From assembly GCF_006715175.1 (NCBI RefSeq), contig NZ_VFMQ01000001.1, positions 3,100,001 through 3,164,000 on the forward strand: a stretch of 64,000 bases of DNA, read 5' to 3'. Positions 1 to 64,000 of this stretch are shown here, piece by piece. Numbering within the stretch: position 1 is the first letter of the stretch; the number at the start of each line of letters is the position of its first letter. Made by a program: the position numbers and the translations under genes. The notes beneath the pieces were generated by a model. That model was not told the DNA's origin. It worked only from the letters and a program-made list of their open reading frames with translations, and did not search any database. The DNA comes from Curtobacterium citreum (lineage in GTDB: Bacteria; Actinomycetota; Actinomycetes; Actinomycetales; Microbacteriaceae).

Positions 1-756
1 CTGGCGCGCGAGCGCGGCTGGACGGTGCAGCTCGACCAGACCGGCAACGACCCGGACCGCGAGCGCGAACTGGTCTCGCGGGCCCGCGCGCACCTGGTGG
101 ACGGGCTCGTGCTCAACCCGGTGTCGCTCAGCGCGAGCGTGCTCGCCGAGACCGAGGGGCTGCCGCCGACCGTGGTGATCGGCGAGGTCGAGCCGGAGCA
201 CGTCGACCAGGTGCACGTCGACAGTCGTCTCGCCGCGCTCGAGGTCACGACCCACCTGCTCGACCGCGGGCACCGTCGGATCGCCGTCGTCGGGGCAGCG
301 CGCCCGACGGACGCCACCGCCACGAGCGAGCTCCGTGACCAGGGCCACGCGGACGCGCTCGGCAGCGCCGGCCTCGTGGTCGACCCCGCGCTGCGCGTGC
401 CGCTGCCGGCGTGGACGACGAGTGCGGCGGCGACGGCGTTCGCCGCGTGGCTGGACACGAACCCGCTGCCGGACGCGGTGTTCGCCTACACGGACTCCAT
501 CGCCTTCGGCGTGCTGCACGTGCTCGCGGCGCGGGGCGTCCGGGTCCCGGAGCAGGTGAGCGTCGTCGGGTTCGACGACGTCGACGCGGCGGCCTACGCG
601 ATCCCCGCGCTGACCACCGTGTCGTTCGACCGTCGGGCCTTCGCGACCGCTGCGCTCGATCTCCTCACCCGGCGGATCGCGGACCCTTCGGCAGCACCGG
701 AGACGGTCGTGGTGCCGCACCGGATCGTCGAGCGCGCGAGCGTCCGGGCGCGCTGA
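1..756 (+). CDS. LacI-family transcriptional regulator, C-terminal part (5' truncated by window edge)
   Basis: The reading frame is open from the first base, so the N-terminal helix-turn-helix lies outside the window. What remains is the periplasmic-binding-protein-like effector domain of a LacI/GalR repressor: the segment VVGFDDVDAAAYAIPALTTV near residues 190-210 is the classic family signature, preceded by a DAVFAYTDSIAFGVL segment that matches the family's effector-pocket strand. Such proteins bind sugar-type ligands and release operator DNA. The target genes must lie upstream or elsewhere, because the next gene is an unrelated VOC protein. The ligand cannot be told from this sequence. 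Confidence 0.9.
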   Translation: MARERGWTVQLDQTGNDPDRERELVSRARAHLVDGLVLNPVSLSASVLAETEGLPPTVVIGEVEPEHVDQVHVDSRLAALEVTTHLLDRGHRRIAVVGAARPTDATATSELRDQGHADALGSAGLVVDPALRVPLPAWTTSAAATAFAAWLDTNPLPDAVFAYTDSIAFGVLHVLAARGVRVPEQVSVVGFDDVDAAAYAIPALTTVSFDRRAFATAALDLLTRRIADPSAAPETVVVPHRIVERASVRAR

Positions 757-792
757 CCGGGCGCGCTGGACGAGTGGTGCGACGGCCGGGGG

Positions 793-798
793 TACCGT
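793..798 (+). promoter_or_regulatory. -10 box (TACCGT) for a probably leaderless VOC gene
   Basis: TACCGT ends 7 bases before the ATG at 806 and no Shine-Dalgarno sequence separates them. With transcription starting 6-8 bases after a -10 box, the message would begin at the start codon. The same geometry recurs at several genes in this window. Confidence 0.4.
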
Positions 799-805
799 CC
801 GCGCC

Positions 806-1195
806 ATGAGCGCCGACGACCCCGCGATGCCCGTCCTGACCGCGACCGTGCTGCAGTCCCCGGAGCCGGTCGCCCTCGCCCGCTTCTACGGCGCGCTGAC
901 CGGGTGGACCGTGCACGAGGACGGACCGACGTGGCTCCGGGTCCGCCCGGCCGACGGCGGTCCCGGTCTGTCGGTGCAGTACGACGACGCCTACGTCCCG
1001 CCGGTGTGGCCGCCCGAGTCCGGACGCCAGGGCATGCAGCTGCACCTCGACTTCCAGGTGGAGGACCTGCCCGCGGCGACCGCCCGCGCCCTCGAGCTCG
1101 GGGCGACCGAGCACGCGTTCCAGCCCCAGGACGACGTCCGGGTGCTCCTCGACCCGGACGGCCACCCGTTCTGCCTGTTCCTGCCGGGCGCCTGA
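806..1195 (+). CDS. VOC (glyoxalase/bleomycin-resistance fold) family protein
   Basis: A 129-residue protein with the pattern of a single vicinal-oxygen-chelate domain pair: an N-terminal LARFYGALTGWTV segment (residues about 20-33), a central metal-site strand MQLHLDFQVEDL, and the closing strand VLLDPDGHPFCLF, which is the usual C-terminal signature. Most relatives of this size are uncharacterised dioxygenase- or glyoxalase-like proteins. The central histidine (MQLHLDF) and a late acidic position could bind a metal. Start at ATG 806 is supported by a -10 box immediately upstream (probable leaderless mRNA). Substrate unknown. Confidence 0.85.
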   Translation: MSADDPAMPVLTATVLQSPEPVALARFYGALTGWTVHEDGPTWLRVRPADGGPGLSVQYDDAYVPPVWPPESGRQGMQLHLDFQVEDLPAATARALELGATEHAFQPQDDVRVLLDPDGHPFCLFLPGA

Positions 1196-1229
1196 CCCGC
1201 CGAGCCGGACCGGGCCGACGCGCCGGGCG

Positions 1230-1345
1230 CGCCACGTGCCTCCTGGCCGGATCGCGCCGCGACGGCGAACCGCAGCGAGTCTCGGCTCCGCGGACGAGAC
1301 TCGGCCCGCCGATGCACGGATCTGTCCGTCAGGCCGAGTCTCGGG
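1230..1345. repeat. Solo arm of the GGGAGGC palindrome family plus a CGAGTCTCGG repeat cluster
   Basis: Positions 1230-1250 resemble one arm of the palindromes listed at 58021-58064. Three core copies of CGAG(T/A)CTCGG follow at 1276-1285, 1295-1304 and 1334-1345 in alternating orientation, so 1276-1284 can pair with 1295-1303 (9 bp, 10-base loop). The last copy enters the 3' end of the convergent lipase gene. Similar clusters occur at 5483-5536 and 43773-43845. Confidence 0.75.
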
Positions 1346-2108
1346 CCTGCCCCGGACCCGGCCCCGGCCCCGCGGCGGCGGCCAGCACCGCCTCGCGCGT
1401 CTGCCGCGCGGCCAGGATCCGGAAGTGCCCGCCCACCGGGACGCGCACGTTCGTCGCACCCGCGAGCTCGCTCCCGGCCGGGATGAGCGTGTCGAAGACC
1501 CCCCAGACCGACGTGATCCGCGCGTTCACCGCGAGGTCCCGCCCGAGCGCCGCGAGCACCGGGTCCGCGGCACGGAACACCCGCAGGTGCCGCACCGGCG
1601 CGAGCCGCGCGTAGGCCGACCCGGCGAACGGCGTCGACACGGCGACCATCCGGTCGATGCGGTCCCCCTCGGGCAGGGTCATCGCGTACTTCCCGATCAG
1701 CCCGCCCTTGCTGTGCGCCACGACGAGGACGTCGCGCAGGCCCTCCGCCTCGAGGTACGCGAGCACCTCGCGCGCGGACTCCGGCACCGGCCGGATGTTG
1801 TGCCGCAGCACGGGCAGCACGTGGACGGGGTGCCCGGCGTCGTGCAGCGCGTCCATCAGGGGACGCATGAAGTGCCAGGTCTCGTAGACGCCCGGCACGA
1901 CGACGACCGGCTGGCCCTCGCCGGTCCGGTAGTCCTCGGCGGTCGTCGGGCCGGCACTCCGCAGCTGCCACCGCGCCGCGTACCACCAGTCGAGGACGGC
2001 CCACCACGCGCGCCGCAGCACCGGCACGCGGTCCACCGGCAGACGGCCTGGAGGCACGGCTCGCGTCGGTCCCGCCGCCGCGGCCGAGCGGGCGGTCGGG
2101 TCCGTCAC
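1329..2108 (-). CDS. Alpha/beta hydrolase, lipase/esterase-like
   Basis: A 259-residue alpha/beta hydrolase. The oxyanion strand VVVVPGVYETWHFMRPLMDAL is followed by the nucleophile elbow VVAHSKGGLIGKY (an A-H-S-K-G-G version of G-x-S-x-G, seen in PGAP1-like and bacterial triacylglycerol lipases), then VAVSTPFAGSAYARL and a late GGHFRIL with the likely catalytic histidine. The GTG start at 2108 overlaps the TGA of the upstream hydrolase gene by four bases (GTGA), so the two are translationally coupled. The upstream extension of the frame is arginine/proline-rich and is not coding. Substrate unknown; the final codons lie inside a CGAGTCTCGG repeat. Confidence 0.82.
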   Translation of the reverse strand: MTDPTARSAAAAGPTRAVPPGRLPVDRVPVLRRAWWAVLDWWYAARWQLRSAGPTTAEDYRTGEGQPVVVVPGVYETWHFMRPLMDALHDAGHPVHVLPVLRHNIRPVPESAREVLAYLEAEGLRDVLVVAHSKGGLIGKYAMTLPEGDRIDRMVAVSTPFAGSAYARLAPVRHLRVFRAADPVLAALGRDLAVNARITSVWGVFDTLIPAGSELAGATNVRVPVGGHFRILAARQTREAVLAAAAGPGPGPGQARDSA

Positions 2109-2878
2109 CGTGCGTCCTCCAGGGTCTGCACGCGGCGGAACTCCTCGACGAGTCGTCCGAACGCCTCCGGGTGCCGCTCCTGCACGTGGTGCCCGCCGGG
2201 CAGCTCGACGAGCGCCCCGCGCGGGGCCGCCTGCGCGAGGGACTCCGACCACTCCCGCCGCGCGATCGGGTCGCGGTCGCCGCGCACGACGAGCACGGGT
2301 TGGGTGAGCCGGGGCAGCACGTCCTCGAGCCGGTGCCGGAGCATCGGGCCGAGTTCGCGGACGTACTGCCGGATGCTCCGCAGGTAGTCGGTCGTGACGA
2401 CGGCGTTCATGCGCGGGGTCTCGACGACGGTGTCCCGCGTCAGGTCGAGCGCCTGCCGGAGCAGGGTGCGCCGGGACCGGTCGCACACGGGGCCGACCAG
2501 GACGACGGCCCGGACGACGTCGGGGTGGCGGAGCGCGGCCTCCGCGACGACCTGCGTCCCCATCGACTGCCCGATCGCGACGACGGTCTCCGCGCCGCCG
2601 TCCCGGACCGCCGCGACCACGAGGTCCGCGAGCTCCTCGACCTGCAGCCGGCGTCCGGCCGGCGGGAGGCCGCCGAACCCCGGCAGGTCGACGGCGACCG
2701 TGCGGTGGGTCCGAGCGAGGACCCGCTGCGTGTGGGCGAAGGACCGGTGCGACATCCCGATGCCGTGGACCAGGACGACGGTCGGGGCCAGGGAGTCGTG
2801 CAGACGGCCGGCCGGCGCCAGGGTCCGGAGGCGCACGCGGAGGTCCCCGACCTGGAACGACCCGACCCGTGCGCGCAC
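2105..2878 (-). CDS. Alpha/beta-fold hydrolase
   Basis: A 257-residue classical alpha/beta hydrolase. VVLVHGIGMSHRSF (oxyanion-hole strand), VDLPGFGGLPP, the nucleophile elbow VAIGQSMGTQVV (G-x-S-x-G with Ser), VRGDRDPIARREW (acid) and LPGGHHVQERHPEAF (catalytic His) appear in canonical order, as in MhpC/DhlA-type enzymes. It is the first gene of a two-gene minus-strand operon with the lipase at 1329-2108. It faces the small membrane protein at 2962 across an 83-base divergent spacer. The substrate cannot be assigned. Confidence 0.88.
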   Translation of the reverse strand: MRARVGSFQVGDLRVRLRTLAPAGRLHDSLAPTVVLVHGIGMSHRSFAHTQRVLARTHRTVAVDLPGFGGLPPAGRRLQVEELADLVVAAVRDGGAETVVAIGQSMGTQVVAEAALRHPDVVRAVVLVGPVCDRSRRTLLRQALDLTRDTVVETPRMNAVVTTDYLRSIRQYVRELGPMLRHRLEDVLPRLTQPVLVVRGDRDPIARREWSESLAQAAPRGALVELPGGHHVQERHPEAFGRLVEEFRRVQTLEDAR

Positions 2879-2961
2879 GACCCGAACCTACCCGCGGGTT
2901 CGCAGCGCCGGGTCAGGGTCGTCATCGGTTCCTCTTGGCCGAGCAGAGTGCACTGGCGCGC

Positions 2962-3411
2962 ATGAGCGACCACTCCCCGAACACCGCACCGAGCCACGCG
3001 CCCGTCCCGCCGCACGGCTGGGGCGCGGCGCCCGCCGCCGGTCCGACCACCACGCTCGACGGGCCGCCCGCCGCAACCGGCCAGCCCTCATGGGCCGCGG
3101 CCCCGATCGGTCCCGCTGCCTGGACCGGACAGCCGTCGGGGACCGCGGGGCGCACGCGTCCGAAGCCGCCGTGGTTCTGGCCCGTGGTGGCCGTGGCGGT
3201 CGGGCTCGGAGCCCTGCTCGCGGGCGGTGGCGTCGGCTACGCCGTCGGCCATGCCATCGGCGCGTCGCACTCGAGCTCCGTGACCGTCCCGGGTGGCGGG
3301 CGCGGCGGGTTCCCCGGGCAGGACGGGCAGAGCGGGCAGGGCGGGCAGAGCGGTCAGGGCGGACAGCTGCCCGGTGGCGTGCAGGGCGGCGGGAGCGGCA
3401 CGGGGAGTTGA
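2962..3411 (+). CDS. Small proline/glycine-rich single-pass membrane protein
   Basis: A 149-residue protein of low complexity. A Pro/Ala/Thr-rich N-terminal segment (about residues 1-65) precedes one strong transmembrane helix (WFWPVVAVAVGLGALLAGG, about residues 73-91). The outer tail is Gly/Gln-rich with GQ(D/S)GQSGQGGQ-type repeats. The organisation (cytoplasmic proline-rich arm, one helix, flexible exposed tail) is common in actinobacterial DUF-type envelope proteins. ATG 2962 is chosen because it gives the compact hydrophilic N-terminus; frame positions upstream of it are in the divergent spacer. Function unknown. Confidence 0.65.
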   Translation: MSDHSPNTAPSHAPVPPHGWGAAPAAGPTTTLDGPPAATGQPSWAAAPIGPAAWTGQPSGTAGRTRPKPPWFWPVVAVAVGLGALLAGGGVGYAVGHAIGASHSSSVTVPGGGRGGFPGQDGQSGQGGQSGQGGQLPGGVQGGGSGTGS

Positions 3412-3414
3412 CCC

Positions 3415-3443
3415 TCGACGCAGGACGCCCAGGCCCCTAGGCT
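3415..3443 (+). promoter_or_regulatory. Promoter of the RibD-like gene (-35 TCGACG, -10 TAGGCT)
   Basis: TCGACG at 3415-3420 and TAGGCT at 3438-3443 are 17 bases apart. The -10 ends 7 bases before ATG 3451, which predicts a leaderless transcript. Confidence 0.45.
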
Positions 3444-3450
3444 CCGGGGC

Positions 3451-3999
3451 ATGCGCAAGGTCACCTCGGGGCTCTTCACGTCGGTCGACGGTGTCGTGCA
3501 GGACCCGTACACGTTCCAGTACGACTCCTTCGACGCGGAGCTCGGCACGGCGATGACGGCGTGGATGGACCGCACCGACACGGTCCTGCTCGGCAAGCAG
3601 AGCTACCTCGAGTGGTCCGAGTGGTGGCCGTCGCACGCCGACGACCCGTTCGGCCGCTGGATCAACCCGATCGAGAAGCACGTCGCCTCGACCACGCTCG
3701 ACCCGGACCTGACGTGGGAGAACGCGCACCTGATCCAGGGTGACGTCGACGCGTTCGTGCGCGAGCTCAAGGCCGGCGACGGCGGCGACGTCGCGGTGAC
3801 GGGGAGCGTCACGCTCGTGCGGCACCTGCTGTTCGCGGGGCTGCTCGACGAACTGCAGCTCATGACGCACCCGGCGATCGCGGGCGCCGGCCGGAAGCTG
3901 TTCGAGCCGACCGATCCGCCCACGCGGCTGCGCCTGGTGCAGAGCGTCGTGACGAGCAAGGGCAACGTGCTGAGCACGTACGCGCCGTTCGAGGCCTGA
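3451..3999 (+). CDS. Dihydrofolate-reductase-fold protein (RibD C-terminal domain family)
   Basis: A 182-residue single-domain protein of the RibD_C/YyaP-YwjB group. It opens with MRKVTSGLFTSVDGVVQDP, has the family's LLGKQSYLEWSEWWP segment (residues about 46-60), a glycine-containing VTGSVTLVRHLL nucleotide-binding helix near residue 115, and DELQLMTHPAIAGAGRKLF near residue 130. Family members are presumed NADPH-dependent reductases; physiological substrates are generally unknown. It stands alone with its own promoter. The stop codon is embedded in the first copy of a 16-bp tandem repeat. Confidence 0.88.
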   Translation: MRKVTSGLFTSVDGVVQDPYTFQYDSFDAELGTAMTAWMDRTDTVLLGKQSYLEWSEWWPSHADDPFGRWINPIEKHVASTTLDPDLTWENAHLIQGDVDAFVRELKAGDGGDVAVTGSVTLVRHLLFAGLLDELQLMTHPAIAGAGRKLFEPTDPPTRLRLVQSVVTSKGNVLSTYAPFEA

Positions 4000-4041
4000 C
4001 GCAGGCCGCGCCTGACGCAGGCCGCGCCTGACGCAGGCCGC
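3994..4041 (+). repeat. Three perfect tandem copies of a 16-bp unit
   Basis: The unit GCCTGACGCAGGCCGC is repeated at 3994-4009, 4010-4025 and 4026-4041. Each unit contains the inverted repeat GCCTG-ACG-CAGGC and the first copy contains the stop codon of the upstream gene. It may act as a terminator or be a slippage product. Confidence 0.9.
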
Positions 4042-4116
4042 AGGGCCGCAAGGCCGGCGGGACCGCTCCATCGGCACGGTGACGGGCGGGTGGACGGACA
4101 CGGCTCCCGATCGGCG

Positions 4117-4122
4117 TACCCT
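4117..4122 (+). promoter_or_regulatory. -10 box (TACCCT) upstream of ndh
   Basis: TACCCT would place the transcript start at about 4129-4130, giving a leader of about 31 bases with a GGAG ribosome site at 4151-4154 before ATG 4161. Confidence 0.35.
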
Positions 4123-4160
4123 TCTGGGTGGCCGTCGACCGCACCACCCTGGAGATCAGC

Positions 4161-5459
4161 ATGTCCGAGGACACCCGCCCGCACGTCGTCATCGTCGGCG
4201 GAGGCTTCGCCGGCATCGCGGCGATGCGTGAACTCGCGGACGCACCGGTCCGGGTGACCCTGGTCGACCGCCACGTCTACAACATGTTCCAGCCGCTCAT
4301 GTACCAGGTGGCGACGGGCGGCCTCAACGCCGGCGACGTGACGTACTTCCTGCGGAGCCTGCGCGCGAAGCAGTCGAACGCCGACTTCCGCCACGGGCTG
4401 CTCACCGGCATCGACGCCGAGCACCGCGTCGCCGAGATGTCCGACGGCGAGCACCTGCACTACGACTGGCTCATCCTGGCGAACGGCGTCAACACGAGCT
4501 ACTTCGGCACCCCCGGCGCGTACGAGTACGCGTACTCGATGTACTCCCGCTCGCAGGCGCTGCGGATCCGCGACGAGCTGTTCACCCGGCTCGAGGAGGC
4601 CGCGGCGAACCAGGGCCCCGACGAGATCCGCGTGGTCATCGTCGGCGGCGGTGCGACGGGCGTCGAGATGGCCGGTGCCCTCGCGGAGCTCCGCGACCAG
4701 GCCCTCGAGGGCGCGTACCCCGAGCTCGACGAGGGCGCGATCACGATCACGCTCGTGCACCGCAGCGGCGAACTCCTCAAGCCGTTCGCCCCGCGCCTGC
4801 GCCGGTACGCGGCCAAGGTCCTGCGGAAGCGCGGCGTCGTGCTGCGGCTGAACACCGGGGTCGCCGAGGTCAAGCCCGACGGCGTCGTCACGGCCGACGG
4901 CGAGTTCATCCCCGCGTCCCAGGTGATCTGGGCGACCGGGGTCGCGGCCCACAAGGAGGTATCGGGCTGGGGTCTGCCGCAGACCCACGGCGGGCGGATC
5001 CAGGTGAACGACGACCTCAGCGTGAAGGGCGTCGAGCGGATCTTCTCCGCCGGCGACATCGCCGCCCAGGACGACGCCCTCGCCCAGCTCGCCCAGCCGG
5101 CGCTGCAGGGTGGCCGGCACGTCGCCCGGCAGGTCGTCCGCCTGCTCGAGGGCAAGCAGACCGAGCACTTCAAGTACTTCGACAAGGGCACCATGGCGAC
5201 GATCGGCACGAACGCCGCGGTCGCCCAGCTCCGCGGTGGCATCACGATGGTCGGCCCCGTCGCGTGGGCCGCCTGGGTGGCCGTGCACATCGCATCGCTG
5301 CTCGGCAACGGCAACCGGCTGTCGACCCTGTCGCACTTCTTCGTCCGCTACCTGTGGTTCATGCGGAAGCGGTCCATCCCGATCGTCGGCGACGTCCGTC
5401 CGGTGCGCCCGAACGGGGACCGCGAGCCCGAGCCCTGGCAGATGCAGAAGGCCGAGTAG
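4161..5459 (+). CDS. ndh: Type II NADH:quinone oxidoreductase (NDH-2), FAD/NAD-dependent
   Basis: A 432-residue monotopic flavoprotein that passes electrons from NADH to menaquinone without pumping protons. The FAD dinucleotide fold HVVIVGGGFAGIAAM is at the extreme N-terminus, the NADH-binding fold VVIVGGGATGVEMAGAL is near residue 160, and the flavin-closing motif IFSAGDIAAQDD is near residue 295. PALQGGRHVARQVV and a hydrophobic amphipathic region GPVAWAAWVAVHIASLL (about residues 366-382) match the quinone/membrane end. ATG 4161 is chosen because GGAG sits 6 bases upstream; an in-frame GTG at 4128 would add 11 residues. It is monocistronic and followed by a repeat cluster. Confidence 0.93.
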   Translation: MSEDTRPHVVIVGGGFAGIAAMRELADAPVRVTLVDRHVYNMFQPLMYQVATGGLNAGDVTYFLRSLRAKQSNADFRHGLLTGIDAEHRVAEMSDGEHLHYDWLILANGVNTSYFGTPGAYEYAYSMYSRSQALRIRDELFTRLEEAAANQGPDEIRVVIVGGGATGVEMAGALAELRDQALEGAYPELDEGAITITLVHRSGELLKPFAPRLRRYAAKVLRKRGVVLRLNTGVAEVKPDGVVTADGEFIPASQVIWATGVAAHKEVSGWGLPQTHGGRIQVNDDLSVKGVERIFSAGDIAAQDDALAQLAQPALQGGRHVARQVVRLLEGKQTEHFKYFDKGTMATIGTNAAVAQLRGGITMVGPVAWAAWVAVHIASLLGNGNRLSTLSHFFVRYLWFMRKRSIPIVGDVRPVRPNGDREPEPWQMQKAE

Positions 5460-5482
5460 CCTCGACCCGTCGCGGGCGCCCG

Positions 5483-5536
5483 CCCGAGTCTCGGGCGCGC
5501 GGGTACGAGACTCGTCGCTGGGCCCGAGACTCGGCG
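5483..5536. repeat. CGAGTCTCGG repeat cluster
   Basis: Three related cores lie between ndh and the convergent SDR pseudogene: CCCGAGTCTCGGGC at 5483-5496, ACGAGACTCGTC at 5505-5516 and CCCGAGACTCGGCG at 5523-5536. The first and third are mutual inverted repeats able to form a long hairpin, plausible as a bidirectional terminator. Confidence 0.8.
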
Positions 5537-5567
5537 CCCGCACCCGGGCGCCGGGCCCGCGAGCGGG

Positions 5568-6470
5568 TCAGCGCGCGACGTGCGCGTACGCCCCGGCGGC
5601 GATGTCCTCGAGCAGGGTCGGCCCGGTCGGGGTCCAGCCGAAGCGCTCCCGCGTGGCATCGGCCGTCGCGGACATCTCGAGCGCGAAGAACCGCCCGATG
5701 AACCCGAAGTGCTCCTCGGCGTCCGCGGGGTCGATGCTCGTCACCGGCAACCCGAGGGCGTCGCCGATCGCCTGCGCGATGTCCCGGGTCGGGACACCCG
5801 TCTCGGCGACAGCGTGCAACCGCGTGCCCGCCGGGGCGTCCTCGAGCCCGAGGCGCACGAGCCGCGCGGCGTCGTCCACGTGCACGGCGGCCCACCGGTT
5901 CGTGCCCTCCCCCAGGTAGCCGGACACCCCGGTCCGGACGGCTGCGGCGACGATCGCGGCGATGAACCCGTGATAGCCGACGCCGTGCGTGGTCGGGCTG
6001 AAGCGCGCACTGACGGACCGGACACCATCCGCCGTGAAGTCGAACGCGCGGTTCTCGCTGCCGCCGCGCATGCTGTCCGGGCCGACGAACGGCGAGGGGT
6101 CCTGCTCGGTGGCCGGTCAGCCCGAGGCCAGGCCGGCCACTCCCGAGGCGACCACGAGCGGACGGTCGGAACCGGCCAGGGCGCTCCCGAGCGTCTCGAC
6201 CGCGGCACGCTCGCTCGCGTTCGTGGCCGCCGGGTTGCCCCAGTCGTGCTTGTTCGCGAGGTGCAGGACGCCATCGGCGCCCTCGGCCCCCCGGCGCAGG
6301 GCGTCGAGGTCGTCCAGGTCGCCGCGCAGGACGGCGGCACCGCGGGACTCGAGTGCGGCGGCGGACGCATCGGACCGGGCGAGCCCGGTGACGGTGTGCC
6401 CGGTGGCGAGGAGCTCGTCGACGGTGTGGGAGCCGATCCAGCCGGAGGCCCCGGTGACGAACACGTGCAT
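5568..6470 (-). pseudogene. NAD-dependent epimerase/SDR-family oxidoreductase interrupted by an in-frame TGA
   Basis: The N-terminal half (ATG 6470 with GAAGGGA upstream) starts MHVFVTGASGWIGSHTVDEL, a Rossmann G-x-x-G-x-x-G, and ends at SGVAGLASG followed by TGA at 6119-6117. The same frame continues without a shift as PATEQDPSPFVGPDSMRGG and on through SVSARFSPTTHGVG, VHVDDAARLVRLGLE and a normal C-terminus at 5568. Extended atypical SDRs of this kind read G-R-P-x-T-E at this point, so a CGA to TGA change is the simplest explanation. The intact protein would have 300 residues. It is divergent from the TetR gene at 6565 and shares its two operators, so it was probably the regulated target. 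A sequencing error is possible. Confidence 0.85.
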
Positions 6471-6500
6471 GAGTGCTTCCCTTCGCAGGGTCCGTGGCGC

Positions 6501-6519
6501 GATGTCACGGACTGACATC
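6501..6519. promoter_or_regulatory. TetR-type operator 1
   Basis: GATGTCA-N5-TGACATC is a perfect 7-bp-arm inverted repeat (19 bp) in the divergent spacer between the SDR pseudogene and the TetR gene. Confidence 0.7.
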
Positions 6520-6531
6520 ACCGTAGCACTC

Positions 6532-6550
6532 GATGTCAGCCGCTGTCATC
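6532..6550. promoter_or_regulatory. TetR-type operator 2
   Basis: GATGTCA-N5-TGTCATC is a second 19-bp copy of operator 1 with one arm mismatch. Centres are 31 bp apart, about three helical turns, which places both sites on one DNA face. The site ends 2 bases before the TAGACT -10 box. Confidence 0.7.
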
Positions 6551-6552
6551 AG

Positions 6553-6558
6553 TAGACT
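6553..6558 (+). promoter_or_regulatory. -10 box (TAGACT) of the tetR gene, probably leaderless
   Basis: TAGACT ends 6 bases before ATG 6565 with no ribosome-binding site between. Operator 2 occupies the region just upstream, so the repressor would block its own promoter. Confidence 0.5.
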
Positions 6559-6564
6559 GCGTCC

Positions 6565-7137
6565 ATGGCTCGTTGGCAACCCGGCACCCGCGAACGCCTG
6601 CAGTCGACCGCCCTCCGGCTCTTCGCGGAGCAGGGCTTCGACGAGACGACCGTCGCGCAGATCGCCGCGGCCGCCGACGTCACCGAGCGCACCTTCTTCC
6701 GGCACTTCGCGGACAAGCCCGAGGTCCTGTTCGCCGGCCAGACCGACTTCACGGCGATGTTCACCACCCCGGTCGAGCAGGCCCCGGACGGCACACCCGC
6801 GTTCGACCTGGTCCGGCGGGCGCTCGACTCGGCCGCCGACTTCTTCCCCGAGCACCGCCGCTCGTGGTCCCGGTCACGCCAGGCCGTGATCGACGCCGTC
6901 CCCGCCCTCGAGGAGCGCGAACTCGGCAAGCTCGCGAACCTGAAGGTCCGTCTGGGCGACACCCTGCGGGCGCACGGGATCGACGAGCCCCTCGCCACGA
7001 TCGCCGCCGAGACGGCGGTCACCGTGTTCCACCTGGCGTTCACGCAGTGGATCGCCGAACCCGAGGAACGCGACTTCCGCACCCTGGTCGAGGAACGGCT
7101 CGCAGCGCTGACCGCGCTCGTGCACCCCGGTCACTGA
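6565..7137 (+). CDS. TetR/AcrR-family transcriptional regulator
   Basis: A 190-residue one-domain-plus-ligand-domain repressor. The helix-turn-helix is residues about 8-55 (TALRLFAEQGFDETTVAQIA, then VTERTFFRHFADKPEVLF), matching the TetR_N signature; the remainder is the helical ligand/dimer domain. Divergent orientation and two 19-bp inverted repeats in the 94-base spacer indicate autoregulation and repression of the neighbouring SDR gene, now interrupted by a stop codon. The start ATG is fixed by the leaderless -10 box. Confidence 0.92.
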   Translation: MARWQPGTRERLQSTALRLFAEQGFDETTVAQIAAAADVTERTFFRHFADKPEVLFAGQTDFTAMFTTPVEQAPDGTPAFDLVRRALDSAADFFPEHRRSWSRSRQAVIDAVPALEERELGKLANLKVRLGDTLRAHGIDEPLATIAAETAVTVFHLAFTQWIAEPEERDFRTLVEERLAALTALVHPGH

Positions 7138-7143
7138 GGGTCC

Positions 7144-7164
7144 TCTTACCTGCGTGGAGCACGC
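7144..7164 (+). promoter_or_regulatory. TCTTA element upstream of the acyltransferase
   Basis: TCTTA-N9-AGCACGC; the AG dinucleotide is exactly 47 bases before the GTG start at 7205. The same arrangement (TCTTA-N10-AGGNNGC, also 47 bases) precedes the two envelope glycosyltransferase genes at 19133 and 24099. Likely a shared activator site or promoter element. Confidence 0.5.
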
Positions 7165-7204
7165 TGGTCGTCACCCGGAAGACCGATCCTCGCAGGGAGG
7201 ACCC

Positions 7205-8416
7205 GTGACGACGAACACGCTCGCCCCCGAGCACTCCAGCACGACCCGCCGCGCCACCGCGGCCGGTCGAGCGACCGGTGCTGCCCGGACGACGCCGCCA
7301 CCGCCCCTGACGAACCGGGCTCCGGCACTCGACGGCCTCCGGACGATCGCGATCCTCGCGGTGATCCTCTACCACCTGCACGTCCCGCAGTTCGAGGGCG
7401 GCTTCATCGGCGTCACCGTGTTCTTCGCCCTGTCCGGGTTCCTCATCACGACGCTGCTGCTCGGCGAGCACCGGAAGACCGGCCGCATCCGCCTCGGCTC
7501 GTTCTGGTGGAAGCGCCTGCTCCGGCTGTACCCGGCGCTCCTCGCCCTCGTGGCGGTCGGACTGCTGCTGTGGAACTGGGTCGGCGACTACAAGGGCGCG
7601 TCGTTCGGCCCGGGTGAGGCCGCGTTCATCGCCCTCACCTACACGGGCAACCTGTTCCGCTCGTTCTGGGACACCACGCAGGGCGTCTTCGCGCACACGT
7701 GGAGCCTGTCCATGGAGGAGCAGTTCTACCTGGTGTGGCCGCCCGTGCTCGTGCTGCTCTTCGTGGTGCGCGCTCGACGTCGGTGGCTGATGGCCGGCCT
7801 CGGTGCGGTCATCGTGGGCTGCTCGATCGCCGCCGGGCTCGTCTACCAGACCCCCAACGGCGGGTCGACGCCGGACGTGTACTTCTCCCCCGTGCTCGGC
7901 GTCGTGCCGCTCGCGACGGGCTGCCTGCTCGCCCTGCTCCTCGACGACGTGCGCGTCCGCACGTGGGCGGCCGGGGTCGCCGGGCACGTCGCGAGCTGGG
8001 CGGGCCTGGCGCTCCTCGTCGGCATCCTGCTCTGGATCGGCGACGACTGGACGCAGCACGCGTGGACCTTCGGCGTCGTCCTGCCCCTGACCGGGGTCGT
8101 GTCGTCGGTGCTCATCGCCGGGCTCGTCTCGGTCCGGTCACCGCTCTCCGCCGCGCTCGCCTGGACGCCGGTGTCGTGGTTCGGCCGCCGCGTCTCGTAC
8201 TCGGCGTACCTCTGGCACCCGCTCGTGATCGCCCTGCTCGACCCCTTCGCGATCGGGCCGTGGGGCACGGTGTGGCTCATCGCGGTCGCGCTGCTCGTGG
8301 CCGTCGGCGCTGCCTACGCGGTCGAGGTCCCGGTCGAGAAGGCCCGCAAGCGCGTCCGCGAAGCACGGTCCCTCGTCGCCGCCGACCGGGCCGAGCGCGC
8401 GAGCGTCACGAACTGA
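7205..8416 (+). CDS. Acyltransferase family 3 (OafA/YrhL-like) membrane protein
   Basis: A 403-residue polytopic membrane protein. The family signature PALDGLRTIAILAVILYHL (about residues 40-58), the GGFIGVTVFFALSGFLI segment, RIRLGSFWWKRLLRLYPALLAL and HTWSLSMEEQFYLVWP are the standard acyltransferase-3 motifs; about ten transmembrane helices follow and the tail is basic. Family members O-acetylate or acylate cell-wall or exported glycans. GTG 7205 is chosen because GGGAGGA lies at 7195-7201; the first ~35 residues are a cytoplasmic Thr/Ala-rich arm. Its upstream TCTTA element, shared with the GT39 and GT2-GtrA genes, suggests joint control of surface-polymer modification. Confidence 0.92.
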   Translation: MTTNTLAPEHSSTTRRATAAGRATGAARTTPPPPLTNRAPALDGLRTIAILAVILYHLHVPQFEGGFIGVTVFFALSGFLITTLLLGEHRKTGRIRLGSFWWKRLLRLYPALLALVAVGLLLWNWVGDYKGASFGPGEAAFIALTYTGNLFRSFWDTTQGVFAHTWSLSMEEQFYLVWPPVLVLLFVVRARRRWLMAGLGAVIVGCSIAAGLVYQTPNGGSTPDVYFSPVLGVVPLATGCLLALLLDDVRVRTWAAGVAGHVASWAGLALLVGILLWIGDDWTQHAWTFGVVLPLTGVVSSVLIAGLVSVRSPLSAALAWTPVSWFGRRVSYSAYLWHPLVIALLDPFAIGPWGTVWLIAVALLVAVGAAYAVEVPVEKARKRVREARSLVAADRAERASVTN

Positions 8417-8453
8417 CCGCCGCGCGGCTGGCAACCACCGGACCGCCCGTCCG

Positions 8454-8459
8454 TAGGCT
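8454..8459 (+). promoter_or_regulatory. -10 box (TAGGCT) of the monooxygenase gene, probably leaderless
   Basis: TAGGCT ends 6 bases before GTG 8466 and there is no Shine-Dalgarno sequence, which supports this GTG as the true start. Confidence 0.45.
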
Positions 8460-8465
8460 CGGCGC

Positions 8466-9644
8466 GTGACCTCCGACCCGACCGACGTCCTCGTGGTGGG
8501 CGGCGGCCCGGTCGGCCTCCTCGCCGCCGTGCTGCTCGCCGCCGAGGGCGTCGACGTGCGCGTCTGGGAACGCCGGAGCACGGCGCCGACGGGCTCGCGG
8601 GCGATCGGCATCCACCCGCCCTCGCTCGCGGTGTTCGACCGGGTCGGGCTCGCCGGTCCCGTCCTGGCCGAGGCGGTCCCCGTCCGCCGCGGGGTCGCGA
8701 CGAGCCGCGGCCGCACCCTCGGGACGCTGTCGTTCGAGCACGTCTCGGACCCGTTCCCGTTCGTCGCCGCGCTCGACCAGCACCGCACCGAGACACTCCT
8801 GCGTGAGCGGCTCGCGGCCCTCGCACCGCACGCCCTCCGCACCGGCACCACGGTCACCGCGCTCCACCCGGGGCGCGGGCACGTCGCCGTCTCCGGCTCC
8901 GGCCCGGACGGCGCACCGGTGCCGGTCCGCGCGCGGTTCGTCGTCGGCGCGGACGGCGCCAGGAGCACCGTGCGCGACCTGCTCGGCATCCGCACCACCG
9001 GCCGGACCTACCCCGAGCACTACGTCATGGGCGACTTCGCGGACACCGGCGACGCCCCGGTGGACACCGCGGTCGTCGACGTCGGCCCCGGCGGCGTCCT
9101 CGAGTCCTTCCCGCTGCCCGGCGGTCGCCGTCGCGCCGTCGCGCTCGTCACCGGCCCGGCCACGCGACCGTCGGGCACCGACGGGACGGAGGCGGGGCGT
9201 GCCTCCCGGCTGGCCGCGCTCGTCCGCGAGCGCACCGGCACGTCCCCCGACCCGGCGACCTGCTCGATGGTGAGTGCGTTCCGGACCCGGCGTCGCACCG
9301 CCGACCGGGTGGGCGTCGGGCGCGTCGTCCTGGTCGGCGACGCCGCGCACGAGATCAGCCCGATCGGCGGGCAGGGCATGAACCTCGGGTGGCTGGACGT
9401 CGCGGCGCTCGCGCCGCTCCTGGCCGACGCGGTCCGCTCCGGTGACGCGGGTCCGTGGCCCGCGTACGCGGCGACCCGGCAGGCGGCCGCGGCGCGCGCC
9501 GCGCGGCAGGCGGAGGCGAACACGGCACTCGGTCGCCCGGCTCGCGGTGCGCTGCTGGTCGGACGGGAGGCACTGCTCCGGTCCGTCCTGGCACTCCCGT
9601 CCGCCAGGTGGCTCGCCTCGACGTACGCGATGGAGTGGGCCTGA
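8466..9644 (+). CDS. FAD-dependent monooxygenase (PHBH/aromatic hydroxylase class)
   Basis: A 392-residue class A flavin monooxygenase. The FAD fold DVLVVGGGPVGLLAAVLLA is at residues about 7-25, the D-G motif VVGADGARSTVRDLLG near residue 160 and the G-D motif VVLVGDAAHEISPIGGQGMN near residue 290. These three motifs define NAD(P)H-dependent hydroxylases and epoxidases of small aromatic or polyketide substrates; no substrate can be inferred. The protein ends ARWLASTYAMEWA, and the DNA for this tail is followed by three degenerate tandem copies of itself. No partner genes surround it. Confidence 0.9.
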   Translation: MTSDPTDVLVVGGGPVGLLAAVLLAAEGVDVRVWERRSTAPTGSRAIGIHPPSLAVFDRVGLAGPVLAEAVPVRRGVATSRGRTLGTLSFEHVSDPFPFVAALDQHRTETLLRERLAALAPHALRTGTTVTALHPGRGHVAVSGSGPDGAPVPVRARFVVGADGARSTVRDLLGIRTTGRTYPEHYVMGDFADTGDAPVDTAVVDVGPGGVLESFPLPGGRRRAVALVTGPATRPSGTDGTEAGRASRLAALVRERTGTSPDPATCSMVSAFRTRRRTADRVGVGRVVLVGDAAHEISPIGGQGMNLGWLDVAALAPLLADAVRSGDAGPWPAYAATRQAAAARAARQAEANTALGRPARGALLVGREALLRSVLALPSARWLASTYAMEWA

Positions 9645-9651
9645 TCGGACC

Positions 9652-9846
9652 GCGTCCGCCAGGTGGCTCGGCTCTGCCCTCCGGACGGTACGCGACGGGG
9701 TGGGCCTGACCGGATCGCGTCCGTCAAGTGGCTCGACTCTGCCCACGGACGGTACGTCGATGGGGTGGGCCTGACCGGATCGCGTCCGCCAGGTGGCTCG
9801 ACTCTGCCCACGGACGGTACGTCGATGGGGTGGGCCTGACCGGATC
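9652..9846 (+). repeat. Three 65-bp tandem repeats derived from the 3' end of the monooxygenase gene
   Basis: Units run 9652-9716, 9717-9781 and 9782-9846 and end with GTGGGCCTGACCGGATC. The second and third differ at only two positions; the first is more diverged. The gene's own last ~54 bases (about 9598-9651: CCGCCAGGTGGCTCG to GAGTGGGCCTGATCGG) look like a related, shorter unit. The array fills the whole gap to the convergent UbiA gene. Confidence 0.9.
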
Positions 9847-9849
9847 GGC

Positions 9850-10761
9850 TCAGGCGACGAGTCGGGCACCGGCGACGCCGAGCTCGACCACGAGGACGAG
9901 GGACGACGCGATCACGAGCCGGAACAGGGCGCGGGTCGGTCGCCCCACCAGGACGAACCGGATCCCGACCACCGCGAGCACCACCACCACGAGTGCCCCG
10001 ACGACCGCGAGGACCGCCGCCCCGCCGCGAGCCGGGTCGGCTCCGGCCAGCTGCCCGCCGAGCACGAGCCCCGCGGCGACGACGAGCGACCCGAACGCGA
10101 GGACGCCGGCTCCGCGCAGGCCGAGGCGGTGCGGGAAGCCCCGAACACCCGTGGCCGCGTCGTCGAGCAGGTCGGGGAGGACGTTCGTGCAGTGGATCGC
10201 GATGCCGAACACCGCGCCGGTCGCGACCGCCCACCAGGCAGGCCAGGCGCCGCCGCCGGCGGCGACCGCGACGACCGGCAGCAGTCCGAAGGCAACCAGG
10301 AACGGTGCGACGGACCAGGCCGTGCGCTTGAGCCCCGCGTCGTAGGCCCACCCCGCGGCGACGAGCACGAGGTGCGCGACGGCCGCGACCGGACCGAGGA
10401 ACACGCTCGCGAGCACCGCGACCGCGGCCGTGACGAACGCGGCGGTCCGGACGGTCGAGGCTGCGACGAGGCCCCGTGCAACGGGCTTGTCGGAGCGGCC
10501 GACGGCCCGGTCGCGGTCCGCGTCGATCCAGTCGTTCGCCAGGCCGATCGACAGCTGCCCCGCCACCACGGCGAGCGCGACGAGCAGCACGGTGCCGAGC
10601 GGGTGCCCGACCGCGACGGCGATCACCGTGGCGAGGACCGTGACGGTGACGGTCGGCCCGGGGTGCGAGGACGCGAACAGCAGCCGCAGGGTCGACGGTC
10701 GGCTGGCCCGGGGTCGGTGCGGTGCGTCCACACGGGCGAGCGTACGGACGGACGGCTGCAC
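9850..10761 (-). CDS. UbiA-family prenyltransferase
   Basis: A 303-residue polytopic membrane protein with 8-9 predicted helices. The first aspartate-rich motif is NDWIDADRDRAVGRSDKP (N-D-x-x-D-x-x-x-D, about residues 76-93) and the second is the NVLPDLLDDAATGVRGFPHRLG segment near residue 195; together they bind the Mg-diphosphate of the prenyl donor. SRPSTLRLLFASSHPGPT at the N-terminus and the motif spacing resemble SCO-type actinobacterial UbiA proteins of unassigned acceptor (menaquinone, haem or lipid). GTG 10761 is the longest start; GTG 10731 is an alternative, and neither has a clear ribosome site. It lies downstream of the fdhA terminator. Confidence 0.88.
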   Translation of the reverse strand: MQPSVRTLARVDAPHRPRASRPSTLRLLFASSHPGPTVTVTVLATVIAVAVGHPLGTVLLVALAVVAGQLSIGLANDWIDADRDRAVGRSDKPVARGLVAASTVRTAAFVTAAVAVLASVFLGPVAAVAHLVLVAAGWAYDAGLKRTAWSVAPFLVAFGLLPVVAVAAGGGAWPAWWAVATGAVFGIAIHCTNVLPDLLDDAATGVRGFPHRLGLRGAGVLAFGSLVVAAGLVLGGQLAGADPARGGAAVLAVVGALVVVVLAVVGIRFVLVGRPTRALFRLVIASSLVLVVELGVAGARLVA

Positions 10762-10783
10762 GCGGTCGGGCCCGGATGACGGA

Positions 10784-10822
10784 CGGCCCCTGCGCCGCCG
10801 GGTGTCGACGGTGCAGGGGCCG
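10784..10822 (-). terminator. Terminator of the aldolase-dha-fdhA operon
   Basis: CGGCCCCTGC (10784-10793) and GCAGGGGCCG (10813-10822) are a perfect 10-bp inverted repeat 15 bases past the fdhA stop on the minus strand. No U-run is evident, as is usual in GC-rich actinobacteria. Confidence 0.7.
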
Positions 10823-10836
10823 CTGGGGCCGCCGGG

Positions 10837-12057
10837 TCAGGCCGCGGGGATGAGGCCGTTCGGGTTGAGGACGTACTTCGTCGCCGCGCCCTTGTCGAAC
10901 TCCTCGTAGCCACGCGGGGCCTCGTCGAGGCCGATCGGCTTCGCGTTCACGTTCTTCGCGATGCTCGTGCGGTCGTGCAGGATCGCCATCATCAGCTGCC
11001 GGTTGTACTTCATGACCGGGCACTGCCCCGTCGTGAAGGACAGCGACTTCGCCCAGCCGGTGCCGAGGCTGAGGGACAGGGCACCCTTCTTGGCGGCCTC
11101 GTCGACGCCGCCCGGGTCACCCGTGACGTAGAGCCCGGGGATGCCCAGGGCGCCACCGGCTGCCGTGATGTCCATGAGCGAGTTGAGGACCGTCGCCGGT
11201 GCCTCTTCCCCGGATCCGGCGCCGTGGCCCTTGGCCTCGAAGCCGACGGCGTCGATGCCGCAGTCGACGAGCGGTTCGCCGAGGATCTGGTCGATCTGCT
11301 CGGCGGGGTCGCCCTTCGTCAGGTCGACGGTCTCGCAGCCGAAGCTGCGCGCCTGGGCCAGGCGGTCGGCGTTCATGTCGCCGACGATCACCACGCTGGC
11401 GCCGAGCAGCATCGCCCCGGTCGCAGCCGCGAGGCCGACCGGCCCCGCACCGGCGACGTACACGGTCGAACCGACCTCGACGCCGGCGGTGACCGCGCCG
11501 TGGAAGCCGGTCGGGAAGATGTCGGAGAGCATCGCGAGGTCGAGGATCTTCTCGAGCGCCTGGTCGCGGTCCGGGAACTTCAGCAGGTTCCAGTCGGCGT
11601 ACGGCACGAGGACGTACTCGGCCTGTCCACCGACCCAGCCGCCCATGTCGACGTAGCCGTACGCGCTCCCCGGGCGGTCCGGGTTGACGTTGAGGCAGAT
11701 GCCGGTCTTCCGCTCCTTGCAGTTCCGACAGCGACCGCACGCGATGTTGAACGGGACGGAGACGATGTCGCCGACCTTGATGAACTCGACGTCCGAGCCC
11801 ACCTCGACGACCTCGCCGGTGATCTCGTGACCGAGGACGAGGTCGCTCGGCGCGGTGGTGCGGCCGCGGACCATGTGCTGGTCGCTGCCGCAGATGTTCG
11901 TCGCCACCGTACGGAGGATCGCCCCGTGGTTGACCTTGCGCCCGACGTTCGCCGGGTTCACACCGGGTCCGTCCTTGAGCTCGAACGTCGGGTAGTCGGT
12001 CTCGATGACCTCGACCTTGCCCGGCCCCTTGTACGCGACTGCGTGGTTGCTCGCCAT
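10837..12057 (-). CDS. fdhA: Glutathione-independent formaldehyde dehydrogenase (zinc MDR family)
   Basis: A 406-residue zinc medium-chain dehydrogenase closely resembling Pseudomonas putida FdhA in its long insertions and C-terminus. Catalytic zinc site: TNICGSDQHMVRG (Cys near 55) and GHEITGEVVE (His/Glu near 77). Structural zinc: ACGRCRNCKERKTGIC with four cysteines. Rossmann fold: VYVAGAGPVGLAAATGAMLLG near residue 180. FdhA oxidises formaldehyde to formate with tightly bound NAD and can dismutate aldehydes. It is the last gene of a minus-strand operon after dhaK (93-base gap with GGAGGA before its ATG), which suggests it removes an aldehyde made by the aldolase of the same operon. Confidence 0.93.
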   Translation of the reverse strand: MASNHAVAYKGPGKVEVIETDYPTFELKDGPGVNPANVGRKVNHGAILRTVATNICGSDQHMVRGRTTAPSDLVLGHEITGEVVEVGSDVEFIKVGDIVSVPFNIACGRCRNCKERKTGICLNVNPDRPGSAYGYVDMGGWVGGQAEYVLVPYADWNLLKFPDRDQALEKILDLAMLSDIFPTGFHGAVTAGVEVGSTVYVAGAGPVGLAAATGAMLLGASVVIVGDMNADRLAQARSFGCETVDLTKGDPAEQIDQILGEPLVDCGIDAVGFEAKGHGAGSGEEAPATVLNSLMDITAAGGALGIPGLYVTGDPGGVDEAAKKGALSLSLGTGWAKSLSFTTGQCPVMKYNRQLMMAILHDRTSIAKNVNAKPIGLDEAPRGYEEFDKGAATKYVLNPNGLIPAA

Positions 12058-12150
12058 GTGATCCTCCTCGATCGTCGGCGTCGGGACACCCGCGGTCGCG
12101 GGCGTCCTGTGTGGGAGCCGTCGGCGGGCGGGGTGGTGCCCGCCGACGGG

Positions 12151-13146
12151 TCAGAACGTGCGGATCGGGATCTCGGCGGGGGCGGCGAGGAGCTCCTTGA
12201 CCTCGTCGTCGAGCTTCACGAGCGTGATCGAGGCGCCGGCCATGTCGAGCGAGGTGCAGTACTCGCCGACGTAGCTCCGCACGGGGGTGATGCCCTGCGC
12301 GACGAGCTTCTCGTGCGCGATCCCGTAGAGCAGGTAGAGCTCGCTGATCGGGGTGCCGCCGAGTCCGTTCACCATGAGCGCGACCTCGTCGCCGTCGGAG
12401 AAGGGCAGGTCGGACACGATCGGGTCGAGCAGGATGTCGACGATCTCGTCCGCCGGGACGATCTTCTGCCGTGCGCGTCCGGGTTCACCGTGGATGCCGA
12501 CGCCGACCTCGATCTCGTCGTCGCCGAGTTCGAACAGCGGCGAGCCCTTGGCGGGCGGGGTGCACGCCGTGAGGGCGACGCCCATGGTCCGGGTCACCGA
12601 GTTGACCTTCTTCCCGACCCGGACGACCTCGTCGAGGTCGGCGCCGGCCTCGGCCGCGGCGCCGACCGCCTTGATCACGAAGAAGTTCCCGGCGACGCCA
12701 CGACGGCCGATCGTGTACGTGGAGTCCTTCACGGCGACGTCGTCGTCGATGAACAGGGTCGCGACCGTGATGCCCTCGGCCTCGGCGAACTCCTCCGCCA
12801 TCTCGAAGGCCATCTTGTCGCCCGTGTAGTTGTTGACCAGCAGGAGCACGCCCTTGGGGCTGTTCACCCGGCGGGCGGCCTCGATGACGTAGTCGGTCGG
12901 CGGCGCGGCGAACACGTCCCCGGGGCAGGCCGCGTCGAGCATGCCCTTGCCGACGACCATGACGTGCGCGGGCTCGTGCCCGGAGCCGGACCCCTGGACG
13001 ATCGAGACCTTGTCGTCGCGCGGGGCGTCGGCGCGGACGATCAGGTTCGCCTTCGGGTCGTAGGTCAGGGTGTCGGGGTTGGCGAGGGCCAGACCCTTCA
13101 GCATGTCCGGGACGAACTGCTTCGGGTCGTTGACGAACTTCTTCAC
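12151..13146 (-). CDS. dhaK: Dihydroxyacetone kinase subunit DhaK
   Basis: A 331-residue DhaK. QGSGSGHEPAHVMVVGKGML (residues 51-70) is the substrate pocket loop and VGVGIHGEPG carries His219, which forms the covalent hemiaminal bond to the ketone of dihydroxyacetone in the family (His218 in E. coli). DhaL is encoded 83 bases upstream. No DhaM phosphotransfer subunit is present nearby, so the phosphoryl donor (PTS or ATP) is open. The family also includes kinases for C4 ketoses such as erythrulose; the neighbouring aldolase and formaldehyde dehydrogenase make such a substrate conceivable. Confidence 0.93.
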   Translation of the reverse strand: MKKFVNDPKQFVPDMLKGLALANPDTLTYDPKANLIVRADAPRDDKVSIVQGSGSGHEPAHVMVVGKGMLDAACPGDVFAAPPTDYVIEAARRVNSPKGVLLLVNNYTGDKMAFEMAEEFAEAEGITVATLFIDDDVAVKDSTYTIGRRGVAGNFFVIKAVGAAAEAGADLDEVVRVGKKVNSVTRTMGVALTACTPPAKGSPLFELGDDEIEVGVGIHGEPGRARQKIVPADEIVDILLDPIVSDLPFSDGDEVALMVNGLGGTPISELYLLYGIAHEKLVAQGITPVRSYVGEYCTSLDMAGASITLVKLDDEVKELLAAPAEIPIRTF

Positions 13147-13229
13147 TGCGGTTGCCTCACTTCATCGTGGTGGTCGGGTACTGCGAAGGGTCGTGCTGGT
13201 GGGGGCGGATCGGATCTGGTCGGCTCGCG

Positions 13230-13859
13230 TCACCACTCGTCGGCGATACGCTCCGCGAGCACCGCGACGGCGACCGCGCCGGGGTCGGGCGAGCCGATGC
13301 TGCGCTCCCCCGTGTACGACGCACGCCCACGGCGGGCCTCGAGCGCCGAGGTCTCGTCCGCTGCCTGGCGTGCGACCTCGGCGGCGTGTCGGGCGATCGC
13401 GGCGCCGTCCCGGCCGTCCGCCGCGTCGGACTCGATCGCGTCGGTCATCGGGACGATCGCGTCGAGGAGCGTCTTGTCGCCGAGGTCGGCGCCACCGCGC
13501 TTCTTGATCCCCTCGACCGCGGCGCGGAGCATCGCCACGACGTCCTCTGCGGTCAGGTCGTCCTTGCCCTTGACGACCCCGGCCGCCCGCAGGAACGCGG
13601 TGCCCCAGATCGGACCCGACGTCCCGCCGATGCGGCTGCTCATCGTCATCGCGACCTGCTGCAGGAAGGTCCCCGGGTCCGACCGGTCGTAGTCGTCGAA
13701 CCCGGCGAGCACGTTCTCGAACCCGCGGGCGAGGGAGTAGCCGAAGTCGCCGTCGCCGGCCACCGCGTCGAGGTCGCAGAAGTACCGCTCGTTCTCGACG
13801 CAGGTGTTCGCGATGAGCCGCACGGTGGACTCGAGGTGGGTGGTGGCTTCGGTGGTCAT
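13230..13859 (-). CDS. dhaL: Dihydroxyacetone kinase subunit DhaL
   Basis: A 209-residue nucleotide-binding subunit. DLDAVAGDGDFGYSLARG supplies Asp31, Asp36 and Asp38 for Mg-ADP binding (the usual GDGDHG reads GDGDFG), followed by MTMSSRIGGTSGPIWG and GADLGDKTLLDAIVP, all typical DhaL motifs. The ATG at 13859 overlaps the stop of the HAD gene (ATGA), so translation is coupled. DhaL transfers phosphate to the ketose held by DhaK. The length of about 210 residues is normal for a stand-alone DhaL. Confidence 0.93.
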   Translation of the reverse strand: MTTEATTHLESTVRLIANTCVENERYFCDLDAVAGDGDFGYSLARGFENVLAGFDDYDRSDPGTFLQQVAMTMSSRIGGTSGPIWGTAFLRAAGVVKGKDDLTAEDVVAMLRAAVEGIKKRGGADLGDKTLLDAIVPMTDAIESDAADGRDGAAIARHAAEVARQAADETSALEARRGRASYTGERSIGSPDPGAVAVAVLAERIADEW

Positions 13860-14638
13860 CGTCGTCCTCCGGTCGGGAGCTGGGTGAGGGTGTCGAGGGT
13901 CACCCGTCCGGGCACCTCGACGTGGTGGGGGTCCGCGAGCACGTGTGCCGGCTCGTCGGGCAGGTCGCCGAGCCGGTCGACCACGAGCGCCGCGCCGGTG
14001 AAGTCCTCGTCGGCCGTGTAGCTGCTGACGGTGACGACCGTGGTGAGTCCGGCGCCGAGCGCTGCCCGGAGCCCGTTCGCGCTGTCCTCGACGACGACCG
14101 CATCTGCCGCGGTGACGCCGAGCTCCCGGAGCGCCAGCTCGTACACGTCGGGCGCGGGCTTCTTGCGCGGGACGACGTCGCCCGCGAAGACCGCGAACCA
14201 GTCGGCGGCGTCCTCGCCCACGGCGTGCTCGAGCACCGCGCGGACCGACGCCTCGGCCGAGGTCGAGGCCACCGCGAGCAGCCAGCCCGCGTCGTGTGCC
14301 TCGTGCACGATCCTGGCGATGCCGGGCCGCCCGGGCATCACCCCCTCGCGGACCATCGCGGTGTACCGCCGGGTCTTCTCGGCGTGCCACTCGGCCACCA
14401 GGGCCCGCTGTTCCTCGGGATCGGTCGGTAGGCCGGCGCGCTCGACGAACTCCGGCGTCAACAGGGACGCCAGCCGCTCCTTCCCGCCGCCGATCCTGAG
14501 CACCTCGGCGTAGTCGTCCTGGCTCCACCGGACCGGCAGGTCGAAGTGCTCGAACGTCTGGTTGAACGCCGGCAGGTGCCCGTCGCGCTCGGTGTCGGCG
14601 AGCACGCCGTCGCAGTCGAAGACGAGCGCGCGGGTCAC
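13856..14638 (-). CDS. HAD-superfamily sugar-phosphate phosphatase, CbbY-like
   Basis: A 260-residue HAD subfamily I protein. Motif I is LVFDCDGVLADTE (Asp8 nucleophile, Asp10), followed by the cap segment GHLPAFNQTFEHFDLPVRW that is characteristic of CbbY, a xylulose-1,5-bisphosphate phosphatase; motif II is LAVASTSAE, and motif III/IV are VPRKKPAPDVYELAL and VVVEDSANGLRAAL. The GTG at 14638 overlaps the aldolase stop (GTGA). In this operon it could remove phosphate from a dead-end bisphosphate or ketose-1-phosphate made by the aldolase and kinase. Exact substrate unknown. Confidence 0.87.
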   Translation of the reverse strand: MTRALVFDCDGVLADTERDGHLPAFNQTFEHFDLPVRWSQDDYAEVLRIGGGKERLASLLTPEFVERAGLPTDPEEQRALVAEWHAEKTRRYTAMVREGVMPGRPGIARIVHEAHDAGWLLAVASTSAEASVRAVLEHAVGEDAADWFAVFAGDVVPRKKPAPDVYELALRELGVTAADAVVVEDSANGLRAALGAGLTTVVTVSSYTADEDFTGAALVVDRLGDLPDEPAHVLADPHHVEVPGRVTLDTLTQLPTGGRR

Positions 14639-15498
14639 GACCGACCGGCCTTGCCGTCCGCGCCGAACCACGTGACGTGCTCGGCGATGACGTCGGTGAC
14701 GGCGGACTCGATCGCGGTGACGAGCTTCGGCGGGTCCCAGCTGTCCGTCGCCCGTGCCTGTTCGAGGTGCTCGAGCGAGGCGCGCATGTACGCGTGCTTC
14801 ACCGCGGTCGAGATGTTGATCTTCGACACCCCGGCGTCGATGAACGACCGGAAGTCGTCGCGGCTCAGCCCCGTGCCGCCGTGGAGCACGATCGGCCGGT
14901 CGGTCAGGGCGGCGAGCTCGGCGGCGCGCTCGGGCAGCAGCACCGGGTCCGCCTTGTACAGTCCGTGGCTCGTGCCCAGCTGCGGCGCGAGCAGGTCGCT
15001 GTCGGTCCGCTCGGCGACCTCCGCCAGTTGCTCGACCGAGTACGCGTGCCGGGACTCGTCGCTGCCCACGCCGTCCTCGACCCCGAGGATGTTCTCGATC
15101 TCCGACTCGACGTCCACCCCGGCGGCGTGCGCCGCGGCGGTGACCTCGGCGGTTTCGCGGACCGCGTCGTCGAACCCGCGGTCGGACGCGTCGAAGAGCA
15201 CGCTGGACCACCCCGCGGCGATGACGTCGTCGAGCACCGCCCGGTCCGGACAGTGGTCGAGGTGCAGCGCGACCGGCACCGGGACGTCCCGGGTGAGCGC
15301 GCGGAACAGGTCGGTGGTGAAGGCGGTCCCGGAGGCCTTCACGGTCTTCACGGAGATCTGCACGACGAGCGGCGCCCCGGTCCGGACCGCCGCGGCGATC
15401 ACCGCCCGCATGCTCAGCTCGTCGAACACGTTCACGGCCGGTACGGCGTACCCGCCGTCCCGTGCGGTCCTGGTCAACGTCCTGGTGGACACGTCCAT
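14635..15498 (-). CDS. Class II (zinc) ketose-bisphosphate aldolase
   Basis: A 287-residue protein of the fructose/tagatose-bisphosphate aldolase family. PVALHLDHCPD holds the catalytic Asp81 and zinc ligand His82; VESEIENILGVEDG is the acidic loop; GTSHGLYK (His178) and VLHGGTGLS (His206) complete the zinc site; VSKINISTAVKHAYM is the DHAP-phosphate loop. Enzymes of this family split ketose-1-(bis)phosphates into DHAP plus an aldehyde. It is the first gene of a five-gene operon with DhaKL, a phosphatase and formaldehyde dehydrogenase, which argues for a specialised catabolic substrate and not glycolytic fructose-1,6-bisphosphate. Confidence 0.9.
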   Translation of the reverse strand: MDVSTRTLTRTARDGGYAVPAVNVFDELSMRAVIAAAVRTGAPLVVQISVKTVKASGTAFTTDLFRALTRDVPVPVALHLDHCPDRAVLDDVIAAGWSSVLFDASDRGFDDAVRETAEVTAAAHAAGVDVESEIENILGVEDGVGSDESRHAYSVEQLAEVAERTDSDLLAPQLGTSHGLYKADPVLLPERAAELAALTDRPIVLHGGTGLSRDDFRSFIDAGVSKINISTAVKHAYMRASLEHLEQARATDSWDPPKLVTAIESAVTDVIAEHVTWFGADGKAGRS

Positions 15499-15562
15499 GC
15501 CTGGGTCCCCTCTTGCGTCGCTGCGTCGTGGGATGTCGCCGTCAGCGTCGACGACTGCTCGG

Positions 15563-15591
15563 ACTGTACCTGTCTAGACCGGACTCGACAA
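15563..15591 (-). promoter_or_regulatory. Promoter of the aldolase operon with embedded GntR operator
   Basis: On the minus strand TTGTCG (15591-15586) and TACAGT (15568-15563) are separated by 17 bases. The palindrome GTCTAGAC at 15572-15579, which fits the GT-N(3-6)-AC form of HutC/UTRA-type GntR operators, lies inside the spacer. A bound regulator would block RNA polymerase. The divergent gntR gene starts at 15641. Confidence 0.7.
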
Positions 15592-15640
15592 GTATCATGA
15601 GCGGCTACCGGACGACCGTCCGGCCGACAGGAGGTGGACC

Positions 15641-16378
15641 GTGGTCGACGAGGTGGACCGCGACTCCGCCGTGCCCATCTACCAGCAGCTCGAGGACATC
15701 TTCACGGCGAAGATCGCGAGCGGCGAGTGGGCGCCGAGCCAACGGATCCCGTCCGAGAACGAGTTGAACCGGCACTACGGGACCAGCCGGATGACGGTGC
15801 GCGGCGTCCTGACGAAGCTGACCACCGACGGCGTGCTCCACCGGGTCCCCGGCAAGGGCACGTTCGTCGCGCCCGAGAAGATCAGCGCGGTCTCCCCGGC
15901 GTACCGCGGCATCCGCGAGCAGCTCGAGGTGCTCGGCTACGACATCACCACGACGCTCGTGTCGATCGACCGGGCCCCGGCGCCAGCCCGCATCCGGGAC
16001 CGCCTGGGCCTCGGCCGCACCGACGACGTCTTCGCGATCGTCCGGCTGCGGTCCGTCGACGGCAAGCCCCTCAGCGTGCACCGGTCGTTCGTCCCGGCGG
16101 CCCTCGCGCCCACCCTCGACGCGCTGGACGTCGTCGAGGAACAGCTCTGCGTCGTGCTCGAGGACGCCTTCGGCCTGGCGATGCACGACGTCGCGGAGGG
16201 GCTCGAGGCCGTCGCCGTGGCCGAGGCCGACGCCGGGCTGCTCGGCCTGCGTCGGGGCGACCCGGCGCTGCAGCTCACCGACGTCATCGCCGACCGGGCC
16301 GGGACGACGTTCGAGTACTCGACGATCGTGTTCCGTGGCGACCGGATGCGGCTGCAGTTCGACTACACGCGCCCCTGA
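15641..16378 (+). CDS. GntR-family regulator with UTRA domain
   Basis: A 245-residue HutC-subfamily regulator. The winged helix is residues about 8-75 (PIYQQLEDIFTAKIASGEW, then IPSENELNRHYGTSRMTVRG, GVLHRVPGKGTFVA); the UTRA ligand domain (about 95-240) ends with the usual FEYSTIVFRGDRMRLQFDY. GTG 15641 follows AGGAGG. The gene is divergent from the aldolase-HAD-dhaLK-fdhA operon and a GTCTAGAC operator sits in that operon's promoter, so it is the likely local regulator responding to a sugar or sugar phosphate. Its 3' end overlaps the convergent EamA gene by 16 bases. Confidence 0.93.
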   Translation: MVDEVDRDSAVPIYQQLEDIFTAKIASGEWAPSQRIPSENELNRHYGTSRMTVRGVLTKLTTDGVLHRVPGKGTFVAPEKISAVSPAYRGIREQLEVLGYDITTTLVSIDRAPAPARIRDRLGLGRTDDVFAIVRLRSVDGKPLSVHRSFVPAALAPTLDALDVVEEQLCVVLEDAFGLAMHDVAEGLEAVAVAEADAGLLGLRRGDPALQLTDVIADRAGTTFEYSTIVFRGDRMRLQFDYTRP

Positions 16379-17307
16379 CCGGCACCGGCCGGGGCCACGG
16401 CGGGCGCCGGGCGCCTCCGGACGGCCAGCCGTCCCGACGCCAGCGCGATCCCCGCGAGCACGACGACTCCGCCGACGGGCTCGTTCCACCGCAGCGGCTC
16501 ACCGAGCACGAGCACGCCGAGCGCGACCCCGACCACCGGGGTCAGGTACGTCACGGTCGACGCCCGGCCGGCACCCCACGCGCCGACCAGGCGCGTGTTC
16601 CACGCGTAGGCCAGCCCTGTGCCGACCGCACCGAGCGCGACCATCGCGGCCACGATCCTCCAGTCCAGCTGCACCGGACCCGTCGCGACGACGGGCGCGA
16701 CCAGCAGCATGAGCAACGCCGCCAGGGTGAGCTGCACCGTCGCGACGGTCGTCGGGTCCTGCCCGCTGCCGACGCCGAAGCGGCGGAGCCACGCCAGGCC
16801 GACGCCGTAGGACGCGGTCATCCCGAGCAGGGCGACCTGTCCCGGGACGGTCGCGAGCACCGCGGGGGCCCCCACCAGGCTCCACGGGCCGACCAGGACG
16901 AGCACGCCGACGATCCCGAGCACGACGCCGCCGACCTGCCGACGCGACAGGCGTTCGCTCGGCACCAGGACGGCCAGCGCGAGCAGCGTCATGATCGGCG
17001 TCGTCGCGTTGTAGATGCTCGCGAGCCCCGACGGCACGGTCTGCTCCGCCCAGGCCATCAGCGACGACGGCACCGCGTTGAGGAACACCGCGACGACGAG
17101 CAGGTGCCCCCACACCCGGCGTTCCCGCGGCCACCGACGCCGCGTGACGAGCAGCACGACCACGAGCGTCAGGGCGCCGAGCACGGTCCGCACGGTCGCG
17201 ACCTGCTGCGGGGCGAGCCCCTCGAGCCCGATCTTCGCGAAGAAGAAGCTGGACCCCCAGGTGAGGGCGACGAGCACGTAGAGGAGGGCGTTCACGAGGG
17301 GTAGCAT
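16363..17307 (-). CDS. EamA/DMT-superfamily transporter
   Basis: A 314-residue membrane protein with ten predicted helices in two EamA repeats. The first repeat contains ALTWGSSFFFAKIGLEGL and AEQTVPSGLASIYNATTPIMT, the second contains ALGAVGTGLAYAWNTRLV and STVTYLTPVVGVALGVLVLGEPL, the family's helix-4/helix-9 signatures. Such carriers export amino acids or metabolites. ATG 17307 gives a start directly before the first helix. It is divergent from a LysR gene (58-base spacer with a 12-bp palindrome), a common exporter/regulator pairing. Confidence 0.9.
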   Translation of the reverse strand: MLPLVNALLYVLVALTWGSSFFFAKIGLEGLAPQQVATVRTVLGALTLVVVLLVTRRRWPRERRVWGHLLVVAVFLNAVPSSLMAWAEQTVPSGLASIYNATTPIMTLLALAVLVPSERLSRRQVGGVVLGIVGVLVLVGPWSLVGAPAVLATVPGQVALLGMTASYGVGLAWLRRFGVGSGQDPTTVATVQLTLAALLMLLVAPVVATGPVQLDWRIVAAMVALGAVGTGLAYAWNTRLVGAWGAGRASTVTYLTPVVGVALGVLVLGEPLRWNEPVGGVVVLAGIALASGRLAVRRRPAPAVAPAGAGQGRV

Positions 17308-17343
17308 CGAGCACCGCGGCGCATGTGTCGAACGAATGTGCTG

Positions 17344-17355
17344 CATGGGCCCATG
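17344..17355. promoter_or_regulatory. 12-bp palindrome between eamA and lysR
   Basis: CATGGGCCCATG is a perfect palindrome 10 bases before the LysR start, in the short divergent spacer. It is a candidate operator, although it does not show the T-N11-A form clearly. Confidence 0.4.
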
Positions 17356-17365
17356 AAGGAAGCGC

Positions 17366-18214
17366 ATGATCGTCTCGATCCCGCAGCTCCGTGCATTCGT
17401 CGCGACCGTCGACGCCGGGTCGTTCACCGGTGCCGCGACCGCGCTCGGCGTCGGGCAGTCCGCCGTCTCGCACGCCGTCGCGGGACTCGAGCGCGAGGTC
17501 GGCGGGAGCGTGCTGCGCCGCAGCGCGGCGACCGCGCCCACCCCGCTCGGGGACCGGCTGCTGGCCCACGCCCGCAGCGTGCTCGCCTCGGTCGACGCCC
17601 TGGAGGCGGTGGTCCGGCCCGCCACGGACCGCGGCACGGTCCGGTTGGCCGCCGTGCCGACGGTCTGCCAGGGGCTGCTCCCCCGGCTGCGTGAACTGTG
17701 GGCGGTGACGCTGCCGGGTGTCGACGTGCAGGTCTACGAGGGGGACGACGACGAGATGCCCGAGTGGCTCGAGGGCGGGACGGTGGACGCCGCGGTGCTC
17801 GTCGACCCGTCCCCGGTGCCGGCCGGCGGCGTGGTGGTCGCGCGGGACGAGATGGCCGCCGTCGTGCGCCGTGACCACCCGCTCGCCGGGACCGAGCAGC
17901 TGACGCTCGACGACCTGCACGACGACGGGCTGGTCGCGGGCGGCGGTGGGTGCGAGCACCAGATCCAGCGGATGCACGAACTGGCCGGGCAGCCGTTCCG
18001 CTGGGCGCACCGGGTCCGCGAGATGAGCACGATGTTCGGGATGATCCAGCGCGGGGAGGGGGTGTCGATCGCGCCGTCGCTCGGGCGCGTGATGCTGCCC
18101 GCCGACCTCGTGATGCCCCCGGTCGAGCCGCGGTACGTGCGGACGCTGGTGCTGAGCGGGCCGTCGTCGCGGCCGTGGCACCCGTTGGCGCAGGCACTGG
18201 TGGACTCGGTGTGA
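17366..18214 (+). CDS. LysR-family transcriptional regulator
   Basis: A 282-residue LysR protein. The winged helix is residues 4-63 (PQLRAFVATVDAGSFTGAAT, GVGQSAVSHAVAGLEREVG, TPLGDRLLAHAR), followed by an LTTR substrate domain (TVRLAAVPTVCQGLLPRL from about residue 91). It is divergent from the EamA exporter and is the presumed regulator of that gene. The inducer is unknown. No clear ribosome site precedes ATG 17366, but a hydrophobic N-terminus typical of the family begins there. Confidence 0.93.
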   Translation: MIVSIPQLRAFVATVDAGSFTGAATALGVGQSAVSHAVAGLEREVGGSVLRRSAATAPTPLGDRLLAHARSVLASVDALEAVVRPATDRGTVRLAAVPTVCQGLLPRLRELWAVTLPGVDVQVYEGDDDEMPEWLEGGTVDAAVLVDPSPVPAGGVVVARDEMAAVVRRDHPLAGTEQLTLDDLHDDGLVAGGGGCEHQIQRMHELAGQPFRWAHRVREMSTMFGMIQRGEGVSIAPSLGRVMLPADLVMPPVEPRYVRTLVLSGPSSRPWHPLAQALVDSV

Positions 18215-18243
18215 CGCCCAGCCGCCGTCGGCAGGATGGACAC

Positions 18244-19056
18244 GTGCCCGACACCCACGTGAAGACCTTCACCGACCCGGACGAGGCGACCGCCGAGGCC
18301 GCCGGCCTGCGCTGGCTCGCCGAGGCCGAGGACACCGGCGGCACCCGCACCGCCCGGGTCCTCGCGCACCCGTCCTCCACGGTCCTGCACCTCGAGCGCA
18401 TCAGCGACGGCGCCCCGACCCGGGCCCAGGCCGAGCGCTTCGGCCGGTCGCTCGCGCACACCCACGCCGCCGGTGCCGCGCACTGGGGAGCGCCGTCGCC
18501 CGGGTTCCCCGCGAGCGCGGGGCTGCGGATGGGGCGCTCGCGCACACCGTTCACCGCCGCGGCGGACGCACCGGCGACGTGGGGCGCGTTCTTCGCCGAG
18601 TACCGGATCCGCGACTTCGTGCAGCGGATCGTCGACCGGGGCGGCTTCGACGGTGCCGAGGCAGCGGTGTTCGACCGGGTCGCCGACCGGCTGGAGGACG
18701 GTTCGCTCGGGTCGCCGCAGCCCACGCTCGTCGGGGACGGCCCCGCGCGGGTGCACGGGGACCTGTGGGCCGGGAACGTCCTCTGGCCGACGGACAGCTC
18801 GGAGCCGACCGGCGCGGTGCTCATCGACGCGACGCCGCACGGCGGGCACGCGGAGACCGACCTCGCGCTGCTGGGGCTGTTCGGGCTCGCGCGGCTCGAG
18901 ACGGTGCTGGCCGCGTACGACGAGGAGTCCCGGCTCGCCGACGGCTGGCAGGAGCGGGTCGAGCTGCACCAGCTCGCACCGCTGCTGCTCCACGTGTACC
19001 TGTTCGGCGGGTCGTACACGGCCGCAGCCCTGCGCGCCGCCCGCCGCTACGCCTGA
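18244..19056 (+). CDS. Fructosamine kinase family protein
   Basis: A 270-residue kinase-fold protein. The catalytic loop ARVHGDLWAGNVLW (about residues 175-188) and the metal-binding segment LIDATPHGGHAETDLAL are the fructosamine-3-kinase/aminoglycoside-phosphotransferase hallmarks, and ETDLALLGLFG is diagnostic of the bacterial fructosamine-kinase branch. These enzymes phosphorylate sugar amines of glycated proteins or amino acids so that they fall apart (deglycation). GTG 18244 begins 29 bases after the LysR stop; an upstream frame extension lies inside lysR and is not used. Confidence 0.9.
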   Translation: MPDTHVKTFTDPDEATAEAAGLRWLAEAEDTGGTRTARVLAHPSSTVLHLERISDGAPTRAQAERFGRSLAHTHAAGAAHWGAPSPGFPASAGLRMGRSRTPFTAAADAPATWGAFFAEYRIRDFVQRIVDRGGFDGAEAAVFDRVADRLEDGSLGSPQPTLVGDGPARVHGDLWAGNVLWPTDSSEPTGAVLIDATPHGGHAETDLALLGLFGLARLETVLAAYDEESRLADGWQERVELHQLAPLLLHVYLFGGSYTAAALRAARRYA

Positions 19057-19070
19057 TCCCCACCGACGGG

Positions 19071-19092
19071 TCTTAGGGAGCGCCAAGGCAGC
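19071..19092 (+). promoter_or_regulatory. TCTTA element upstream of the GT39 gene
   Basis: TCTTA-N10-AGGCAGC, with AG 47 bases before ATG 19133. It matches the element at 24037-24058 in motif, spacing and distance, and roughly 60 % of the next 47 bases are identical between the two leaders. Confidence 0.6.
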
Positions 19093-19132
19093 GCATCGGG
19101 TCGCACGGGGAACGCCGTGGAGGCTCACCGGC

Positions 19133-21334
19133 ATGACCACGTACCCGACCCCCGTGACCGACCGTCCGGGCCACGCACGTCCCGGCGGGACCACCGCCGC
19201 GCGGGACCGGCGTCGGCCGCCGCTCGTCCGCCTGTTCGCCGGCGAGCGCGAGGACGCCCGCTGGCTCCGGCCGGCCTTCTGGGCCCTCCTCGTCCTGACC
19301 GCCGTCGTGTACTGCTGGGACATCAGCGTCTCCGGGTACGCGAACAGCTTCTACGCCGCCGCCGTGCAGGCCGGTACGAAGTCGTGGGAGGCGTTCTTCT
19401 TCGGCTCGCTCGACTCGTCGAACTTCATCACCGTCGACAAGCCCCCGGCCTCGCTCTGGGTGATGGTGCTGTCCGCGCGGCTGTTCGGCTTCTCGTCGAC
19501 GAGCCTGCTGCTGCCCCAAGCGCTCATGGCCGTCGCCTCGGTCGCCCTCGTGTGGGGAACCGTCCGACGGACCATCGCCCGCCTCGGCACGACCACCGCG
19601 AACGTCGGTGCGCTCCTCGCCGGGTTCGTCGTCGCGGCGACCCCGGCGGCGGCGCTGATGTTCCGCTTCGACAACCCGGACGCGCTGCTCGTCCTGCTCA
19701 TGACCGCGGGTGCGTACTGCACGGTCCGCGCCCTGCCCCGGGGCAGCTGGCGGTGGATCGCCCTCGCGGGGGTCGCCCTCGGCTTCGCGTTCCTGACGAA
19801 GATGCTGCAGGGCCTGCTCGTCCTGCCGGCCTTCGGGCTGGTGTACCTGGTCGCCGCCCGCAGGTCGTGGGGGAAGCGCGCGATCGGCCTCGGCATCGCG
19901 GCGGTGTCCCTCGTCGTGTCCGCCGGCTGGTGGGTCGTCGCCGTGGCGCTCTGGCCCGCCAAGTCCCGCCCGTACATCGGCGGATCGACGGACAACACCG
20001 TCCTCGACCTCGTCTTCGGGTACAACGGCCTCGGCCGGATCTTCGGCGGCTCGGGCAACGGCGGCGGCGGGCCGGGCGGCGGCACCGCGGGGTCGTCGTT
20101 CGGCGGCTCGACCGGCCTGGACCGTCTCTTCTCGTCCGAGATGGGGCTCGAGATCTCGTGGCTCCTGCCCGCCGCACTCGTCGCGCTCGTCCTCGGCCTG
20201 GTGGTCGTCGGCCGTCGGCACCTCGCCGATCCCGCCCGCGCCGGCCTGGTGCTGTGGGGTGGCTGGCTGCTCGTCACCGGGCTCGTCTTCTCGTTCATGT
20301 CCGGCACGATCCACCCGTACTACACGGTGGCCCTCGCCCCGGCGATCGCCGGTCTCGTCGGCACCGGCGGCGCCCTGCTCTGGCACGCCCGCGAGCGCGT
20401 CACCGGTCGCCTCGGCCTCGCCGCGATGGTCGGCGGGACCGCGTTCTGGAGCTGGTGCCTGCTGAACGAGGACCCCACCTGGCTCCCCTGGCTGCGCTGG
20501 GTGGTGCTGTTCGGCGGACTCCTCGCCGCGGCCGCGATCGTGGTCGGCAGCGTGCCGACCCTCCGCCGCCTGGTCGCCGTGGGCGTCCTCGCCGGCACGC
20601 TGTTCGGCCTGACCGGCACCTCCGCCTACGCCCTCGTCACGACCACCGTCGCGCACTCCGGGTCGATCCCGAGCGTCGGTCCGGCGGGCAGCAGCTCCGG
20701 TGGGTTCGGTGGCGGTCCCGGTGGTGGCGGCATGCCGGGAGGCACGGCAGGCCCCGGCGGATCGGCCGCCGGTTCCGAGACCGACGGGTCCGACGGCGCG
20801 GGCAGCTCCGGCACCCAGCAGGGTCCCGGTGGACAGCCGCCGACCGGCGCGATGCCGACGATGCCCGGCGGCGCGACCGGCGAGGGCACGTCCGGCCAGG
20901 GCGCCAGCGGCGAGGGCACCACCGGCGAGGGCACGAGCGACCAGGGCACCACCGGCGAGGACGGCCGGACGGGCGGCGGCACGGGCGGCGAGGGGGCGAC
21001 GACCTCCGCGGCGCTCACGAAGCTCCTCGCGGCGACGGACACGACGTGGTCCGCCGCGGTGAACGGTTCCCAGTCGGCCGCGCAGCTCGAACTCGACTCC
21101 GACACCGCGGTGATGGCGATCGGCGGCTGGTCGAGCGACCCGACCCCGACCCTCGCCGAGTTCAAGGCGCTCGTCGCCGAGGGCAAGGTCAGCTACTACA
21201 TCAGCTCGGGGAGCCGCGGCGGGATGGGCGGCGGCTCGTCCACCGCATCGGCGATCCAGGAGTGGGTGGCGGCAAACTACGACAGCACCACCGTCGGCGG
21301 GTCGACGGTCTACGACCTGACCACCGCGAAGTGA
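19133..21334 (+). CDS. GT39-type (ArnT/PMT-like, YkcB-like) membrane glycosyltransferase
   Basis: A 733-residue integral membrane transferase. About 11-12 helices span residues 30-510; the first exterior loop has the acidic/lysine segment SNFITVDKPPASLWVMVLSA and the later FRFDNPDALLVLLM, which resemble the catalytic loops of lipid-linked-sugar transferases. A long Gly/Ser/Thr/Pro linker (about residues 517-625, with GEGTSGQGASGEGTTGEG repeats) joins a C-terminal extracellular domain (ALTKLLAATDTTWSAAVNGS, VMAIGGWSSDPTPTLAEF) typical of the YkcB group. GGAGG precedes ATG 19133. The response-regulator gene follows at once, and a GT2-GtrA gene of the same pathway lies at 24099. Confidence 0.9.
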   Translation: MTTYPTPVTDRPGHARPGGTTAARDRRRPPLVRLFAGEREDARWLRPAFWALLVLTAVVYCWDISVSGYANSFYAAAVQAGTKSWEAFFFGSLDSSNFITVDKPPASLWVMVLSARLFGFSSTSLLLPQALMAVASVALVWGTVRRTIARLGTTTANVGALLAGFVVAATPAAALMFRFDNPDALLVLLMTAGAYCTVRALPRGSWRWIALAGVALGFAFLTKMLQGLLVLPAFGLVYLVAARRSWGKRAIGLGIAAVSLVVSAGWWVVAVALWPAKSRPYIGGSTDNTVLDLVFGYNGLGRIFGGSGNGGGGPGGGTAGSSFGGSTGLDRLFSSEMGLEISWLLPAALVALVLGLVVVGRRHLADPARAGLVLWGGWLLVTGLVFSFMSGTIHPYYTVALAPAIAGLVGTGGALLWHARERVTGRLGLAAMVGGTAFWSWCLLNEDPTWLPWLRWVVLFGGLLAAAAIVVGSVPTLRRLVAVGVLAGTLFGLTGTSAYALVTTTVAHSGSIPSVGPAGSSSGGFGGGPGGGGMPGGTAGPGGSAAGSETDGSDGAGSSGTQQGPGGQPPTGAMPTMPGGATGEGTSGQGASGEGTTGEGTSDQGTTGEDGRTGGGTGGEGATTSAALTKLLAATDTTWSAAVNGSQSAAQLELDSDTAVMAIGGWSSDPTPTLAEFKALVAEGKVSYYISSGSRGGMGGGSSTASAIQEWVAANYDSTTVGGSTVYDLTTAK

Positions 21335-21366
21335 TGCACGACGAGGGCCCGGATAGGCTCGCCGAC

Positions 21367-22089
21367 ATGGCCGACCGAGCACTGCGGCGGACCGACGGCT
21401 CACCCGTCCGGGTCCTCGTCGTCGACGACGAGCACGCGCTCGCCGAGGCCGTCGCCCTCGCGTTCACGGGCGACGGCTGGGCCGTGCGCACCGTGCACCG
21501 GGGCCGCGACGTGCTCTTCGCCGCCCGGGAGTTCCTGCCGGACGTGGTCGTGCTCGACGTGATGCTGCCGGACATCGACGGGTTCGAGGTCCTCGAGCGC
21601 CTCCGCGACGGCCGGGACCCGGTCCGCGTGCTGTTCCTCACCGCGCGGGACGCCCCCGAGGACCGGCTCGCCGGGCTGACGGGCGGCGGCGACGACTACC
21701 TGACCAAGCCCTTCGGCATCGACGAGCTGCTGGTCCGGGCGCGCATCCTCGCCCGCACCGCACCCCAGGTCGTCGCGGCGCCCGGCTCGTCGGCGGTCGT
21801 CGTCGGCGACCTCCGGCTCGACGAGGAGGACCGCTCCGTCCGCCGCGGGGACGAACCGGTCGACCTCACGCCGACCGAGTACGAGCTGCTCCGGTACCTC
21901 GCCCGCAACGCGAACCGGGTGCTCTCCCGCGAGCAGATCCTGGCGAGCGTCTGGGGCATGGACTTCGGCACGTCCTCGAACCTGGTCGACATGTACGTCT
22001 CGTACCTGCGGAAGAAGCTCGACGCCGGACGCGAGCCGATGCTGCAGACGATCCGCGGGGCCGGCTACGTGCTTCGGCCGACGACGTGA
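21367..22089 (+). CDS. OmpR/PhoB-family response regulator
   Basis: A 240-residue two-domain regulator. The receiver domain (VRVLVVDDEHALAEAVAL) has phospho-acceptor Asp64 in VVVLDVMLPDIDGF and the conserved YLTKPFG lysine; the C-terminal winged helix contains VDLTPTEYELLRYLARN and SNLVDMYVSYLRKKLD. ATG 21367 is 7 bases after a TAGGCT -10 box; an alternative ATG at 21334 overlaps the GT39 stop and would add 11 residues. It is followed by its sensor kinase (GTGA overlap). Its position between GT39 and GT2-GtrA suggests control of envelope glycosylation. Confidence 0.95.
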   Translation: MADRALRRTDGSPVRVLVVDDEHALAEAVALAFTGDGWAVRTVHRGRDVLFAAREFLPDVVVLDVMLPDIDGFEVLERLRDGRDPVRVLFLTARDAPEDRLAGLTGGGDDYLTKPFGIDELLVRARILARTAPQVVAAPGSSAVVVGDLRLDEEDRSVRRGDEPVDLTPTEYELLRYLARNANRVLSREQILASVWGMDFGTSSNLVDMYVSYLRKKLDAGREPMLQTIRGAGYVLRPTT

Positions 22090-23648
22090 GCGGTCCCGCG
22101 GAGCCGACCCGTGCCTCCCGGCCGGTCCGCACCCCGTCGCTGCGGTGGCGGATCGTGGGGGCCGTGGCGCTCCTGCTCGTCGTGACGAACGTCGTCGTCG
22201 GCGCGGTCACCGTCGTCGCCTACCGGGAGTACCTGGTCGGGCGGCTCGACGCCGAGCTGGCGACGGCCGCGGGGCGGACGCCCGGCGGCCGCGACGGCGA
22301 GCGGCCGAGCGGACCGCCGCCGGGGTCGGACGGGACGTCGTCGGCACGGCCCGACCCGGACAACACCTTCATCGGCGCGCCCGGGCAGGCGGCCGACACG
22401 GTGGTGGCGATCTTCCGGGACGGGGACGCCGTGCTGGCGGGGTACACCGACGACGAGGGGCGGCAGCACTCGCTGACCGCCGCGCAGCGACGACAGCTCG
22501 CCACCGTGGCGGCCGACGGCGAGCCCGTGACGGTGACGCTCGGGTCGCTCGGCTCGTACCGGGCGCAGGCGGTCGGCGACGACGGCGACGTGTTCGTGAC
22601 CGCCCTGCCGCTCGGCGACCTCGACGCCGGCATCGTGCGACTGGTCGTCGTGGTCGGGAGCGTCACGCTCCTCGCACTGGTCGTCGCCACCTGGGCGCTG
22701 ACCCTGACGGTCCGTCGGTCGCTGCGCCCGCTCGAGCGCGTGGCGTCGGTCGCGTCGAGCGTCACCGACCTGGACCTCGAGCGCGGGGACCCGGACATCG
22801 CGGCCCGCGTCGCGCCGGCGGACCTCGTCGTGAACCGCGAGGTCGGACAGGTCGGCTCGGCCCTGAACCGGCTGCTCGGGCACGTCGCCCGGGCACTGAC
22901 CGTCCGACGGGACGCCGAGCGCGGGATGCGGACCTTCGTCGCCGACGCCTCGCACGAGCTGCGCACGCCGATCGCCACCGTCCGGGCCTACGCCGAACTG
23001 TCCCGGACCACCGACGACATCGACGACCTGCACCGCAACGTCGACCGGATCGGCCGCGAGGCCCGGCGCATGGGCGACCTCGTCGAGGAGCTCCTGCTGC
23101 TCGCCCGGCTGGACGCGACCGCGCTGGCCGCCGGACCTGACCCCGTGCGCGAGGTCGTCGACCTGACCGCGACGGTCGTCGAGGCCACCGTGGACGCCCG
23201 GGCCACGGCGCCGGGACACCGGTGGACGCTGCAGCTCGCGGACGACCACCCGGTCGCGGTGTCCGGCGACCCCGGGCAGCTGCGGCGCGTGGTGACGAAC
23301 CTGCTGTCGAACGCGCGGACGCACACCCCCGAGGGCACGACGGTGGTGGTCTCGATCCAGCAGGTCGCGCTGCAGCAGGACTCGCTGCAGCACGACTCCG
23401 GCGGCGGCCCGCTCGTCCGGCTCGTGGTCGCGAACGACGGGCCGCCGATCGACGCGGACGTCCTGCCGACGCTGTTCGACCGGTTCACCCGGGGGTCGGC
23501 GTCCCGGACGCGGGAGCACGGGACGAGCGGCCTCGGGCTCGCGATCGTGCGCGCGGTGGTCGAGGCGCACGGCGGCACGGTGCGGGTCGTCTCCGAGCCG
23601 GGGCGCACGGCGTTCACGGTGGAACTGCCGGTCCGCCCCCCGTCCTGA
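22086..23648 (+). CDS. Two-component sensor histidine kinase
   Basis: A 520-residue membrane kinase. Two transmembrane helices (about residues 22-46 and 181-203) flank an extracellular sensor of about 135 residues that is rich in Pro/Gly at its start; HAMP follows, then HisKA with the phospho-acceptor His290 in ADASHELRTPIATVRAY, and HATPase with NLLSNARTHTPEG, VANDGPPI and GTSGLGLAIV boxes. An unusual Gln-rich insertion (QQVALQQDSLQHDSGGG) occurs between the N and G1 boxes. GTG 22086 overlaps the response-regulator stop (GTGA). The N-terminal RASRP codons coincide with an arm of the GGGAGGC repeat family. The signal is unknown. Confidence 0.95.
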   Translation: MSGPAEPTRASRPVRTPSLRWRIVGAVALLLVVTNVVVGAVTVVAYREYLVGRLDAELATAAGRTPGGRDGERPSGPPPGSDGTSSARPDPDNTFIGAPGQAADTVVAIFRDGDAVLAGYTDDEGRQHSLTAAQRRQLATVAADGEPVTVTLGSLGSYRAQAVGDDGDVFVTALPLGDLDAGIVRLVVVVGSVTLLALVVATWALTLTVRRSLRPLERVASVASSVTDLDLERGDPDIAARVAPADLVVNREVGQVGSALNRLLGHVARALTVRRDAERGMRTFVADASHELRTPIATVRAYAELSRTTDDIDDLHRNVDRIGREARRMGDLVEELLLLARLDATALAAGPDPVREVVDLTATVVEATVDARATAPGHRWTLQLADDHPVAVSGDPGQLRRVVTNLLSNARTHTPEGTTVVVSIQQVALQQDSLQHDSGGGPLVRLVVANDGPPIDADVLPTLFDRFTRGSASRTREHGTSGLGLAIVRAVVEAHGGTVRVVSEPGRTAFTVELPVRPPS

Positions 23649-23747
23649 CCGATCCGGTCGTCCGTCCGGCGCCCCGACCGTCCGGTCGTCCGTTCCGGTC
23701 CGCCGCTCCGGCGGGTACGCTGCGGGCACGAGCGGAGGGCGGACGCG

Positions 23748-24023
23748 ATGGAGAACCGGTACGGCCACCTGCCGGAGCACCCCCGGCCGGAGGACCTCGT
23801 CGTCGAGGTCCCGGCGTTCGAGGACGACCGCCCGCAGCCCGATCCGGAGCCGCCCGCCGGCGCTCCCGAGCTCGTCGCGGCGACGCGCTTCGCGCAGGCC
23901 TCGCACGAGCCACCGACCATCCGCCGGACCCAGATGCGCGCGGGCGCCTGGATCGCGGGCGTCCCGATCGCGGCGCTCGCGGTCGTCGCGGTGGTGCAGG
24001 TGCTGCTCGGCCTCGGCGAGTGA
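23748..24023 (+). CDS. Small single-pass membrane protein, unknown function
   Basis: A 91-residue protein with an acidic, proline-rich N-terminal half (LVVEVPAFEDDRPQPDPEPP) and one C-terminal transmembrane helix (AWIAGVPIAALAVVAVVQVLL, about residues 66-87), so it is probably tail-anchored with the soluble part in the cytoplasm. A GGAG site and a TACGCT -10 box precede ATG 23748. It sits between the sensor kinase and the GT2-GtrA gene on the same strand and may belong to the envelope block. I do not recognise the family. Confidence 0.7.
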   Translation: MENRYGHLPEHPRPEDLVVEVPAFEDDRPQPDPEPPAGAPELVAATRFAQASHEPPTIRRTQMRAGAWIAGVPIAALAVVAVVQVLLGLGE

Positions 24024-24036
24024 CCCGGGCGCCGCT

Positions 24037-24058
24037 TCTTACGCGCGGCACAGGGTGC
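24037..24058 (+). promoter_or_regulatory. TCTTA element upstream of the GT2-GtrA gene
   Basis: TCTTA-N10-AGGGTGC; TCTTA starts 62 bases and AG 47 bases before ATG 24099, identical to the GT39 gene. Confidence 0.6.
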
Positions 24059-24098
24059 TGCTGCGGTCCGCATCGGAGCGCTGCCGAGCCTGATCGGC

Positions 24099-25379
24099 AT
24101 GACGGACTCGGACCAGACCCTCGACATCGACATCGTGGTGCCCTGCCACGACGAGCAGGACACGCTCGCCGCACACGTCCGGCGCCTGCACCAGTTCTGC
24201 CGGACCTCGTTGCAGCACTCGTGGCGGATCACGATCGCGGACAACGCCTCGACCGACGACACCGCGCGCATCGCCGACGACCTCGCGGCCATGCTGCCCG
24301 AGGTGCACGCGGTGCACCTGGCCCGTAAGGGACGTGGGCGCGCGCTCAAGGCGGTGTGGGGCGACTCCCCCGCCGCGGTGCTCGTGTACGTGGACGAGGA
24401 CCTGTCGACGGACCTCGCGGCGCTCGAACCCCTCGTCGCGCCGCTGCTGTCCGGCCACTCCGACGTGGCGATCGGCACGCGGCTGGTCGGGTCCTCCCGC
24501 GTGGTCCGGGGCGGCAAGCGCGAGTTCATCTCCCGCTCGTACAACCTGCTCCTCCGCAGCACCATGGGGGTCTCGTTCTCCGACGCGCAGTGCGGGTTCA
24601 AGGCCGTCACCCGCGAGGCCGCGGAGCACCTGCTGCCGCTCTGCGAGGACGACGCCTGGTTCTTCGACACCGAGCTGCTCGTGCTCGCGGAGCACGCGGG
24701 GCTGCGCATCCACGAGGTCCCGGTCGACTGGGTCGACGACGTGAACTCCTCGGTGCACATCGCCTCGACCGCGACCGAGGACCTCAAGGGCATGTGGCGG
24801 GTCTCGCGTGGCCTGGCTACCGGACGCATCCCGATCGCCCCGGTGTACGACGCGATCGGCCGGCGTCCGTTCAGCACGCCGCACGTCGGGATCCTGGGAC
24901 AGGTGCTGCGGTTCGGCACGATCGGGGTCCTCTCCACGCTCGCCTTCGCGCTGCTGTACGCGCTGTTCCGCCCGGCGATCGGTGCGCAGACCGCGGACTT
25001 CCTGGCGCTCCTGGTGACGGCGATCGGCAACACCGCCCTCAACCGGCGGTTCACGTTCGGTGTGCGCGGCCGTGCCGGTGCCGGTCGACACCACGTGCAG
25101 GGGCTCGTCGTGTTCGGGATCGCGTGGGCGATCACGTCCGGGTCGCTCGTGGTGCTGCACGCGACGACGCCCGGGGCGTCGCACGGGGCCGAGGTGCTCG
25201 TGCTCACGGGGGCGAACCTCGTCGCGACCGGGGTCCGGTTCGTGCTCTTCAAGGCGTGGGTGTTCCGCACGCGGCGTCGCCCCGTGCTCGTGCGGCCGGG
25301 CGACGCACCCGCGCCCGCGCCCGCAGCCGCGCCCGCAACCGGCGACGAGCGGCAGGTCGTGGAGGAACGCACGAACTGA
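24099..25379 (+). CDS. Fused GT2 glycosyltransferase and GtrA-like membrane protein
   Basis: A 426-residue fusion. The N-terminal GT-A domain (residues about 8-240) starts DIDIVVPCHDEQDTLAAHVRRL, has the nucleotide-sugar site ITIADNASTDDTARIA and the metal-binding VYVDEDLSTDLAAL, and contains SDAQCGFKAVTREAAEHLLP, typical of polyprenyl-phosphate sugar synthases (DPM/GtrB/YkcC group). The C-terminal part (about 265-400) has four helices matching GtrA, the presumed flippase of the lipid-linked sugar. It would supply the donor used by the GT39 transferase at 19133. The tail is Pro/Ala-rich. A strong hairpin follows the stop. Confidence 0.92.
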   Translation: MTDSDQTLDIDIVVPCHDEQDTLAAHVRRLHQFCRTSLQHSWRITIADNASTDDTARIADDLAAMLPEVHAVHLARKGRGRALKAVWGDSPAAVLVYVDEDLSTDLAALEPLVAPLLSGHSDVAIGTRLVGSSRVVRGGKREFISRSYNLLLRSTMGVSFSDAQCGFKAVTREAAEHLLPLCEDDAWFFDTELLVLAEHAGLRIHEVPVDWVDDVNSSVHIASTATEDLKGMWRVSRGLATGRIPIAPVYDAIGRRPFSTPHVGILGQVLRFGTIGVLSTLAFALLYALFRPAIGAQTADFLALLVTAIGNTALNRRFTFGVRGRAGAGRHHVQGLVVFGIAWAITSGSLVVLHATTPGASHGAEVLVLTGANLVATGVRFVLFKAWVFRTRRRPVLVRPGDAPAPAPAAAPATGDERQVVEERTN

Positions 25380-25395
25380 CCGTCCCGCCCGCGGA

Positions 25396-25455
25396 ACGCA
25401 ACGTCGGCGGTTCCTCGCAGCGGTATGTCGCTGCGAGGAACCGCCGACGTTGCGT
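25396..25455. repeat. 27-bp-stem hairpin (repeat family 3, copy 1)
   Basis: A perfect 27-bp inverted repeat (arms 25396-25422 and 25429-25455, beginning ACGCAACGTCGGCGGTTCC) with a 6-base loop GTATGT, 16 bases past the GT2-GtrA stop. A second, less perfect copy with the same flanking CTTGCGG is at 43151-43210. It may terminate transcription. The rest of the 284-base gap to gltB holds a solo GTGCCTCCCGTCCGG arm at 25541-25555 and the gltB promoter. Confidence 0.88.
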
Positions 25456-25563
25456 CTTGCGGAACCGGAAGCGGAACCGGCACCAGCACCGGCCGGCAGC
25501 AGCACCCAGCCGGCCGCCGCCCGCCCGCCGGACCCGACCCGTGCCTCCCGTCCGGTCGGTCTG

Positions 25564-25593
25564 TTGCGTGCGCGGTATACCAACCCGTAGCAT
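25564..25593 (+). promoter_or_regulatory. Candidate promoter of gltB
   Basis: TTGCGT (25564-25569) and TAGCAT (25588-25593) with an 18-base spacer, in an unusually AT-richer patch (GGTATACC) 70 bases before the gltB start. Confidence 0.5.
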
Positions 25594-25663
25594 CGCCCTA
25601 CCGCACCACCCCCACAGGGCCCGGCCACTACCCGACGGTCTGCCCGCGGCGAGCGCTCCACCG

Positions 25664-28600
25664 ATGCAGCCTGGCCGACCGCTGCCGGCACTCGCTCCAC
25701 TGGACCCGCTCGTGAACCCCTCCCCCTTCGGCCTGTACGACCCTGCTCGCGAATCGAGCGACTGCGGCGTCGGCTTCATCACCCGTCTCGACGGGACCCC
25801 GAGCCACGACGTCCTGGTGAAGGGCGACGAGGCACTGTGCGCGATCCCCCACCGCGGCGGCAAGTCCGCCGAGGGCGTCGGTGACGGCGCGGGCGTGAGC
25901 ATCGACCTGTCGGTGGAGTTCTTCAGCGCGATCACCGGCCAGACCCTGCGCGCCGGGCACTTCGGCGTCGCGAACTGCTTCGTGCCGACCGACCCCGACG
26001 AGCGTGCCGACGCCGAACGCCTCGTGACGGCCGAGCTGACCGAGCAGGGGTTCGAGTTGCTCCTGGTCCGCGACGTCCCCGTCGACCACGGCGTCGCCCG
26101 TCCGGAGGCCGAGCAGTACCAGCTGCCGATCGTGCAGTGGGTCTTCCGCGCCCCGGAGTCCTGGTCCCGCGCCGACGTCGACGCCGCGGCGAACCGCGCG
26201 CTCCTCGCGATCGAGGCGGTGGCCTACGCCCGCGCCGCAGAGGAGCACGCACCGCACGCGGCCCTGTACCCGCTGTCGCTCAGCGCCCGGACCCAGGTGC
26301 TGAAGGGCCGGCTGAACTCGGGCGAGGTGATCGGGTACTTCACCGACCTGCGTGACCCGCGGCACTCGGTCCGGACGCTGTACTTCCACACCCGGTTCTC
26401 GACGAACACCGAGCCGCACCCGACGATGGCCCAGCCGTTCCGCCTGATGGCGCACAACGGCGAGCTGAACACCGACCGCAAGAACCGGCTGTCCGACGAG
26501 GCCTCGGCCCGCGCCCGCACGCGCAGCATCGTCCGGCCGCCAGGGCAGTCGGACTCGAGCCGGCTCGACCAGACCCTGCAGAGCCGGGTGTTCGACGACG
26601 GCCTGGACCTGGTCGAGGCCGTCGTGACGCTCATGCCCCCGGCGTGGGAGAACGACCGCACGCTCACCCCGGCGGTGCGCGACATGCTCGAGTACCACTC
26701 GCTGTACGAGGAGAAGAACGACGGTCCCGCCGCCGTCATCTTCAGCGACGGCGACGTGGTCGGCGCCCGCCTCGACCGGCTCGGCCTCCGGCCGCTCCGC
26801 ACCGTGCAGACCGCCGAGTACCTGATGGTCGCGTCGGAGTCCGGCCAGGTGGCGTTCGCCGCGGACGAGGTCGTGCACCGCGGCCGGATCGAGGCCGGCG
26901 GCATGCTCGTCGTCGACCACCGCGCCGGTGCGGTGCTGCGCACGCGCGAGGCCCTCGAGCTGCTCGCCGCCCGCAGGCCCTTCGGCGCGCTGCTCGACGC
27001 CGCCCGGGTGGAGCTCGACGCCCTGCCCGCGCCCGCGTACGAGCGCGGCACGAGCACGCTCGGCTACGACGGGGACCTGTCGCTCGCCGGGCGCTACGTC
27101 GCGTACTCGCTGAACCAGGAGAGCTTCCGGTTCATGCTCGACCCGATGCTCGCGAACGGCTCGGAGCGCATCTCGGCGATGGGCTACGGCAACGCGATCA
27201 ACGCCCTGAGCGACACCGAGGGCGGCATGGCGAAGTACTTCTCGCAGCGCTTCGCCCAGGTGACGAACCCGCCGCTCGACTCGATCCGCGAGGCCGACGG
27301 CATGTCGATGCGCGTGGCCCTCGGCGCCAAGCTCGACGCCCACACGCGGGCGGCTGCTGGTGGACACACCAGCGCGCAGGCCGACACCGGCACGGCCGCC
27401 GTCCCGACCCGCCAGATCGTCGTGCAGTCCCCCGTGCTCGGCCACCTCGACATGGTCCGCCTGCGCGACCAGGACGTCGTCCCGCTCGAGCGCTTCGACA
27501 TGCTCTACGTGCCCGTCGTCGACGACGAGCACGCCAACGCCGACGCCGTCCGCTCCGCCGTCGAGGCCCTGTGCGACCGGGTCGAGGCGTTCGCGCGCAC
27601 CACGGGCGGCATCGCGGTCCTGACCGACCGCGCGGTGTCCTCGACCCGCGCACCGCTCCCGGTGATCCTGGCGGTCGCGGCCGTGAACCAGCGGCTCATC
27701 GAGACCGGCCTGCGCCTGCGCCTGTCGATCGTCGCCGAGTCCGGCCAGCTGCCGTCGTCGCACCACGTGGCCACGGCGCTCGGCTTCGGTGCGTCGGCGG
27801 TCTACAGCCTGTCGGCCCGGCTCCGTGCCGAGGAGCAGTACCCCGCCGAGGCCGCCCCCGCCGGCGAGGTCACCGCGACCGACCTGGCCCTGCGGCGCTT
27901 CCGGAAGGCGGCGGAGAAGGCCCTCGCGAAGACGATGGGCCGCGTCGGCCTGTGCACCGCGGAGAGCTACATCGGCGGCGCGTTCTTCGAGCCGAACTAC
28001 CTGGACACCGGGGACGACCTGTTCGCCCGGGTGTTCCCGTACATGCAGGCCCCGGTCGGCGGTGTCGGCTTCACCCGCATCGCGCAGGCCGCGACGGAGT
28101 GGCACGAGCGCGCCCGCTCGGTCGCGACCGAGGCCCAGGTCCCGCTGCTCGGTCTGTTCAAGGAGCGCTCCGACGGCGCCGGGCACTCGTTCGGCGTCGC
28201 GAGCGTCCGCGGCTTCGGCGGGATGACCGAGGAGCGCCCGGCCTTCGAGCGTGCCGGCGACTCAGAGGCGCTCCGCCTGCTCACCCTCGGCCAGCTCGAC
28301 GACGCCTTCGGCATCACCGACAGCGCGTACCGGGGCACCGGCTACGACCGGCTGAGCGACGCCGAGGTCGACGCACACCGCATCACGCCCGGCTACGTGT
28401 CGTTCCTGCAGACCACCCACGACGAGCGGTCCCGCCGCCCCGCAGCGCTCCGCGACGTGCTCGCGCTGCCCGCGGACGTCACGGGCATCGACGAGGCCGA
28501 GGACTTCGCACGCGAGCTCGGCCGGTTCTCGACGACCGGCAACGCCAGCATCACGGTGCGCGGCCTGTCCGGCTCGCGGCCCGCCTCGCCCGACGGACTG

Positions 28601-31318
28601 CCGGGAGGCACGACCCGCTTCCGCCTGGAGCTCACGTCGACGGGACCCACGGGTTCCGCACGCCACCTGGCCCTCGCGGACGGGCTCGCCCTGCTGCACC
28701 CCGGCCAGGTGGACGTCGACGCCGTCGACGACGACCAGGTGACGCTCCGCGCCACCGGCGCCGCCGCCGCGCTCCTCGCACTGCTGCAGGCGGCCCCGGC
28801 GAGCGTGGACCTCGACCGGGTGCAGCCCGCGCACGAGATCACCCGCACGCTCGCGTCCGGGGCGATGAGCCACGGCGCCCTCGTCGCCACGGCGCACGAG
28901 GCCGTCGCGCACGGCACGAACATGGTCGGCGGCATGTCGAACTCGGGCGAGGGCGGCGAGCACCACTCCCGCTACGGGACGATCCGCGGCTCGAAGATCA
29001 AGCAGTTCGCCTCGGGTCGGTTCGGCATCTGGGCGGGCTACCTGGCCGACCCGATGCTCGAGGAGCTCGAGATCAAGATCGGCCAGGGCGCCAAGCCCGG
29101 CGAGGGCGGTCAGCTGCCCGCGCCGAAGGTCACGGTGGACATCGCCGCCGCACGCGGAGGCACGCCCGGCGTCGAGCTCATCTCGCCGCCGCCGCACCAC
29201 GACACGTACTCGATCGAGGACCTCGCGCAGCTCATCCACGACTGCAAGGCCGCCCGCGTCCGGGTCGTCGTGAAGCTCGTGTCCTCCGAGGGCATCGGGA
29301 CGATCGCCGTCGGCGTCGCGAAGGCCGGCGCGGACGTCATCAACGTCGCGGGGAACACCGGCGGGACGGGTGCCGCGGCGGTCACGAGCCTGAAGTACGC
29401 GGGCCGCTCCGCGGAGATCGGCGTCGCCGAGGTGCACCAGGCCCTCGTCGCGAACGGCCTGCGGCAGAAGGTCACGCTCCGCTGCTCCGGCGCCCACCAG
29501 ACCGGATCGGACGTCGTCACGAGCGCGCTGCTCGGCGGCGACTCGTTCGAGTTCGGCACGACCGCGCTCATGATGCTCGGCTGCGTCATGGCGAAGAACT
29601 GCAACGTGAAGTGCCCCGCCGGCCTGACCACGAACGCCGAGGCGTTCGAGGGCGACCCGCGTGCGCTCGCGCAGTACCTGCTCAACATCGCGCACGACGT
29701 TCGGCAGATCCTCGCGCGCCTCGGGCTGCGGTCGCTCCGCGAGGCCCGGGGGCGCACCGACCTGCTGCAGCTGCTCGACCACCCGGCGAGCGTCGGCCGG
29801 CTCGACGTGCGGGACCTCCTGGCGCAGGTGCCGGAGAAGGTCGTCGCAGACCCGGAGTACCTCGAGAAGGACTACCGGACCGACGACGCGCTCATCGCCC
29901 AGGTGCGCACGGCGCTCGTCGACGGACACGAGCACACGCTCGTGGTCGACGGCGTCGTCCTCGGCAACGCGGACAAGTCCGTCGGCGGCCAGCTCGGCAT
30001 CGACCTCGAGCGGATCCTGAACCACGAGCTCCGCGGGGCCGACCTGTCCGCGCACCCGGCGATCGCCGAGGACGACCGCGGTCGCCGTCGGCTGGTCGAC
30101 GGCGCCCTGACGATCCGCACGAGCGGGTCCGCGGGGCAGTCCTACGGGGTGTTCACGAACGACGGCACGACGCTCGACCACACCGGCACCGCGAACGACG
30201 GCGTCGGCAAGAGCCAGTCCGGCGGCCGGATCGTCGTCCGCGCGCCGGGCGGCGGCAGTGCCGAACGCGGCGGCAACGTCCTCGTCGGCAACTTCGCGCT
30301 GTTCGGCGCCACGGGCGGCCGGACGTTCGTCGAGGGCGAGGCCGGCGACCGCTTCGCCGTGCGCAACTCCGGGGCGACCGCGGTCGTCGAGGGCCTCGGC
30401 GACTTCGGCTGCGAGTACATGACCGGCGGTGCCGTGCTCAACCTCGGCGGCTTCGGCAAGGGGCTCGGGAACGGCATGTCCGGCGGCTTCCTGTACCAGT
30501 ACGACCCCTCGGGGCAGGTGACCGAGCGCGCGAGCACCGACTCGCTCCTGGTGTTCCCCGTCACCCAGACCGGTCGCGGGGCGTTCCACGAGGCGGCCGC
30601 GAAGCTCCTGCTCGAGTGGCACCTCGAGGCGACGGGCTCGGCGCTCGCCGAGCGGCTGCTCGCGGCGTGGGAGACCACCCGCGACCACGTGTACGTCGGC
30701 ATGCCGCGGGCGCTCCTGCTCAGCCAGGACGCCGACGAGATCCTCGCCGCCGCGACCCGACCGGAGCTCCTCGACGAGCTCGCGACCTCGGTCGCGACGG
30801 ACAAGCTCCGCGCGTTCAAGACGGACTACCGCGACCGGCGCACCGTGCTCGACGGCCGCGCTCCCGCGCTCGGCGACCAGGGCGAGGACACGTTCGCGCT
30901 CCTGTCGTCGTACACGGTGCTCGGCGTCGCCCAGGACGTGGCGCAGGAGCGCGTCCCCGGTGCCGCGGCGGGCGACCCCCGGGTCACCGAGGCGGTCCGC
31001 AACCTCGTCCTGACCGAGGACTTCCAGGTCAAGCAGCGGGTCGTGAAGTACCTGCGCCGCACGCTCGAGTCCTTCGCGGACGACGAGCTCGCGACGCTCA
31101 TCGCGACGAAGCGGCTCGACGACGCCAAGCGTGCGCTCGCGCAGCGGAACAACCGCAGCTCGGACGCACCGGGGACCACGGGGTGGATGATGCACCAGAC
31201 CGCCAAGAACGCCGGCCGACGCCGAGCCGCACGGTTCGACGAGCTGCTCGCCACCGCGGCGCTCGAGGACATCGCCCGCCGCGCGCCGCTCGCCCCGGTC
31301 GAGGCGGTGACGGCATGA
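25664..31318 (+). CDS. gltB: Long, divergent glutamate synthase large subunit (GltB-like)
   Basis: A 1884-residue protein, about 350 longer than usual GltB. Order: short propeptide; class II amidotransferase beginning at Cys34 (CGVGFITRLDG); central domain with an MGYGNAINALSDTEGG signature; an extra ~130-residue insertion near 950-1060; FMN/glutamate-synthase domain from about 1067 (MSHGALVATAHEAV, GGMSNSGEGGEHHSRYG); an iron-sulphur loop with Cys1307, Cys1313 and Cys1317; the GXGXG domain (about 1480-1620: MTGGAVLNLGGFGKGLGNGM); and an unassigned C-terminal ~260 residues. It makes glutamate from glutamine and 2-oxoglutarate. No gltD follows; a diflavin reductase overlaps its stop. GTG 25712 is an alternative start. 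Confidence 0.88.
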   Translation: MQPGRPLPALAPLDPLVNPSPFGLYDPARESSDCGVGFITRLDGTPSHDVLVKGDEALCAIPHRGGKSAEGVGDGAGVSIDLSVEFFSAITGQTLRAGHFGVANCFVPTDPDERADAERLVTAELTEQGFELLLVRDVPVDHGVARPEAEQYQLPIVQWVFRAPESWSRADVDAAANRALLAIEAVAYARAAEEHAPHAALYPLSLSARTQVLKGRLNSGEVIGYFTDLRDPRHSVRTLYFHTRFSTNTEPHPTMAQPFRLMAHNGELNTDRKNRLSDEASARARTRSIVRPPGQSDSSRLDQTLQSRVFDDGLDLVEAVVTLMPPAWENDRTLTPAVRDMLEYHSLYEEKNDGPAAVIFSDGDVVGARLDRLGLRPLRTVQTAEYLMVASESGQVAFAADEVVHRGRIEAGGMLVVDHRAGAVLRTREALELLAARRPFGALLDAARVELDALPAPAYERGTSTLGYDGDLSLAGRYVAYSLNQESFRFMLDPMLANGSERISAMGYGNAINALSDTEGGMAKYFSQRFAQVTNPPLDSIREADGMSMRVALGAKLDAHTRAAAGGHTSAQADTGTAAVPTRQIVVQSPVLGHLDMVRLRDQDVVPLERFDMLYVPVVDDEHANADAVRSAVEALCDRVEAFARTTGGIAVLTDRAVSSTRAPLPVILAVAAVNQRLIETGLRLRLSIVAESGQLPSSHHVATALGFGASAVYSLSARLRAEEQYPAEAAPAGEVTATDLALRRFRKAAEKALAKTMGRVGLCTAESYIGGAFFEPNYLDTGDDLFARVFPYMQAPVGGVGFTRIAQAATEWHERARSVATEAQVPLLGLFKERSDGAGHSFGVASVRGFGGMTEERPAFERAGDSEALRLLTLGQLDDAFGITDSAYRGTGYDRLSDAEVDAHRITPGYVSFLQTTHDERSRRPAALRDVLALPADVTGIDEAEDFARELGRFSTTGNASITVRGLSGSRPASPDGLPGGTTRFRLELTSTGPTGSARHLALADGLALLHPGQVDVDAVDDDQVTLRATGAAAALLALLQAAPASVDLDRVQPAHEITRTLASGAMSHGALVATAHEAVAHGTNMVGGMSNSGEGGEHHSRYGTIRGSKIKQFASGRFGIWAGYLADPMLEELEIKIGQGAKPGEGGQLPAPKVTVDIAAARGGTPGVELISPPPHHDTYSIEDLAQLIHDCKAARVRVVVKLVSSEGIGTIAVGVAKAGADVINVAGNTGGTGAAAVTSLKYAGRSAEIGVAEVHQALVANGLRQKVTLRCSGAHQTGSDVVTSALLGGDSFEFGTTALMMLGCVMAKNCNVKCPAGLTTNAEAFEGDPRALAQYLLNIAHDVRQILARLGLRSLREARGRTDLLQLLDHPASVGRLDVRDLLAQVPEKVVADPEYLEKDYRTDDALIAQVRTALVDGHEHTLVVDGVVLGNADKSVGGQLGIDLERILNHELRGADLSAHPAIAEDDRGRRRLVDGALTIRTSGSAGQSYGVFTNDGTTLDHTGTANDGVGKSQSGGRIVVRAPGGGSAERGGNVLVGNFALFGATGGRTFVEGEAGDRFAVRNSGATAVVEGLGDFGCEYMTGGAVLNLGGFGKGLGNGMSGGFLYQYDPSGQVTERASTDSLLVFPVTQTGRGAFHEAAAKLLLEWHLEATGSALAERLLAAWETTRDHVYVGMPRALLLSQDADEILAAATRPELLDELATSVATDKLRAFKTDYRDRRTVLDGRAPALGDQGEDTFALLSSYTVLGVAQDVAQERVPGAAAGDPRVTEAVRNLVLTEDFQVKQRVVKYLRRTLESFADDELATLIATKRLDDAKRALAQRNNRSSDAPGTTGWMMHQTAKNAGRRRAARFDELLATAALEDIARRAPLAPVEAVTA

Positions 31319-33102
31319 CGACCATGCCCCCGACCGGGTCGCTCATCCCCGTCGACGCCCCGTTCTCGGCCGCGCAGGAGTCCTGGCTCGCCGGGTTCAT
31401 CGCGGGCATCGCCGCCGCGGGGAAGAAGGCCGCCCCGGCAGCGCCGACCACGACGATCGACGTGCTGTTCGGCACGCAGACCGGCAACGCGGAGCTCCTC
31501 GCCGAGGACCTCGTCGCCGGCGCGACCGCCAGGGGCCTCGGCGGTCGGGCCACCCCGCTCGACGCCGTGTCGCCGGAGCAGCTCGCTGACATGACGCACG
31601 TGCTCGTCGTCACCTCGACGTACGGCGAGGGCGAGATGCCCGACAACGCCGGCCTGTTCTGGGAGGCGCTGCAGTCCCCCGCGGTCCCCCGTCTCGAGGG
31701 CGTGCAGTACGCGGTGCTCGGGCTCGGCGACACGAGCTACGACGAGTTCTGCCAGGCCGGGAAGCTCCTGGACCTGCGGTTCGAGCAGCTCGGTGCGACC
31801 CGCGTGCACGACCGGGTGGACTGCGACGTCGACTACGAGGACCCGGCCGCCCTGTGGAGCGCCGCCGTCCTCGACCGGATCGCCGCCCAGGCCGGCGTCG
31901 CCGCGGCGGGCGGGACCGCCGCTGCCGGGACCGCGCCGACGGCGACCGCAGCCGGCGGGGCGGGCGCGGGTCGTGCCTCCCGGCCGGGTGCGCAGTGGAC
32001 CAAGCGCACCCCGTACCGGGCGCCGCTCGTCGTGAACCGGGTGCTCAGTGCGCCGCGGAGCGCGAAGGAGATCCGGCACCTGGAGTTCGACCTCGGCGAC
32101 TCCGGGATCACGTACGCGGCCGGCGACGCGCTGGCCGTGGTGCCGCACAACGACCCGGCGCTCGTCGACCAGCTGCTCGACCACCTCGGCGCGGACGGTG
32201 CGGCGGACGTCGACGGCCGACCGCTCGCCGAGGTCCTGCGCGTCGAGCGCGAGATCCGGACGCCGTCGAAGGACCTCGTCGCCGACCTGGTGCAGCGTGC
32301 GCCCGCGTCGGAGCTCGCCGCGGTCGTGGCGCACGGCGACAAGCAGGAGCTCGACCGGTGGCTGTGGGGGCGGGACGTCCTCGACCTGCTCGTGGACGCC
32401 GGACCCGCGGCGCCGTCGCTCGACGAGCTGCTGCCGAACCTCCGCGGACTGCAGGCGCGGCAGTACTCGATCTCGTCGAGCCCGCTCGCCCACCCCGGCC
32501 GCGTGCACCTGACCGTCGCGAGCGTCCGGTACGGGGACACCCGACGCACCCACCACGGCGTCGCGTCCACGTACCTGGCGGACCGGGTGCAGGCGGACGG
32601 CGAGGTCGGCGTGTACCTGCAGCCGAACGCCGCGTTCGGGGTACCGGCCGACGGCGACGCCCCGATGGTGATGATCGGCCCCGGGACCGGGATCGCCCCG
32701 TTCCGCGGGTTCCTGCACGAGCGGGCGGCCGCCGGGGCGACCGGGCGCAACTGGCTGTTCTTCGGCGACCAGCACCGCGACACGGACTTCGTCTACGAGG
32801 ACGAGCTCACCGCGTTCCGGGAGTCCGGCGTGCTCGACCGGCTCGACCTGGCGTTCTCACGCGACCAGGCCGAGAAGGTCTACGTGCAGACCCGGATGCG
32901 GGAGCAGGCCGTCGAGCTGTACCGGTGGCTCGAGGACGGCGCGTTCGTGTACGTGTGCGGCGACGCCTCGCGGATGGCGAAGGACGTCGAGCAGGCGCTG
33001 CTCGACGTCGTCGCCGAGCAGCGGGGCCGGGGCGCCGACGACGCGCTCGGGTACCTGGCCGACCTGCGGCGCGCGAAGCGGTACGTCCGCGACGTCTACT
33101 GA
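31315..33102 (+). CDS. CysJ-like NADPH-dependent diflavin reductase
   Basis: A 595-residue protein. A SWLAGFIAGIAAA lead (as in CysJ) is followed by a flavodoxin domain (about 47-190: VLFGTQTGNAELLAEDL, VVTSTYGEGEMPDN, LGLGDTSYDEFC), a Pro/Ala/Gly linker, an FAD domain (about 225-430: LQARQYSISSSP) and an NADPH domain (about 445-595: MIGPGTGIAPFRGFL, FFGDQHRDTDFVYEDEL, YVCGDASRMAKDV) ending in an aromatic residue. Its ATG overlaps the gltB stop (ATGA), and no sulphite reductase haem subunit is nearby. I infer that it feeds electrons to the GltB-like protein. Linker codons for RASRP coincide with a GGGAGGC-family repeat arm. Confidence 0.9.
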   Translation: MTTMPPTGSLIPVDAPFSAAQESWLAGFIAGIAAAGKKAAPAAPTTTIDVLFGTQTGNAELLAEDLVAGATARGLGGRATPLDAVSPEQLADMTHVLVVTSTYGEGEMPDNAGLFWEALQSPAVPRLEGVQYAVLGLGDTSYDEFCQAGKLLDLRFEQLGATRVHDRVDCDVDYEDPAALWSAAVLDRIAAQAGVAAAGGTAAAGTAPTATAAGGAGAGRASRPGAQWTKRTPYRAPLVVNRVLSAPRSAKEIRHLEFDLGDSGITYAAGDALAVVPHNDPALVDQLLDHLGADGAADVDGRPLAEVLRVEREIRTPSKDLVADLVQRAPASELAAVVAHGDKQELDRWLWGRDVLDLLVDAGPAAPSLDELLPNLRGLQARQYSISSSPLAHPGRVHLTVASVRYGDTRRTHHGVASTYLADRVQADGEVGVYLQPNAAFGVPADGDAPMVMIGPGTGIAPFRGFLHERAAAGATGRNWLFFGDQHRDTDFVYEDELTAFRESGVLDRLDLAFSRDQAEKVYVQTRMREQAVELYRWLEDGAFVYVCGDASRMAKDVEQALLDVVAEQRGRGADDALGYLADLRRAKRYVRDVY

Positions 33103-33113
33103 CCCGCGCGGGG

Positions 33114-33232
33114 TGCCGATCCGCGCGTGGAAGGCGCTTCCGCGCGTCGGGTGCCGTTCCGCTCGGAGGAGGCCGTTCCTTCCGGCCTCCGACGCGCGGA
33201 TCGGCATCCCAGGACGGAGGCGATGGGAAGGA
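33114..33232. repeat. Repeat family 4, copy 1
   Basis: An element with a perfect 15-bp outer inverted repeat (33114-33128 and 33192-33206, TGCCGATCCGCGCGT) and internal blocks TTCCGCGCGTCGGGTGCCG, CCTCCGACGCGCGG, GCATCCCA and GCGATGGG. The same ordered blocks occur at 54907-54988 in another context. Confidence 0.75.
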
Positions 33233-33250
33233 TCGCTCACGCGACCGGCT

Positions 33251-33298
33251 GACGGACGGGAGGCCCGTGGCGGCACCGGCACGGGCCTCCCGTCCGTC
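33251..33298. terminator. Bidirectional terminator hairpin (GGGAGGC family)
   Basis: A perfect 19-bp inverted repeat, GACGGACGGGAGGCCCGTG and its complement, with a 10-base loop between convergent genes (diflavin reductase and the membrane hydrolase). Confidence 0.8.
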
Positions 33299-33339
33299 CC
33301 CGGGTCACCACCCGATCAGCGCGACGCGGTGCAGCGCCC

Positions 33340-34473
33340 TCAGCGCGCGGGCAGCCCCGCGATCCACCCGGCGACCTGCGCGTCGAACCACGCCGCGTCG
33401 AGGTTCCGCTCCCACGCGTGCTCGGCCGAGCCGCTGACCACCAGGGTCACCCGGTCGGGCTCCCCCGCGGCGAACTCCTGGCTCACGGCGAACGGCACGG
33501 TGCGGTCCCCGTCGGAGTGCACGAGCAGCGTCGGCGGCAGGGGCGGCGGGACCCGGAGCCACGAGAGCGCCCGGACGTCGACCGGCGCACGGAGCCCGAC
33601 CACGCGGTGCAGCAGCGGCGTGCGCATCGCCGCGAGGGCCGCGGAGACGACGAACCCGGGCACCGGGGTGCGGGCCGCCTGGAAGCGGACGGCCGCCTCC
33701 CAGTCGAGCGCCGGCGCCACGAGCAGCACGCCCGTGACCAGGTCGCGGTGGGCCGAGCGCAGCAGCAGCTCGTGGGTGATCGTGGCGCCCATCGACCAGC
33801 CGACCAGGACGATCCGCCGCGCACCGTTCGCGACCGCGTGGTCGAGGGCTGCCTCGACGTCGACCCACTCCCGGGCACCGAGGTGCGACGCGCGTCCCTC
33901 CCACGGCGCCTCACCGTCCCCGCGGAACGACGGCACGATCGAGGTCCAGCCGGCCTCGAGCGCCGCCGGGACGGTCCGGAGCGCGGTCACCCGGGTCGTC
34001 CGGATGCCGTGCACGTGGACGGCCCACGTGGCCGCGGCGTCGTCGTCGGGGCGGGCGGGGCGCACCACCCACGCCGGGGCCGCGCCGAGCGGGGTCGGGA
34101 TCGACACCTCGGACCAGTCGACCTCCATCGCGGCGGGGTCGGGGTGCACGTGACCGCTCCACCGGATGCGGGCGGACACCGCGCCGGTCGTCCGGACCAC
34201 GGCGCGGCGGACGGTGCCGGCGGCCTCGTCGACCTCGAGCACCGGCCCGACCGTGGTGTGCCCGTCGCCCTCGTGCCACAGGCCGTACTCCCCCGGCCGC
34301 AGTGTGTCGGCGGTCAGGGGCAGCTGCACCGAGTCGGCGTCCGCGTCGAGCACCGGCGTCCACCGGTGCCGCCCGGGCAGGACGATCTTGCCGACCACCG
34401 CACGGACGGCCAGCAGCCCGCCGACCACCACGAGCACCACCAGGGCGACGAGCACCCACACCACGACCGTCAT
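33340..34473 (-). CDS. Membrane-anchored alpha/beta hydrolase
   Basis: A 377-residue protein with an N-terminal signal anchor (VVVWVLVALVVLVVVGGLLAV, residues about 3-23), a beta-rich region of about 100 residues, and an alpha/beta hydrolase domain from about residue 145 (AVHVHGIRTTRVTAL). The nucleophile elbow is VLVGWSMGATITHELL (G-x-S-x-G), the acid LLVHSDGDRTVPFAV and the catalytic His VSGSAEHAWERN. The catalytic domain is probably outside the membrane. It begins 4 bases after the stop of the seven-helix protein gene, so the ImmA-like peptidase, membrane protein and hydrolase form one operon. Substrate unknown. Confidence 0.85.
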   Translation of the reverse strand: MTVVVWVLVALVVLVVVGGLLAVRAVVGKIVLPGRHRWTPVLDADADSVQLPLTADTLRPGEYGLWHEGDGHTTVGPVLEVDEAAGTVRRAVVRTTGAVSARIRWSGHVHPDPAAMEVDWSEVSIPTPLGAAPAWVVRPARPDDDAAATWAVHVHGIRTTRVTALRTVPAALEAGWTSIVPSFRGDGEAPWEGRASHLGAREWVDVEAALDHAVANGARRIVLVGWSMGATITHELLLRSAHRDLVTGVLLVAPALDWEAAVRFQAARTPVPGFVVSAALAAMRTPLLHRVVGLRAPVDVRALSWLRVPPPLPPTLLVHSDGDRTVPFAVSQEFAAGEPDRVTLVVSGSAEHAWERNLDAAWFDAQVAGWIAGLPAR

Positions 34474-34477
34474 GCCG

Positions 34478-35383
34478 TCATCCTCCGAGGTTCCGAGCGA
34501 GCACCCGCTCCGCCGACCGCACGTGCGCGAGTTCGCCCGGGTCGATCGTCCGTCCCTGCACCTCGGCGTCGCGGATCGCGATGACGAGGTCGTACGTCCG
34601 CACCCGCAGGTCGGCGCGCCGTTCGACGGGCCGCAGGCCGTGGTGTCGGACGACGCGGGCGAGCCGACGGTGGTGCCGACCGAGCCGCAGGTCGCGGACC
34701 CACCGGCGCACCGTGAACGAGGCCATGCCGACCACGACGAGCACGATGCCGAGGTAGAAGGGCGGGTCGAACGCGAACCGCAACGCGTCGCGGACGCCGG
34801 GGGTGGCCAGGCCGAGGTGGTCGGCCGTCAGCGACACGATCTCCTCGACGCTGGCCAGGGTGACGAGGACGAGTCCGACCCGGAAGACCCCGAGGGCTCC
34901 GCGCCCGGTCGGCAGCCCGCGCACGAGCGTCGTCACCGTGATCGCGGCCACGCAGGCCATGTAGACCGAGGCGTAGAGCCACATCGCGGTCTGGTCGATG
35001 CCGAGCACGATGAAGTGGAACGCGGTCGTGCCCCGGTCGGTGATGCACGCGAACGGGATCGTGAACGCGGTGACCACGGCGAGCAGCGCGAGGGGGTGCG
35101 CCAGGACCGGTCGGCGCGGCAGGTCGCCCGTGGACGCGCGGAGCATGAGCCAGAAGGCGGTGGTCGCGCAGACGTTCTGCACGAGGTTGATGAGGTTCGT
35201 GCCGCCGAGCCACCCGTCGAGCACGGTCTGCGGCACGACGCTGCCGAGGGTGAGGAGCCCGAGGGCGCCCACCCCGGTCGCCGCCCAGGCCGCGCGACCG
35301 CGCGGGTTCCGCCACACCGACGGCGTCCGCGCCACGAAGATGAGGGCCGCGCACCAGAAGGTGGCGGCGTGCAGGGCACCCAT
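34478..35383 (-). CDS. Seven-helix membrane protein, resembles the MAB_1171c/DUF6545 family
   Basis: A 301-residue protein with about seven transmembrane helices in residues 1-225 followed by a basic cytoplasmic tail (RRWVRDLRLGRHHRRLARVV) and an amphipathic C-terminus (TYDLVIAIRDAEVQGRTIDPGELAHV). Such proteins, sometimes called putative transporters, are repeatedly found beside ImmA/IrrE-like peptidases in actinobacteria, as here: the ATG at 35383 shares one base with the stop of the peptidase gene (TGATG). The family assignment is from memory of the fold pattern and context and should be checked with a profile search. The job is unknown; a peptidase-linked sensor is one possibility. Confidence 0.65.
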   Translation of the reverse strand: MGALHAATFWCAALIFVARTPSVWRNPRGRAAWAATGVGALGLLTLGSVVPQTVLDGWLGGTNLINLVQNVCATTAFWLMLRASTGDLPRRPVLAHPLALLAVVTAFTIPFACITDRGTTAFHFIVLGIDQTAMWLYASVYMACVAAITVTTLVRGLPTGRGALGVFRVGLVLVTLASVEEIVSLTADHLGLATPGVRDALRFAFDPPFYLGIVLVVVGMASFTVRRWVRDLRLGRHHRRLARVVRHHGLRPVERRADLRVRTYDLVIAIRDAEVQGRTIDPGELAHVRSAERVLARNLGG

Positions 35384-35883
35384 CAGCCGTAGGCCCGCTC
35401 GTCCGACGACCCCGCGCCGAGCAGGACGGTGGCGACCTCGTACGCGAAGCGCTCCGCGAAGTGCTCGTCGTCGCCGGACACGCGCACGAGCCCGTGCCCG
35501 GCAGTCTGCGTCGGGTCGTCCGCGTGCGCCGCGCTCCGGCCGTCGACGTCCCGCTGGCACACGTTCGTCCCCGCGGCGAGCGACGCGACCGACGCGGGCG
35601 TCGGCGCCCCGGCGTCGCCGTGCAGCAGGTGCCCGAGTTCGTGCAGCACGCAGTGCATGCGGTACAGGGGCGGCACGGCGGCGGGGACGAGCACGAGGTT
35701 CTCGTGCGGCGCCTGCGAGACGAGTGCGGTGAGGCTGCCCCACGACGGGCCGTCCACGTCGACGACGCGTGTCGGCGTGCCGACCGTGCGGGCGACCGCG
35801 GCCACGACGTCGTCGAGACGCGGGTCGGTCGGCAGCGTGCGCACGAGGTCGGCGACCACCCTCGTCACGTTCCGCCCTGCCAT
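35383..35883 (-). CDS. ImmA/IrrE-like zinc metallopeptidase
   Basis: A 166-residue protein. The zinc motif is MHCVLHELGHLLHGD (H-E-x-x-H, about residues 76-90), and a later DEHFAERFAYEVATVLL supplies the third acidic ligand region, as in ImmA/IrrE (DUF955) peptidases that cleave repressors such as ImmR or DdrO. ATG 35883 follows GAGGGGGAG; frame extension upstream runs into a terminator hairpin and is not coding. There is no XRE-type repressor beside it, so its substrate may be the adjacent seven-helix protein or a distant regulator. First gene of a three-gene operon. Confidence 0.82.
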   Translation of the reverse strand: MAGRNVTRVVADLVRTLPTDPRLDDVVAAVARTVGTPTRVVDVDGPSWGSLTALVSQAPHENLVLVPAAVPPLYRMHCVLHELGHLLHGDAGAPTPASVASLAAGTNVCQRDVDGRSAAHADDPTQTAGHGLVRVSGDDEHFAERFAYEVATVLLGAGSSDERAYG

Positions 35884-35982
35884 CGACTCCCCCTCGTCCC
35901 GCGGACAGCCTACCGGCCCGGATCCACGCGGCGGGCGGTGCGGTCCCGACGTCGGCGCGCGCGGTCGCGGGGTGGCGGACGA

Positions 35983-36026
35983 CGGACGGGAGGATCGTGG
36001 CGGGCCCGCCACGATCCTCCCGTCCG
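35983..36026 (-). terminator. Terminator of the mevalonate operon (GGGAGGC family)
   Basis: A perfect 21-bp inverted repeat (arms 35983-36003 and 36006-36026, CGGACGGGAGGATCGTGGCG core) just after the mvaS stop on the minus strand and before the ImmA-like gene. Confidence 0.8.
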
Positions 36027-36048
36027 CGTCCTGGCGGGCCGGACCCGC

Positions 36049-37224
36049 TCAGTCCTGCGCGACCGCCTCGTAGTGGCGTGCGCCACCGCGCACCCCGGCG
36101 AACCGGTACGGGCCGGCGGTGACCCGGGGACGCTCGACGTCCTCGCTGGTGGCGGCGCCGCCGGCGTGCAGCGCGCGGTACTCGTCGACCGTCAGCCGGA
36201 CGCGCGCATCGAGCACCGCGCGCACGCGACCCTCGCGGCGGTGCGACCGGTAGTCGGGCTGCACGATGCCCGTCATGAGCTCGCCGACGCTGCCGGAGCC
36301 GTAGCTGAACATCGCGATGCGCTGCCCGCCGAGCTCGTCGTCCAGGTCGAGGAGTGCCGCGAGGCCGATCCAGATCGACGCCGTGTAGGTGTTGCCGGTC
36401 TGCCGGTTGTAGGTGAAGCCGATCGCGAGCTCGGACTCGTCGAAGGGCTCCCCGACGTGCTGCGTCAGCTTCCGGTGCGCCTTGAGGGCCATCTTCGTGA
36501 ACGGCTGGTGGTGCACGAAGCGGGTGATGTCGGCGTACGCGGGACCGCCCTGCGCGGCGAGGTCGTCCCACGCGCCGACGAAGGCGTCGACGTACGCGCT
36601 CACCGAGAGCCGCCCGTCGACGAGCGCCGTGGAGCGGTCGTTCGGACGCCAGAAGTCGTCGACGTCGGCGGTGAAGACACCGGCGGCCGGCTCGAGCTCG
36701 ACGAGGTCCGGATCCGCGGACACCAGGATCGCGGCGGCACCGGCGCCCTGCGTGGGCTCCGCGGCGGTGTCCACGTCGTACCGCGCGACGTCGGCGGCGA
36801 TCACGAGCACCCGCTCGTGCGGGGCGCGCGCGACGATGCCGAGCGCGAGCTGCACGGCCGCGGTCCCGCCGTAGCAGGCCTGCTTGAGCTCGACGACGCG
36901 CACCGACTGCGGCAGGCCGAGCAGCCCGTGCACGAAGACGCCGGCGGCCTTGGACTGGTCGACGCCGGACTCGGTGGCGAACAGCACCGTGCGGATGCCC
37001 TCGACGCCGTGGCGGTCGATGACCTCCTTGGCGGCGGCGGCCCCCATCGTGACGATGTCCTCGTCGGGCGCGGGCACGCTGAACGCGTCCTGGCCGATGC
37101 CGACGTGGTACTTCGCGGGGTCGACACCCAGGCGCTCGGCGAGGTCGTCGAGCTCGAGCACGTGGTGGCCGGTGGCGATCGCGATGTCGTGGATGCCGAT
37201 GCTCAGCGGCTGCTGCGCGGTCAT
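36049..37224 (-). CDS. mvaS: Hydroxymethylglutaryl-CoA synthase
   Basis: A 391-residue bacterial-type HMG-CoA synthase, condensing acetyl-CoA and acetoacetyl-CoA. The catalytic glutamate is in LFATESGVDQSK (Glu85), the acyl-accepting cysteine is Cys117 in ELKQACYGGTAA, and the histidine pair lies in RFVHHQPFTKM (His238/239); YNRQTGNTYTASIWIGL and FSYGSGSVGELM are further family signatures. ATG 37224 overlaps the HMG-CoA reductase stop (ATGA). Last gene of the mevalonate operon, with a hairpin downstream. Confidence 0.96.
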   Translation of the reverse strand: MTAQQPLSIGIHDIAIATGHHVLELDDLAERLGVDPAKYHVGIGQDAFSVPAPDEDIVTMGAAAAKEVIDRHGVEGIRTVLFATESGVDQSKAAGVFVHGLLGLPQSVRVVELKQACYGGTAAVQLALGIVARAPHERVLVIAADVARYDVDTAAEPTQGAGAAAILVSADPDLVELEPAAGVFTADVDDFWRPNDRSTALVDGRLSVSAYVDAFVGAWDDLAAQGGPAYADITRFVHHQPFTKMALKAHRKLTQHVGEPFDESELAIGFTYNRQTGNTYTASIWIGLAALLDLDDELGGQRIAMFSYGSGSVGELMTGIVQPDYRSHRREGRVRAVLDARVRLTVDEYRALHAGGAATSEDVERPRVTAGPYRFAGVRGGARHYEAVAQD

Positions 37225-38285
37225 GCTGCACCTCCTGCAGGCCGGGAGCCCCGGCGTTCCATGGCGACGTGGGCCGCCATCAGTTCTCCGGGGTTCGTCT
37301 GGGCGGCGAGCAGGGAGAGCTCACCGCAGAGGACCGTGGCGGCGCACAGGGCCGCCAGGCGTCGGGCGTTCGCGCCGGGTTCGCGCTCCTCGCGGCAGCC
37401 GAGCCGCACGAGCGCGTCCTCGACGACCGGCAGGTCGCCGCCCTTGCCGTTGCCGACCGTGCCGACGATCAGGTGCGGCAGCGCGGTCGAGAAGTACAGG
37501 TCGTCGCCGCGGGCCTCGGCGTAGGTGATGCCCTGCGAGCCCTCGACGATGTTCGCGGCGTCCTGCCCGGTGGCCAGGTAGAAGCCGAGCAGCATGTTCG
37601 CGTAGTGCGCGTTCGCGGAGCGCAGGGCACCGGCGATCGTCGACCCGACGAGGTTCTTCGCGACGTTGAGCTCGGCGATCCGCGCGGCACTCGACCGGAG
37701 CCGCTTCTCGACGACCTCGCCCGGGATGACGATCTCGGCGATGGTGTTCCGGCCGCGTCCGCGGATGCCGTTCACCGCGGTGGCCTTCTTGTCGGTGCAG
37801 AAGTTGCCCGAGACGCTGACGTACCGCAGGCCCGGCTCCCACGCGAGGATCGCCGGCAGCAGCTTGTCCGCCGCCTGCGTGACCATGTTGTGGCCGGAGG
37901 CGTCGCCCGTGGTGAACGCGAAGCGCAGGAACAGCAGGTCGCCGACGATCTCCGGGTGCACCTCGATCAGCTTCGCGAACCGGCTCTGCCCGGCGACGAG
38001 CTGCTCGAGCTCGTCCTGGCGCGCCAGGATCCGCCCCGCGGCGATGTGCGCGGCGGCGGCGCTGTCGGCCTTCACGACGACGGAGCGGGTCATGCGCTCG
38101 TCGACGACGGTCGCGACGATCCCGCCCTCGACCATCCGCGAGACACGGGCGCCGCGGCCGACGGACGGCCAGAGCGGCGACTCGTACGTCGCGAGCGGCA
38201 CCTCGTGCTCGCCCTCGACGGCGTTGCCGCTCACGCGGATCGGCCCCACCCACTTCGTGGGGATCGGGGTCAGCAGGTCGGTCAT
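37221..38285 (-). CDS. mvaA: Hydroxymethylglutaryl-CoA reductase, class I type
   Basis: A 354-residue NADPH-dependent reductase making mevalonate. The class I motifs are present: FTTGDASGHNMVTQAADKLL (nicotinamide site), VSVSGNFCTDKKATAVNGI with the catalytic lysine, and AHYANMLLGFYLATGQDAAN followed by a VGTVGNGKGG stretch; a C-terminal LAAQTNPGELMAAHVAMER contains the conserved His. It is the soluble form without a membrane domain. ATG 38285 overlaps the stop of the phosphomevalonate kinase gene (ATGA). The substrate comes from mvaS, encoded directly downstream. Confidence 0.95.
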   Translation of the reverse strand: MTDLLTPIPTKWVGPIRVSGNAVEGEHEVPLATYESPLWPSVGRGARVSRMVEGGIVATVVDERMTRSVVVKADSAAAAHIAAGRILARQDELEQLVAGQSRFAKLIEVHPEIVGDLLFLRFAFTTGDASGHNMVTQAADKLLPAILAWEPGLRYVSVSGNFCTDKKATAVNGIRGRGRNTIAEIVIPGEVVEKRLRSSAARIAELNVAKNLVGSTIAGALRSANAHYANMLLGFYLATGQDAANIVEGSQGITYAEARGDDLYFSTALPHLIVGTVGNGKGGDLPVVEDALVRLGCREEREPGANARRLAALCAATVLCGELSLLAAQTNPGELMAAHVAMERRGSRPAGGAA

Positions 38286-39361
38286 TCGACGCTCCCTTCG
38301 GGCGCTTGCACCGCGACGCTGAGGTGTCTGATGTCGTGCGCCTCCCAGGCGCGGTGGATGCCGGCGAGGTCGGTGTCCGCCGGGACGAGCGCGATGCCGC
38401 AGTCGCCGCCGCCGGCGCCGGACGGCTTCGCCGCCCCGCCGGCCGCCTCGACCACGTCGCACAGGGTCGCGAGGCGCTCGGTCTCGATCTGCGACCCGAC
38501 CGACGCGCCGAGCCCCTGCAGGAGCGTGCGGGCGCGTCGCAGGGCGTCGAGCGTCTGCGCCGCGTCACCGGACCGGAGGCCCGTGGTCAGGTCGTCGACG
38601 CAGGTCCGGCTCTCGTCGAGGAACGCCGGGTAGCCACCGTTGCGGTGGCGCCGCACGACGTCGACGAGCTTCGTCGTGGACGCGGGCGAACCGGTCCAGC
38701 CGACCAGCAGTTCGAGGTCCTTCGGCGCCGGCAGCCGTTCGACGTCGAACCCGGTCCACGCGTCCGCGTCGGCCAGGACCTCGGACACCGTCCGGCCGCC
38801 GAGCATCCCCGCGAGGCGCTCCCGGTCGGGCGCGCTGTACCGCAGCCACCCGCCGAAGGTGCTCGCCGCGAGGTCGCCGCCGGACGCCCGGGGGTTCACC
38901 CGGATGGTGGCGAGCAGGGCGACCCGGAAGCGGTCACGCTGGGACAGCCCGATGCCGTAGAAGCGGTCGAGCGCGCCGACGGTCGCGACGGTCACGGCGG
39001 CGGAGGACCCGAGTCCGAACTTCCGGCCGCTGGCGTCGTCGAGCTGGCTCTCGATCCGCAGGTCGTGGAACCGCGGGGCGATCCCCCGCTCGGCGCGGAG
39101 CTTCTCGACGAGGTCGATCGTCGCCATCACGTAGTCGTACGGGTGGTGCTCGCGGTCGAGTGCGAGCCCGTCGTCCGCGCGGGTCCAGGTGAGTGGCAGG
39201 TGGCCGTACTCCTCGGAGTGCACGGTGCCCGATCCGTGGCCCTCGGCGACCCGGGCCGTGATGGCGCGGTCGAGGGCGATGAGCACGGACGGCTGCCCGG
39301 GCTCGACGACGGCGTACTCGCCCGCGACGAACAGCTTGCCGTGGGCGCGGAACTCGATCAC
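38282..39361 (-). CDS. Phosphomevalonate kinase (GHMP family)
   Basis: A 359-residue GHMP kinase converting phosphomevalonate to diphosphomevalonate. The N-terminus AHGKLFVAGEYAVVEPGQPS is the usual bacterial PMK start; the ATP loop is KFGLGSSAAVTVATVGAL (about residues 110-127), and the C-terminal GAAKPSGAGGGDCGIAL is motif 3. VGWTGSPASTTKLV is diagnostic of PMK within the family. GTG 39361 overlaps the mvaD stop (GTGA). Length is normal. Confidence 0.94.
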   Translation of the reverse strand: MIEFRAHGKLFVAGEYAVVEPGQPSVLIALDRAITARVAEGHGSGTVHSEEYGHLPLTWTRADDGLALDREHHPYDYVMATIDLVEKLRAERGIAPRFHDLRIESQLDDASGRKFGLGSSAAVTVATVGALDRFYGIGLSQRDRFRVALLATIRVNPRASGGDLAASTFGGWLRYSAPDRERLAGMLGGRTVSEVLADADAWTGFDVERLPAPKDLELLVGWTGSPASTTKLVDVVRRHRNGGYPAFLDESRTCVDDLTTGLRSGDAAQTLDALRRARTLLQGLGASVGSQIETERLATLCDVVEAAGGAAKPSGAGGGDCGIALVPADTDLAGIHRAWEAHDIRHLSVAVQAPEGSVE

Positions 39362-40365
39362 TCGGCGGTCTCCTCCGGTCGGACGGCACCCGCTCCGGGT
39401 GCCTCCGTTCCTTCGGAGCGGAGCAGGTGCGCGCCTGGTCCGGTGCCGGACTCGATGACGTCTCCCAGGTCGGCGAGGGCGGCCGCGACGGCGCCGCGGT
39501 CCTCGGGCGTGGTGAGCACGACGACGTTCGGGCCGGCGTCGGCCGTGGCGTACGCGGTCAGCCCGTCGGCACGGAGTCCGGCGACGGCGTCGAACACGGC
39601 GACGCTGCGGGCGTTCAGGTAGCGGATCGGCGGGAACGCGCCCTCGATGGTGGCGTGCATACGGAGCGCGTTGCTCTCGGTGAGCTCGCCGATGCGGGCG
39701 AAGTCCCCGGCGGCGCACGCGGCGAGCATGTCGTCGACGGTGGCCGTGGTCGACTCGACCCACGCCGGGTAGAACGGCGAGGTCGCGATCGTGCGGCGCA
39801 TCGCCTCGCGCGACCCGATCGCCTTCTCGCCGGCCGAGATCGTCACGACGACCATCGCCATCGGCGGCGCGGGGACGCGCTCGGCGAACGACGCCTGGTC
39901 GTCGCCAGCGTGCCACACCGCGACGCCGCCGGGGATCGACCGGGTGGCGGAGCCGGAGCCGCGACGGGCGAGCCGGGACAGGTCGCGCTCGGACAGGTCG
40001 AGCCCGTACGCGGCGGCCGCGGCCGTCGCGAGCGCCGCGAAGCCCGACGCGCTCGACGCCAGCCCGGCGCCGGTCGGGACGGTGTTCTCCGACACCACCG
40101 CGGCGTGCACGGACGACCCCGCGGCCTGGCGCACGAGGTCGAGGAACTGCTGCACGCGGAGCAGGGCGCCGTCCGGGGCCGCGCCGCCGTTCAGCACGAG
40201 CGAGTCCGCCGCCGCGGCACCGTCGAGCGTGACGGTGGTGGTCGTCGGGAACACGTCGAGGCCCATCGACACGCTGCCCGTGGCCGGGAGGGCGAGCTGC
40301 GCGTCGGCCTTGCCCCAGTACTTCACGAGCGCGATGTTGGGGTGCGCGACGGCGGTGGCGGTCAT
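39358..40365 (-). CDS. mvaD: Diphosphomevalonate decarboxylase
   Basis: A 335-residue GHMP enzyme making isopentenyl diphosphate. It begins VAHPNIALVKYWGKADAQLALPA, has TVPTGAGLASSASGFAAL (phosphate loop), RRGSGSATRSIPGGVAVW and MVVVTISAGEKAIGSREAM, and ends with AYATADAGPNVVVLT; these are the decarboxylase hallmarks, including the Asp-Ala-Gly-Pro-Asn site. ATG 40365 shares one base with the mevalonate kinase stop (TGATG). Confidence 0.95.
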   Translation of the reverse strand: MTATAVAHPNIALVKYWGKADAQLALPATGSVSMGLDVFPTTTTVTLDGAAAADSLVLNGGAAPDGALLRVQQFLDLVRQAAGSSVHAAVVSENTVPTGAGLASSASGFAALATAAAAAYGLDLSERDLSRLARRGSGSATRSIPGGVAVWHAGDDQASFAERVPAPPMAMVVVTISAGEKAIGSREAMRRTIATSPFYPAWVESTTATVDDMLAACAAGDFARIGELTESNALRMHATIEGAFPPIRYLNARSVAVFDAVAGLRADGLTAYATADAGPNVVVLTTPEDRGAVAAALADLGDVIESGTGPGAHLLRSEGTEAPGAGAVRPEETAE

Positions 40366-41354
40366 CAAGCGCGGGCTCCGATCGTGGTGGTCCAGGTCTC
40401 CGTCGCGCCGGCGGCACGGAGGGCCGTCGCGACGCGGTCGGCGTGCGTGGCGTCGGCGACGAGCGCGAGGACGCATCCGCCGCGCCCACCGCCGGTGAGC
40501 TTCGCGCCGAGGGCGTCCGCACGGCGTGCGGCGTCGACGAGCCGGTCGAGGTCCGCGCTCGACACGTCGAGTTCGGTGAGCAGTCCGTGCGCGGCGTCCA
40601 TCGTGGCACCGAGGCCCTGTGCGTCGCCGTCCACGAGTGTCCCCCGTGCGCGACGGGCCAGGTCGCCGATCGCCGCGACCACGGCGTCGACGGCCTGCGG
40701 GTCGCGGTCGTGGCGCTCCCGCACGGCGGCGACGGCCTCGCGCGTGTGCCCGGGGACGCCGGTGTCGGCGACGACGAACGTGAACGCGGCGCCGAGCGGG
40801 ACGGGTTCGACGACACCGTCCTCGAACCACACCGGGACGTCGGCGACCACACCGCGGGCGTCGAGCCCGGACGGTCGGCCGTGGGCGACCCGCTCGCACT
40901 CCTGCACGAGCTCGTGGTGCTCCTGCGCGTCCAGGGTCCGGCCGAAGACGTCGGCGACGGCGGCCGTGACGGCGGCGGCGACCGCGGCGCTCGACCCCAT
41001 GCCGCGGGCTGTCGGCACGGCGCTGTCGACGCGGACGTGCAGGTGCTGCCCGGGGGCGCCGAGGTGCCGCAGCGTGGCCGTGACCGCCGTGACGGTCGGC
41101 AGCACGGCGGCGGGCGCGGTGTCGAGCGGACCGGTGTGCACGGTGGACTCGAGTGCGCTGCCCGACGTCGACGGCACCGGGGTCGCGGTCGCGGTCACGC
41201 GGACGTCCAGGACGGGCAGCACGAGTGCGGGTACGCCGTACACCACGGCGTGCTCGCCGATCAGGATCGTCTTGCCGTGGGAGGACCCGGTCCCGGGGCG
41301 GAGGGTGGTGCCCGGGTGCGGGGTCGCGGTGCGGTCGGTGTCGTGGTTGGTCAT
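40365..41354 (-). CDS. mvk: Mevalonate kinase
   Basis: A 329-residue GHMP kinase. GKTILIGEHAVVYGVPALVLP is the mevalonate-kinase N-terminal signature, PTARGMGSSAAVAAAV is the ATP loop, HGRPSGLDARGV contains the catalytic aspartate region, and KLTGGGRGGCVLAL is motif 3. It is the first gene of mvk-mvaD-PMK-mvaA-mvaS. An AGCCTA sequence at 41368-41373 (TAGGCT on the minus strand) would place the transcript start only a few bases before the ATG. There is no idi/fni gene in the operon. Confidence 0.95.
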   Translation of the reverse strand: MTNHDTDRTATPHPGTTLRPGTGSSHGKTILIGEHAVVYGVPALVLPVLDVRVTATATPVPSTSGSALESTVHTGPLDTAPAAVLPTVTAVTATLRHLGAPGQHLHVRVDSAVPTARGMGSSAAVAAAVTAAVADVFGRTLDAQEHHELVQECERVAHGRPSGLDARGVVADVPVWFEDGVVEPVPLGAAFTFVVADTGVPGHTREAVAAVRERHDRDPQAVDAVVAAIGDLARRARGTLVDGDAQGLGATMDAAHGLLTELDVSSADLDRLVDAARRADALGAKLTGGGRGGCVLALVADATHADRVATALRAAGATETWTTTIGARA

Positions 41355-41457
41355 CGTGGCTCAGGTCAGCCTAACCGGACGCGGGCGGTGCGGGACGTGT
41401 GCGCCGGCCGGACGTACCCCCGGACACATCGACCCGGACGCGCACGGGCCGCAGGCG

Positions 41458-41482
41458 TACATTGTCGTCAGCATGCTGACGA
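41458..41482 (+). promoter_or_regulatory. Promoter (-10 TACATT) and 18-bp palindromic operator of the MFS exporter
   Basis: TACATT is at 41458-41463. The perfect palindrome TCGTCAGCATGCTGACGA (41465-41482) covers the expected transcription start, so a dimeric repressor (MarR- or TetR-type) would shut the gene off. No regulator gene is adjacent on the exporter's side. Confidence 0.65.
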
Positions 41483-41511
41483 TTTCCGTCTGCCGACCAC
41501 CAGGAGGGCCC

Positions 41512-43131
41512 GTGCACACCCCGTCCGTCCCCGACCGCCGCCGCTGGGCGGGACTCGTCGTCATCAGCGTCGCGGTCTCCCTGATCATCGTCGACTCGAC
41601 GATCGTGAACGTCGCGATCCCGAGCATCGTCGCCGACCTGGACATCGACTCGACGCTCGTGCAGTGGGTCCAGGAGAGCTACACCCTGGTGTTCGCCGCG
41701 CTGCTGCTCGTGTTCGGCTCGCTCGCCGACCGCTACGGACGGCGGCGCCTGCTGACGATCGGCGTCTCGGTCTTCGTGGCGGCCTCGGTGCTCGCGGCGA
41801 TCGCCCCGACGGGGGACCTGCTCGTCGCGGCCCGGATCCTGCAGGGCCTGGGCGGCGCGATGGTGCTCCCGACCACGCTGTCGCTCGTCAACGCGACCTT
41901 CACCGGGCGTGAGCGTGGCATCGCCTTCGCGGTCTGGGGATCGACCATCGGCGGCATGGTCGCGGTCGGCCCGCTGCTCGGCGGCTGGCTGACGACGGAC
42001 TTCTCGTGGCGCTGGGCGTTCGGGATCAACGTGCCGCTCGGCATCGCGATCGTCGTCGGTGCGTTCTTCACCGTCCGGGAGTCCCGGGACACCGCACACG
42101 CCGGCGGGATCGACGTGGTCGGTGCCGTGCTCAGCGTGCTGACGAGCGCGTCGCTCGTGTTCGGGTTGATCGAGGGGCGGACGTACGGGTGGTGGACACC
42201 CGCGGAGCGCTTCCGCGTCGGCGGCTGGGCGTGGCCGGCGGGCACCTCCCCGATCCCGTTCGCCTTCGCGCTGACCATCGTCGCCGGGATCGCCTTCGTC
42301 GCCTGGTCCCGACGCCGGCAGCGCTCGGGACGCTCGACCCTGATCGCGCTCGACCTGTTCCGCATCGGGTCGTTCCGGAACGGCTCGATCGCGGCCCTGA
42401 TCGTGTCGCTCGGCGAGTTCGGGATCGTCCTGTCGCTGCCGCTCTGGCTGCAGAACGTGCTCGGCTACTCGGCACTGCAGACCGGCTTCGTCCTGCTCGC
42501 GCTGGCGATCGGCTCGTTCGTGGCGAGCGGGTTCGCGGCCACCGCCGGCCAACGGATCGGCCCGCTCCCCATCGTCCGGATCGGCATCGCCGCGGAGATC
42601 GTCGGGGTCGCGGCGATCGGGTTCGTCGTCTCCGCGGACACGCCGTGGTGGGCGGTCGTGCCGTGCCTGTTCGTCTACGGGTTCGGCGTCGGGCTCGCGA
42701 CCGCACAGCTGACCGGGGTCGTGCTGCAGGACGTCCCGGTGGAGCGCAGCGGCGAGGCTTCCGGCGCCCAGAGCACCGCGCGGCAGATCGGGTCGGCGCT
42801 CGGCATCGCGGTGCTCGGGACGGTGCTCTTCACCAGCACGGGCGGACTCGTCCAGCAGCGGCTCGAGGACGCCGGGACCCCGTCCGGCGTCGCGTCCCGG
42901 GTGTCCGACGCGGTCGTGACCTCCTCCGGCGGGGCGATCGCCGGCCTCCGGGAGCGCGACGCAGCGACCGCCGACGTCGCCGCCACGGCCTTCAGCGACG
43001 GGACCCGTGCCGCAGCGTGGTCCGCCGCCGGGTTCCTCGTGCTCGGCCTGGCCGCGACGCTCCGGCTCCGTCGCCCCGACCCGACCCCGGACGAGCAGCC
43101 GACCGCCCGTTCGGCCGCTTCCCCCGCCTGA
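41512..43131 (+). CDS. MFS transporter, DHA2 (EmrB/QacA-like) family
   Basis: A 539-residue protein with 14 predicted helices. Motif A is LLLVFGSLADRYGRRRLL and the DHA2 start is VVISVAVSLIIVDSTIVNVAIPSI, with IVDSTIVNVA being the family's helix-1 motif; ILQGLGGAMVLPTTLSLVN is motif B/C. Members export drugs and toxic compounds by proton antiport. GTG 41512 is chosen because AGGAGGG lies at 41502-41508; an upstream ATG at 41473 would start inside the operator palindrome. The gene is divergent from the mevalonate operon. Confidence 0.93.
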   Translation: MHTPSVPDRRRWAGLVVISVAVSLIIVDSTIVNVAIPSIVADLDIDSTLVQWVQESYTLVFAALLLVFGSLADRYGRRRLLTIGVSVFVAASVLAAIAPTGDLLVAARILQGLGGAMVLPTTLSLVNATFTGRERGIAFAVWGSTIGGMVAVGPLLGGWLTTDFSWRWAFGINVPLGIAIVVGAFFTVRESRDTAHAGGIDVVGAVLSVLTSASLVFGLIEGRTYGWWTPAERFRVGGWAWPAGTSPIPFAFALTIVAGIAFVAWSRRRQRSGRSTLIALDLFRIGSFRNGSIAALIVSLGEFGIVLSLPLWLQNVLGYSALQTGFVLLALAIGSFVASGFAATAGQRIGPLPIVRIGIAAEIVGVAAIGFVVSADTPWWAVVPCLFVYGFGVGLATAQLTGVVLQDVPVERSGEASGAQSTARQIGSALGIAVLGTVLFTSTGGLVQQRLEDAGTPSGVASRVSDAVVTSSGGAIAGLRERDAATADVAATAFSDGTRAAAWSAAGFLVLGLAATLRLRRPDPTPDEQPTARSAASPA

Positions 43132-43150
43132 CCCGCCCCTCCCCCGCGAA

Positions 43151-43210
43151 ACGCAACCTCGGCGGTTCCTCGCAGCGGAATGTCGCTGCGAGGAACCGCC
43201 CACATCGCGT
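43151..43210. repeat. 27-bp-stem hairpin (repeat family 3, copy 2)
   Basis: Arms 43151-43177 and 43184-43210 pair at 23 of 27 positions around the loop GAATGT. It is about 90 % identical to the copy at 25396-25455, including the downstream CTTGCGG. It lies 20 bases past the exporter stop. Confidence 0.85.
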
Positions 43211-43247
43211 CTTGCGGAAGCGCAACCCGCCACAGCTCAGCACTGCG

Positions 43248-43277
43248 CGCAATTGGGTTGTGCACAACTGGATTGCG
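43248..43277 (+). promoter_or_regulatory. OhrR operator
   Basis: A 30-bp nested palindrome: outer arms CGCAAT and ATTGCG, TGG on each side, and the perfect core GTTGTGCACAAC (43257-43268). It ends 15 bases before the ohrR start and is the most AT-rich spot nearby, as expected for OhrR autoregulation. Confidence 0.75.
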
Positions 43278-43292
43278 TGGCACACTGGGGGC

Positions 43293-43808
43293 ATGCCGGT
43301 GACCGACGAGATGGTGTGCTTCTCGCTGTACGCGGCGTCCCGGGCCACCACCCAGGCGTACCGCGCGCTGCTCGAGCCCTGGGGCCTGACCTACCCGCAG
43401 TACCTCGTCCTCGTGACCCTGTGGATCGAGGGCGACCAGACCGTGTCGAGCCTCGGCGAGCACCTGCAGCTCGACTCGGGCACGCTCTCGCCGCTGCTCC
43501 GCCGCATGGAGCAGTCCGACCTGGTCCGCCGCGAGCGCCGCAGCACCGACGAGCGCGTCGTCACCGTGACCCTCGGCGACCGGGGCCGCTCGATCCGGCC
43601 CGAACTCGCGCACGTCCCCGCGCGCATCGCCGCCGGGATGGGCCTGCCGGACGAGCAGGCCGCGCTCGAGCTCATCGCGAACCTGCAGCGCCTGACGGCC
43701 ACCATGCACGCTGCCGCCGACGCACCGGCCCCCGGATCCACCTCCGGCCCCGCACCCACAGCCGGTCCCGGCCCCGAGTCGCGCTCTCGGCGACGAGTCT
43801 CGGGCTGA
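43293..43808 (+). CDS. ohrR: MarR-family organic hydroperoxide sensor OhrR
   Basis: A 171-residue MarR protein. Its N-terminus (DEMVCFSLYAASRATTQAYR, Cys9) matches the peroxide-sensing cysteine region of OhrR, followed by LLEPWGLTYPQYLVLVTLWIEG and LQLDSGTLSPLLRRMEQSDLVRR. It has only this one cysteine, as in one-Cys OhrR types. The last ~30 residues (Pro/Gly-rich, then SRSRRRVSG) are atypical and are encoded within a CGAGTCTCGG repeat cluster, so the repeat has extended the protein. The ohr gene follows 86 bases later. Confidence 0.92.
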   Translation: MPVTDEMVCFSLYAASRATTQAYRALLEPWGLTYPQYLVLVTLWIEGDQTVSSLGEHLQLDSGTLSPLLRRMEQSDLVRRERRSTDERVVTVTLGDRGRSIRPELAHVPARIAAGMGLPDEQAALELIANLQRLTATMHAAADAPAPGSTSGPAPTAGPGPESRSRRRVSG

Positions 43809-43845
43809 CGGACGCGGGACTCGTCGCCCACCCCGAGACTCGGGC
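43773..43845. repeat. CGAGTCTCGG repeat cluster overlapping the ohrR 3' end
   Basis: CCCCGAGTCGCGCTCTCGG begins at 43772, ACGAGTCTCGGGC at 43793-43805, GGACTCGTCG near 43817 and CCCGAGACTCGGGC at 43832-43845. It spans the ohrR stop and the gap before ohr. Confidence 0.78.
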
Positions 43846-43894
43846 CGGCCCCGTCGCCGGCCCACTGACCCCCACGAAGGAAGGAAGGACCCAC

Positions 43895-44317
43895 ATGGAC
43901 GTCCTCTACACCGCCGAGGCCCTCGCCACGGGCGAAGGCCGCAACGGCCACGTCGCCACCAGCGACGGCCGCGTCGAGCACGACCTGGCCATCCCGAAGG
44001 AGATGGGCGGCTCCGGCAACGGTGCGAACCCCGAGCAGCTCTTCGCCGCCGGCTACGCCGCGTGCTTCCACTCCGCGCTGCAGGGCGTCGCCCGCGCGCA
44101 GAAGGTGAAGATCACCGACTCGACTGTCGGCGGCCGCGTGTCCATCGGCCCGAACGGCCAGGGCGGCTACCAGCTCGCCGTCATGCTCGAGGTCGTCATC
44201 CCGGACGTCGAGCACGACGTCGCGCAGGCCCTCGCGGACGCCGCGCACCAGGTCTGCCCCTACTCGAACGCGACCCGCGGCAACATCGACGTCACCATCG
44301 TCGTCTCGGAGGACTGA
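43895..44317 (+). CDS. ohr: Organic hydroperoxide resistance protein Ohr
   Basis: A 140-residue OsmC-fold peroxidase. MDVLYTAEALATGEGRNGHV holds the conserved Arg16; NPEQLFAAGYAACFHSAL holds Glu47 and peroxidatic Cys57; HQVCPYSNATRGNIDV holds resolving Cys121. Ohr reduces fatty-acid and organic hydroperoxides using lipoyl-protein thiols. AAGGAAGGA precedes ATG 43895. It is downstream of ohrR and 3 bases upstream of a quinone reductase, forming one regulated unit. Confidence 0.95.
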   Translation: MDVLYTAEALATGEGRNGHVATSDGRVEHDLAIPKEMGGSGNGANPEQLFAAGYAACFHSALQGVARAQKVKITDSTVGGRVSIGPNGQGGYQLAVMLEVVIPDVEHDVAQALADAAHQVCPYSNATRGNIDVTIVVSED

Positions 44318-44320
44318 CCC

Positions 44321-45319
44321 ATGACCGACACCACCCCCACCACCATGCGCGCCGTCGTGCACGAGACCTTCGGTGAGCCCGCCGACGTCCTGACCGTCGC
44401 CGAGCGCCCGGTCCCGCAGCCCGGCCCCGGCCAGGTGCTCGTCCGCACCGTCCTCTCCCCGATCCACAACCACGACCTGTGGACCATCCGCGGCACCTAC
44501 GGCTTCAAGCCCGAGCTGCCCGCCGCCAGCGGCACCGAGGCGCTCGGCGTCGTCGAGGCCCTGGGCGAGGGCGTCGACCGCCTGCAGGTCGGCCAGCGCG
44601 TCGCCGGCGGCACCTTCGGCGTCTGGGCCGAGTACTCCGTGGCCGACGCCGCCGGGCTCGTCCCGGTCCCCGACGCGATGGACGACGAGTCCGCCGCGCA
44701 GCTCGTCTCGATGCCGTTCAGCGCGATCAGCCTGCTGCACTCGCTCGACCTGCACGAGGGCGACTGGATCATCCAGAACGCCGCGAACGGCGCCGTCGGC
44801 CGCATGGTCGCACAGCTCGGCAAGGCCCGCGGCATCAACGTGATCGGCCTGGTCCGTCGCGCCGAGGGCGTCGAGGAACTCCGCGCCCAGGGCATCGACC
44901 GGATCGTCGCCACCGACGCGGACGACTGGAAGGACCGGGTCGCGGCCATCACCGGCGGCGCCCCGATCGTCGCGGGCGTCGAGTCCGTCGGCGGCAAGGC
45001 CGCCGGCGACATCGCCTCGGTGTTGGGCGAGAACGGCACGCTCGTCGTGTTCGGTGCGATGGCCTCCCCCACGCTCGAGATCCCGTCGGGCAAGGTCATC
45101 TTCGGCCAGCTCACCGTCAAGGGCTTCTGGGGCGCGGTCGTCAGCAAGACGATGCCCGCCGAGCTCAAGGGCCAGCTCTTCGGCGAGCTCATCACGCGCG
45201 TGCTCGACGGCTCGCTGACGCTCCCCGTCTCCGAGACCTTCGTCTTCGAGGACGCCCGTGACGCCGCCCGCGCCAGCGACACCGCCGGTCGCGTCGGCAA
45301 GGTCCTCCTGCGCCCGTAG
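44321..45319 (+). CDS. Zinc-independent MDR-family oxidoreductase (quinone/enoyl reductase-like)
   Basis: A 332-residue medium-chain dehydrogenase without the zinc ligand set. MRAVVHETFGEPADVLTVAE and LSPIHNHDLWTIRGTYGFKP resemble the MECR/2-enoyl thioester reductase branch; IIQNAANGAVGRMVAQLGKARG is the NADPH fold (A-x-x-G-x-x-G). It starts 3 bases after the ohr stop, so it is co-transcribed with the peroxide-resistance genes and may reduce reactive carbonyls or quinones formed during lipid peroxidation. A perfect 22-bp hairpin follows. Confidence 0.9.
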   Translation: MTDTTPTTMRAVVHETFGEPADVLTVAERPVPQPGPGQVLVRTVLSPIHNHDLWTIRGTYGFKPELPAASGTEALGVVEALGEGVDRLQVGQRVAGGTFGVWAEYSVADAAGLVPVPDAMDDESAAQLVSMPFSAISLLHSLDLHEGDWIIQNAANGAVGRMVAQLGKARGINVIGLVRRAEGVEELRAQGIDRIVATDADDWKDRVAAITGGAPIVAGVESVGGKAAGDIASVLGENGTLVVFGAMASPTLEIPSGKVIFGQLTVKGFWGAVVSKTMPAELKGQLFGELITRVLDGSLTLPVSETFVFEDARDAARASDTAGRVGKVLLRP

Positions 45320-45334
45320 CGGGTCCGGACCACA

Positions 45335-45382
45335 GACGGACTGGAGGCCCGTGGCGAGACCGCCACGGGCCTCCAGTCCGTC
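45335..45382. terminator. Bidirectional terminator (GGGAGGC family)
   Basis: A perfect 22-bp stem (45335-45356 and 45361-45382, GACGGACTGGAGGCCCGTGG) with loop AGAC between convergent genes; its right arm reaches the stop codon of the ClC gene. Confidence 0.85.
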
Positions 45383-47159
45383 ACGGGGTCGGGACCAGGG
45401 CCCGCAGCGCGTCCGTGGTGCCCAGCCACCCGACCGGCCGACCGTCGCCGTCCACGACCGGCAGTCCGGTCCCGCCGTCGGCGTCGACGACCCGCTCGAC
45501 GACGTCGGCGAGCCGCGCGTCGGCCGGGACGGCCTCGACGTCCGCCAGGACGTCCCCGACCACGCGGGTGCCGAAGCCCTCGTCGGCGAGCAGCGCGTCA
45601 CCGACCGACCGCGCCGTCACCACCCCGGTCAGGCGACCGTCCGCGTCCACGACGACCAGCGCCCCCGCGTCCGCCGCACCGAGCCGGGCGAGTGCCTCGT
45701 CCGCGGTCGCCGTGGCGGGCAGCACCGGTCCGAGCGGCCGGACCGCCGCACCGACGGGCACGTCCGACCTGGCACCCTCGGTCGGCAGCGGTGCCGAGTC
45801 GGTCAGGTCCACCCCGCGGCGGCTGAGCTTGAGCGTGTAGATCGTGTCGCGGGACAGCACCCGCGAGACCGCGGTGGCGACGACGATCGCGACGAACAGC
45901 GGGAGCACGAGGGCGTAGTCACCCGTCAGCTCGAACAACATGATCCCCGCCGTGATCGGCGCCCGCGTCGACCCGGCGAACACCGCACCCATCCCGACGA
46001 CCGCGAACGCACCGACCTGACCGTGCATCCCGGGCGCCACCGACGCCACGACCTCGCCGAAGGCCGCACCCGTCATCGCGCCGACGAACAGCGACGGCGC
46101 GAACACCCCGCCGGAGCCGCCGATGCCGAGCGTCAACGAGGTCGCGAGCACCTTGCCGACCACGAGCACCGCGAGGAAGCCGAGCGCGTACCGACCGGCG
46201 ACCCCGTCCTCGAGCACCGGGTAGCCGACGCCGTACATCTGCGGCAGCACCAGGAGCAGCGCGCCGAGCAGCAGCCCGCCGACCACGGGCCGCAGCCACT
46301 CCGGGCCCCGGGTCGCCCGCCAGGCCACGTCGCAGAGGTCCTCGACCAGGTACAGCACGCGCGTGAAGCCGATGCCGACCGCGCCCGCGAGCAACCCGAG
46401 CAGGGCGAACAGCAGGTACTCCGGCGGGGTCACGGCGCCGATCGTCGGCAGGTGCAGGAAGGCCGTGTCCCCGAAGGCCGCGCGACCGATCAGGGCCGCC
46501 GTGACGCTCGCGACGGCGACCGCCCCGAACGACGTCGGGGTGAAGTCGCGGAGCAGGAGCTCGAGCGCGAAGAACACCCCGGCGACCGGGGCGTTGAACG
46601 TCGCCGAGATACCCCCGGCCGCACCGCAGGCCACGAGCGTGCGGAGCCGACCCTCGGGCATCCGCATCCACCGGCCGATCGTCGAGCCGAGCGCCGAACC
46701 GATCTGGATGATCGGCCCCTCACGGCCGACCGAGCCGCCCGACCCGATGCAGATCGCACTCGCGAGGGCCTTGACCACGGCGACGCCGCCACGGATCCGG
46801 CCGCCGTTCCGGGCGATGGCGAACATCACCTCGGGGACACCGTGGCCGCGGGCCTCCCGGGCGAAGCGCTGGATGAGCGGTCCGTACAGGAGTCCACCGA
46901 CGGCCGGCGCGAGGACGACGAACCCGGCGCCGAGCCACGGGACCCAGGGGTTCGGCGGGTGCCCGGTCATCGCGGCGTAGTCGGCGTGGCCGCTGAACAG
47001 GAGCGTCGCGTGCTCGATCAGCCAGCGGAAGACGACGGCGGCGACCCCGGCGCCGGCGCCGACGACGAGTGCGGGGAGGGCGAGGCGGAGCGCGGCGGAC
47101 CCGAAGCGGGTGCCGGCGAGCCGGACGTGGGCGTGGACGGTGGGGAAGCGGGCGGGCAC
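45381..47159 (-). CDS. ClC-family chloride transporter with C-terminal CBS domains
   Basis: A 592-residue protein. The ClC core (about 11-12 helices, residues 25-440) contains EARGHGVPEVM (selectivity motif I), GSGGSVGREGPIIQIGS with gating Glu147, and GIGGSGGVFAPSLFVGAM (third motif); two CBS domains fill residues about 455-590 (VVVDADGRLTGVVTARSV, LPVVDGDGRPVGWLGT). Retention of the gating glutamate suggests a Cl-/H+ antiporter, and the CBS pair suggests nucleotide control. GTG 47159 follows GGAGGA, although the spacing is short. Upstream operator-like repeats and a MarR gene suggest regulated expression. Confidence 0.93.
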   Translation of the reverse strand: MPARFPTVHAHVRLAGTRFGSAALRLALPALVVGAGAGVAAVVFRWLIEHATLLFSGHADYAAMTGHPPNPWVPWLGAGFVVLAPAVGGLLYGPLIQRFAREARGHGVPEVMFAIARNGGRIRGGVAVVKALASAICIGSGGSVGREGPIIQIGSALGSTIGRWMRMPEGRLRTLVACGAAGGISATFNAPVAGVFFALELLLRDFTPTSFGAVAVASVTAALIGRAAFGDTAFLHLPTIGAVTPPEYLLFALLGLLAGAVGIGFTRVLYLVEDLCDVAWRATRGPEWLRPVVGGLLLGALLLVLPQMYGVGYPVLEDGVAGRYALGFLAVLVVGKVLATSLTLGIGGSGGVFAPSLFVGAMTGAAFGEVVASVAPGMHGQVGAFAVVGMGAVFAGSTRAPITAGIMLFELTGDYALVLPLFVAIVVATAVSRVLSRDTIYTLKLSRRGVDLTDSAPLPTEGARSDVPVGAAVRPLGPVLPATATADEALARLGAADAGALVVVDADGRLTGVVTARSVGDALLADEGFGTRVVGDVLADVEAVPADARLADVVERVVDADGGTGLPVVDGDGRPVGWLGTTDALRALVPTP

Positions 47160-47173
47160 GGTCCTCCGATCAG

Positions 47174-47211
47174 TTGCATACAAGCAATGATTGTACGCAC
47201 GCAACTGTTGC
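47174..47211. promoter_or_regulatory. Operator-like repeats upstream of the ClC gene
   Basis: TTGC-ATACAA-GCAA (47174-47187) and TTGT-ACGCAC-GCAA (47191-47204) are two 14-bp sites 17 bp apart, overlapping a further palindrome GCAACTGTTGC (47201-47211). The patch is strikingly AT-rich for this genome. Size and form fit MarR dimers; the adjacent MarR is the obvious candidate. Confidence 0.55.
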
Positions 47212-47232
47212 TCCTCACAAGAGCGGTCGGCG

Positions 47233-47697
47233 TCAGCCCCCGAAGGCGGAGACCTCCTCGGGCGCCGGCTCCCCCATCGCCCGGCGGAACGCCGCCATGC
47301 CCGCCACCGCGACCACCCGGTCCTGCTCGGGCATCCCCGCGACGATCGCCTCGAGTTCACGACGGCGGCGCTCGGTCACCTCGTCCACCAGGGCGCGCCC
47401 GCGGTCGGTCGCGGCGATGCGGACCTCGCGCCGGTTGTCGGCGCCGGGACGCCGCTCGACCCAGCCGCCCGCGACGAGCCGGTCGACGTTCCGGGTCAGG
47501 GTCGAGGGGCCGACCGCGAGCCGGTCGGCCAGGTCGCCGGAGCGCGTCGGCCCGAGGGAGACGACGAGGACGATGAGCCGGAACTGCGGCACGGTGACGT
47601 CCTCGAGCGCGGGGGCCAGGGACCGGGCGACGACCCCGAGGAGCCCCCGGGAGGCGGCGAGGACCTCGTCGATCCCCTGGACAGCGTGCTCCGACAT
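47233..47697 (-). CDS. MarR-family transcriptional regulator
   Basis: A 154-residue winged-helix protein: VTVPQFRLIVLVVSLGPTRS, GDLADRLAVGPSTLTRNVDR (recognition helix), GWVERRPGADNRREVRIAAT (wing), then a helical dimer arm ending EPAPEEVSAFGG. ATG 47697 is preferred (AGGATGAGGG upstream); a GTG at 47721 that overlaps the DUF4396 stop would add 8 residues. It lies between the DUF4396 gene and the ClC gene on the same strand, and palindromes of similar flavour precede both neighbours. Confidence 0.9.
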   Translation of the reverse strand: MSEHAVQGIDEVLAASRGLLGVVARSLAPALEDVTVPQFRLIVLVVSLGPTRSGDLADRLAVGPSTLTRNVDRLVAGGWVERRPGADNRREVRIAATDRGRALVDEVTERRRRELEAIVAGMPEQDRVVAVAGMAAFRRAMGEPAPEEVSAFGG

Positions 47698-47717
47698 GCC
47701 CTCATCCTGGCAGGCGG

Positions 47718-48422
47718 TCACATCGCCTCCTTGAGCCCCCACCGCACCAGGAGCGCGTTCACCGGGTAGGAGCACACGAAGCCCGCGACCATGGCCAGCT
47801 GCATCGCGACCCAGAACTCGGGCGTCGTCACCGCGAGCCGACCGCCCAGGACCGCCGGCAGCACCGCGAACTGCAGCAGCGCCATCACGCCGTACATGCC
47901 GACCTGCCACGCCGTGATGCTCAAGGTGTCGGCCTTGAGCGCGGCGACGAGCCCGTCCCGCCACCCGAGCCCGCGCATCGGGGCGATGGCCGCGTACTGG
48001 AACGCGATCCCCACCACGAAGGCGATCACGAAGTCGATGATCCAGCCCGCGAAGATCGGGTCCCCGTAGAGCGACCCGAGCCCGACGAGCGTGCCGAGCG
48101 CCGGGAACGCGACGAGCCCGAACTCCCCCACCAGGTCGCCGAGCGCGCACCCGGCACCGCAATGGCTCGTGTCGATCGCGGCACCCGCCCAGCGGCCGTG
48201 TCCGTCCACGGTCGCCCGGCCGCGGCGCAGGTAGAAGACGAGCCACACGACGCTGCCGAACAGCATCGTGAGCGGCCAGACGAGCGCCATCACCCGCATG
48301 TGCGGTGGGTGGCGGACGACGTCGACGGCCACGAACGCGGCGCAGCCGACCGCCAGGACGAGCAGGACGGCGCAGACGGCCGTGAGCGCGGGCGGGAGGT
48401 CCGCCACCTGCAGTCCGGTCAC
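47718..48422 (-). CDS. DUF4396-like membrane protein
   Basis: A 234-residue protein with about six helices and a signature ATVDGHGRWAGAAIDTSHCGAGCALGDLVGEF, in which His and two Cys (SHCGAGCALGD) could bind a metal; this resembles DUF4396 proteins, which are uncharacterised. GTG 48422 follows GGAGGG; a TTG at 48458 in the same frame falls inside an operator palindrome and is less likely. It is the first gene of a DUF4396-marR(-clc) minus-strand group. Confidence 0.75.
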   Translation of the reverse strand: MTGLQVADLPPALTAVCAVLLVLAVGCAAFVAVDVVRHPPHMRVMALVWPLTMLFGSVVWLVFYLRRGRATVDGHGRWAGAAIDTSHCGAGCALGDLVGEFGLVAFPALGTLVGLGSLYGDPIFAGWIIDFVIAFVVGIAFQYAAIAPMRGLGWRDGLVAALKADTLSITAWQVGMYGVMALLQFAVLPAVLGGRLAVTTPEFWVAMQLAMVAGFVCSYPVNALLVRWGLKEAM

Positions 48423-48442
48423 CCTGTCCACCCTCCGCGCAT

Positions 48443-48460
48443 GGTTGTACCCGTACAACC
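48443..48460. promoter_or_regulatory. Palindromic operator upstream of the DUF4396-marR genes
   Basis: GGTTGTACCCGTACAACC is a perfect 18-bp palindrome 20 bases before the GTG start. It probably binds the co-encoded MarR. Confidence 0.65.
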
Positions 48461-48521
48461 GCCGAGCGTACCGACACCGCCGATGTCGGTTCCCGGGCTC
48501 GCGTCCCCCGGGTGACCGGCA

Positions 48522-48569
48522 GACGGACGGGAGGCGCGGTGCCCGCTGGCACCGCGCCTCCCGTCCGTC
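48522..48569 (-). terminator. Terminator of the sugar porter gene (GGGAGGC family)
   Basis: A perfect 22-bp stem (48522-48543 and 48548-48569, GACGGACGGGAGGCGCGGTG) with loop CGCT, 13 bases past the porter stop. Confidence 0.85.
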
Positions 48570-48582
48570 CCGTGCGCGCGCC

Positions 48583-50040
48583 TCAGGCGCGCGTCTGCTT
48601 CTTGTCGACCACGAAGATGTTGCCGGTGGTGACGCCCTCCTCGACCTCTTCGAGGGTGCGCCCGCGGCTCTCCGGGACGAACTTCCAGATGAAGAAGAGC
48701 GCCAGCAGGCCGACGATGCCGAAGCCGAAGAACGTCCCGGTGATCCCGGTGGCGGCGACGATCGTCGGGAAGTACAGCCCGAGGAACGCGTTCGCGATCC
48801 AGAGGCAGAACACCGCGATGCCCATGCCGAGCGCCCGGATCTGCGTCGGGAAGATCTCGGACAGGATGACCCAGGTGGCGATGTTCAGGAAGGTCTGCAT
48901 CGATCCGACGAACGCGACGACCAGGAACAGGATGACCCAGGGCCGGGCAGGGTTGCCCTCGACGAGGGTCATCGACGCGATCCCGATCAGGAAGTGACAG
49001 ACCGTGGTCAGCGAGTACCCGATGATGAGCGTCGTCCGACGGTTGATCCGCTCCATGTTGGCGATGGCGATCACACCGCCGACCACGGCGATGACGCCGG
49101 GTGCGATGTTGGCGATGAGCGCTGCCGACTGCTGGAAGCCGGACTCGATCAGGACGGTCTGTCCGTAGTACATGATCGAGTTGATGCCGGTGAGCTGCTG
49201 CGCGACGCCGATGCCAGCCCCGATGAGCACGATGCGGATGAGCCACTTGTTGCCGAGCAGGGTGCGCCAGCCGCTCACCCGCTCGACCTTCGCCTCGAAC
49301 TCGTTCGTCCGCTTGATGTCGTCGAGCTCGGCGACCGCACGCTCCCGCGATCGGATCTGTCCGAGGACCTCGAGCGCCTCGTCGTTGCGGCCCTTCGACG
49401 CGAGCCACCGGGGCGACTCGGGGACGCGGAGCATGCCGACGAAGAGCGCGATCGCCGGCAGGGCGCAGACGGCGAGCATGACGCGCCAGACGCCGTTGCC
49501 CTCGCCCCAGAGGTTGCCGATGATCGCGTTCACGACGAAGGCCGCGAGCTGCCCGATGACGATCATCAGCTCGTTGCGACCGGAGAGGGATCCGCGGATC
49601 TCGTACGGCGCGAGCTCGGCGAGGAACACGGGGACGACCGTCGAGGCACCGCCCACCGCCAACCCGAGGAGCACTCGGCCGATCACCATGACGCCGAACG
49701 CCGGCGCGGCGACACAGACCACGGTGCCGACGAAGAACGTCACCGCGAGCAGGATGATCGTCTTGCGACGCCCCCAGCCGTCGGCGATCCGACCGCCGAG
49801 CATCGCGCCGATCGCGGCCCCGAACAGCAGGGAACTGGTCACGACGCCCTCGGTGAGGTTCGTCAGCCCGAGCTCCTGCTTCATGGGCAGCAGAGCACCG
49901 TTGATCACGCCGGTGTCGTAGCCGAACAGCAGGCCGCCGAACGTGGCGACGAGGGCCAGGACGCCGAGGCGGCGACGGTGCGGGCCGGTGCCCACCGGGG
50001 GCAGTGCGACCTTCGGTGCTGTCGGCTTGATGTCGACCAT
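48583..50040 (-). CDS. Sugar porter (MFS, XylE/GLUT-like)
   Basis: A 485-residue protein with twelve helices. FGGLLFGYDTGVINGALLPM, RIADGWGRRKTIILL, LAPYEIRGSLSGRNELMIVIG, VPESPRWLASKGR, GVAQQLTGINSIMYYGQ and VPESRGRTLEEVEE are the complete set of sugar-porter signatures. It imports a monosaccharide or polyol with protons; the QQLTGIN motif supports hexose- or pentose-type substrates. ATG 50040 follows GAAGGAG. It stands alone between two hairpins; the substrate is not shown by context. Confidence 0.94.
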   Translation of the reverse strand: MVDIKPTAPKVALPPVGTGPHRRRLGVLALVATFGGLLFGYDTGVINGALLPMKQELGLTNLTEGVVTSSLLFGAAIGAMLGGRIADGWGRRKTIILLAVTFFVGTVVCVAAPAFGVMVIGRVLLGLAVGGASTVVPVFLAELAPYEIRGSLSGRNELMIVIGQLAAFVVNAIIGNLWGEGNGVWRVMLAVCALPAIALFVGMLRVPESPRWLASKGRNDEALEVLGQIRSRERAVAELDDIKRTNEFEAKVERVSGWRTLLGNKWLIRIVLIGAGIGVAQQLTGINSIMYYGQTVLIESGFQQSAALIANIAPGVIAVVGGVIAIANMERINRRTTLIIGYSLTTVCHFLIGIASMTLVEGNPARPWVILFLVVAFVGSMQTFLNIATWVILSEIFPTQIRALGMGIAVFCLWIANAFLGLYFPTIVAATGITGTFFGFGIVGLLALFFIWKFVPESRGRTLEEVEEGVTTGNIFVVDKKQTRA

Positions 50041-50259
50041 GCGGTGACTCCTTCGTCGGGTGATCGCGCGTCTTCGCGTGGGACCGATGGTAGCCCCGAT
50101 CCATGTCCTGTCAATCACACATTAAGCCAATCTGACGTGTGGATCGCTCCATGAAAGCCCCGATCAGCGCGGGCGCGGTCCAATCACCCGGGCGCGCGCC
50201 ACGGCCGGCGGGTGGTCGGTCGATCGGTCGGCAGCCGACCGACCCGGCCGGGACGTTCG

Positions 50260-50319
50260 GCACAACCGGAAGCACGTCGCGCCACGGAAGCCCGTGGCGC
50301 GAGCTGCTTCCGGTTGTGC
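50260..50319. repeat. 27-bp-stem hairpin of a different sequence
   Basis: Arms 50260-50286 and 50293-50319 (GCACAACCGGAAGCA at the base) pair at 25 of 27 positions around a 6-base loop GAAGCC. It has the same 27+6+27 geometry as repeat family 3 but another sequence. The 354-base gap 50041-50394 otherwise holds an AT-rich patch near 50105-50145 (CACATTAAGCC), probably the sugar porter promoter. Confidence 0.8.
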
Positions 50320-50394
50320 GGAGTCACAACGCACCTCGGTCCAGTCGAGACGCACGGCACCGCACAGCCGTGACCGTCGCCGCACCACGGCGCG

Positions 50395-50898
50395 CTACTC
50401 GGCCGCCGTCGCCCCGTCGCCCAGGACGTCCCCGAGCGAGGCCATCCCCGCTCCGTGGTCCGTGTACCGCCGCACCGTCCGACGGGCCGCGGCACTCGCA
50501 GCCCCCGCGAGCGCCGGGTTCCGCCGTGCGGCGTCCGCCACCCGTCCCGCGTGCCCGGCGGTGGACAGCAGGACGTTCGCGAGCGCCCGGGCGTCGCCGG
50601 ACTCCGGGACGCCGGTGACGGCCCACGCGCTCCGGAGCTGGTCGTCCGGTGTGACCCCGCGGCGGGTGCCCATCCGGTGCCAGTCGGACAGGGCGCCCTC
50701 GGTCCGCGAGGCCGCGCGCTCGACCTCTCCCGCGCGACGGCGCTCGACCGACCGGGCAGCGTCGGCGGCGTCCGACCCGGGCTCCCGACCGGCGACCGCC
50801 TCGGCACGCTGTCGGGCGTCGGTGGCGTCCCCGCCGGCGGCCGCGATCCGTGCGGCGTGGGCGGCTGCGGCGGCGGCGAGGATCTCGTGGCGGTCCAT
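50395..50898 (-). CDS. Alanine/arginine-rich hypothetical protein
   Basis: A 167-residue, highly charged, mostly helical protein with no membrane segment: MDRHEILAAAAAAHAARIAA, then ARQRAEAVAGREPG, RGVTPDDQLRSAWAVTGVPE and RRYTDHGAGMASLGDVLGDG. No catalytic motif is visible and I do not recognise the family. ATG 50898 starts a frame with normal codon use, and it is divergent from the lipoprotein gene. The overlapping plus-strand frame has no plausible start. It could be a regulatory or nucleoid-associated protein, but that is a guess. Confidence 0.5.
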   Translation of the reverse strand: MDRHEILAAAAAAHAARIAAAGGDATDARQRAEAVAGREPGSDAADAARSVERRRAGEVERAASRTEGALSDWHRMGTRRGVTPDDQLRSAWAVTGVPESGDARALANVLLSTAGHAGRVADAARRNPALAGAASAAARRTVRRYTDHGAGMASLGDVLGDGATAAE

Positions 50899-51009
50899 GC
50901 CCTCGACGGTAGCCGCTCCGACCGACAGCATGGGTCCGGCGACACATCCGTGCACCTCGGACTCGTGCAGTCGCGAGCGGCTCGGTACGCTCGGACCCGA
51001 GGGGGAATC

Positions 51010-51915
51010 ATGAACCGAACGGCCGCGATCAGCGTCGCTGCACTGACCCTGGTCGCACTGTCCGGCTGCTCGCTGTTGCGCGGGTCCGACGGAGCGCTCC
51101 CGGCGCCCTCGGACCCGGCGACGGCGTCGGCCACCGCGACCCCCACGCCGTCCGCGACCGCCGACGGCACGTCCGACACCGAGCGACTGGCCGCCTCCGC
51201 CACCCCGCGCGTGCCGACCCCCGCCCCGACCGAGGCCGCGGCGCCCGACCCCGAGCTCACGCCGATCCCGGCCGGGACCGTGCTCACCGAGGCCGACGTC
51301 GCATCGCCCAAGGGCAGCATCCACTTCCACCTCCGGGTCGTGGCCGACGGCGACGACACCTTCACGGCGCAGTACACGGGCTTCACCTCGACGCTGCCGG
51401 TGCCCGTGGGCGTCGGGTTCTTCGAGAAGGCCCGTCAGGTCGGCGACGCCCTGACCTACCACGGCGTCGGGGACCACGTCCTCGGCGGACCGACGTCCGG
51501 GCCGCAGTCGGTCGACGTCCCGCTGGACGGCTCCGGCGTCGACCCGTCCGGACTCACCGAGCTCGTCGTCGCCTCGGCCGCCGCGCAGGGGCAGGACGTC
51601 CCCGTCGAGATCGCGCTCGACAAGGTGCTCGCCGTCTCGACGGTGCGGTGGTCCGTGCCCGCTCGGCAGACGAACGTGCACCCGGTGGACGGCGGCGTGC
51701 GGGCGAACGCCTCGGGTCCGGTCACGGCGACGACGGCGTCCGGAGCGCCGAAGGCCTACACGGTGCGGTCCGGGGACCTCATCGCGGACGTCGCGCTCCG
51801 GTTCGGGATCACCGTGAAGGACCTCGTCTGGCTGAACCAGGGGCTGCAGGTCTTCGGTGACGACCAGGAGCTCTACCAGGACACGTCGCTGAACCTCGAT
51901 CCGCTCGGTCGCTGA
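51010..51915 (+). CDS. Lipoprotein with C-terminal LysM-like domain
   Basis: A 301-residue secreted protein. The lipobox is LSGC with Cys20 after a short hydrophobic signal; a Thr/Pro/Ala-rich linker follows (about 30-85), then a beta-rich domain and a LysM domain near residues 250-298 (AYTVRSGDLIADVALRFGIT, VKDLVWLNQGLQVFGDDQEL). LysM binds peptidoglycan, so the protein would tether membrane and wall. GAGGGGGAATC precedes ATG 51010 and a TACGCT -10 box is at 50986-50991. Function of the middle domain unknown. Confidence 0.85.
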   Translation: MNRTAAISVAALTLVALSGCSLLRGSDGALPAPSDPATASATATPTPSATADGTSDTERLAASATPRVPTPAPTEAAAPDPELTPIPAGTVLTEADVASPKGSIHFHLRVVADGDDTFTAQYTGFTSTLPVPVGVGFFEKARQVGDALTYHGVGDHVLGGPTSGPQSVDVPLDGSGVDPSGLTELVVASAAAQGQDVPVEIALDKVLAVSTVRWSVPARQTNVHPVDGGVRANASGPVTATTASGAPKAYTVRSGDLIADVALRFGITVKDLVWLNQGLQVFGDDQELYQDTSLNLDPLGR

Positions 51916-51921
51916 CCCCCA

Positions 51922-51975
51922 CGAGACGGACGGGAGGCGCGTGGCGGACCCGTCACGCGCCTCCAGTCCGTCTCG
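51922..51975. terminator. Hairpin originally shared by the lipoprotein gene and pgi (GGGAGGC family)
   Basis: A 26-bp stem with two mismatches (51922-51947 and 51950-51975). It follows the lipoprotein stop and ends 12 bases before the IS481 insertion point; before insertion it lay immediately downstream of the pgi stop. Confidence 0.8.
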
Positions 51976-51992
51976 GGGTGACGCGGTCTAGC

Positions 51993-52020
51993 TGTACTAG
52001 GCCGTTAGGTTGGTGACACT
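51993..52020. repeat. Terminal inverted repeat of the IS481-family element (end after the transposase stop)
   Basis: Begins TGTACTAGGCCGTTAGG; pairs with 53038-53065 at 24 of 28 positions. The transposase stop lies inside it. Confidence 0.88.
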
Positions 52021-52964
52021 CGGGCTGCAGGTGTGAGTCCGTGGCTTGAGTGGGTCCGGCCAGTGTTGTAGTGCTCGATCCAGGGCGCAAGCGCGTCGGC
52101 GCGTGCTTGGTTGCTGGTGAAAGGTTGCCGGTAGGCCCACTCGGTCGCGAGGGTCCGGTTGAATCGTTCGACCTTGCCGTTTTGCCATGGGCAGTGGGGT
52201 TTGATGAACTTCTGCTTCGCCCCGAGCGCGGCGACGGCGTCCTTGAACGCGGCCGAGTGCCGGTAGGCGAACGCGTTGTCCGAGATCACGCGCTCGATCG
52301 TTGCGATGCCGTGCTCAGCGAAGTAGGCCGCCGCGCGTGTCAGGAACGCTGCTGCGGTCGCGCCTTTCTCATCTGGGTGGATCTCCGCGTAGGCGAGTCG
52401 AGTGTGATCATCGACGGCCGCGTGGACGTAGTCGAACCCGATGCCGCGCCCCCGGAACTCCTCGCGGCGGCCGTGGACCCGCCAGCCTCCGCCGTTCGGG
52501 ATCCGGCCGAGCTTCTTCACGTCCACGTGGATCAGGTCGCCGGGATGCTCGTGTTCGTACCGGTTCTGTGTTGCCTTCGTCGCGCGGATCAGCGTCCCGG
52601 TGACCGGGTCCAGCCAGGCCAGCGGCGGCACACGGTGGCGGGTAAGGATGCGGGAGATCGTCCGCGCGGGAACACCGGTCGCAGCGGCGAGCCTGGCGGG
52701 GCCGAACCGGAGCTCGGCCCGCGCGGTCAGGACCGCTGCCTCACGCTCCGGGCTCGTTCTCGTCGGTGTCCGCAGCGGGCGGCTTGACCGGTCCAGTAAT
52801 CCGATGGCGCCGTCAGCCCGAAACCGACGAACCCACCGGTGCGCGCACTGACGCGAGATGCCGAGCTCCTTGGCAACGTGCGCGACGGGACGACGGTCAT
52901 CTATGACGCGAGTAATGAGCAGCCGCCGGCCGTGCAGGGTCAGACGGGCATTAGCGTGGGACAC
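52005..52964 (-). CDS. IS481-family DDE transposase
   Basis: A 319-residue intact transposase. A Leu/Arg-rich HTH region (VAHVAKELGISRQCAHRWVR) and a second HTH (RLAAATGVPARTISRILTRH) precede the rve catalytic core: GDLIHVDVKKLGRI (first Asp), ERVISDNAFAYRHS (second Asp) and PWQNGKVERFNRTLATEW (Glu), then the IS481 ending HYNTGRTHSSHGLTP. GTG 52964 follows AGGAGG. No frameshift or stop is seen, so it may be active. Codon use is less GC-biased than in neighbouring genes. Confidence 0.95.
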   Translation of the reverse strand: MSHANARLTLHGRRLLITRVIDDRRPVAHVAKELGISRQCAHRWVRRFRADGAIGLLDRSSRPLRTPTRTSPEREAAVLTARAELRFGPARLAAATGVPARTISRILTRHRVPPLAWLDPVTGTLIRATKATQNRYEHEHPGDLIHVDVKKLGRIPNGGGWRVHGRREEFRGRGIGFDYVHAAVDDHTRLAYAEIHPDEKGATAAAFLTRAAAYFAEHGIATIERVISDNAFAYRHSAAFKDAVAALGAKQKFIKPHCPWQNGKVERFNRTLATEWAYRQPFTSNQARADALAPWIEHYNTGRTHSSHGLTPAARVSPT

Positions 52965-53037
52965 AGAGGCCTCCTGGCGATGGCAGAACTAGACAGCTCC
53001 ATCAAGCCAGGAGGCCTCGCTGAGTCACAAGCCCCGC

Positions 53038-53065
53038 AGTGTCACCAACGTCACGGCCGGGTACA
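53038..53065. repeat. Terminal inverted repeat of the IS481-family element (end before the transposase start)
   Basis: Ends in GGGTACA; complement of the repeat at 51993-52020 with four mismatches. Confidence 0.88.
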
Positions 53066-53066
53066 C

Positions 53067-54773
53067 CTAGCCGCGCAGCTCCAGGTACTTCGCGATGAGC
53101 GCCTTGGTCGACGAGTCCTGCGCGTCGAGCGCGGACTGGTCGCCGTCGACCGCCGGGGCGATCTGCAGCGCGAGCTGCTTGCCGAGCTCCACGCCCCACT
53201 GGTCGAACGAGTCGATGCCCCAGATGGTGCCCTCGGTGAACACGATGTGCTCGTACAGCGCGATGAGCTGGCCGAGGACGCTCGGGGTGAGCTCCGGCGC
53301 GAGGATCGACGTCGACGGCTTGTTGCCGGTGAAGGTGCGGGCCGCGACGATCCCCTCGTCCGTGGTGCCCTCGGCGCGGACCTCGTCGGCGGTCTTGCCG
53401 AACGCGAGCGCCTTCGTCTGCGCGAAGAAGTTCGCGAGGAACAGGGCGTGCACGTCCTGGCCCGGCTGCACGGCCTTCCCGTCGCCGGACTCGTCCTTGA
53501 GCGGACGGGCCGGCTTCGCGACCGTGATGAAGTCCGCCGGGATCAGGCGCGTGCCCTGGTGGATGAGCTGGTAGAACGCGTGCTGGCCGTTCGTGCCGGG
53601 CTCGCCCCAGAAGACCTCGCCGGTGTCCGTCGTGACGGGGCTGCCGTCCCAGCGGACGCGCTTGCCGTTCGACTCCATCGTGAGCTGCTGCAGGTACGCG
53701 GCGAAGCGGTGCAGGTACTGCGTGTACGGCAGGACCGCGTGGCTCTGGGCGCCGAGGAAGTTCGTGTACCAGACGTTGAGCAGGCCCATCAGGACGGGGA
53801 CGTTCTGCTCGAGCGGGGTGGTCCGGACGTGCTCGTCGATGGCGTGGAACCCGGCGAGGAACTGCTCCCAGTTCTCCTTGCCGATGGCGATCACGACCGA
53901 GGTCCCGATGGCGGAGTCGACCGAGTAGCGGCCGCCCACCCAGTCCCAGAACCCGAAGGCGTTCTCCGGGTCGATGCCGAACGCGGCGACCTTGTCGAGC
54001 GCGGTCGACACGGCGACGAAGTGCTTCGCGACGGCGTTCGACTTCTCGTCCTCGGACGCGTCGGTCAGGCCGAGCCGCTCCCAGAGCCACTGGCGCGCCA
54101 GGCGGGCGTTCGTCAGGGTCTCGAGGGTGCCGAAGGTCTTCGACGCGACGATGAAGAGCGTGGTCTCGGGGTCGAGGTCCGCGGTCTTCTCGTAGATGTC
54201 GGCGGGGTCGATGTTCGAGACGAAGCGCGCCTCGAGCCCGGGCTGCACGTACGGCTTCAGGGCCTCGTAGACCATGACCGGGCCGAGGTCCGAGCCACCG
54301 ATGCCGATGTTCACGACGGTCTCGATGCGCTTGCCCGAGACGCCGGTCCAGGCGCCGGAGCGGACCTGCTCGGCGAACGCGTAGACCTTGTCGAGGGTGG
54401 CGTGCACGTCGGCGTCGACGTCCTGGCCGTCCACGACGAGCGCCGGCTCGATGCCCTTCGGACGACGGAGCGCGGTGTGCAGGACGGCGCGGTCCTCGGT
54501 CACGTTGATGTGCTCGCCGGCGAGCATCGCACGGAAACGCTCGGCGACCTTCGTGTCCTTCGCGACCTCGAGCAGCGCGTCGAGGATCTCGGGCGTCACG
54601 AGGCCCTTGGACAGGTCGACGGTCAGGTCGGCGGCCTGGAACGTGTACTGCTCGGCACGACCGGGGTCGCTGTCGAACCAACCGCGCAGGTCGGGGGTGA
54701 AGCCGTCGGCGATGCCGGCGAGCTTCTTCCAGCCGTCGGTCGACGTGGGGTCGACGGGAGCAGATTCGGTCAC
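53067..54773 (-). CDS. pgi: Glucose-6-phosphate isomerase
   Basis: A 568-residue isomerase interconverting glucose-6-phosphate and fructose-6-phosphate. [74 protein letters not shown] and the Lys-containing [14 protein letters not shown] are the defining motifs in order, and the length is typical. GTG 54773 follows AGGAGGA. The stop codon TAG is part of the CTAG target sequence of the adjoining insertion element, so the protein is intact but its terminator is now about 1.1 kb away. Confidence 0.97.
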
Positions 54774-55144
54774 TTCGGTCCTCCTGGGATCGCGTTCGAT
54801 CAATCGAGCCCGCGGGTCACCGCAGCGCTGCGTCGCGGACCACGTCCGAGCGTAGTGCCGTCCGTACAGGCGCGCGCACAGCGGCCGTTCCGCTCGTGGC
54901 GGACCGTTCCGCGCATCGGGTGCCGGACCTTTCGTCCTCCGACGCGCGGTCCTGCATCCCACGTCACGTGCGATGGGCAGGAACCGCCGGACGGGAGGCA
55001 CGACCAGCGTCCGCCGCGCGCGTCACGCGAGCAGCGCCGCCAGGACGTCCGCGACCGGTCCGTGGGAGCCGACCGCCAGGCGCGACCAGCCCGCAGGTGG
55101 AGCCGCGCACCGCGCGCGACCGCCCACACCCGGAGTCGCTGCGG
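54774..55144. other. 371-base non-coding stretch with repeat copies and a possible gene remnant
   Basis: It holds the pgi leader, repeat family 4 copy 2 (54907-54988), a solo GGACGGGAGGC arm (about 54988-55002) and, at about 55140-55023 on the minus strand, an open segment reading PAGWSRLAVGSHGPVADV before a stop, which looks like the worn C-terminus of a lost gene. No intact gene is seen. Confidence 0.5.
54907..54988. repeat. Repeat family 4, copy 2
   Basis: Blocks TTCCGCGCATCGGGTGCCG, CCTCCGACGCGCGG, GCATCCCA and GCGATGGG occur in the same order as at 33138-33232, with different spacing in the middle. Confidence 0.75.
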
Positions 55145-57391
55145 TCAGGACCAAGCGGCGAACCGGCGGAGCCGCAGGCTGTTCGTCACGACGAAGACCG
55201 ACGAGAACGCCATCGCCGCACCGGCCAGCACCGGGTTGAGCAGCCCCGCCATCGCGAGCGGGATCGCCGCGACGTTGTACGCGAACGCCCAGAACAGGTT
55301 GCCCCGGATCGTCCGCAGCGTCGCCCGCGCGAGCCGGACCGCGTCGGCGACGACGGTCAGTCGGCCGCTCACCACCGTGATGTCGCTCGCCGCGATCGCC
55401 GCGTCGGTGCCGGCGCCCATCGCGATCCCGAGGTCGGCCGCCGCCAGGGCCGCCGCGTCGTTCACGCCGTCGCCGACCATCGCCACGGTCCGTCCCTCGG
55501 CCTGCAACCGCCGGACGGTCTCGAGCTTCGACGCCGGCGTGGCCCGGGCGTGCACCTCGTCGATGCCGATCTGCTCGGCGACCGCACGGGCGGCACCCGC
55601 GTTGTCACCGGTGAGCAGGACCGGTCGGAGCCCGAGCTCCCGGAAGCGCCGGACCGCGTCGGCGGCCTCGGGCTTGACGGTGTCGCCGACCACGACGACC
55701 CCGAGGGCCATCCCGCCGCGGGCGACCACGACCGCGGTGCCGCCGGCGGTCTCGACTGTGGACACGGCGGCGGCGAGGTCGTCCGGGAGCGCGATCGCCC
55801 AGTCCGACGCCAGCCAGGACGCGGTACCGACGAGCACGACCTCGGTCCCCACGAGCGCCTGCACGCCGGCACCGGGGACCGCGCGGAAGTCCACCGCGCG
55901 GGGCACGTCGAGCCCCCGGGCGCGTGCCGCCTCGACCACGGCGCGGCCGACGGGGTGCTCGGAGCCGTCCTCGACGGACGCCGCGAGCGCGAGCACCGTG
56001 GCGGTGTCGGCCGACGCGACGCCCCGCACGTCCCGGACCGCCATCACGCCGGTCGTCACGGTGCCGGTCTTGTCGAGCACGATCGTGTCGACCGTCCGCG
56101 TCCGCTCGAGTGCCTGCGGCCCGCCGATCAGGATGCCGAGCTGCGACCCCCGGCCGGTCCCGACCAGCAGCGCCGTCGGGGTCGCCAGGCCGAGGGCGCA
56201 CGGGCAGGCGATGATGAGCGTCGCGACGGCCGCGGTGAACGCGGCCGTCACCGAGCCGCCCGCGACGAGCCACCCGACGAAGGCGACGACGGCGAGTCCG
56301 ATGACGACGGGCACGAACACGGCGGAGACCCGGTCGGCCAGGCGCTGCACCGCGGCCTTGCCGGTCTGCGCGTCCTCGACGAGCTTGCCCATCCGCGCGA
56401 GCTCGGTGTCGGCGCCGACCGCGGTGACCTCGACCACGAGCCGACCGCCCACGTTGACGGTCGCCCCGGTCACCCGGTCGCCCGGCCGGACCTCGACGGG
56501 GACGGACTCGCCCGTGAGCATGCCGATGTCGACCGCCGAGGAGCCGTCCCGGACGACGCCGTCGCTCGGGATCCGCTCCCCCGGTCGGACGACCACGACG
56601 TCGCCGACGACGAGCGAGGCGGCCGGGACCCGCTGCTCGACCGGGCCGCCGGGGCCGTCGCGGAGCACCGAGGCGTCCTTCGCCCCGAGGGCGAGCAGGG
56701 CACGCAGCGCCTCGCCCGAGCGCTGCTTGGCCCGGGCCTCCATGTACCGCCCGGCGAGGATGAAGACGGTCACGGCCGCCGCGACCTCGAGGTACAGGTC
56801 GCTCGCCTCGGGGTCGGTCGCGAACCACGAGAACGCCATGTGCATCCCCGGCCGCCCGGCGTCGCCGAGGAACAGCGCGTACAGCGACCAGAGGAACGCC
56901 GCGCCCACCCCGACGCTGACCAGGGTGTCCATGGTCGCCGCACCGTGCCGCGCGTTCGTCCACGCCGCACGGTGGAAGGGCAGGGCACCCCACACCGCGA
57001 CGGGAGCCGCGAGGGCGAGCGCTGCCCACTGCCAGTTCGGGAACTGCAGCACGGGCACCATCGAGAGCAGCACGACGGGAACCGCGAGCACCGCGGACAC
57101 GACGAGTCGCTGCCGTAGGGCCGCGGTCGGATCAGCGGGCGGGACGTCGCCGTCCGACTCGGGTGCCGCCGGGGCGTGCACGGTCGCGCCGTACCCGGCG
57201 GCCTCGACCGCGGCGATGAGGGCGGCGGTGTCCGCCGCGTCCGGGCCGGCGACCTCGACCTGCGCCTGTTCCGTGGCGTAGTTCACCGTCGCCGTGACCC
57301 CCGGGAGCTTGCCGAGCTTGCGCTCGATCCGGTTCGCGCACGAGGCGCAGGTCATGCCGGTGATGTCGAGCTCGACGACCCCGTCGCTCAC
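55145..57391 (-). CDS. copA: Copper-exporting P1B-type ATPase
   Basis: A 748-residue pump. One N-terminal heavy-metal domain ([12 protein letters not shown], Cys15/Cys18) is followed by eight helices with the ion-site [21 protein letters not shown], actuator [11 protein letters not shown], phosphorylation [25 protein letters not shown], and hinge [20 protein letters not shown]; helix 8 has [18 protein letters not shown], the Cu+-specific M-x-x-S-S pattern. It exports Cu+ across the membrane. GTG 57391 overlaps the copZ stop (GTGA). Last gene of csoR-copZ-copA. Confidence 0.96.
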
Positions 57392-57606
57392 CGTGCCACG
57401 ACCTCGTAGCCCGCCTCGGCGACGGCGGCGCGCACGGCCGCGGGGTCGAGCGGACGGTCGGAGGTGACGGTCACGGCCGAGGAGCCGCCCGGCACGAGCT
57501 CGACCGCGACGTCGGTGACGCCCTCGAGCTCGGACACCTCCTCGGTGACGCTCGCCACGCAGTGCTCGCAGGTCATGCCGGTGACGGCGAGGGTCTCGGT
57601 GCTCAT
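57388..57606 (-). CDS. copZ: Copper chaperone CopZ-like heavy-metal-associated protein
   Basis: A 72-residue single HMA domain: [22 protein letters not shown] with the Cys-x-x-Cys copper site (Cys13/Cys16) and a closing VAEAGYEVV. It carries Cu+ in the cytoplasm and hands it to CopA, whose gene overlaps by four bases. GGAAGG precedes ATG 57606. Expression should follow copper through CsoR. Confidence 0.94.
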
Positions 57607-57651
57607 GGGGTTCCTTCCGGTCGGTGGATCAGTGATCGTCAGCAGGGGTGG

Positions 57652-57948
57652 TCAGGAGCGCACGAGGCGTGCGATCGCGTCGCTCGCCTCGCGCACCTTG
57701 ACGTCGGCGGCGTCGCCGCCCTCGGCGACCGCCTCGGCGACGCAGTGCCGCAGGTGGTCCTCGAGCAGCGACAGCGCCACGCGCTCGAGCGCGCGGTTGG
57801 CCGCGGAGATCTGGGTGAGGACGTCGATGCAGTACGTCTCGTCCTCGACCATGCGCGCGATGCCACGCACCTGCCCCTCCGCGCGGCGGAGCCGCTTGAG
57901 CAGGTCGTCCTTGTCGTCGATGTACCCGACGTGCGCGTGGTCGTGCAT
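57652..57948 (-). CDS. csoR: Copper-sensing repressor CsoR
   Basis: A 98-residue all-helical repressor. The metal triad is Cys40 (ETYCIDVLTQ), His65 and Cys69 (EDHLRHCVAEA), exactly the Cys-x24-His-x3-Cys spacing of Mycobacterium tuberculosis CsoR (36/61/65). LLKRLRRAEGQVRGIARMVE is the family signature. The N-terminal MHDHAH is His-rich and may add a metal site. ATG 57948 follows GGAGGA. Cu+ binding would release the operator at 57975-57989 and induce the operon. Confidence 0.96.
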   Translation of the reverse strand: MHDHAHVGYIDDKDDLLKRLRRAEGQVRGIARMVEDETYCIDVLTQISAANRALERVALSLLEDHLRHCVAEAVAEGGDAADVKVREASDAIARLVRS

Positions 57949-57974
57949 GCTGTCCTCCGGCATGGCCAACACGG

Positions 57975-57989
57975 TACCCCCCTGGGGTA
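57975..57989. promoter_or_regulatory. CsoR operator
   Basis: TACCCC-CCT-GGGGTA, the classical CsoR-type inverted repeat, 27 bases upstream of the csoR start. Confidence 0.88.
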
Positions 57990-58020
57990 TTCCGCGTGCG
58001 GTCGCGCAGGTGGTGCGGAT

Positions 58021-58064
58021 CGGCCGGGAGGCACGTGGCGGGCCCGCCACGTGCCTCCCGGCCG
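58021..58064. repeat. GGGAGGC-family palindrome between divergent genes
   Basis: A perfect 21-bp inverted repeat (58021-58041 and 58044-58064, CGGCCGGGAGGCACGTGGCG) in the spacer between csoR and the AraC gene, which diverge. It therefore cannot be a terminator for either gene. Confidence 0.85.
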
Positions 58065-58142
58065 GGGGTGTCCGGGCCTGTCTGCGGTCCGCGATCCGTA
58101 GTCGTCAGCGCGGTTCCCGGACAGTGCTGTCATGATGCGCGG

Positions 58143-59336
58143 GTGAGCACCTCGTCGACGAACGGATTCCGCCGACTGCGGTTCACCGACGGCGACGGCA
58201 CCTCGTACGAGCGGATCTTCTCCGCGGAGTACAACGGTCGCGACCTCGGGACGGACACCTTCGTGACCGAGGGGACCCACTACGAGTACACGATCGTGGG
58301 CGACGACGACCTCACGCTGCGGACCATGCGCTCCGAGGGTGGACGGCGGGGCGGCGTCATCGGGCCGCGCGACGACCACGTGGTCTTCTGGCTCACCAAG
58401 GGCCTGCTCGAGATGCACTTCGCGGACCGCTCCCGGATCATCGAGCCGGGGAGCGCCTACATCGCGTCGGCGTCCGAGGCGTACCAGTTCGAGTCGGCGG
58501 ACACCGTCTACAACGGCCTGCACCTGTCCGACGCCTTCCTGCGGTCCGTCGGCGACGAGCTCGGCTACCGGCTGCCGTCCGGGCCGCTCCTGTTCGACCA
58601 GCAGGACGAGGCCGTCGCGCAGCGTGAACCACTGCGGCGGCTCGTGCAGGACCTCGCGCCGGCGCTCCTCGACGACCGCGTGGTCGGTCCGATGCGCACG
58701 GCGCTCAACCGACGGCTGGCGACCGTCGTCCTCGACACCTTCCCGGTGCGGGACCGCGGGGACGACATCCCCGTCGCGAACCGGTTGCGGGACGCGATCC
58801 GGTACGTCGAGGCCCACGCCGCCGACCGCCCCTCGGTGCCCGAGATCGCCGCCGCGTGCGGCCTGAGCCAGCGCGGGCTGCAGGACGTCTTCGCGCGCAC
58901 CCTCGGGACGACGCCGAACCGGTTCCTCCGCGACCACCGCCTGGACTGCGTCCGCCGTGCACTCCTGCACGCCGCCGGCGACGACGGCGTGACCCCGATC
59001 GCGCGGCAGTGGGGCTTCACGAACCCGGGGCGCTTCGCTGCGGCGTACCGGGAGCGCTTCGGCGAGGACCCGGCCGCGACCCTGCGGGCGTCGCGCGCGG
59101 CGCAGCCCGAGATGGGCCGGTCGTCCTGGCGGGTGCGACGGGCCGTGGCGCACATCGAACGGCACGTCGACGCAGAGCTGACGGTCGAGCAGATCGCGGC
59201 GGCCGCCGGTGTCCGACCTCGCCGGCTGCAGCAGCTCTTCCAGGAGGAGTGCGGGCAGTCCCCCATGGCCTACGTGCGCGCCCTCCGCTCCGCTGCACGG
59301 CGCAACACCCGGGCCGGAATCGGCGGCCGGGCCTGA
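58143..59336 (+). CDS. AraC-family regulator with a second, partial AraC DNA-binding repeat
   Basis: A 397-residue regulator. The N-terminal cupin-like part (about 1-215) resembles the AraC-binding-like domain of NphR/FeaR-type activators (WLTKGLLEMHFADRSRIIEPGSAYIA). A full AraC domain follows at about 220-322 (VPEIAAACGLSQRGLQDVFA, GTTPNRFLRDHRLD, ARQWGFTNPGRFAAAYRERFG), and then an extra half domain at about 340-390 (LTVEQIAAAAGVRPRRLQQLFQEECG). The second half repeat is unusual. GTG 58143 has CATGAT ending 6 bases upstream. It precedes the Asp23 cluster on the same strand but 162 bases separate them. Confidence 0.88.
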   Translation: MSTSSTNGFRRLRFTDGDGTSYERIFSAEYNGRDLGTDTFVTEGTHYEYTIVGDDDLTLRTMRSEGGRRGGVIGPRDDHVVFWLTKGLLEMHFADRSRIIEPGSAYIASASEAYQFESADTVYNGLHLSDAFLRSVGDELGYRLPSGPLLFDQQDEAVAQREPLRRLVQDLAPALLDDRVVGPMRTALNRRLATVVLDTFPVRDRGDDIPVANRLRDAIRYVEAHAADRPSVPEIAAACGLSQRGLQDVFARTLGTTPNRFLRDHRLDCVRRALLHAAGDDGVTPIARQWGFTNPGRFAAAYRERFGEDPAATLRASRAAQPEMGRSSWRVRRAVAHIERHVDAELTVEQIAAAAGVRPRRLQQLFQEECGQSPMAYVRALRSAARRNTRAGIGGRA

Positions 59337-59498
59337 GCCTCAGCTCACGGGGTACAACGAGAACCGCCGTTCTGGCGTCCTGGCTGGAAGTTCTCTGGAA
59401 CCGCTGAACCGAGCGTGACGAACCTCGGTGGCAGTCCGTCCCACTCGTGAACAGCATCCGCTGGGATCGCCCGGCGGACACCTCGGAAGGAGCAACCA

Positions 59499-59954
59499 AT
59501 GGCTGACACCACGAACACCACCCCCGCCACCACCGCCGCTCGCGCGACCGGCTCGCACGCTTCGGGTTCGACCTCGGGCAAGACCACGATCGACGACACC
59601 GTCGTCTCGAAGGTCGCCGGCATCGCCGCCCGCGAGGTGAACGGCGTGCACTCCCTCGGCAACGGCGCGGCCCGTGCGATCGGCGCCCTGCGTGACGCGA
59701 TCGGCCAGCGCGACTACGGCCAGGGCGTCAAGGTCGAGGTCGGCGAGAAGCAGGTCGCTGCCGACGTGGTGATCGTCGCCGAGTACCCCGTGTCGCTGCA
59801 GCAGGTCGCCGACGGTGTCCGCTCGTCGGTCGCCCGTGCGCTCACGCAGATCGTCGGCATGGAGGTCGCGGAGGTCAACGTGACCGTCCAGGACGTCCAC
59901 ATCCCGGGTGACGACGACGACAACGAGGACAAGAAGGAGTCGCGCGTTGAGTAA
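59499..59954 (+). CDS. Asp23/Gls24-family envelope stress protein
   Basis: A 151-residue protein. A Thr/Ser/Ala-rich N-terminus (residues 1-28) leads to the Asp23 domain: TIDDTVVSKVAGIAAREVNG, VKVEVGEKQVAADVVIVAEY, and VNVTVQDVHIP; the tail is very acidic (DDDDNEDKKESRVE). Asp23 proteins sit at the cytoplasmic membrane through AmaP-like anchors and respond to envelope or alkaline stress. GGAAGGAGC precedes ATG 59499. First gene of a cluster of at least five co-directional envelope genes. Confidence 0.94.
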   Translation: MADTTNTTPATTAARATGSHASGSTSGKTTIDDTVVSKVAGIAAREVNGVHSLGNGAARAIGALRDAIGQRDYGQGVKVEVGEKQVAADVVIVAEYPVSLQQVADGVRSSVARALTQIVGMEVAEVNVTVQDVHIPGDDDDNEDKKESRVE

Positions 59955-60138
59955 CACACTCGTCGGCGCCCTGATCGGCGCCATCCTGGCCGTCGTGGCC
60001 CTGCAGTTCGGTTTCTGGGGCTTCGTCCTGGTGATCGTGTTCGGTGCGATCGGTGCCCTCGTGGCCGCGATCAGCTCGGGCAAGATCGACCGCGGCGCCC
60101 TGACCGACGTGCTGACCGGACGCCGGAGCTCCCGGTGA
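59947..60138 (+). CDS. Small two-helix membrane protein of the Asp23 cluster
   Basis: A 63-residue protein: SNTLVGALIGAILAVVALQF and GFWGFVLVIVFGAIGALVAA helices, then the conserved-looking GKIDRGALTDVLTGRRSSR. Related DUF2273-type proteins accompany Asp23 genes. The start is TTG 59947, overlapping the Asp23 stop by 8 bases, chosen because AAGAAGGAG sits 8 bases upstream and the hydrophobic segment begins there. It probably anchors or partners the Asp23 proteins at the membrane. Confidence 0.82.
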   Translation: MSNTLVGALIGAILAVVALQFGFWGFVLVIVFGAIGALVAAISSGKIDRGALTDVLTGRRSSR

Positions 60139-60467
60139 ACGCCGGCCCGGAGGGCCTCGCCCAGAGCTCCGTCCCGGGCCGCGTCGAGATCACCGCTCGT
60201 GCACTGACCGCCCTCGCCCGGGCAGTCGCAGCCGAACGGCTCGGCGCTCCCGCGAAGCGAGTCCGTGTCGGGCTCGGTGACCACGCCGGCGCCCTGGCGC
60301 TGGACGTCACCGGCCCCATCCGTGCCCAGGCGGACGTCCTCGGGGCGGCTTCGGCCGCCGCCGAGCGGGTCCGCTCGCGGGTGTCGGAGTTGTCGGGGCG
60401 GCAGGTGGGCAGTGCCCACATCGAACTGACCGGGATCGTGCGTGAGCACGAGGACCGGGTCCGGTAA
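60135..60467 (+). CDS. Second Asp23/Gls24-like protein, short
   Basis: A 110-residue divergent Asp23-like domain: RVEITARALTALARAVAAERLG, VRVGLGDHAGALALDVTGPI and GRQVGSAHIELTGIV follow the beta-alpha-beta pattern of the family, without the acidic tail of the first copy. GTG 60135 overlaps the preceding stop (GTGA). Its role is inferred from the cluster. Confidence 0.78.
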   Translation: MNAGPEGLAQSSVPGRVEITARALTALARAVAAERLGAPAKRVRVGLGDHAGALALDVTGPIRAQADVLGAASAAAERVRSRVSELSGRQVGSAHIELTGIVREHEDRVR

Positions 60468-60479
60468 CAGGAGGAACTG

Positions 60480-61058
60480 ATGAGCAGCACTTCTTCGCTC
60501 GAGCGGCGCCTGCGCCGCCGGAGCGTGCACCGGTCCCGGTCCACCGCGGTCGCGATCACCCTGATCGTCACCGCCCTGGTCGCGGCGTGGATCGGTGTCG
60601 AAGCGGTCCTGAAGGCCATCGGCCAGCGCCCCCTGCTGGCCGACCCGCAGACCATCGTCGACGCCGCCCTGCAGCCCGACGCCGCGTTCACGACCATCGC
60701 CGAGGTGACCGCCGCCGTCCTCGTGATCGCCGGGATCGTCCTGATCGTCCTGGCCCTGGGGCCCGGCCGGCAGCCCCGCTCGGTCGTGGACCACGACCGG
60801 GGCGCGGTCGTGATCGACACGAGGATCCTGGCCTCGACCGCCGCGAACGCGGCCGCCCTCGCCGCCGGCGTCCCCGAGTCCAACGCATCCGCGTCGGCAC
60901 GTGGGCACCGCACCGAGGTGCGGGTGGTGCCCCTGTCCGGCATCCCCGTCGACACCCACGTCGTCCAGCAAGCCGTCCAGGACCGTCTCGGCCGGCTCGG
61001 CGGCAAGCACGGCACCCACGTGAAGGTGCACGTGGAGCAGAAGGGAACGCTGGCATGA
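60480..61058 (+). CDS. DUF6286-like membrane protein of the Asp23 cluster
   Basis: A 192-residue protein with a basic N-terminus (RRLRRRSVHRSRS), two helices (VAITLIVTALVAAWIGVEAV and VTAAVLVIAGIVLIVLALG) and a C-terminal soluble domain with an alkaline-shock-like fold (TEVRVVPLSGIPVDTHVVQQ, GTHVKVHVEQKG). This resembles DUF6286 proteins of actinobacterial Asp23 clusters; the family number is from memory. AGGAGG precedes ATG 60480. It probably forms a membrane platform with the next gene product. Confidence 0.78.
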   Translation: MSSTSSLERRLRRRSVHRSRSTAVAITLIVTALVAAWIGVEAVLKAIGQRPLLADPQTIVDAALQPDAAFTTIAEVTAAVLVIAGIVLIVLALGPGRQPRSVVDHDRGAVVIDTRILASTAANAAALAAGVPESNASASARGHRTEVRVVPLSGIPVDTHVVQQAVQDRLGRLGGKHGTHVKVHVEQKGTLA

Positions 61059-61618
61059 CCACCACCAACCGCACCCTGAACCGCATCATCCTGCTGCTGC
61101 TGGGCCTGGTCGCGGTCATCGTCGGGGTCACCATCGGCGCCGGGGTCCTCACCCCCGTCCGCGACGCCCTCCAGCCCTCCCTGACCCTGCCCGACAAGGT
61201 CACCGTCCCGGCGGCGTCGCTGTGGATCATCGCCGCCGTGTGCGCGGTCGTGATCGTCCTGGCGCTGATCGTGGTCTTCACCCGCGGCGGCGGCGGCACC
61301 AGTGTCGCTGCCCGGACGAAGACCGGGGACGACCAGGTCACCGTGAACGTCGCCCTCGTGCGGGACGTCATCGACCACGAACTCGACGGCGTCCACGACG
61401 TCGTCGCCGCGAAGGTCGACACGTACACGGTCAAGCAGCAGCGCGCCGCACGGATCCGGGTCCACGTCCGCCGCGGCGGTGACGCCGTGAGCGTCCTCGA
61501 CGCCGTCGACCACGCCGTCAACACGTTGGACACCACCCTCGGCCAGCAACTCCCGGTCCTGGTCCACCTCACCGGCGGCACCAGAACCGCACTGGCCAAG
61601 ACCACCCGCGTCCACTAG
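61055..61618 (+). CDS. AmaP-like alkaline-shock membrane anchor protein
   Basis: A 187-residue protein with two helices (IILLLLGLVAVIVGVTIGAG and LWIIAAVCAVVIVLALIVVF) separated by a short loop, and a C-terminal domain with VTVNVALVRDVIDHELDGV and RIRVHVRRGGDAVSVLD, the arrangement of AmaP, which ties Asp23 to the membrane. ATG 61055 overlaps the previous stop (ATGA). Together with the preceding genes it makes a complete anchor-plus-Asp23 set. Confidence 0.8.
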   Translation: MTTTNRTLNRIILLLLGLVAVIVGVTIGAGVLTPVRDALQPSLTLPDKVTVPAASLWIIAAVCAVVIVLALIVVFTRGGGGTSVAARTKTGDDQVTVNVALVRDVIDHELDGVHDVVAAKVDTYTVKQQRAARIRVHVRRGGDAVSVLDAVDHAVNTLDTTLGQQLPVLVHLTGGTRTALAKTTRVH

Positions 61619-61692
61619 GACCATCCGCTCAGCGCACCACCACCACCGGGGCGTCCGGAAGGCGCACCCGCACACACAGGAAGGAACCCACC

Positions 61693-61866
61693 ATGGGACT
61701 CGACGACAAGATCAAGAACGCCGCTCAGGACGTCGCCGGCAAGGCGAAGGAGGCCTTCGGCAACGCCACCAACGACGACTCCAAGGTCGCCGAGGGCAAG
61801 AAGGACCAGGCCGCCGCGAGCACGAAGCAGACCGGCGAGGACATCAAGGACGTCTTCAAGAAGTAA
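61693..61866 (+). CDS. CsbD-family general stress protein
   Basis: A 57-residue hydrophilic helix-forming protein, MGLDDKIKNAAQDVAGKAKE followed by FGNATNDDSKVAEGKKDQAA and a lysine-ended tail. This is the typical CsbD pattern (short, charged, intrinsically disordered, induced by general stress in Bacillus). GGAAGGAA precedes ATG 61693. Like the Asp23 genes it belongs to a stress response, and an 18-bp hairpin follows its stop. Confidence 0.88.
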   Translation: MGLDDKIKNAAQDVAGKAKEAFGNATNDDSKVAEGKKDQAAASTKQTGEDIKDVFKK

Positions 61867-61872
61867 GCAGCC

Positions 61873-61909
61873 GACGGCCGTCGCTCCCGTCACGGGAGCG
61901 ACGGCCGTC
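61873..61909 (+). terminator. Terminator after csbD
   Basis: GACGGCCGTCGCTCCCGT (61873-61890) and its exact complement (61892-61909) form a long hairpin 6 bases past the stop codon. Confidence 0.85.
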
Positions 61910-61927
61910 CTGTTCGAGGAGGAAGCC

Positions 61928-63097
61928 ATGCAGCACGATCCGAACGCCCGGACGCAGATCACCGAGGTCGACCTGCCGTCCGGACTCACCACTCCGCTCC
62001 CCGAGGACGCCGGCCCCCTCGCGGTCGCCGCGCGGACCGCCGCGGAGACGGCGCTCGGCGTGCCGGGCGTCCACCACCTGGGCGGACTCGTCGCGCGCGC
62101 AGCCGACCGCGTGCGCTCCCAGCTCGGGCGCTCCGCCGGGGCGCCGGGGGTGCAGGTCGACGAGGTCGACGGGACGCTCGACGTCACCGTGTCGCTCGTC
62201 GTGACGTACCCGCAGCCCGTCCGCGAGGTCGCCGAGGAGGTCCGCCGTCAGGTGACCGCCGCGGTCTCGCAGCTCGGCGCCGGGCAGCCCACCACGGTCG
62301 ACGTCCGCGTGCTCGACGTGCACGGGCCGTTCGACGACGAGCCCACCGCGATCGACAAGGCCAAGGACGCCGTCGGCGACGCCGTGGACCGCACGAAGGA
62401 CGCCGTCGGCGACGCCGTGGACCGCACGAAGGACGCCGTCGGCGACGCCGTGGACCGCACGAAGGACGCCGTCGCCGGTGCCGCGGAGAACGTCCGCGAG
62501 GGCGCTGCCGAGGTCGCCGAGCGGGCGAAGGACGTCGCACAGGACGCCGCCGACGCCACGCGCGAGGCCGCCGTCAAGGCGAAGGACGCCGCCGGTGACG
62601 TCGCCGACCGCGCCCGTGATGCCGCCGCCGACGCCGGTGACCGCATCGCCGACGCCGCGGACACGGCACGGGAGCGCACTGCCGACGCCGTGGACGCAGC
62701 CCGGTCGACCGCGTCGGACGCCGCCGAGCGTGCGGCCGAGAAGTCGTCCGAGGCCGGCGACGCCGCGAAGGACGCGGTGCGTGCCGCGAAGGACGCCGCC
62801 GTCTCCGCCTCCGAGGAGGTCCGCGACCGGGCCTCCGGCGCCGCAGCCGCCGCGACCGACGCAGCGGCCGACGCCGGCGCCGCCGCGTCCGACGCCGCCG
62901 ACTCCGCCGCCGACGCGGTCCGTGGTCGTGATGCCGGGGACGGCGACGCCGCCGGTGCGAGCACCGACGAGCGCGTCGCCGATGCCCTCGACGACGCCGC
63001 CGACCGCATCGAGCACGCCGCCGACGTCGTCCGTGACGAGGCCGACACCCGCCGTGACCACGACGCCGACACGGGCGGAGCCGAGGCCGGACGATGA
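61928..63097 (+). CDS. Asp23-like domain fused to a long LEA-like 11-mer repeat helix
   Basis: A 389-residue protein. Residues about 12-140 form an Asp23/Gls24-like domain (LAVAARTAAETALGVPGVHH, LDVTVSLVVTYPQPVREVAE, TTVDVRVLDVHGPF). Residues about 140-360 are a low-complexity amphipathic helix of 11-residue repeats, starting with three identical KDAVGDAVDRT units and degenerating into (A/K)DAA-type repeats, very like group 3 LEA and apolipoprotein-like proteins. There is no membrane helix. GAGGAGGAAGCC precedes ATG 61928. I infer a membrane- or protein-protecting role in drying or envelope stress. Confidence 0.85.
   Translation: MQHDPNARTQITEVDLPSGLTTPLPEDAGPLAVAARTAAETALGVPGVHHLGGLVARAADRVRSQLGRSAGAPGVQVDEVDGTLDVTVSLVVTYPQPVREVAEEVRRQVTAAVSQLGAGQPTTVDVRVLDVHGPFDDEPTAIDKAKDAVGDAVDRTKDAVGDAVDRTKDAVGDAVDRTKDAVAGAAENVREGAAEVAERAKDVAQDAADATREAAVKAKDAAGDVADRARDAAADAGDRIADAADTARERTADAVDAARSTASDAAERAAEKSSEAGDAAKDAVRAAKDAAVSASEEVRDRASGAAAAATDAAADAGAAASDAADSAADAVRGRDAGDGDAAGASTDERVADALDDAADRIEHAADVVRDEADTRRDHDADTGGAEAGR
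62363..62476 (+). repeat. 33-bp tandem repeat inside the Asp23-LEA gene
   Basis: Three identical 33-bp units at 62363-62395, 62396-62428 and 62429-62461 plus a partial fourth encode KDAVGDAVDRT. Perfect identity implies recent slippage, so copy number probably varies between strains. Confidence 0.95.
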
Positions 63098-63516
63098 GCG
63101 CCGTGTGGTCGGGTCGGCGGGCCCGTGTGTCCCGTCCGCCCCGGCCCCGGCCGCGGGGCGTCTGGATCACCTCCGGGATCGGCATCGTCCTGGTGCTCGC
63201 GATCGCCCTCGGCGCGTACCTGCCGCTCGTCGGGTTCCTCGGGGGCGTGACCGCGACGACCGCGGGCCTCGTGCCCTTCCCGTTCCTGCGGGTCACCCTC
63301 GTGACCCTGCTCGGCGCGGTGGTCGTCCTCGCCCTGGTCGTCCTCGGGCTCACCCGACGGCACACCGTCACGACCGTGTTCGCCGTCGTGCTCGCCGTGC
63401 TGGTGAGCCTGGCGGTGACGGCCTACCCGGTCGTCACCGTGGCGATCGCCTCGGCCGACCGTGCCGGTGACGTGTGGCCGATCGTCACCGAGCTCTGGCA
63501 GCGCTTCACCGGCTGA
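63094..63516 (+). CDS. Small polytopic membrane protein, unknown
   Basis: A 140-residue protein with an Arg/Pro-rich N-terminus (residues 1-22) and three helices (VWITSGIGIVLVLAIALGAY, LRVTLVTLLGAVVVLALVVL, TTVFAVVLAVLVSLAVTAYP). ATG 63094 overlaps the stop of the Asp23-LEA gene (ATGA), so it is co-translated with it and may anchor it. Two hairpins follow. I do not recognise the family. Confidence 0.72.
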   Translation: MSAVWSGRRARVSRPPRPRPRGVWITSGIGIVLVLAIALGAYLPLVGFLGGVTATTAGLVPFPFLRVTLVTLLGAVVVLALVVLGLTRRHTVTTVFAVVLAVLVSLAVTAYPVVTVAIASADRAGDVWPIVTELWQRFTG

Positions 63517-63527
63517 CCTCCCTGACC

Positions 63528-63568
63528 GCCGCGGCGAGCCCGTGACCCGAACACGGGTTCGCCGCGGC
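63528..63568. terminator. Hairpin after the Asp23-LEA/membrane protein pair
   Basis: Arms 63528-63544 (GCCGCGGCGAGCCCGTG) and 63552-63568 pair at 16 of 17 positions with a 7-base loop, 11 bases past the stop. Confidence 0.7.
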
Positions 63569-63612
63569 TCCCCCGTGCTGCCGGGCACGGCCTGACCGCC
63601 ACTCCACGGCCT

Positions 63613-63654
63613 CAGCGACACCTCACGCGCGTCGACGCGCGTGAGGTGTCGCTG
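63613..63654. terminator. Perfect 42-bp palindrome between convergent genes
   Basis: CAGCGACACCTCACGCGCG followed by TC and then the exact reverse complement. It is 22 bases past the 3' end of the convergent SDR gene and probably terminates both directions. Confidence 0.75.
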
Positions 63655-63676
63655 TGCGCGTGGACACGCCCGCGGC

Positions 63677-64000
63677 TCAGCGACCGGCGAGCCGCCGGAG
63701 CCCCTCGTCGATCGACACCGTCGGCGCCCACTGCAGGTCGGCCCGGGTCCGCCGCTGGTCGAACCAGTGCGCGGTCGACAGCTGCTCTGCCAGGAACCGT
63801 GTCATCGGCGGCTCGTCCGCCCCCGGTCGGACCCGCCACACGGCCTCGACGACGGAACCTGCGACCCGCGCGAGCCCGGCGGGCACGTGCCACCGCGGTG
63901 CCGGGACGCCCGACGCCGTGCAGATCCCGGCGAGCAGCTCCCCCACCGGCCGCGGTTCGCCGTTCGTCACGACGTACGCGTTGCCGTGCACGTCCGGGTC
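63677..64000 (-). CDS. NAD(P)-dependent epimerase / 3-beta-HSD-like SDR, C-terminal part (5' end outside window)
   Basis: The frame is open to the window edge. The visible C-terminal 107 residues (GNAYVVTNGEPRPVGELLAG, VPAPRWHVPAGLARVAGSVV, EPPMTRFLAEQLSTAHWFD, LQWAPTVSIDEGLRRLAGR) match the substrate-binding C-terminus of extended SDRs acting on sterol-like or sugar-nucleotide substrates. The Rossmann fold and catalytic Tyr-x-x-x-Lys are beyond the edge. The substrate cannot be named. Confidence 0.85.
   Translation of the reverse strand, partial: DPDVHGNAYVVTNGEPRPVGELLAGICTASGVPAPRWHVPAGLARVAGSVVEAVWRVRPGADEPPMTRFLAEQLSTAHWFDQRRTRADLQWAPTVSIDEGLRRLAGR

Follow-up and report, generated by a model that had tools for sequence, protein, structure and literature searches.

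A conserved aldolase, CbbY-type phosphatase and DhaL-DhaK gene cassette in Curtobacterium citreum, with a possible role in pentose phosphate formation

Background

What does a cell do with genes annotated in generic terms as a fructose-bisphosphate aldolase, a HAD hydrolase and a dihydroxyacetone kinase when they stand side by side? The question is raised by a locus of Curtobacterium citreum, lying within a stretch of 64,000 nucleotides of contig NZ_VFMQ01000001.1 (positions 3,100,001 to 3,164,000) that we refer to as the window. The initial annotation read the locus as a GntR-controlled operon in which a DhaK-type kinase phosphorylates erythrulose, an aldolase cleaves erythrulose 1-phosphate into DHAP and formaldehyde, and FdhA oxidises the formaldehyde. 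Profile searches assign all five genes, together with the divergently oriented GntR gene, to the expected families (Table 1). The description of three junctions as overlapping or close was slightly generous: aldolase-HAD and HAD-DhaL each overlap by 4 bp, while DhaL-DhaK and DhaK-FdhA are separated by 83 and 93 bp. DhaM is absent from the operon, as had been noted, and a separate DhaKLM (L156; DhaM TIGR02364, 125.4 bits) is found elsewhere in the same genome.

Table 1. Genes and sequence elements of the locus, in window coordinates.
Feature	Position	Strand	Remarks
FdhA, glutathione-independent formaldehyde dehydrogenase (PFDH)	10837..12057	-	TIGR02819 744.8, cut-off 636.95
Hairpin, 12-bp perfect stem	12117..12149	-	directly 3' of DhaK stop; possible transcript end
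DhaK (Dak1) subunit, distinct subfamily with Asn105	12151..13146	-	TIGR02363 (DhaK1) 424.6, cut-off 406.25
DhaL (Dak2) kinase subunit	13230..13859	-	TIGR02365 180.9 bits, cut-off 138.3
HAD phosphatase, CbbY-type	13856..14638	-	PF00702 81.9 bits; proposed xylulose-1,5-bisphosphate 1-phosphatase
Aldolase, class II (PF01116), distinct subfamily	14635..15498	-	PF01116 243.1 bits; proposed ketose-1,n-bisphosphate (XuBP) aldolase
Putative operator palindrome CCGGTCTAGACAGG (minus-strand reading)	15569..15582	.	between GntR and aldolase genes
GntR/UTRA regulator, divergent	15641..16378	+	PF00392 and PF07702

Results and discussion

A four-gene unit

The conserved unit consists of the aldolase, the HAD phosphatase, DhaL and DhaK, and FdhA lies outside it. 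All 93 related aldolase loci have the phosphatase gene directly beside that of the aldolase. Of 394 class-level genomes drawn separately, 14 encode this DhaK, and every one of the 14 has the full set of four genes in an unchanged order. Because both gene content and order are conserved, a chance arrangement of the first four genes can be excluded. No description of the set was found among the matches listed from open-licence PMC literature (titles and abstract beginnings), which is not proof of unpublished status; nor was one found of such a ketose-phosphate module (aldolase, CbbY-like phosphatase, DhaL/DhaK) beside a dedicated GntR gene.

A CbbY-type phosphatase in genomes that mostly lack Rubisco

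The closest solved structures to the HAD phosphatase are CbbYs, the xylulose 1,5-bisphosphate (XuBP) phosphatases: the best PDB matches are 4uav (E = 1.5e-61) and 4uar (3e-45), followed by the next solved HAD at 6.1e-11. It is 47% and 45% identical to the two solved enzymes (Arabidopsis CbbYA, R. sphaeroides CbbY), which are 41% identical to each other, and it retains their catalytic and GGKER residues. A YqaB-type or house-cleaning phosphatase was rejected, since the E-value of the CbbY match is lower by some 50 orders of magnitude. The motif GG[KR]ER is present in 92 of 92 HAD relatives and in 0 of 1468 other called proteins, and the CbbY cap residues His85 and Lys88 are likewise invariant in all 92, which suggests that a bisphosphate substrate has been kept.

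According to passages of PMC10212915, CbbYs strip XuBP of its C1 phosphate but do not dephosphorylate Xu5P or Ru5P, XuBP is formed by aldol addition of DHAP to glycolaldehyde phosphate, and known CbbYs come from plants, algae and those autotrophic bacteria that have cbb genes. The cassette CbbY, in contrast, travels with an aldolase and DhaLK, mostly without Rubisco. No PF00016 match was detected in the window's genome, so that the usual, though not strictly defining, setting of a CbbY is missing there, and the same search found no Rubisco in 34 of the 35 DhaKL-type genomes to which it was applied. Rubisco-made XuBP is therefore not the reason for a CbbY in these genomes.

An aldolase set apart from the FBP and tagatose-BP types

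The aldolase shares with the class II FBP/tagatose-BP aldolases (FbaA, GatY, KbaY) the PF01116 family and the conserved zinc ligands, but it differs from them in score, in one substrate-binding position and in motifs of its own. It stays below the curated cut-offs of TIGR01859 (213.9 of 343.05), TIGR01858 (171.2 of 443.55) and the subfamily model TIGR00167 (202.4 of 215.6); judged by these scores it would be neither of the FBP nor of the tagatose-BP type. An ordinary FBP aldolase was dismissed on the same ground, and another PF01116 gene is present at 1.02 Mb in the genome. Invariant motifs of the group include HLDHCPDR and ESEIEN. Pro257 stands where two solved FBP aldolases carry the Arg of the DPR motif, which in FBP aldolase holds the distal phosphate; among 61 DhaKL-linked aldolases this position is Pro in 59, Leu in one and Val in one.

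Loss of the FBP-type Arg would also suit an unphosphorylated aldehyde. The aldolase would then make or cleave a ketose 1-phosphate, and the HAD enzyme, drifted from CbbY, would dephosphorylate it to a free ketose in detoxification or rare-sugar metabolism, with DhaKL either making DHAP from DHA or phosphorylating the ketose. Such chemistry has an engineered parallel, since a DHA kinase, a DHAP aldolase and a fructose-1-phosphatase together yield dendroketose according to part of PMC6202814. The invariant cap residues of the phosphatase argue for a bisphosphate instead, and we regard this reading as rather unlikely.

A distinct DhaK and a possible route to pentose phosphate

DhaK and DhaL resemble dihydroxyacetone kinases in scoring above the TIGR02363 and TIGR02365 cut-offs and in keeping His57, Asp110 and His219, which are present in 63 of 63 DhaK relatives. 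They differ in that the Lys that precedes the NYTGD motif of DHA kinases is replaced by Asn105, in the window's DhaK and in 60 of the 63 relatives, and in that the cassette has no DhaM. On these sequence features the cassette DhaK is a distinct subfamily.

We propose, with a probability of roughly 0.4, that the four-gene cassette builds pentose phosphate via XuBP, that DhaKL supplies a partner and that GntR acts at one palindrome. The class II aldolase would form XuBP from DHAP and a short phosphorylated aldehyde, of which glycolaldehyde phosphate is the likeliest; the CbbY-type phosphatase would take off its C1 phosphate to leave xylulose 5-phosphate (Xu5P) for the pentose phosphate pathway, a removal that would pull the aldolase reaction forward; and DhaKL would provide one of the two partners by phosphorylating glycolaldehyde or dihydroxyacetone, both small carbonyl compounds. 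Substrates, reaction direction and the GntR binding target are all as we infer them.

This proposal draws on the constant HAD-aldolase pairing and four-gene order, on the CbbY match, on the lack of Rubisco and on neighbouring genes of pentose phosphate metabolism: RpiB, split transketolase or transaldolase/FSA-like genes occur in 10 of 61 DhaKL-type loci (a raw count without formal control). Two genes 3' of DhaK in large genomes of the 394-genome draw, considered as pentose-phosphate enzymes, resemble by eye those of RNase PH and of an RdgB-type diphosphatase and so lend no support. Several points weigh against XuBP. The lost Arg could equally mean an unphosphorylated aldehyde, the neighbourhoods of the cassette loci hold no glycolaldehyde gene as a marker, and, according to passages of PMC10212915, fusions of CbbY liberated phosphate from RuBP as well. 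Furthermore, in a context that we call type B, the same aldolase-CbbY pair accompanies a RuBisCO-like protein. A sugar transporter had been considered for type-B clusters c21, c24 and c27 and was rejected, c21 being the RuBisCO-like protein and c27 a Cof-type HAD. The type-B triosephosphate-isomerase-like gene falls below the TIM cut-offs, and among its PDB matches ten ordinary TIMs rank above an L-erythrulose-1-phosphate isomerase.

A transketolase near some cassettes raises the alternative of formaldehyde assimilation resembling the yeast XuMP pathway, in which a transketolase-type enzyme would make DHA from formaldehyde and Xu5P, DhaKL would convert DHA to DHAP, and the aldolase and phosphatase would regenerate sugar phosphates. 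A DHA kinase, an aldolase and a phosphatase do stand together, split transketolase and RpiB occur jointly in four stretches (L047, L048, L049, L065), and FdhA is close by in Curtobacterium. Transketolase parts are found in 5 of the 61 DhaKL-type loci. However, no transketolase adjoins the window's cassette, pentose-phosphate neighbours of any kind are limited to the 10 loci above, and most of these DhaKs lack the Lys of DHA kinases, which makes this scheme quite improbable.

Within the XuBP proposal, a natural, carbon-conserving assimilation of glycolaldehyde is conceivable, if somewhat doubtful: a DhaK-family glycolaldehyde kinase, a XuBP aldolase and a CbbY acting independently of Rubisco would jointly produce Xu5P from glycolaldehyde, DHAP and ATP. 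If the pathway is real, a range of actinobacteria would be able to convert a toxic C2 aldehyde, or DHA, into pentose phosphate by a dedicated route with no carbon lost, CbbY phosphatases in Rubisco-free genomes would be explained, and the three generic annotations would resolve into one pathway. Comparable routes have been engineered, and those found are termed synthetic in the portions of the sources considered: the EuMP cycle (PMC10733421), the dendroketose pathway (PMC6202814) and the glycolaldehyde assimilation (GAA) pathway (PMC9214030) likewise use aldolases to fix C1/C2 aldehydes or DHA. Whereas these are designed, the cassette occurs in nature as a conserved set of genes and probably works through a bisphosphate intermediate.

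FdhA and the erythrulose reading

FdhA stands next to the cassette in all 6 Curtobacterium genomes that carry the cassette, and the window's FdhA scores above its own curated cut-off. Across the 93 related loci it adjoins the cassette in 3, all from Curtobacterium; of the 16 Curtobacterium genomes that encode FdhA, 10 have no aldolase, and in 17 of 35 genomes with the cassette no FdhA exceeds the cut-off. FdhA is thus not kept with the kinase and aldolase of an erythrulose 1-phosphate/formaldehyde pathway. The 93-nt gap upstream of FdhA also has a folding energy of -55.8 kcal/mol (z -5.56), a value reached by none of 200 shuffled sequences, and contains the 12-bp stem of Table 1, a hairpin without a T run in which a consensus terminator scan found no terminator. 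FdhA was rejected as a conserved working part on these counts. Its restricted linkage and its occurrence without the aldolase leave the release and oxidation of formaldehyde unsupported, and FdhA appears to be a neighbour that works separately.

Erythrulose fares no better as the substrate. The L-erythrulose 1-kinase LerK is of the DhaK type. Excerpts of PMC10733421 describe the use of LerK with formaldehyde-acting DHAP aldolases, and according to parts of PMC12780249 Curtobacterium isolates were obtained from D-erythrose and L-erythrulose enrichments, but Ery-28b, the sole Curtobacterium isolate tested further, showed no significant growth on L-erythrulose. Since CbbYs are described as removing the C1 phosphate of a bisphosphate, pairing a C1 kinase with this phosphatase on one ketose would form a futile cycle, and the erythrulose scheme leaves CbbY without a role. 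A cluster at 2.86 Mb in the same genome (L155), comprising a dehydrogenase, an RbtT-type transporter, a fused DhaKL and an RpiB-type isomerase, fits tetritol/erythrulose use better than the window's cassette does. The tetritol/erythrulose pathway of Mycolicibacterium smegmatis uses a DhaK-type kinase, which is its likeness to the cassette. The set matching that pathway, as outlined in part of PMC12780249, is the one at 2.86 Mb, outside the window. The erythrulose and formaldehyde scheme is accordingly very improbable.

A putative operator for the divergent regulator

Turning to the control of the proposed XuBP route, the palindrome between the GntR and aldolase genes stands at a single place in the genome, even with up to one mismatch allowed. 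The motif GTNTANAC recurs in 18 of the 28 intergenic regions homologous to this one, against 0.84 expected, and the divergent GntR regulator probably acts there.

A conserved four-gene cassette

The window occupies 3.10-3.16 Mb in a genome of one 3.61-Mb contig. Its aldolase and HAD phosphatase genes, and its HAD and DhaL genes, overlap by 4 bp each, while gaps of 83 and 93 bp separate DhaL from DhaK and DhaK from FdhA. Among the matches listed, the nearest named relatives of the aldolase are Curtobacterium aldolases (86-92% identity).

Features of the window
Feature	Position	Strand	Remarks
Class II aldolase	15498-14635	minus	
HAD phosphatase	14638-13856	minus	
DhaL	13859-13230	minus	
DhaK	13146-12151	minus	
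FdhA	12057-10837	minus	
GntR/UTRA gene	15641-16378		divergent from aldolase gene
14-base palindrome	15569-15582		
Hairpin 3' of FdhA	10762-10836		-49 kcal/mol, z -4.61
Tandem array	9623-9847		3.5 copies of a 65-bp unit (91% matches); the two flanking genes converge
tRNA-Pro (cgg)	39495-39591		sole tRNA found in window; reported length 97 bases

Loci of relatives were selected through the aldolase: 13 came from the 22 genomes with a match at E <= 1e-60 in a search of 199 family genomes, and 80 from at least 264 in the genome collection. These 93 loci, from among the matches listed, span up to about 9 kb per side (less at contig ends) and hold some repeats, L030/L045 and L032/L085 each being the same record and L051/L053 lying on one contig. 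The HAD gene adjoins the aldolase gene on the same strand in all 93 of these listed matches, and DhaK at 70% identity or more lies downstream in 59. In the reverse test, with DhaK as query (E <= 1e-130), 14 of the 394 genomes sampled from the class gave a match; all 14, the window's included, showed the order aldolase-HAD-DhaL-DhaK and the motif NNYTGD in DhaK, but they represent fewer than 14 lineages because seven belong to one genus. The conserved unit is these four genes. Two record titles disagree with their content: L119 is titled Vibrio cholerae yet its cassette resembles Arthrobacter loci, and L048 is titled Spirochaetota yet matches Tessaracoccus locus L049 in gene order and spacing; mislabelling or mis-binning is likely in both.

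FdhA is a neighbour of the cassette

The initial annotation proposed that erythrulose 1-phosphate is cleaved to DHAP and formaldehyde, the latter being oxidised by FdhA. Its best evidence holds within Curtobacterium: among 66 genomes searched, FdhA occurs in 16 and the aldolase in six, and FdhA is associated with the cassette there since it lies close downstream in all six, an association that may be due to shared descent. Against the partnership, FdhA lies downstream in only three of the 93 loci among the matches listed, all three Curtobacterium, and in ten Curtobacterium genomes FdhA is present but the aldolase is not. Five of these ten have UbiA after FdhA, as in the window, with no cassette; in the other five FdhA is elsewhere, beside a putative lysyl-tRNA synthetase gene (read by eye). 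FdhA scores above the curated cut-off in 18 of 35 DhaKL-type genomes, those in which the aldolase-HAD pair occurs with DhaL and DhaK, and in four of the 18 (the window, L041, L042 and L043) it lies within the stretch covered around the cassette. FdhA is judged a neighbour of the conserved cassette, not a member.

The DhaK-FdhA gap of the window holds a 12-bp perfect stem just after the DhaK stop codon, with a second hairpin behind it; its fold (-55.8 kcal/mol, z -5.56) is equalled by none of 200 shuffles, and the DhaL-DhaK gap has no comparable fold (z 0.75). The DhaK-FdhA gap contains no T run, and a consensus scan gave no terminator in it. Genome G245 retains a 9-bp core of the stem, 3' of an ORF, HbpS-like by appearance, that sits between DhaK and FdhA; an HbpS-like ORF (protein cluster c7) also separates these genes in L042. 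The hairpin is not general, since a stem of at least 7 bp was found in this gap in none of L041, L042, L043, L152 and L153. The strong hairpin 3' of FdhA is possibly the end of its transcript.

Regulators and neighbouring genes

The 28 intergenic regions that have a divergent GntR gene include 18 with GTNTANAC, where mononucleotide shuffles predict 0.84, and ten without it, some of these from close relatives. With at most one mismatch, the 14-base palindrome occurs at one place in the window's genome; single matches of such quality can be chance, because the backward control pattern gives 3 and 2 matches there. GntR regulators lie near the cassette in 32 of 61 DhaKL-type loci and GAF-LuxR-type regulators in 17. 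By raw count, an HbpS-like gene is close to the cassette in 17 of the 61, and an RpiB, split transketolase or transaldolase/FSA-like gene (families assigned from one representative each) shares the stretch in ten.

Aldolase, phosphatase and kinase

The aldolase belongs to PF01116 but reaches the curated cut-off for none of the 20 NCBIfam models listed. His82, His178, His206, Glu131 and Glu133 are invariant in a 26-row alignment and, save one gap at His82, in 92 rows. In FBP aldolases the Arg of the DPR motif binds the distal phosphate of FBP; two solved FBP aldolases carry it, whereas the window's enzyme has Pro257, and the 61 DhaKL-linked rows have Pro (59), Leu (1) or Val (1). A third solved relative, 8q57, likewise lacks this Arg. 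In a tree of the 92 aldolases, 37 group with the window, all DhaKL-linked except one contig-end case; the other context of the aldolase-CbbY pair supplies most of a group of 23, and most of a group of 26 are DhaKL-linked, one deep node being unsupported.

Judged by its sequence, the cassette phosphatase is a CbbY. Its closest solved structures are Arabidopsis CbbYA (E 1.5e-61, 47% identity) and R. sphaeroides CbbY (3e-45, 45%), which are 41% identical to each other; the third stands at 6.1e-11. All 92 cassette HADs contain the motif GG[KR]ER; the 1468 other called proteins, among which are 22 further HAD-like ones, all lack it. In PMC10212915, CbbYs are termed highly specific xylulose-1,5-bisphosphate (XuBP) phosphatases, and plant CbbY fusions removed the C1 phosphate of both XuBP and RuBP, being inactive on xylulose 5-phosphate (Xu5P) and Ru5P.

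DhaK retains His57, Asp110 and His219. At position 105, 60 of the 63 proteins in its cluster carry Asn, in contrast to the Lys of E. coli DhaK and of the DhaKLM in the window's genome; the three Leu exceptions are probably the DhaKs of L083, L084 and L100 (47-50% identical). That DhaKLM is separate, beside glpK- and glpF-like genes (read by eye). At 2.86 Mb a fused DhaKL accompanies a GolD/DthD-type dehydrogenase (an SDR), an RbtT-type transporter and an RpiB-type isomerase scoring below the DerI model cut-off. This cluster (L155:4181-11119, about 2.857-2.864 Mb), which also encodes a SorC/DeoR-type regulator and a Zn-alcohol dehydrogenase, is the probable tetritol/erythrulose cluster of the genome. 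The cassette kinase is therefore the third of its kind in this genome, and of the three it seems to us the poorest candidate for handling glycerol-derived DHA or tetruloses. In PMC12780249, D-erythrose and L-erythrulose enrichments yielded Curtobacterium isolates; the single one tested further grew on D-erythrose, with no significant growth on L-erythrulose, and the authors call tetrose transporters and kinases still enigmatic.

A putative route to xylulose 5-phosphate

The set that travels together, made up of a dedicated aldolase, a bisphosphate phosphatase specific for C1 and a modified DhaKL, fits best with synthesis of Xu5P from DHAP and glycolaldehyde phosphate, DhaKL supplying, we suggest, one or other of these two partners. 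Aldol addition of the same pair is the XuBP preparation described in PMC10212915. The phosphatase is what suggests this direction. The identity of the aldehyde is the weak point, since an unphosphorylated one would lead to a free ketose. The published routes compared here are designed: the EuMP cycle (PMC10733421), termed new-to-nature, the dendroketose route (PMC6202814) and a glycolaldehyde assimilation route (PMC9214030).

A second context of the aldolase-CbbY pair

Rubisco (PF00016) was not found in the window's genome or in 34 of 35 DhaKL-type genomes; 12 of 16 other-context genomes, where the pair has different surroundings, have a PF00016 match. An MtnW-like RuBisCO-like protein scoring below the MtnW cut-offs accounts for the single such match examined, and in the six other-context genomes mapped the match is a relative of this protein. 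L083 was assigned here despite a DhaK at 50% identity. This context looks like a separate undescribed pathway. A composite of its loci (L031, L085/L159-L160, L091/L161, L092/L162, L108/L163, L074/L164 and L083/L165), each holding part, comprises the MtnW-like protein, a Cof-type HAD and a 314-aa protein; GlpK-like kinases, GlpD-like and G1P-dehydrogenase-like enzymes and a phosphoglycolate-phosphatase-like HAD; and a XylB-like kinase, a TIM-like protein and 2-oxoacid dehydrogenase-type E1/E2, with E3 in one locus.
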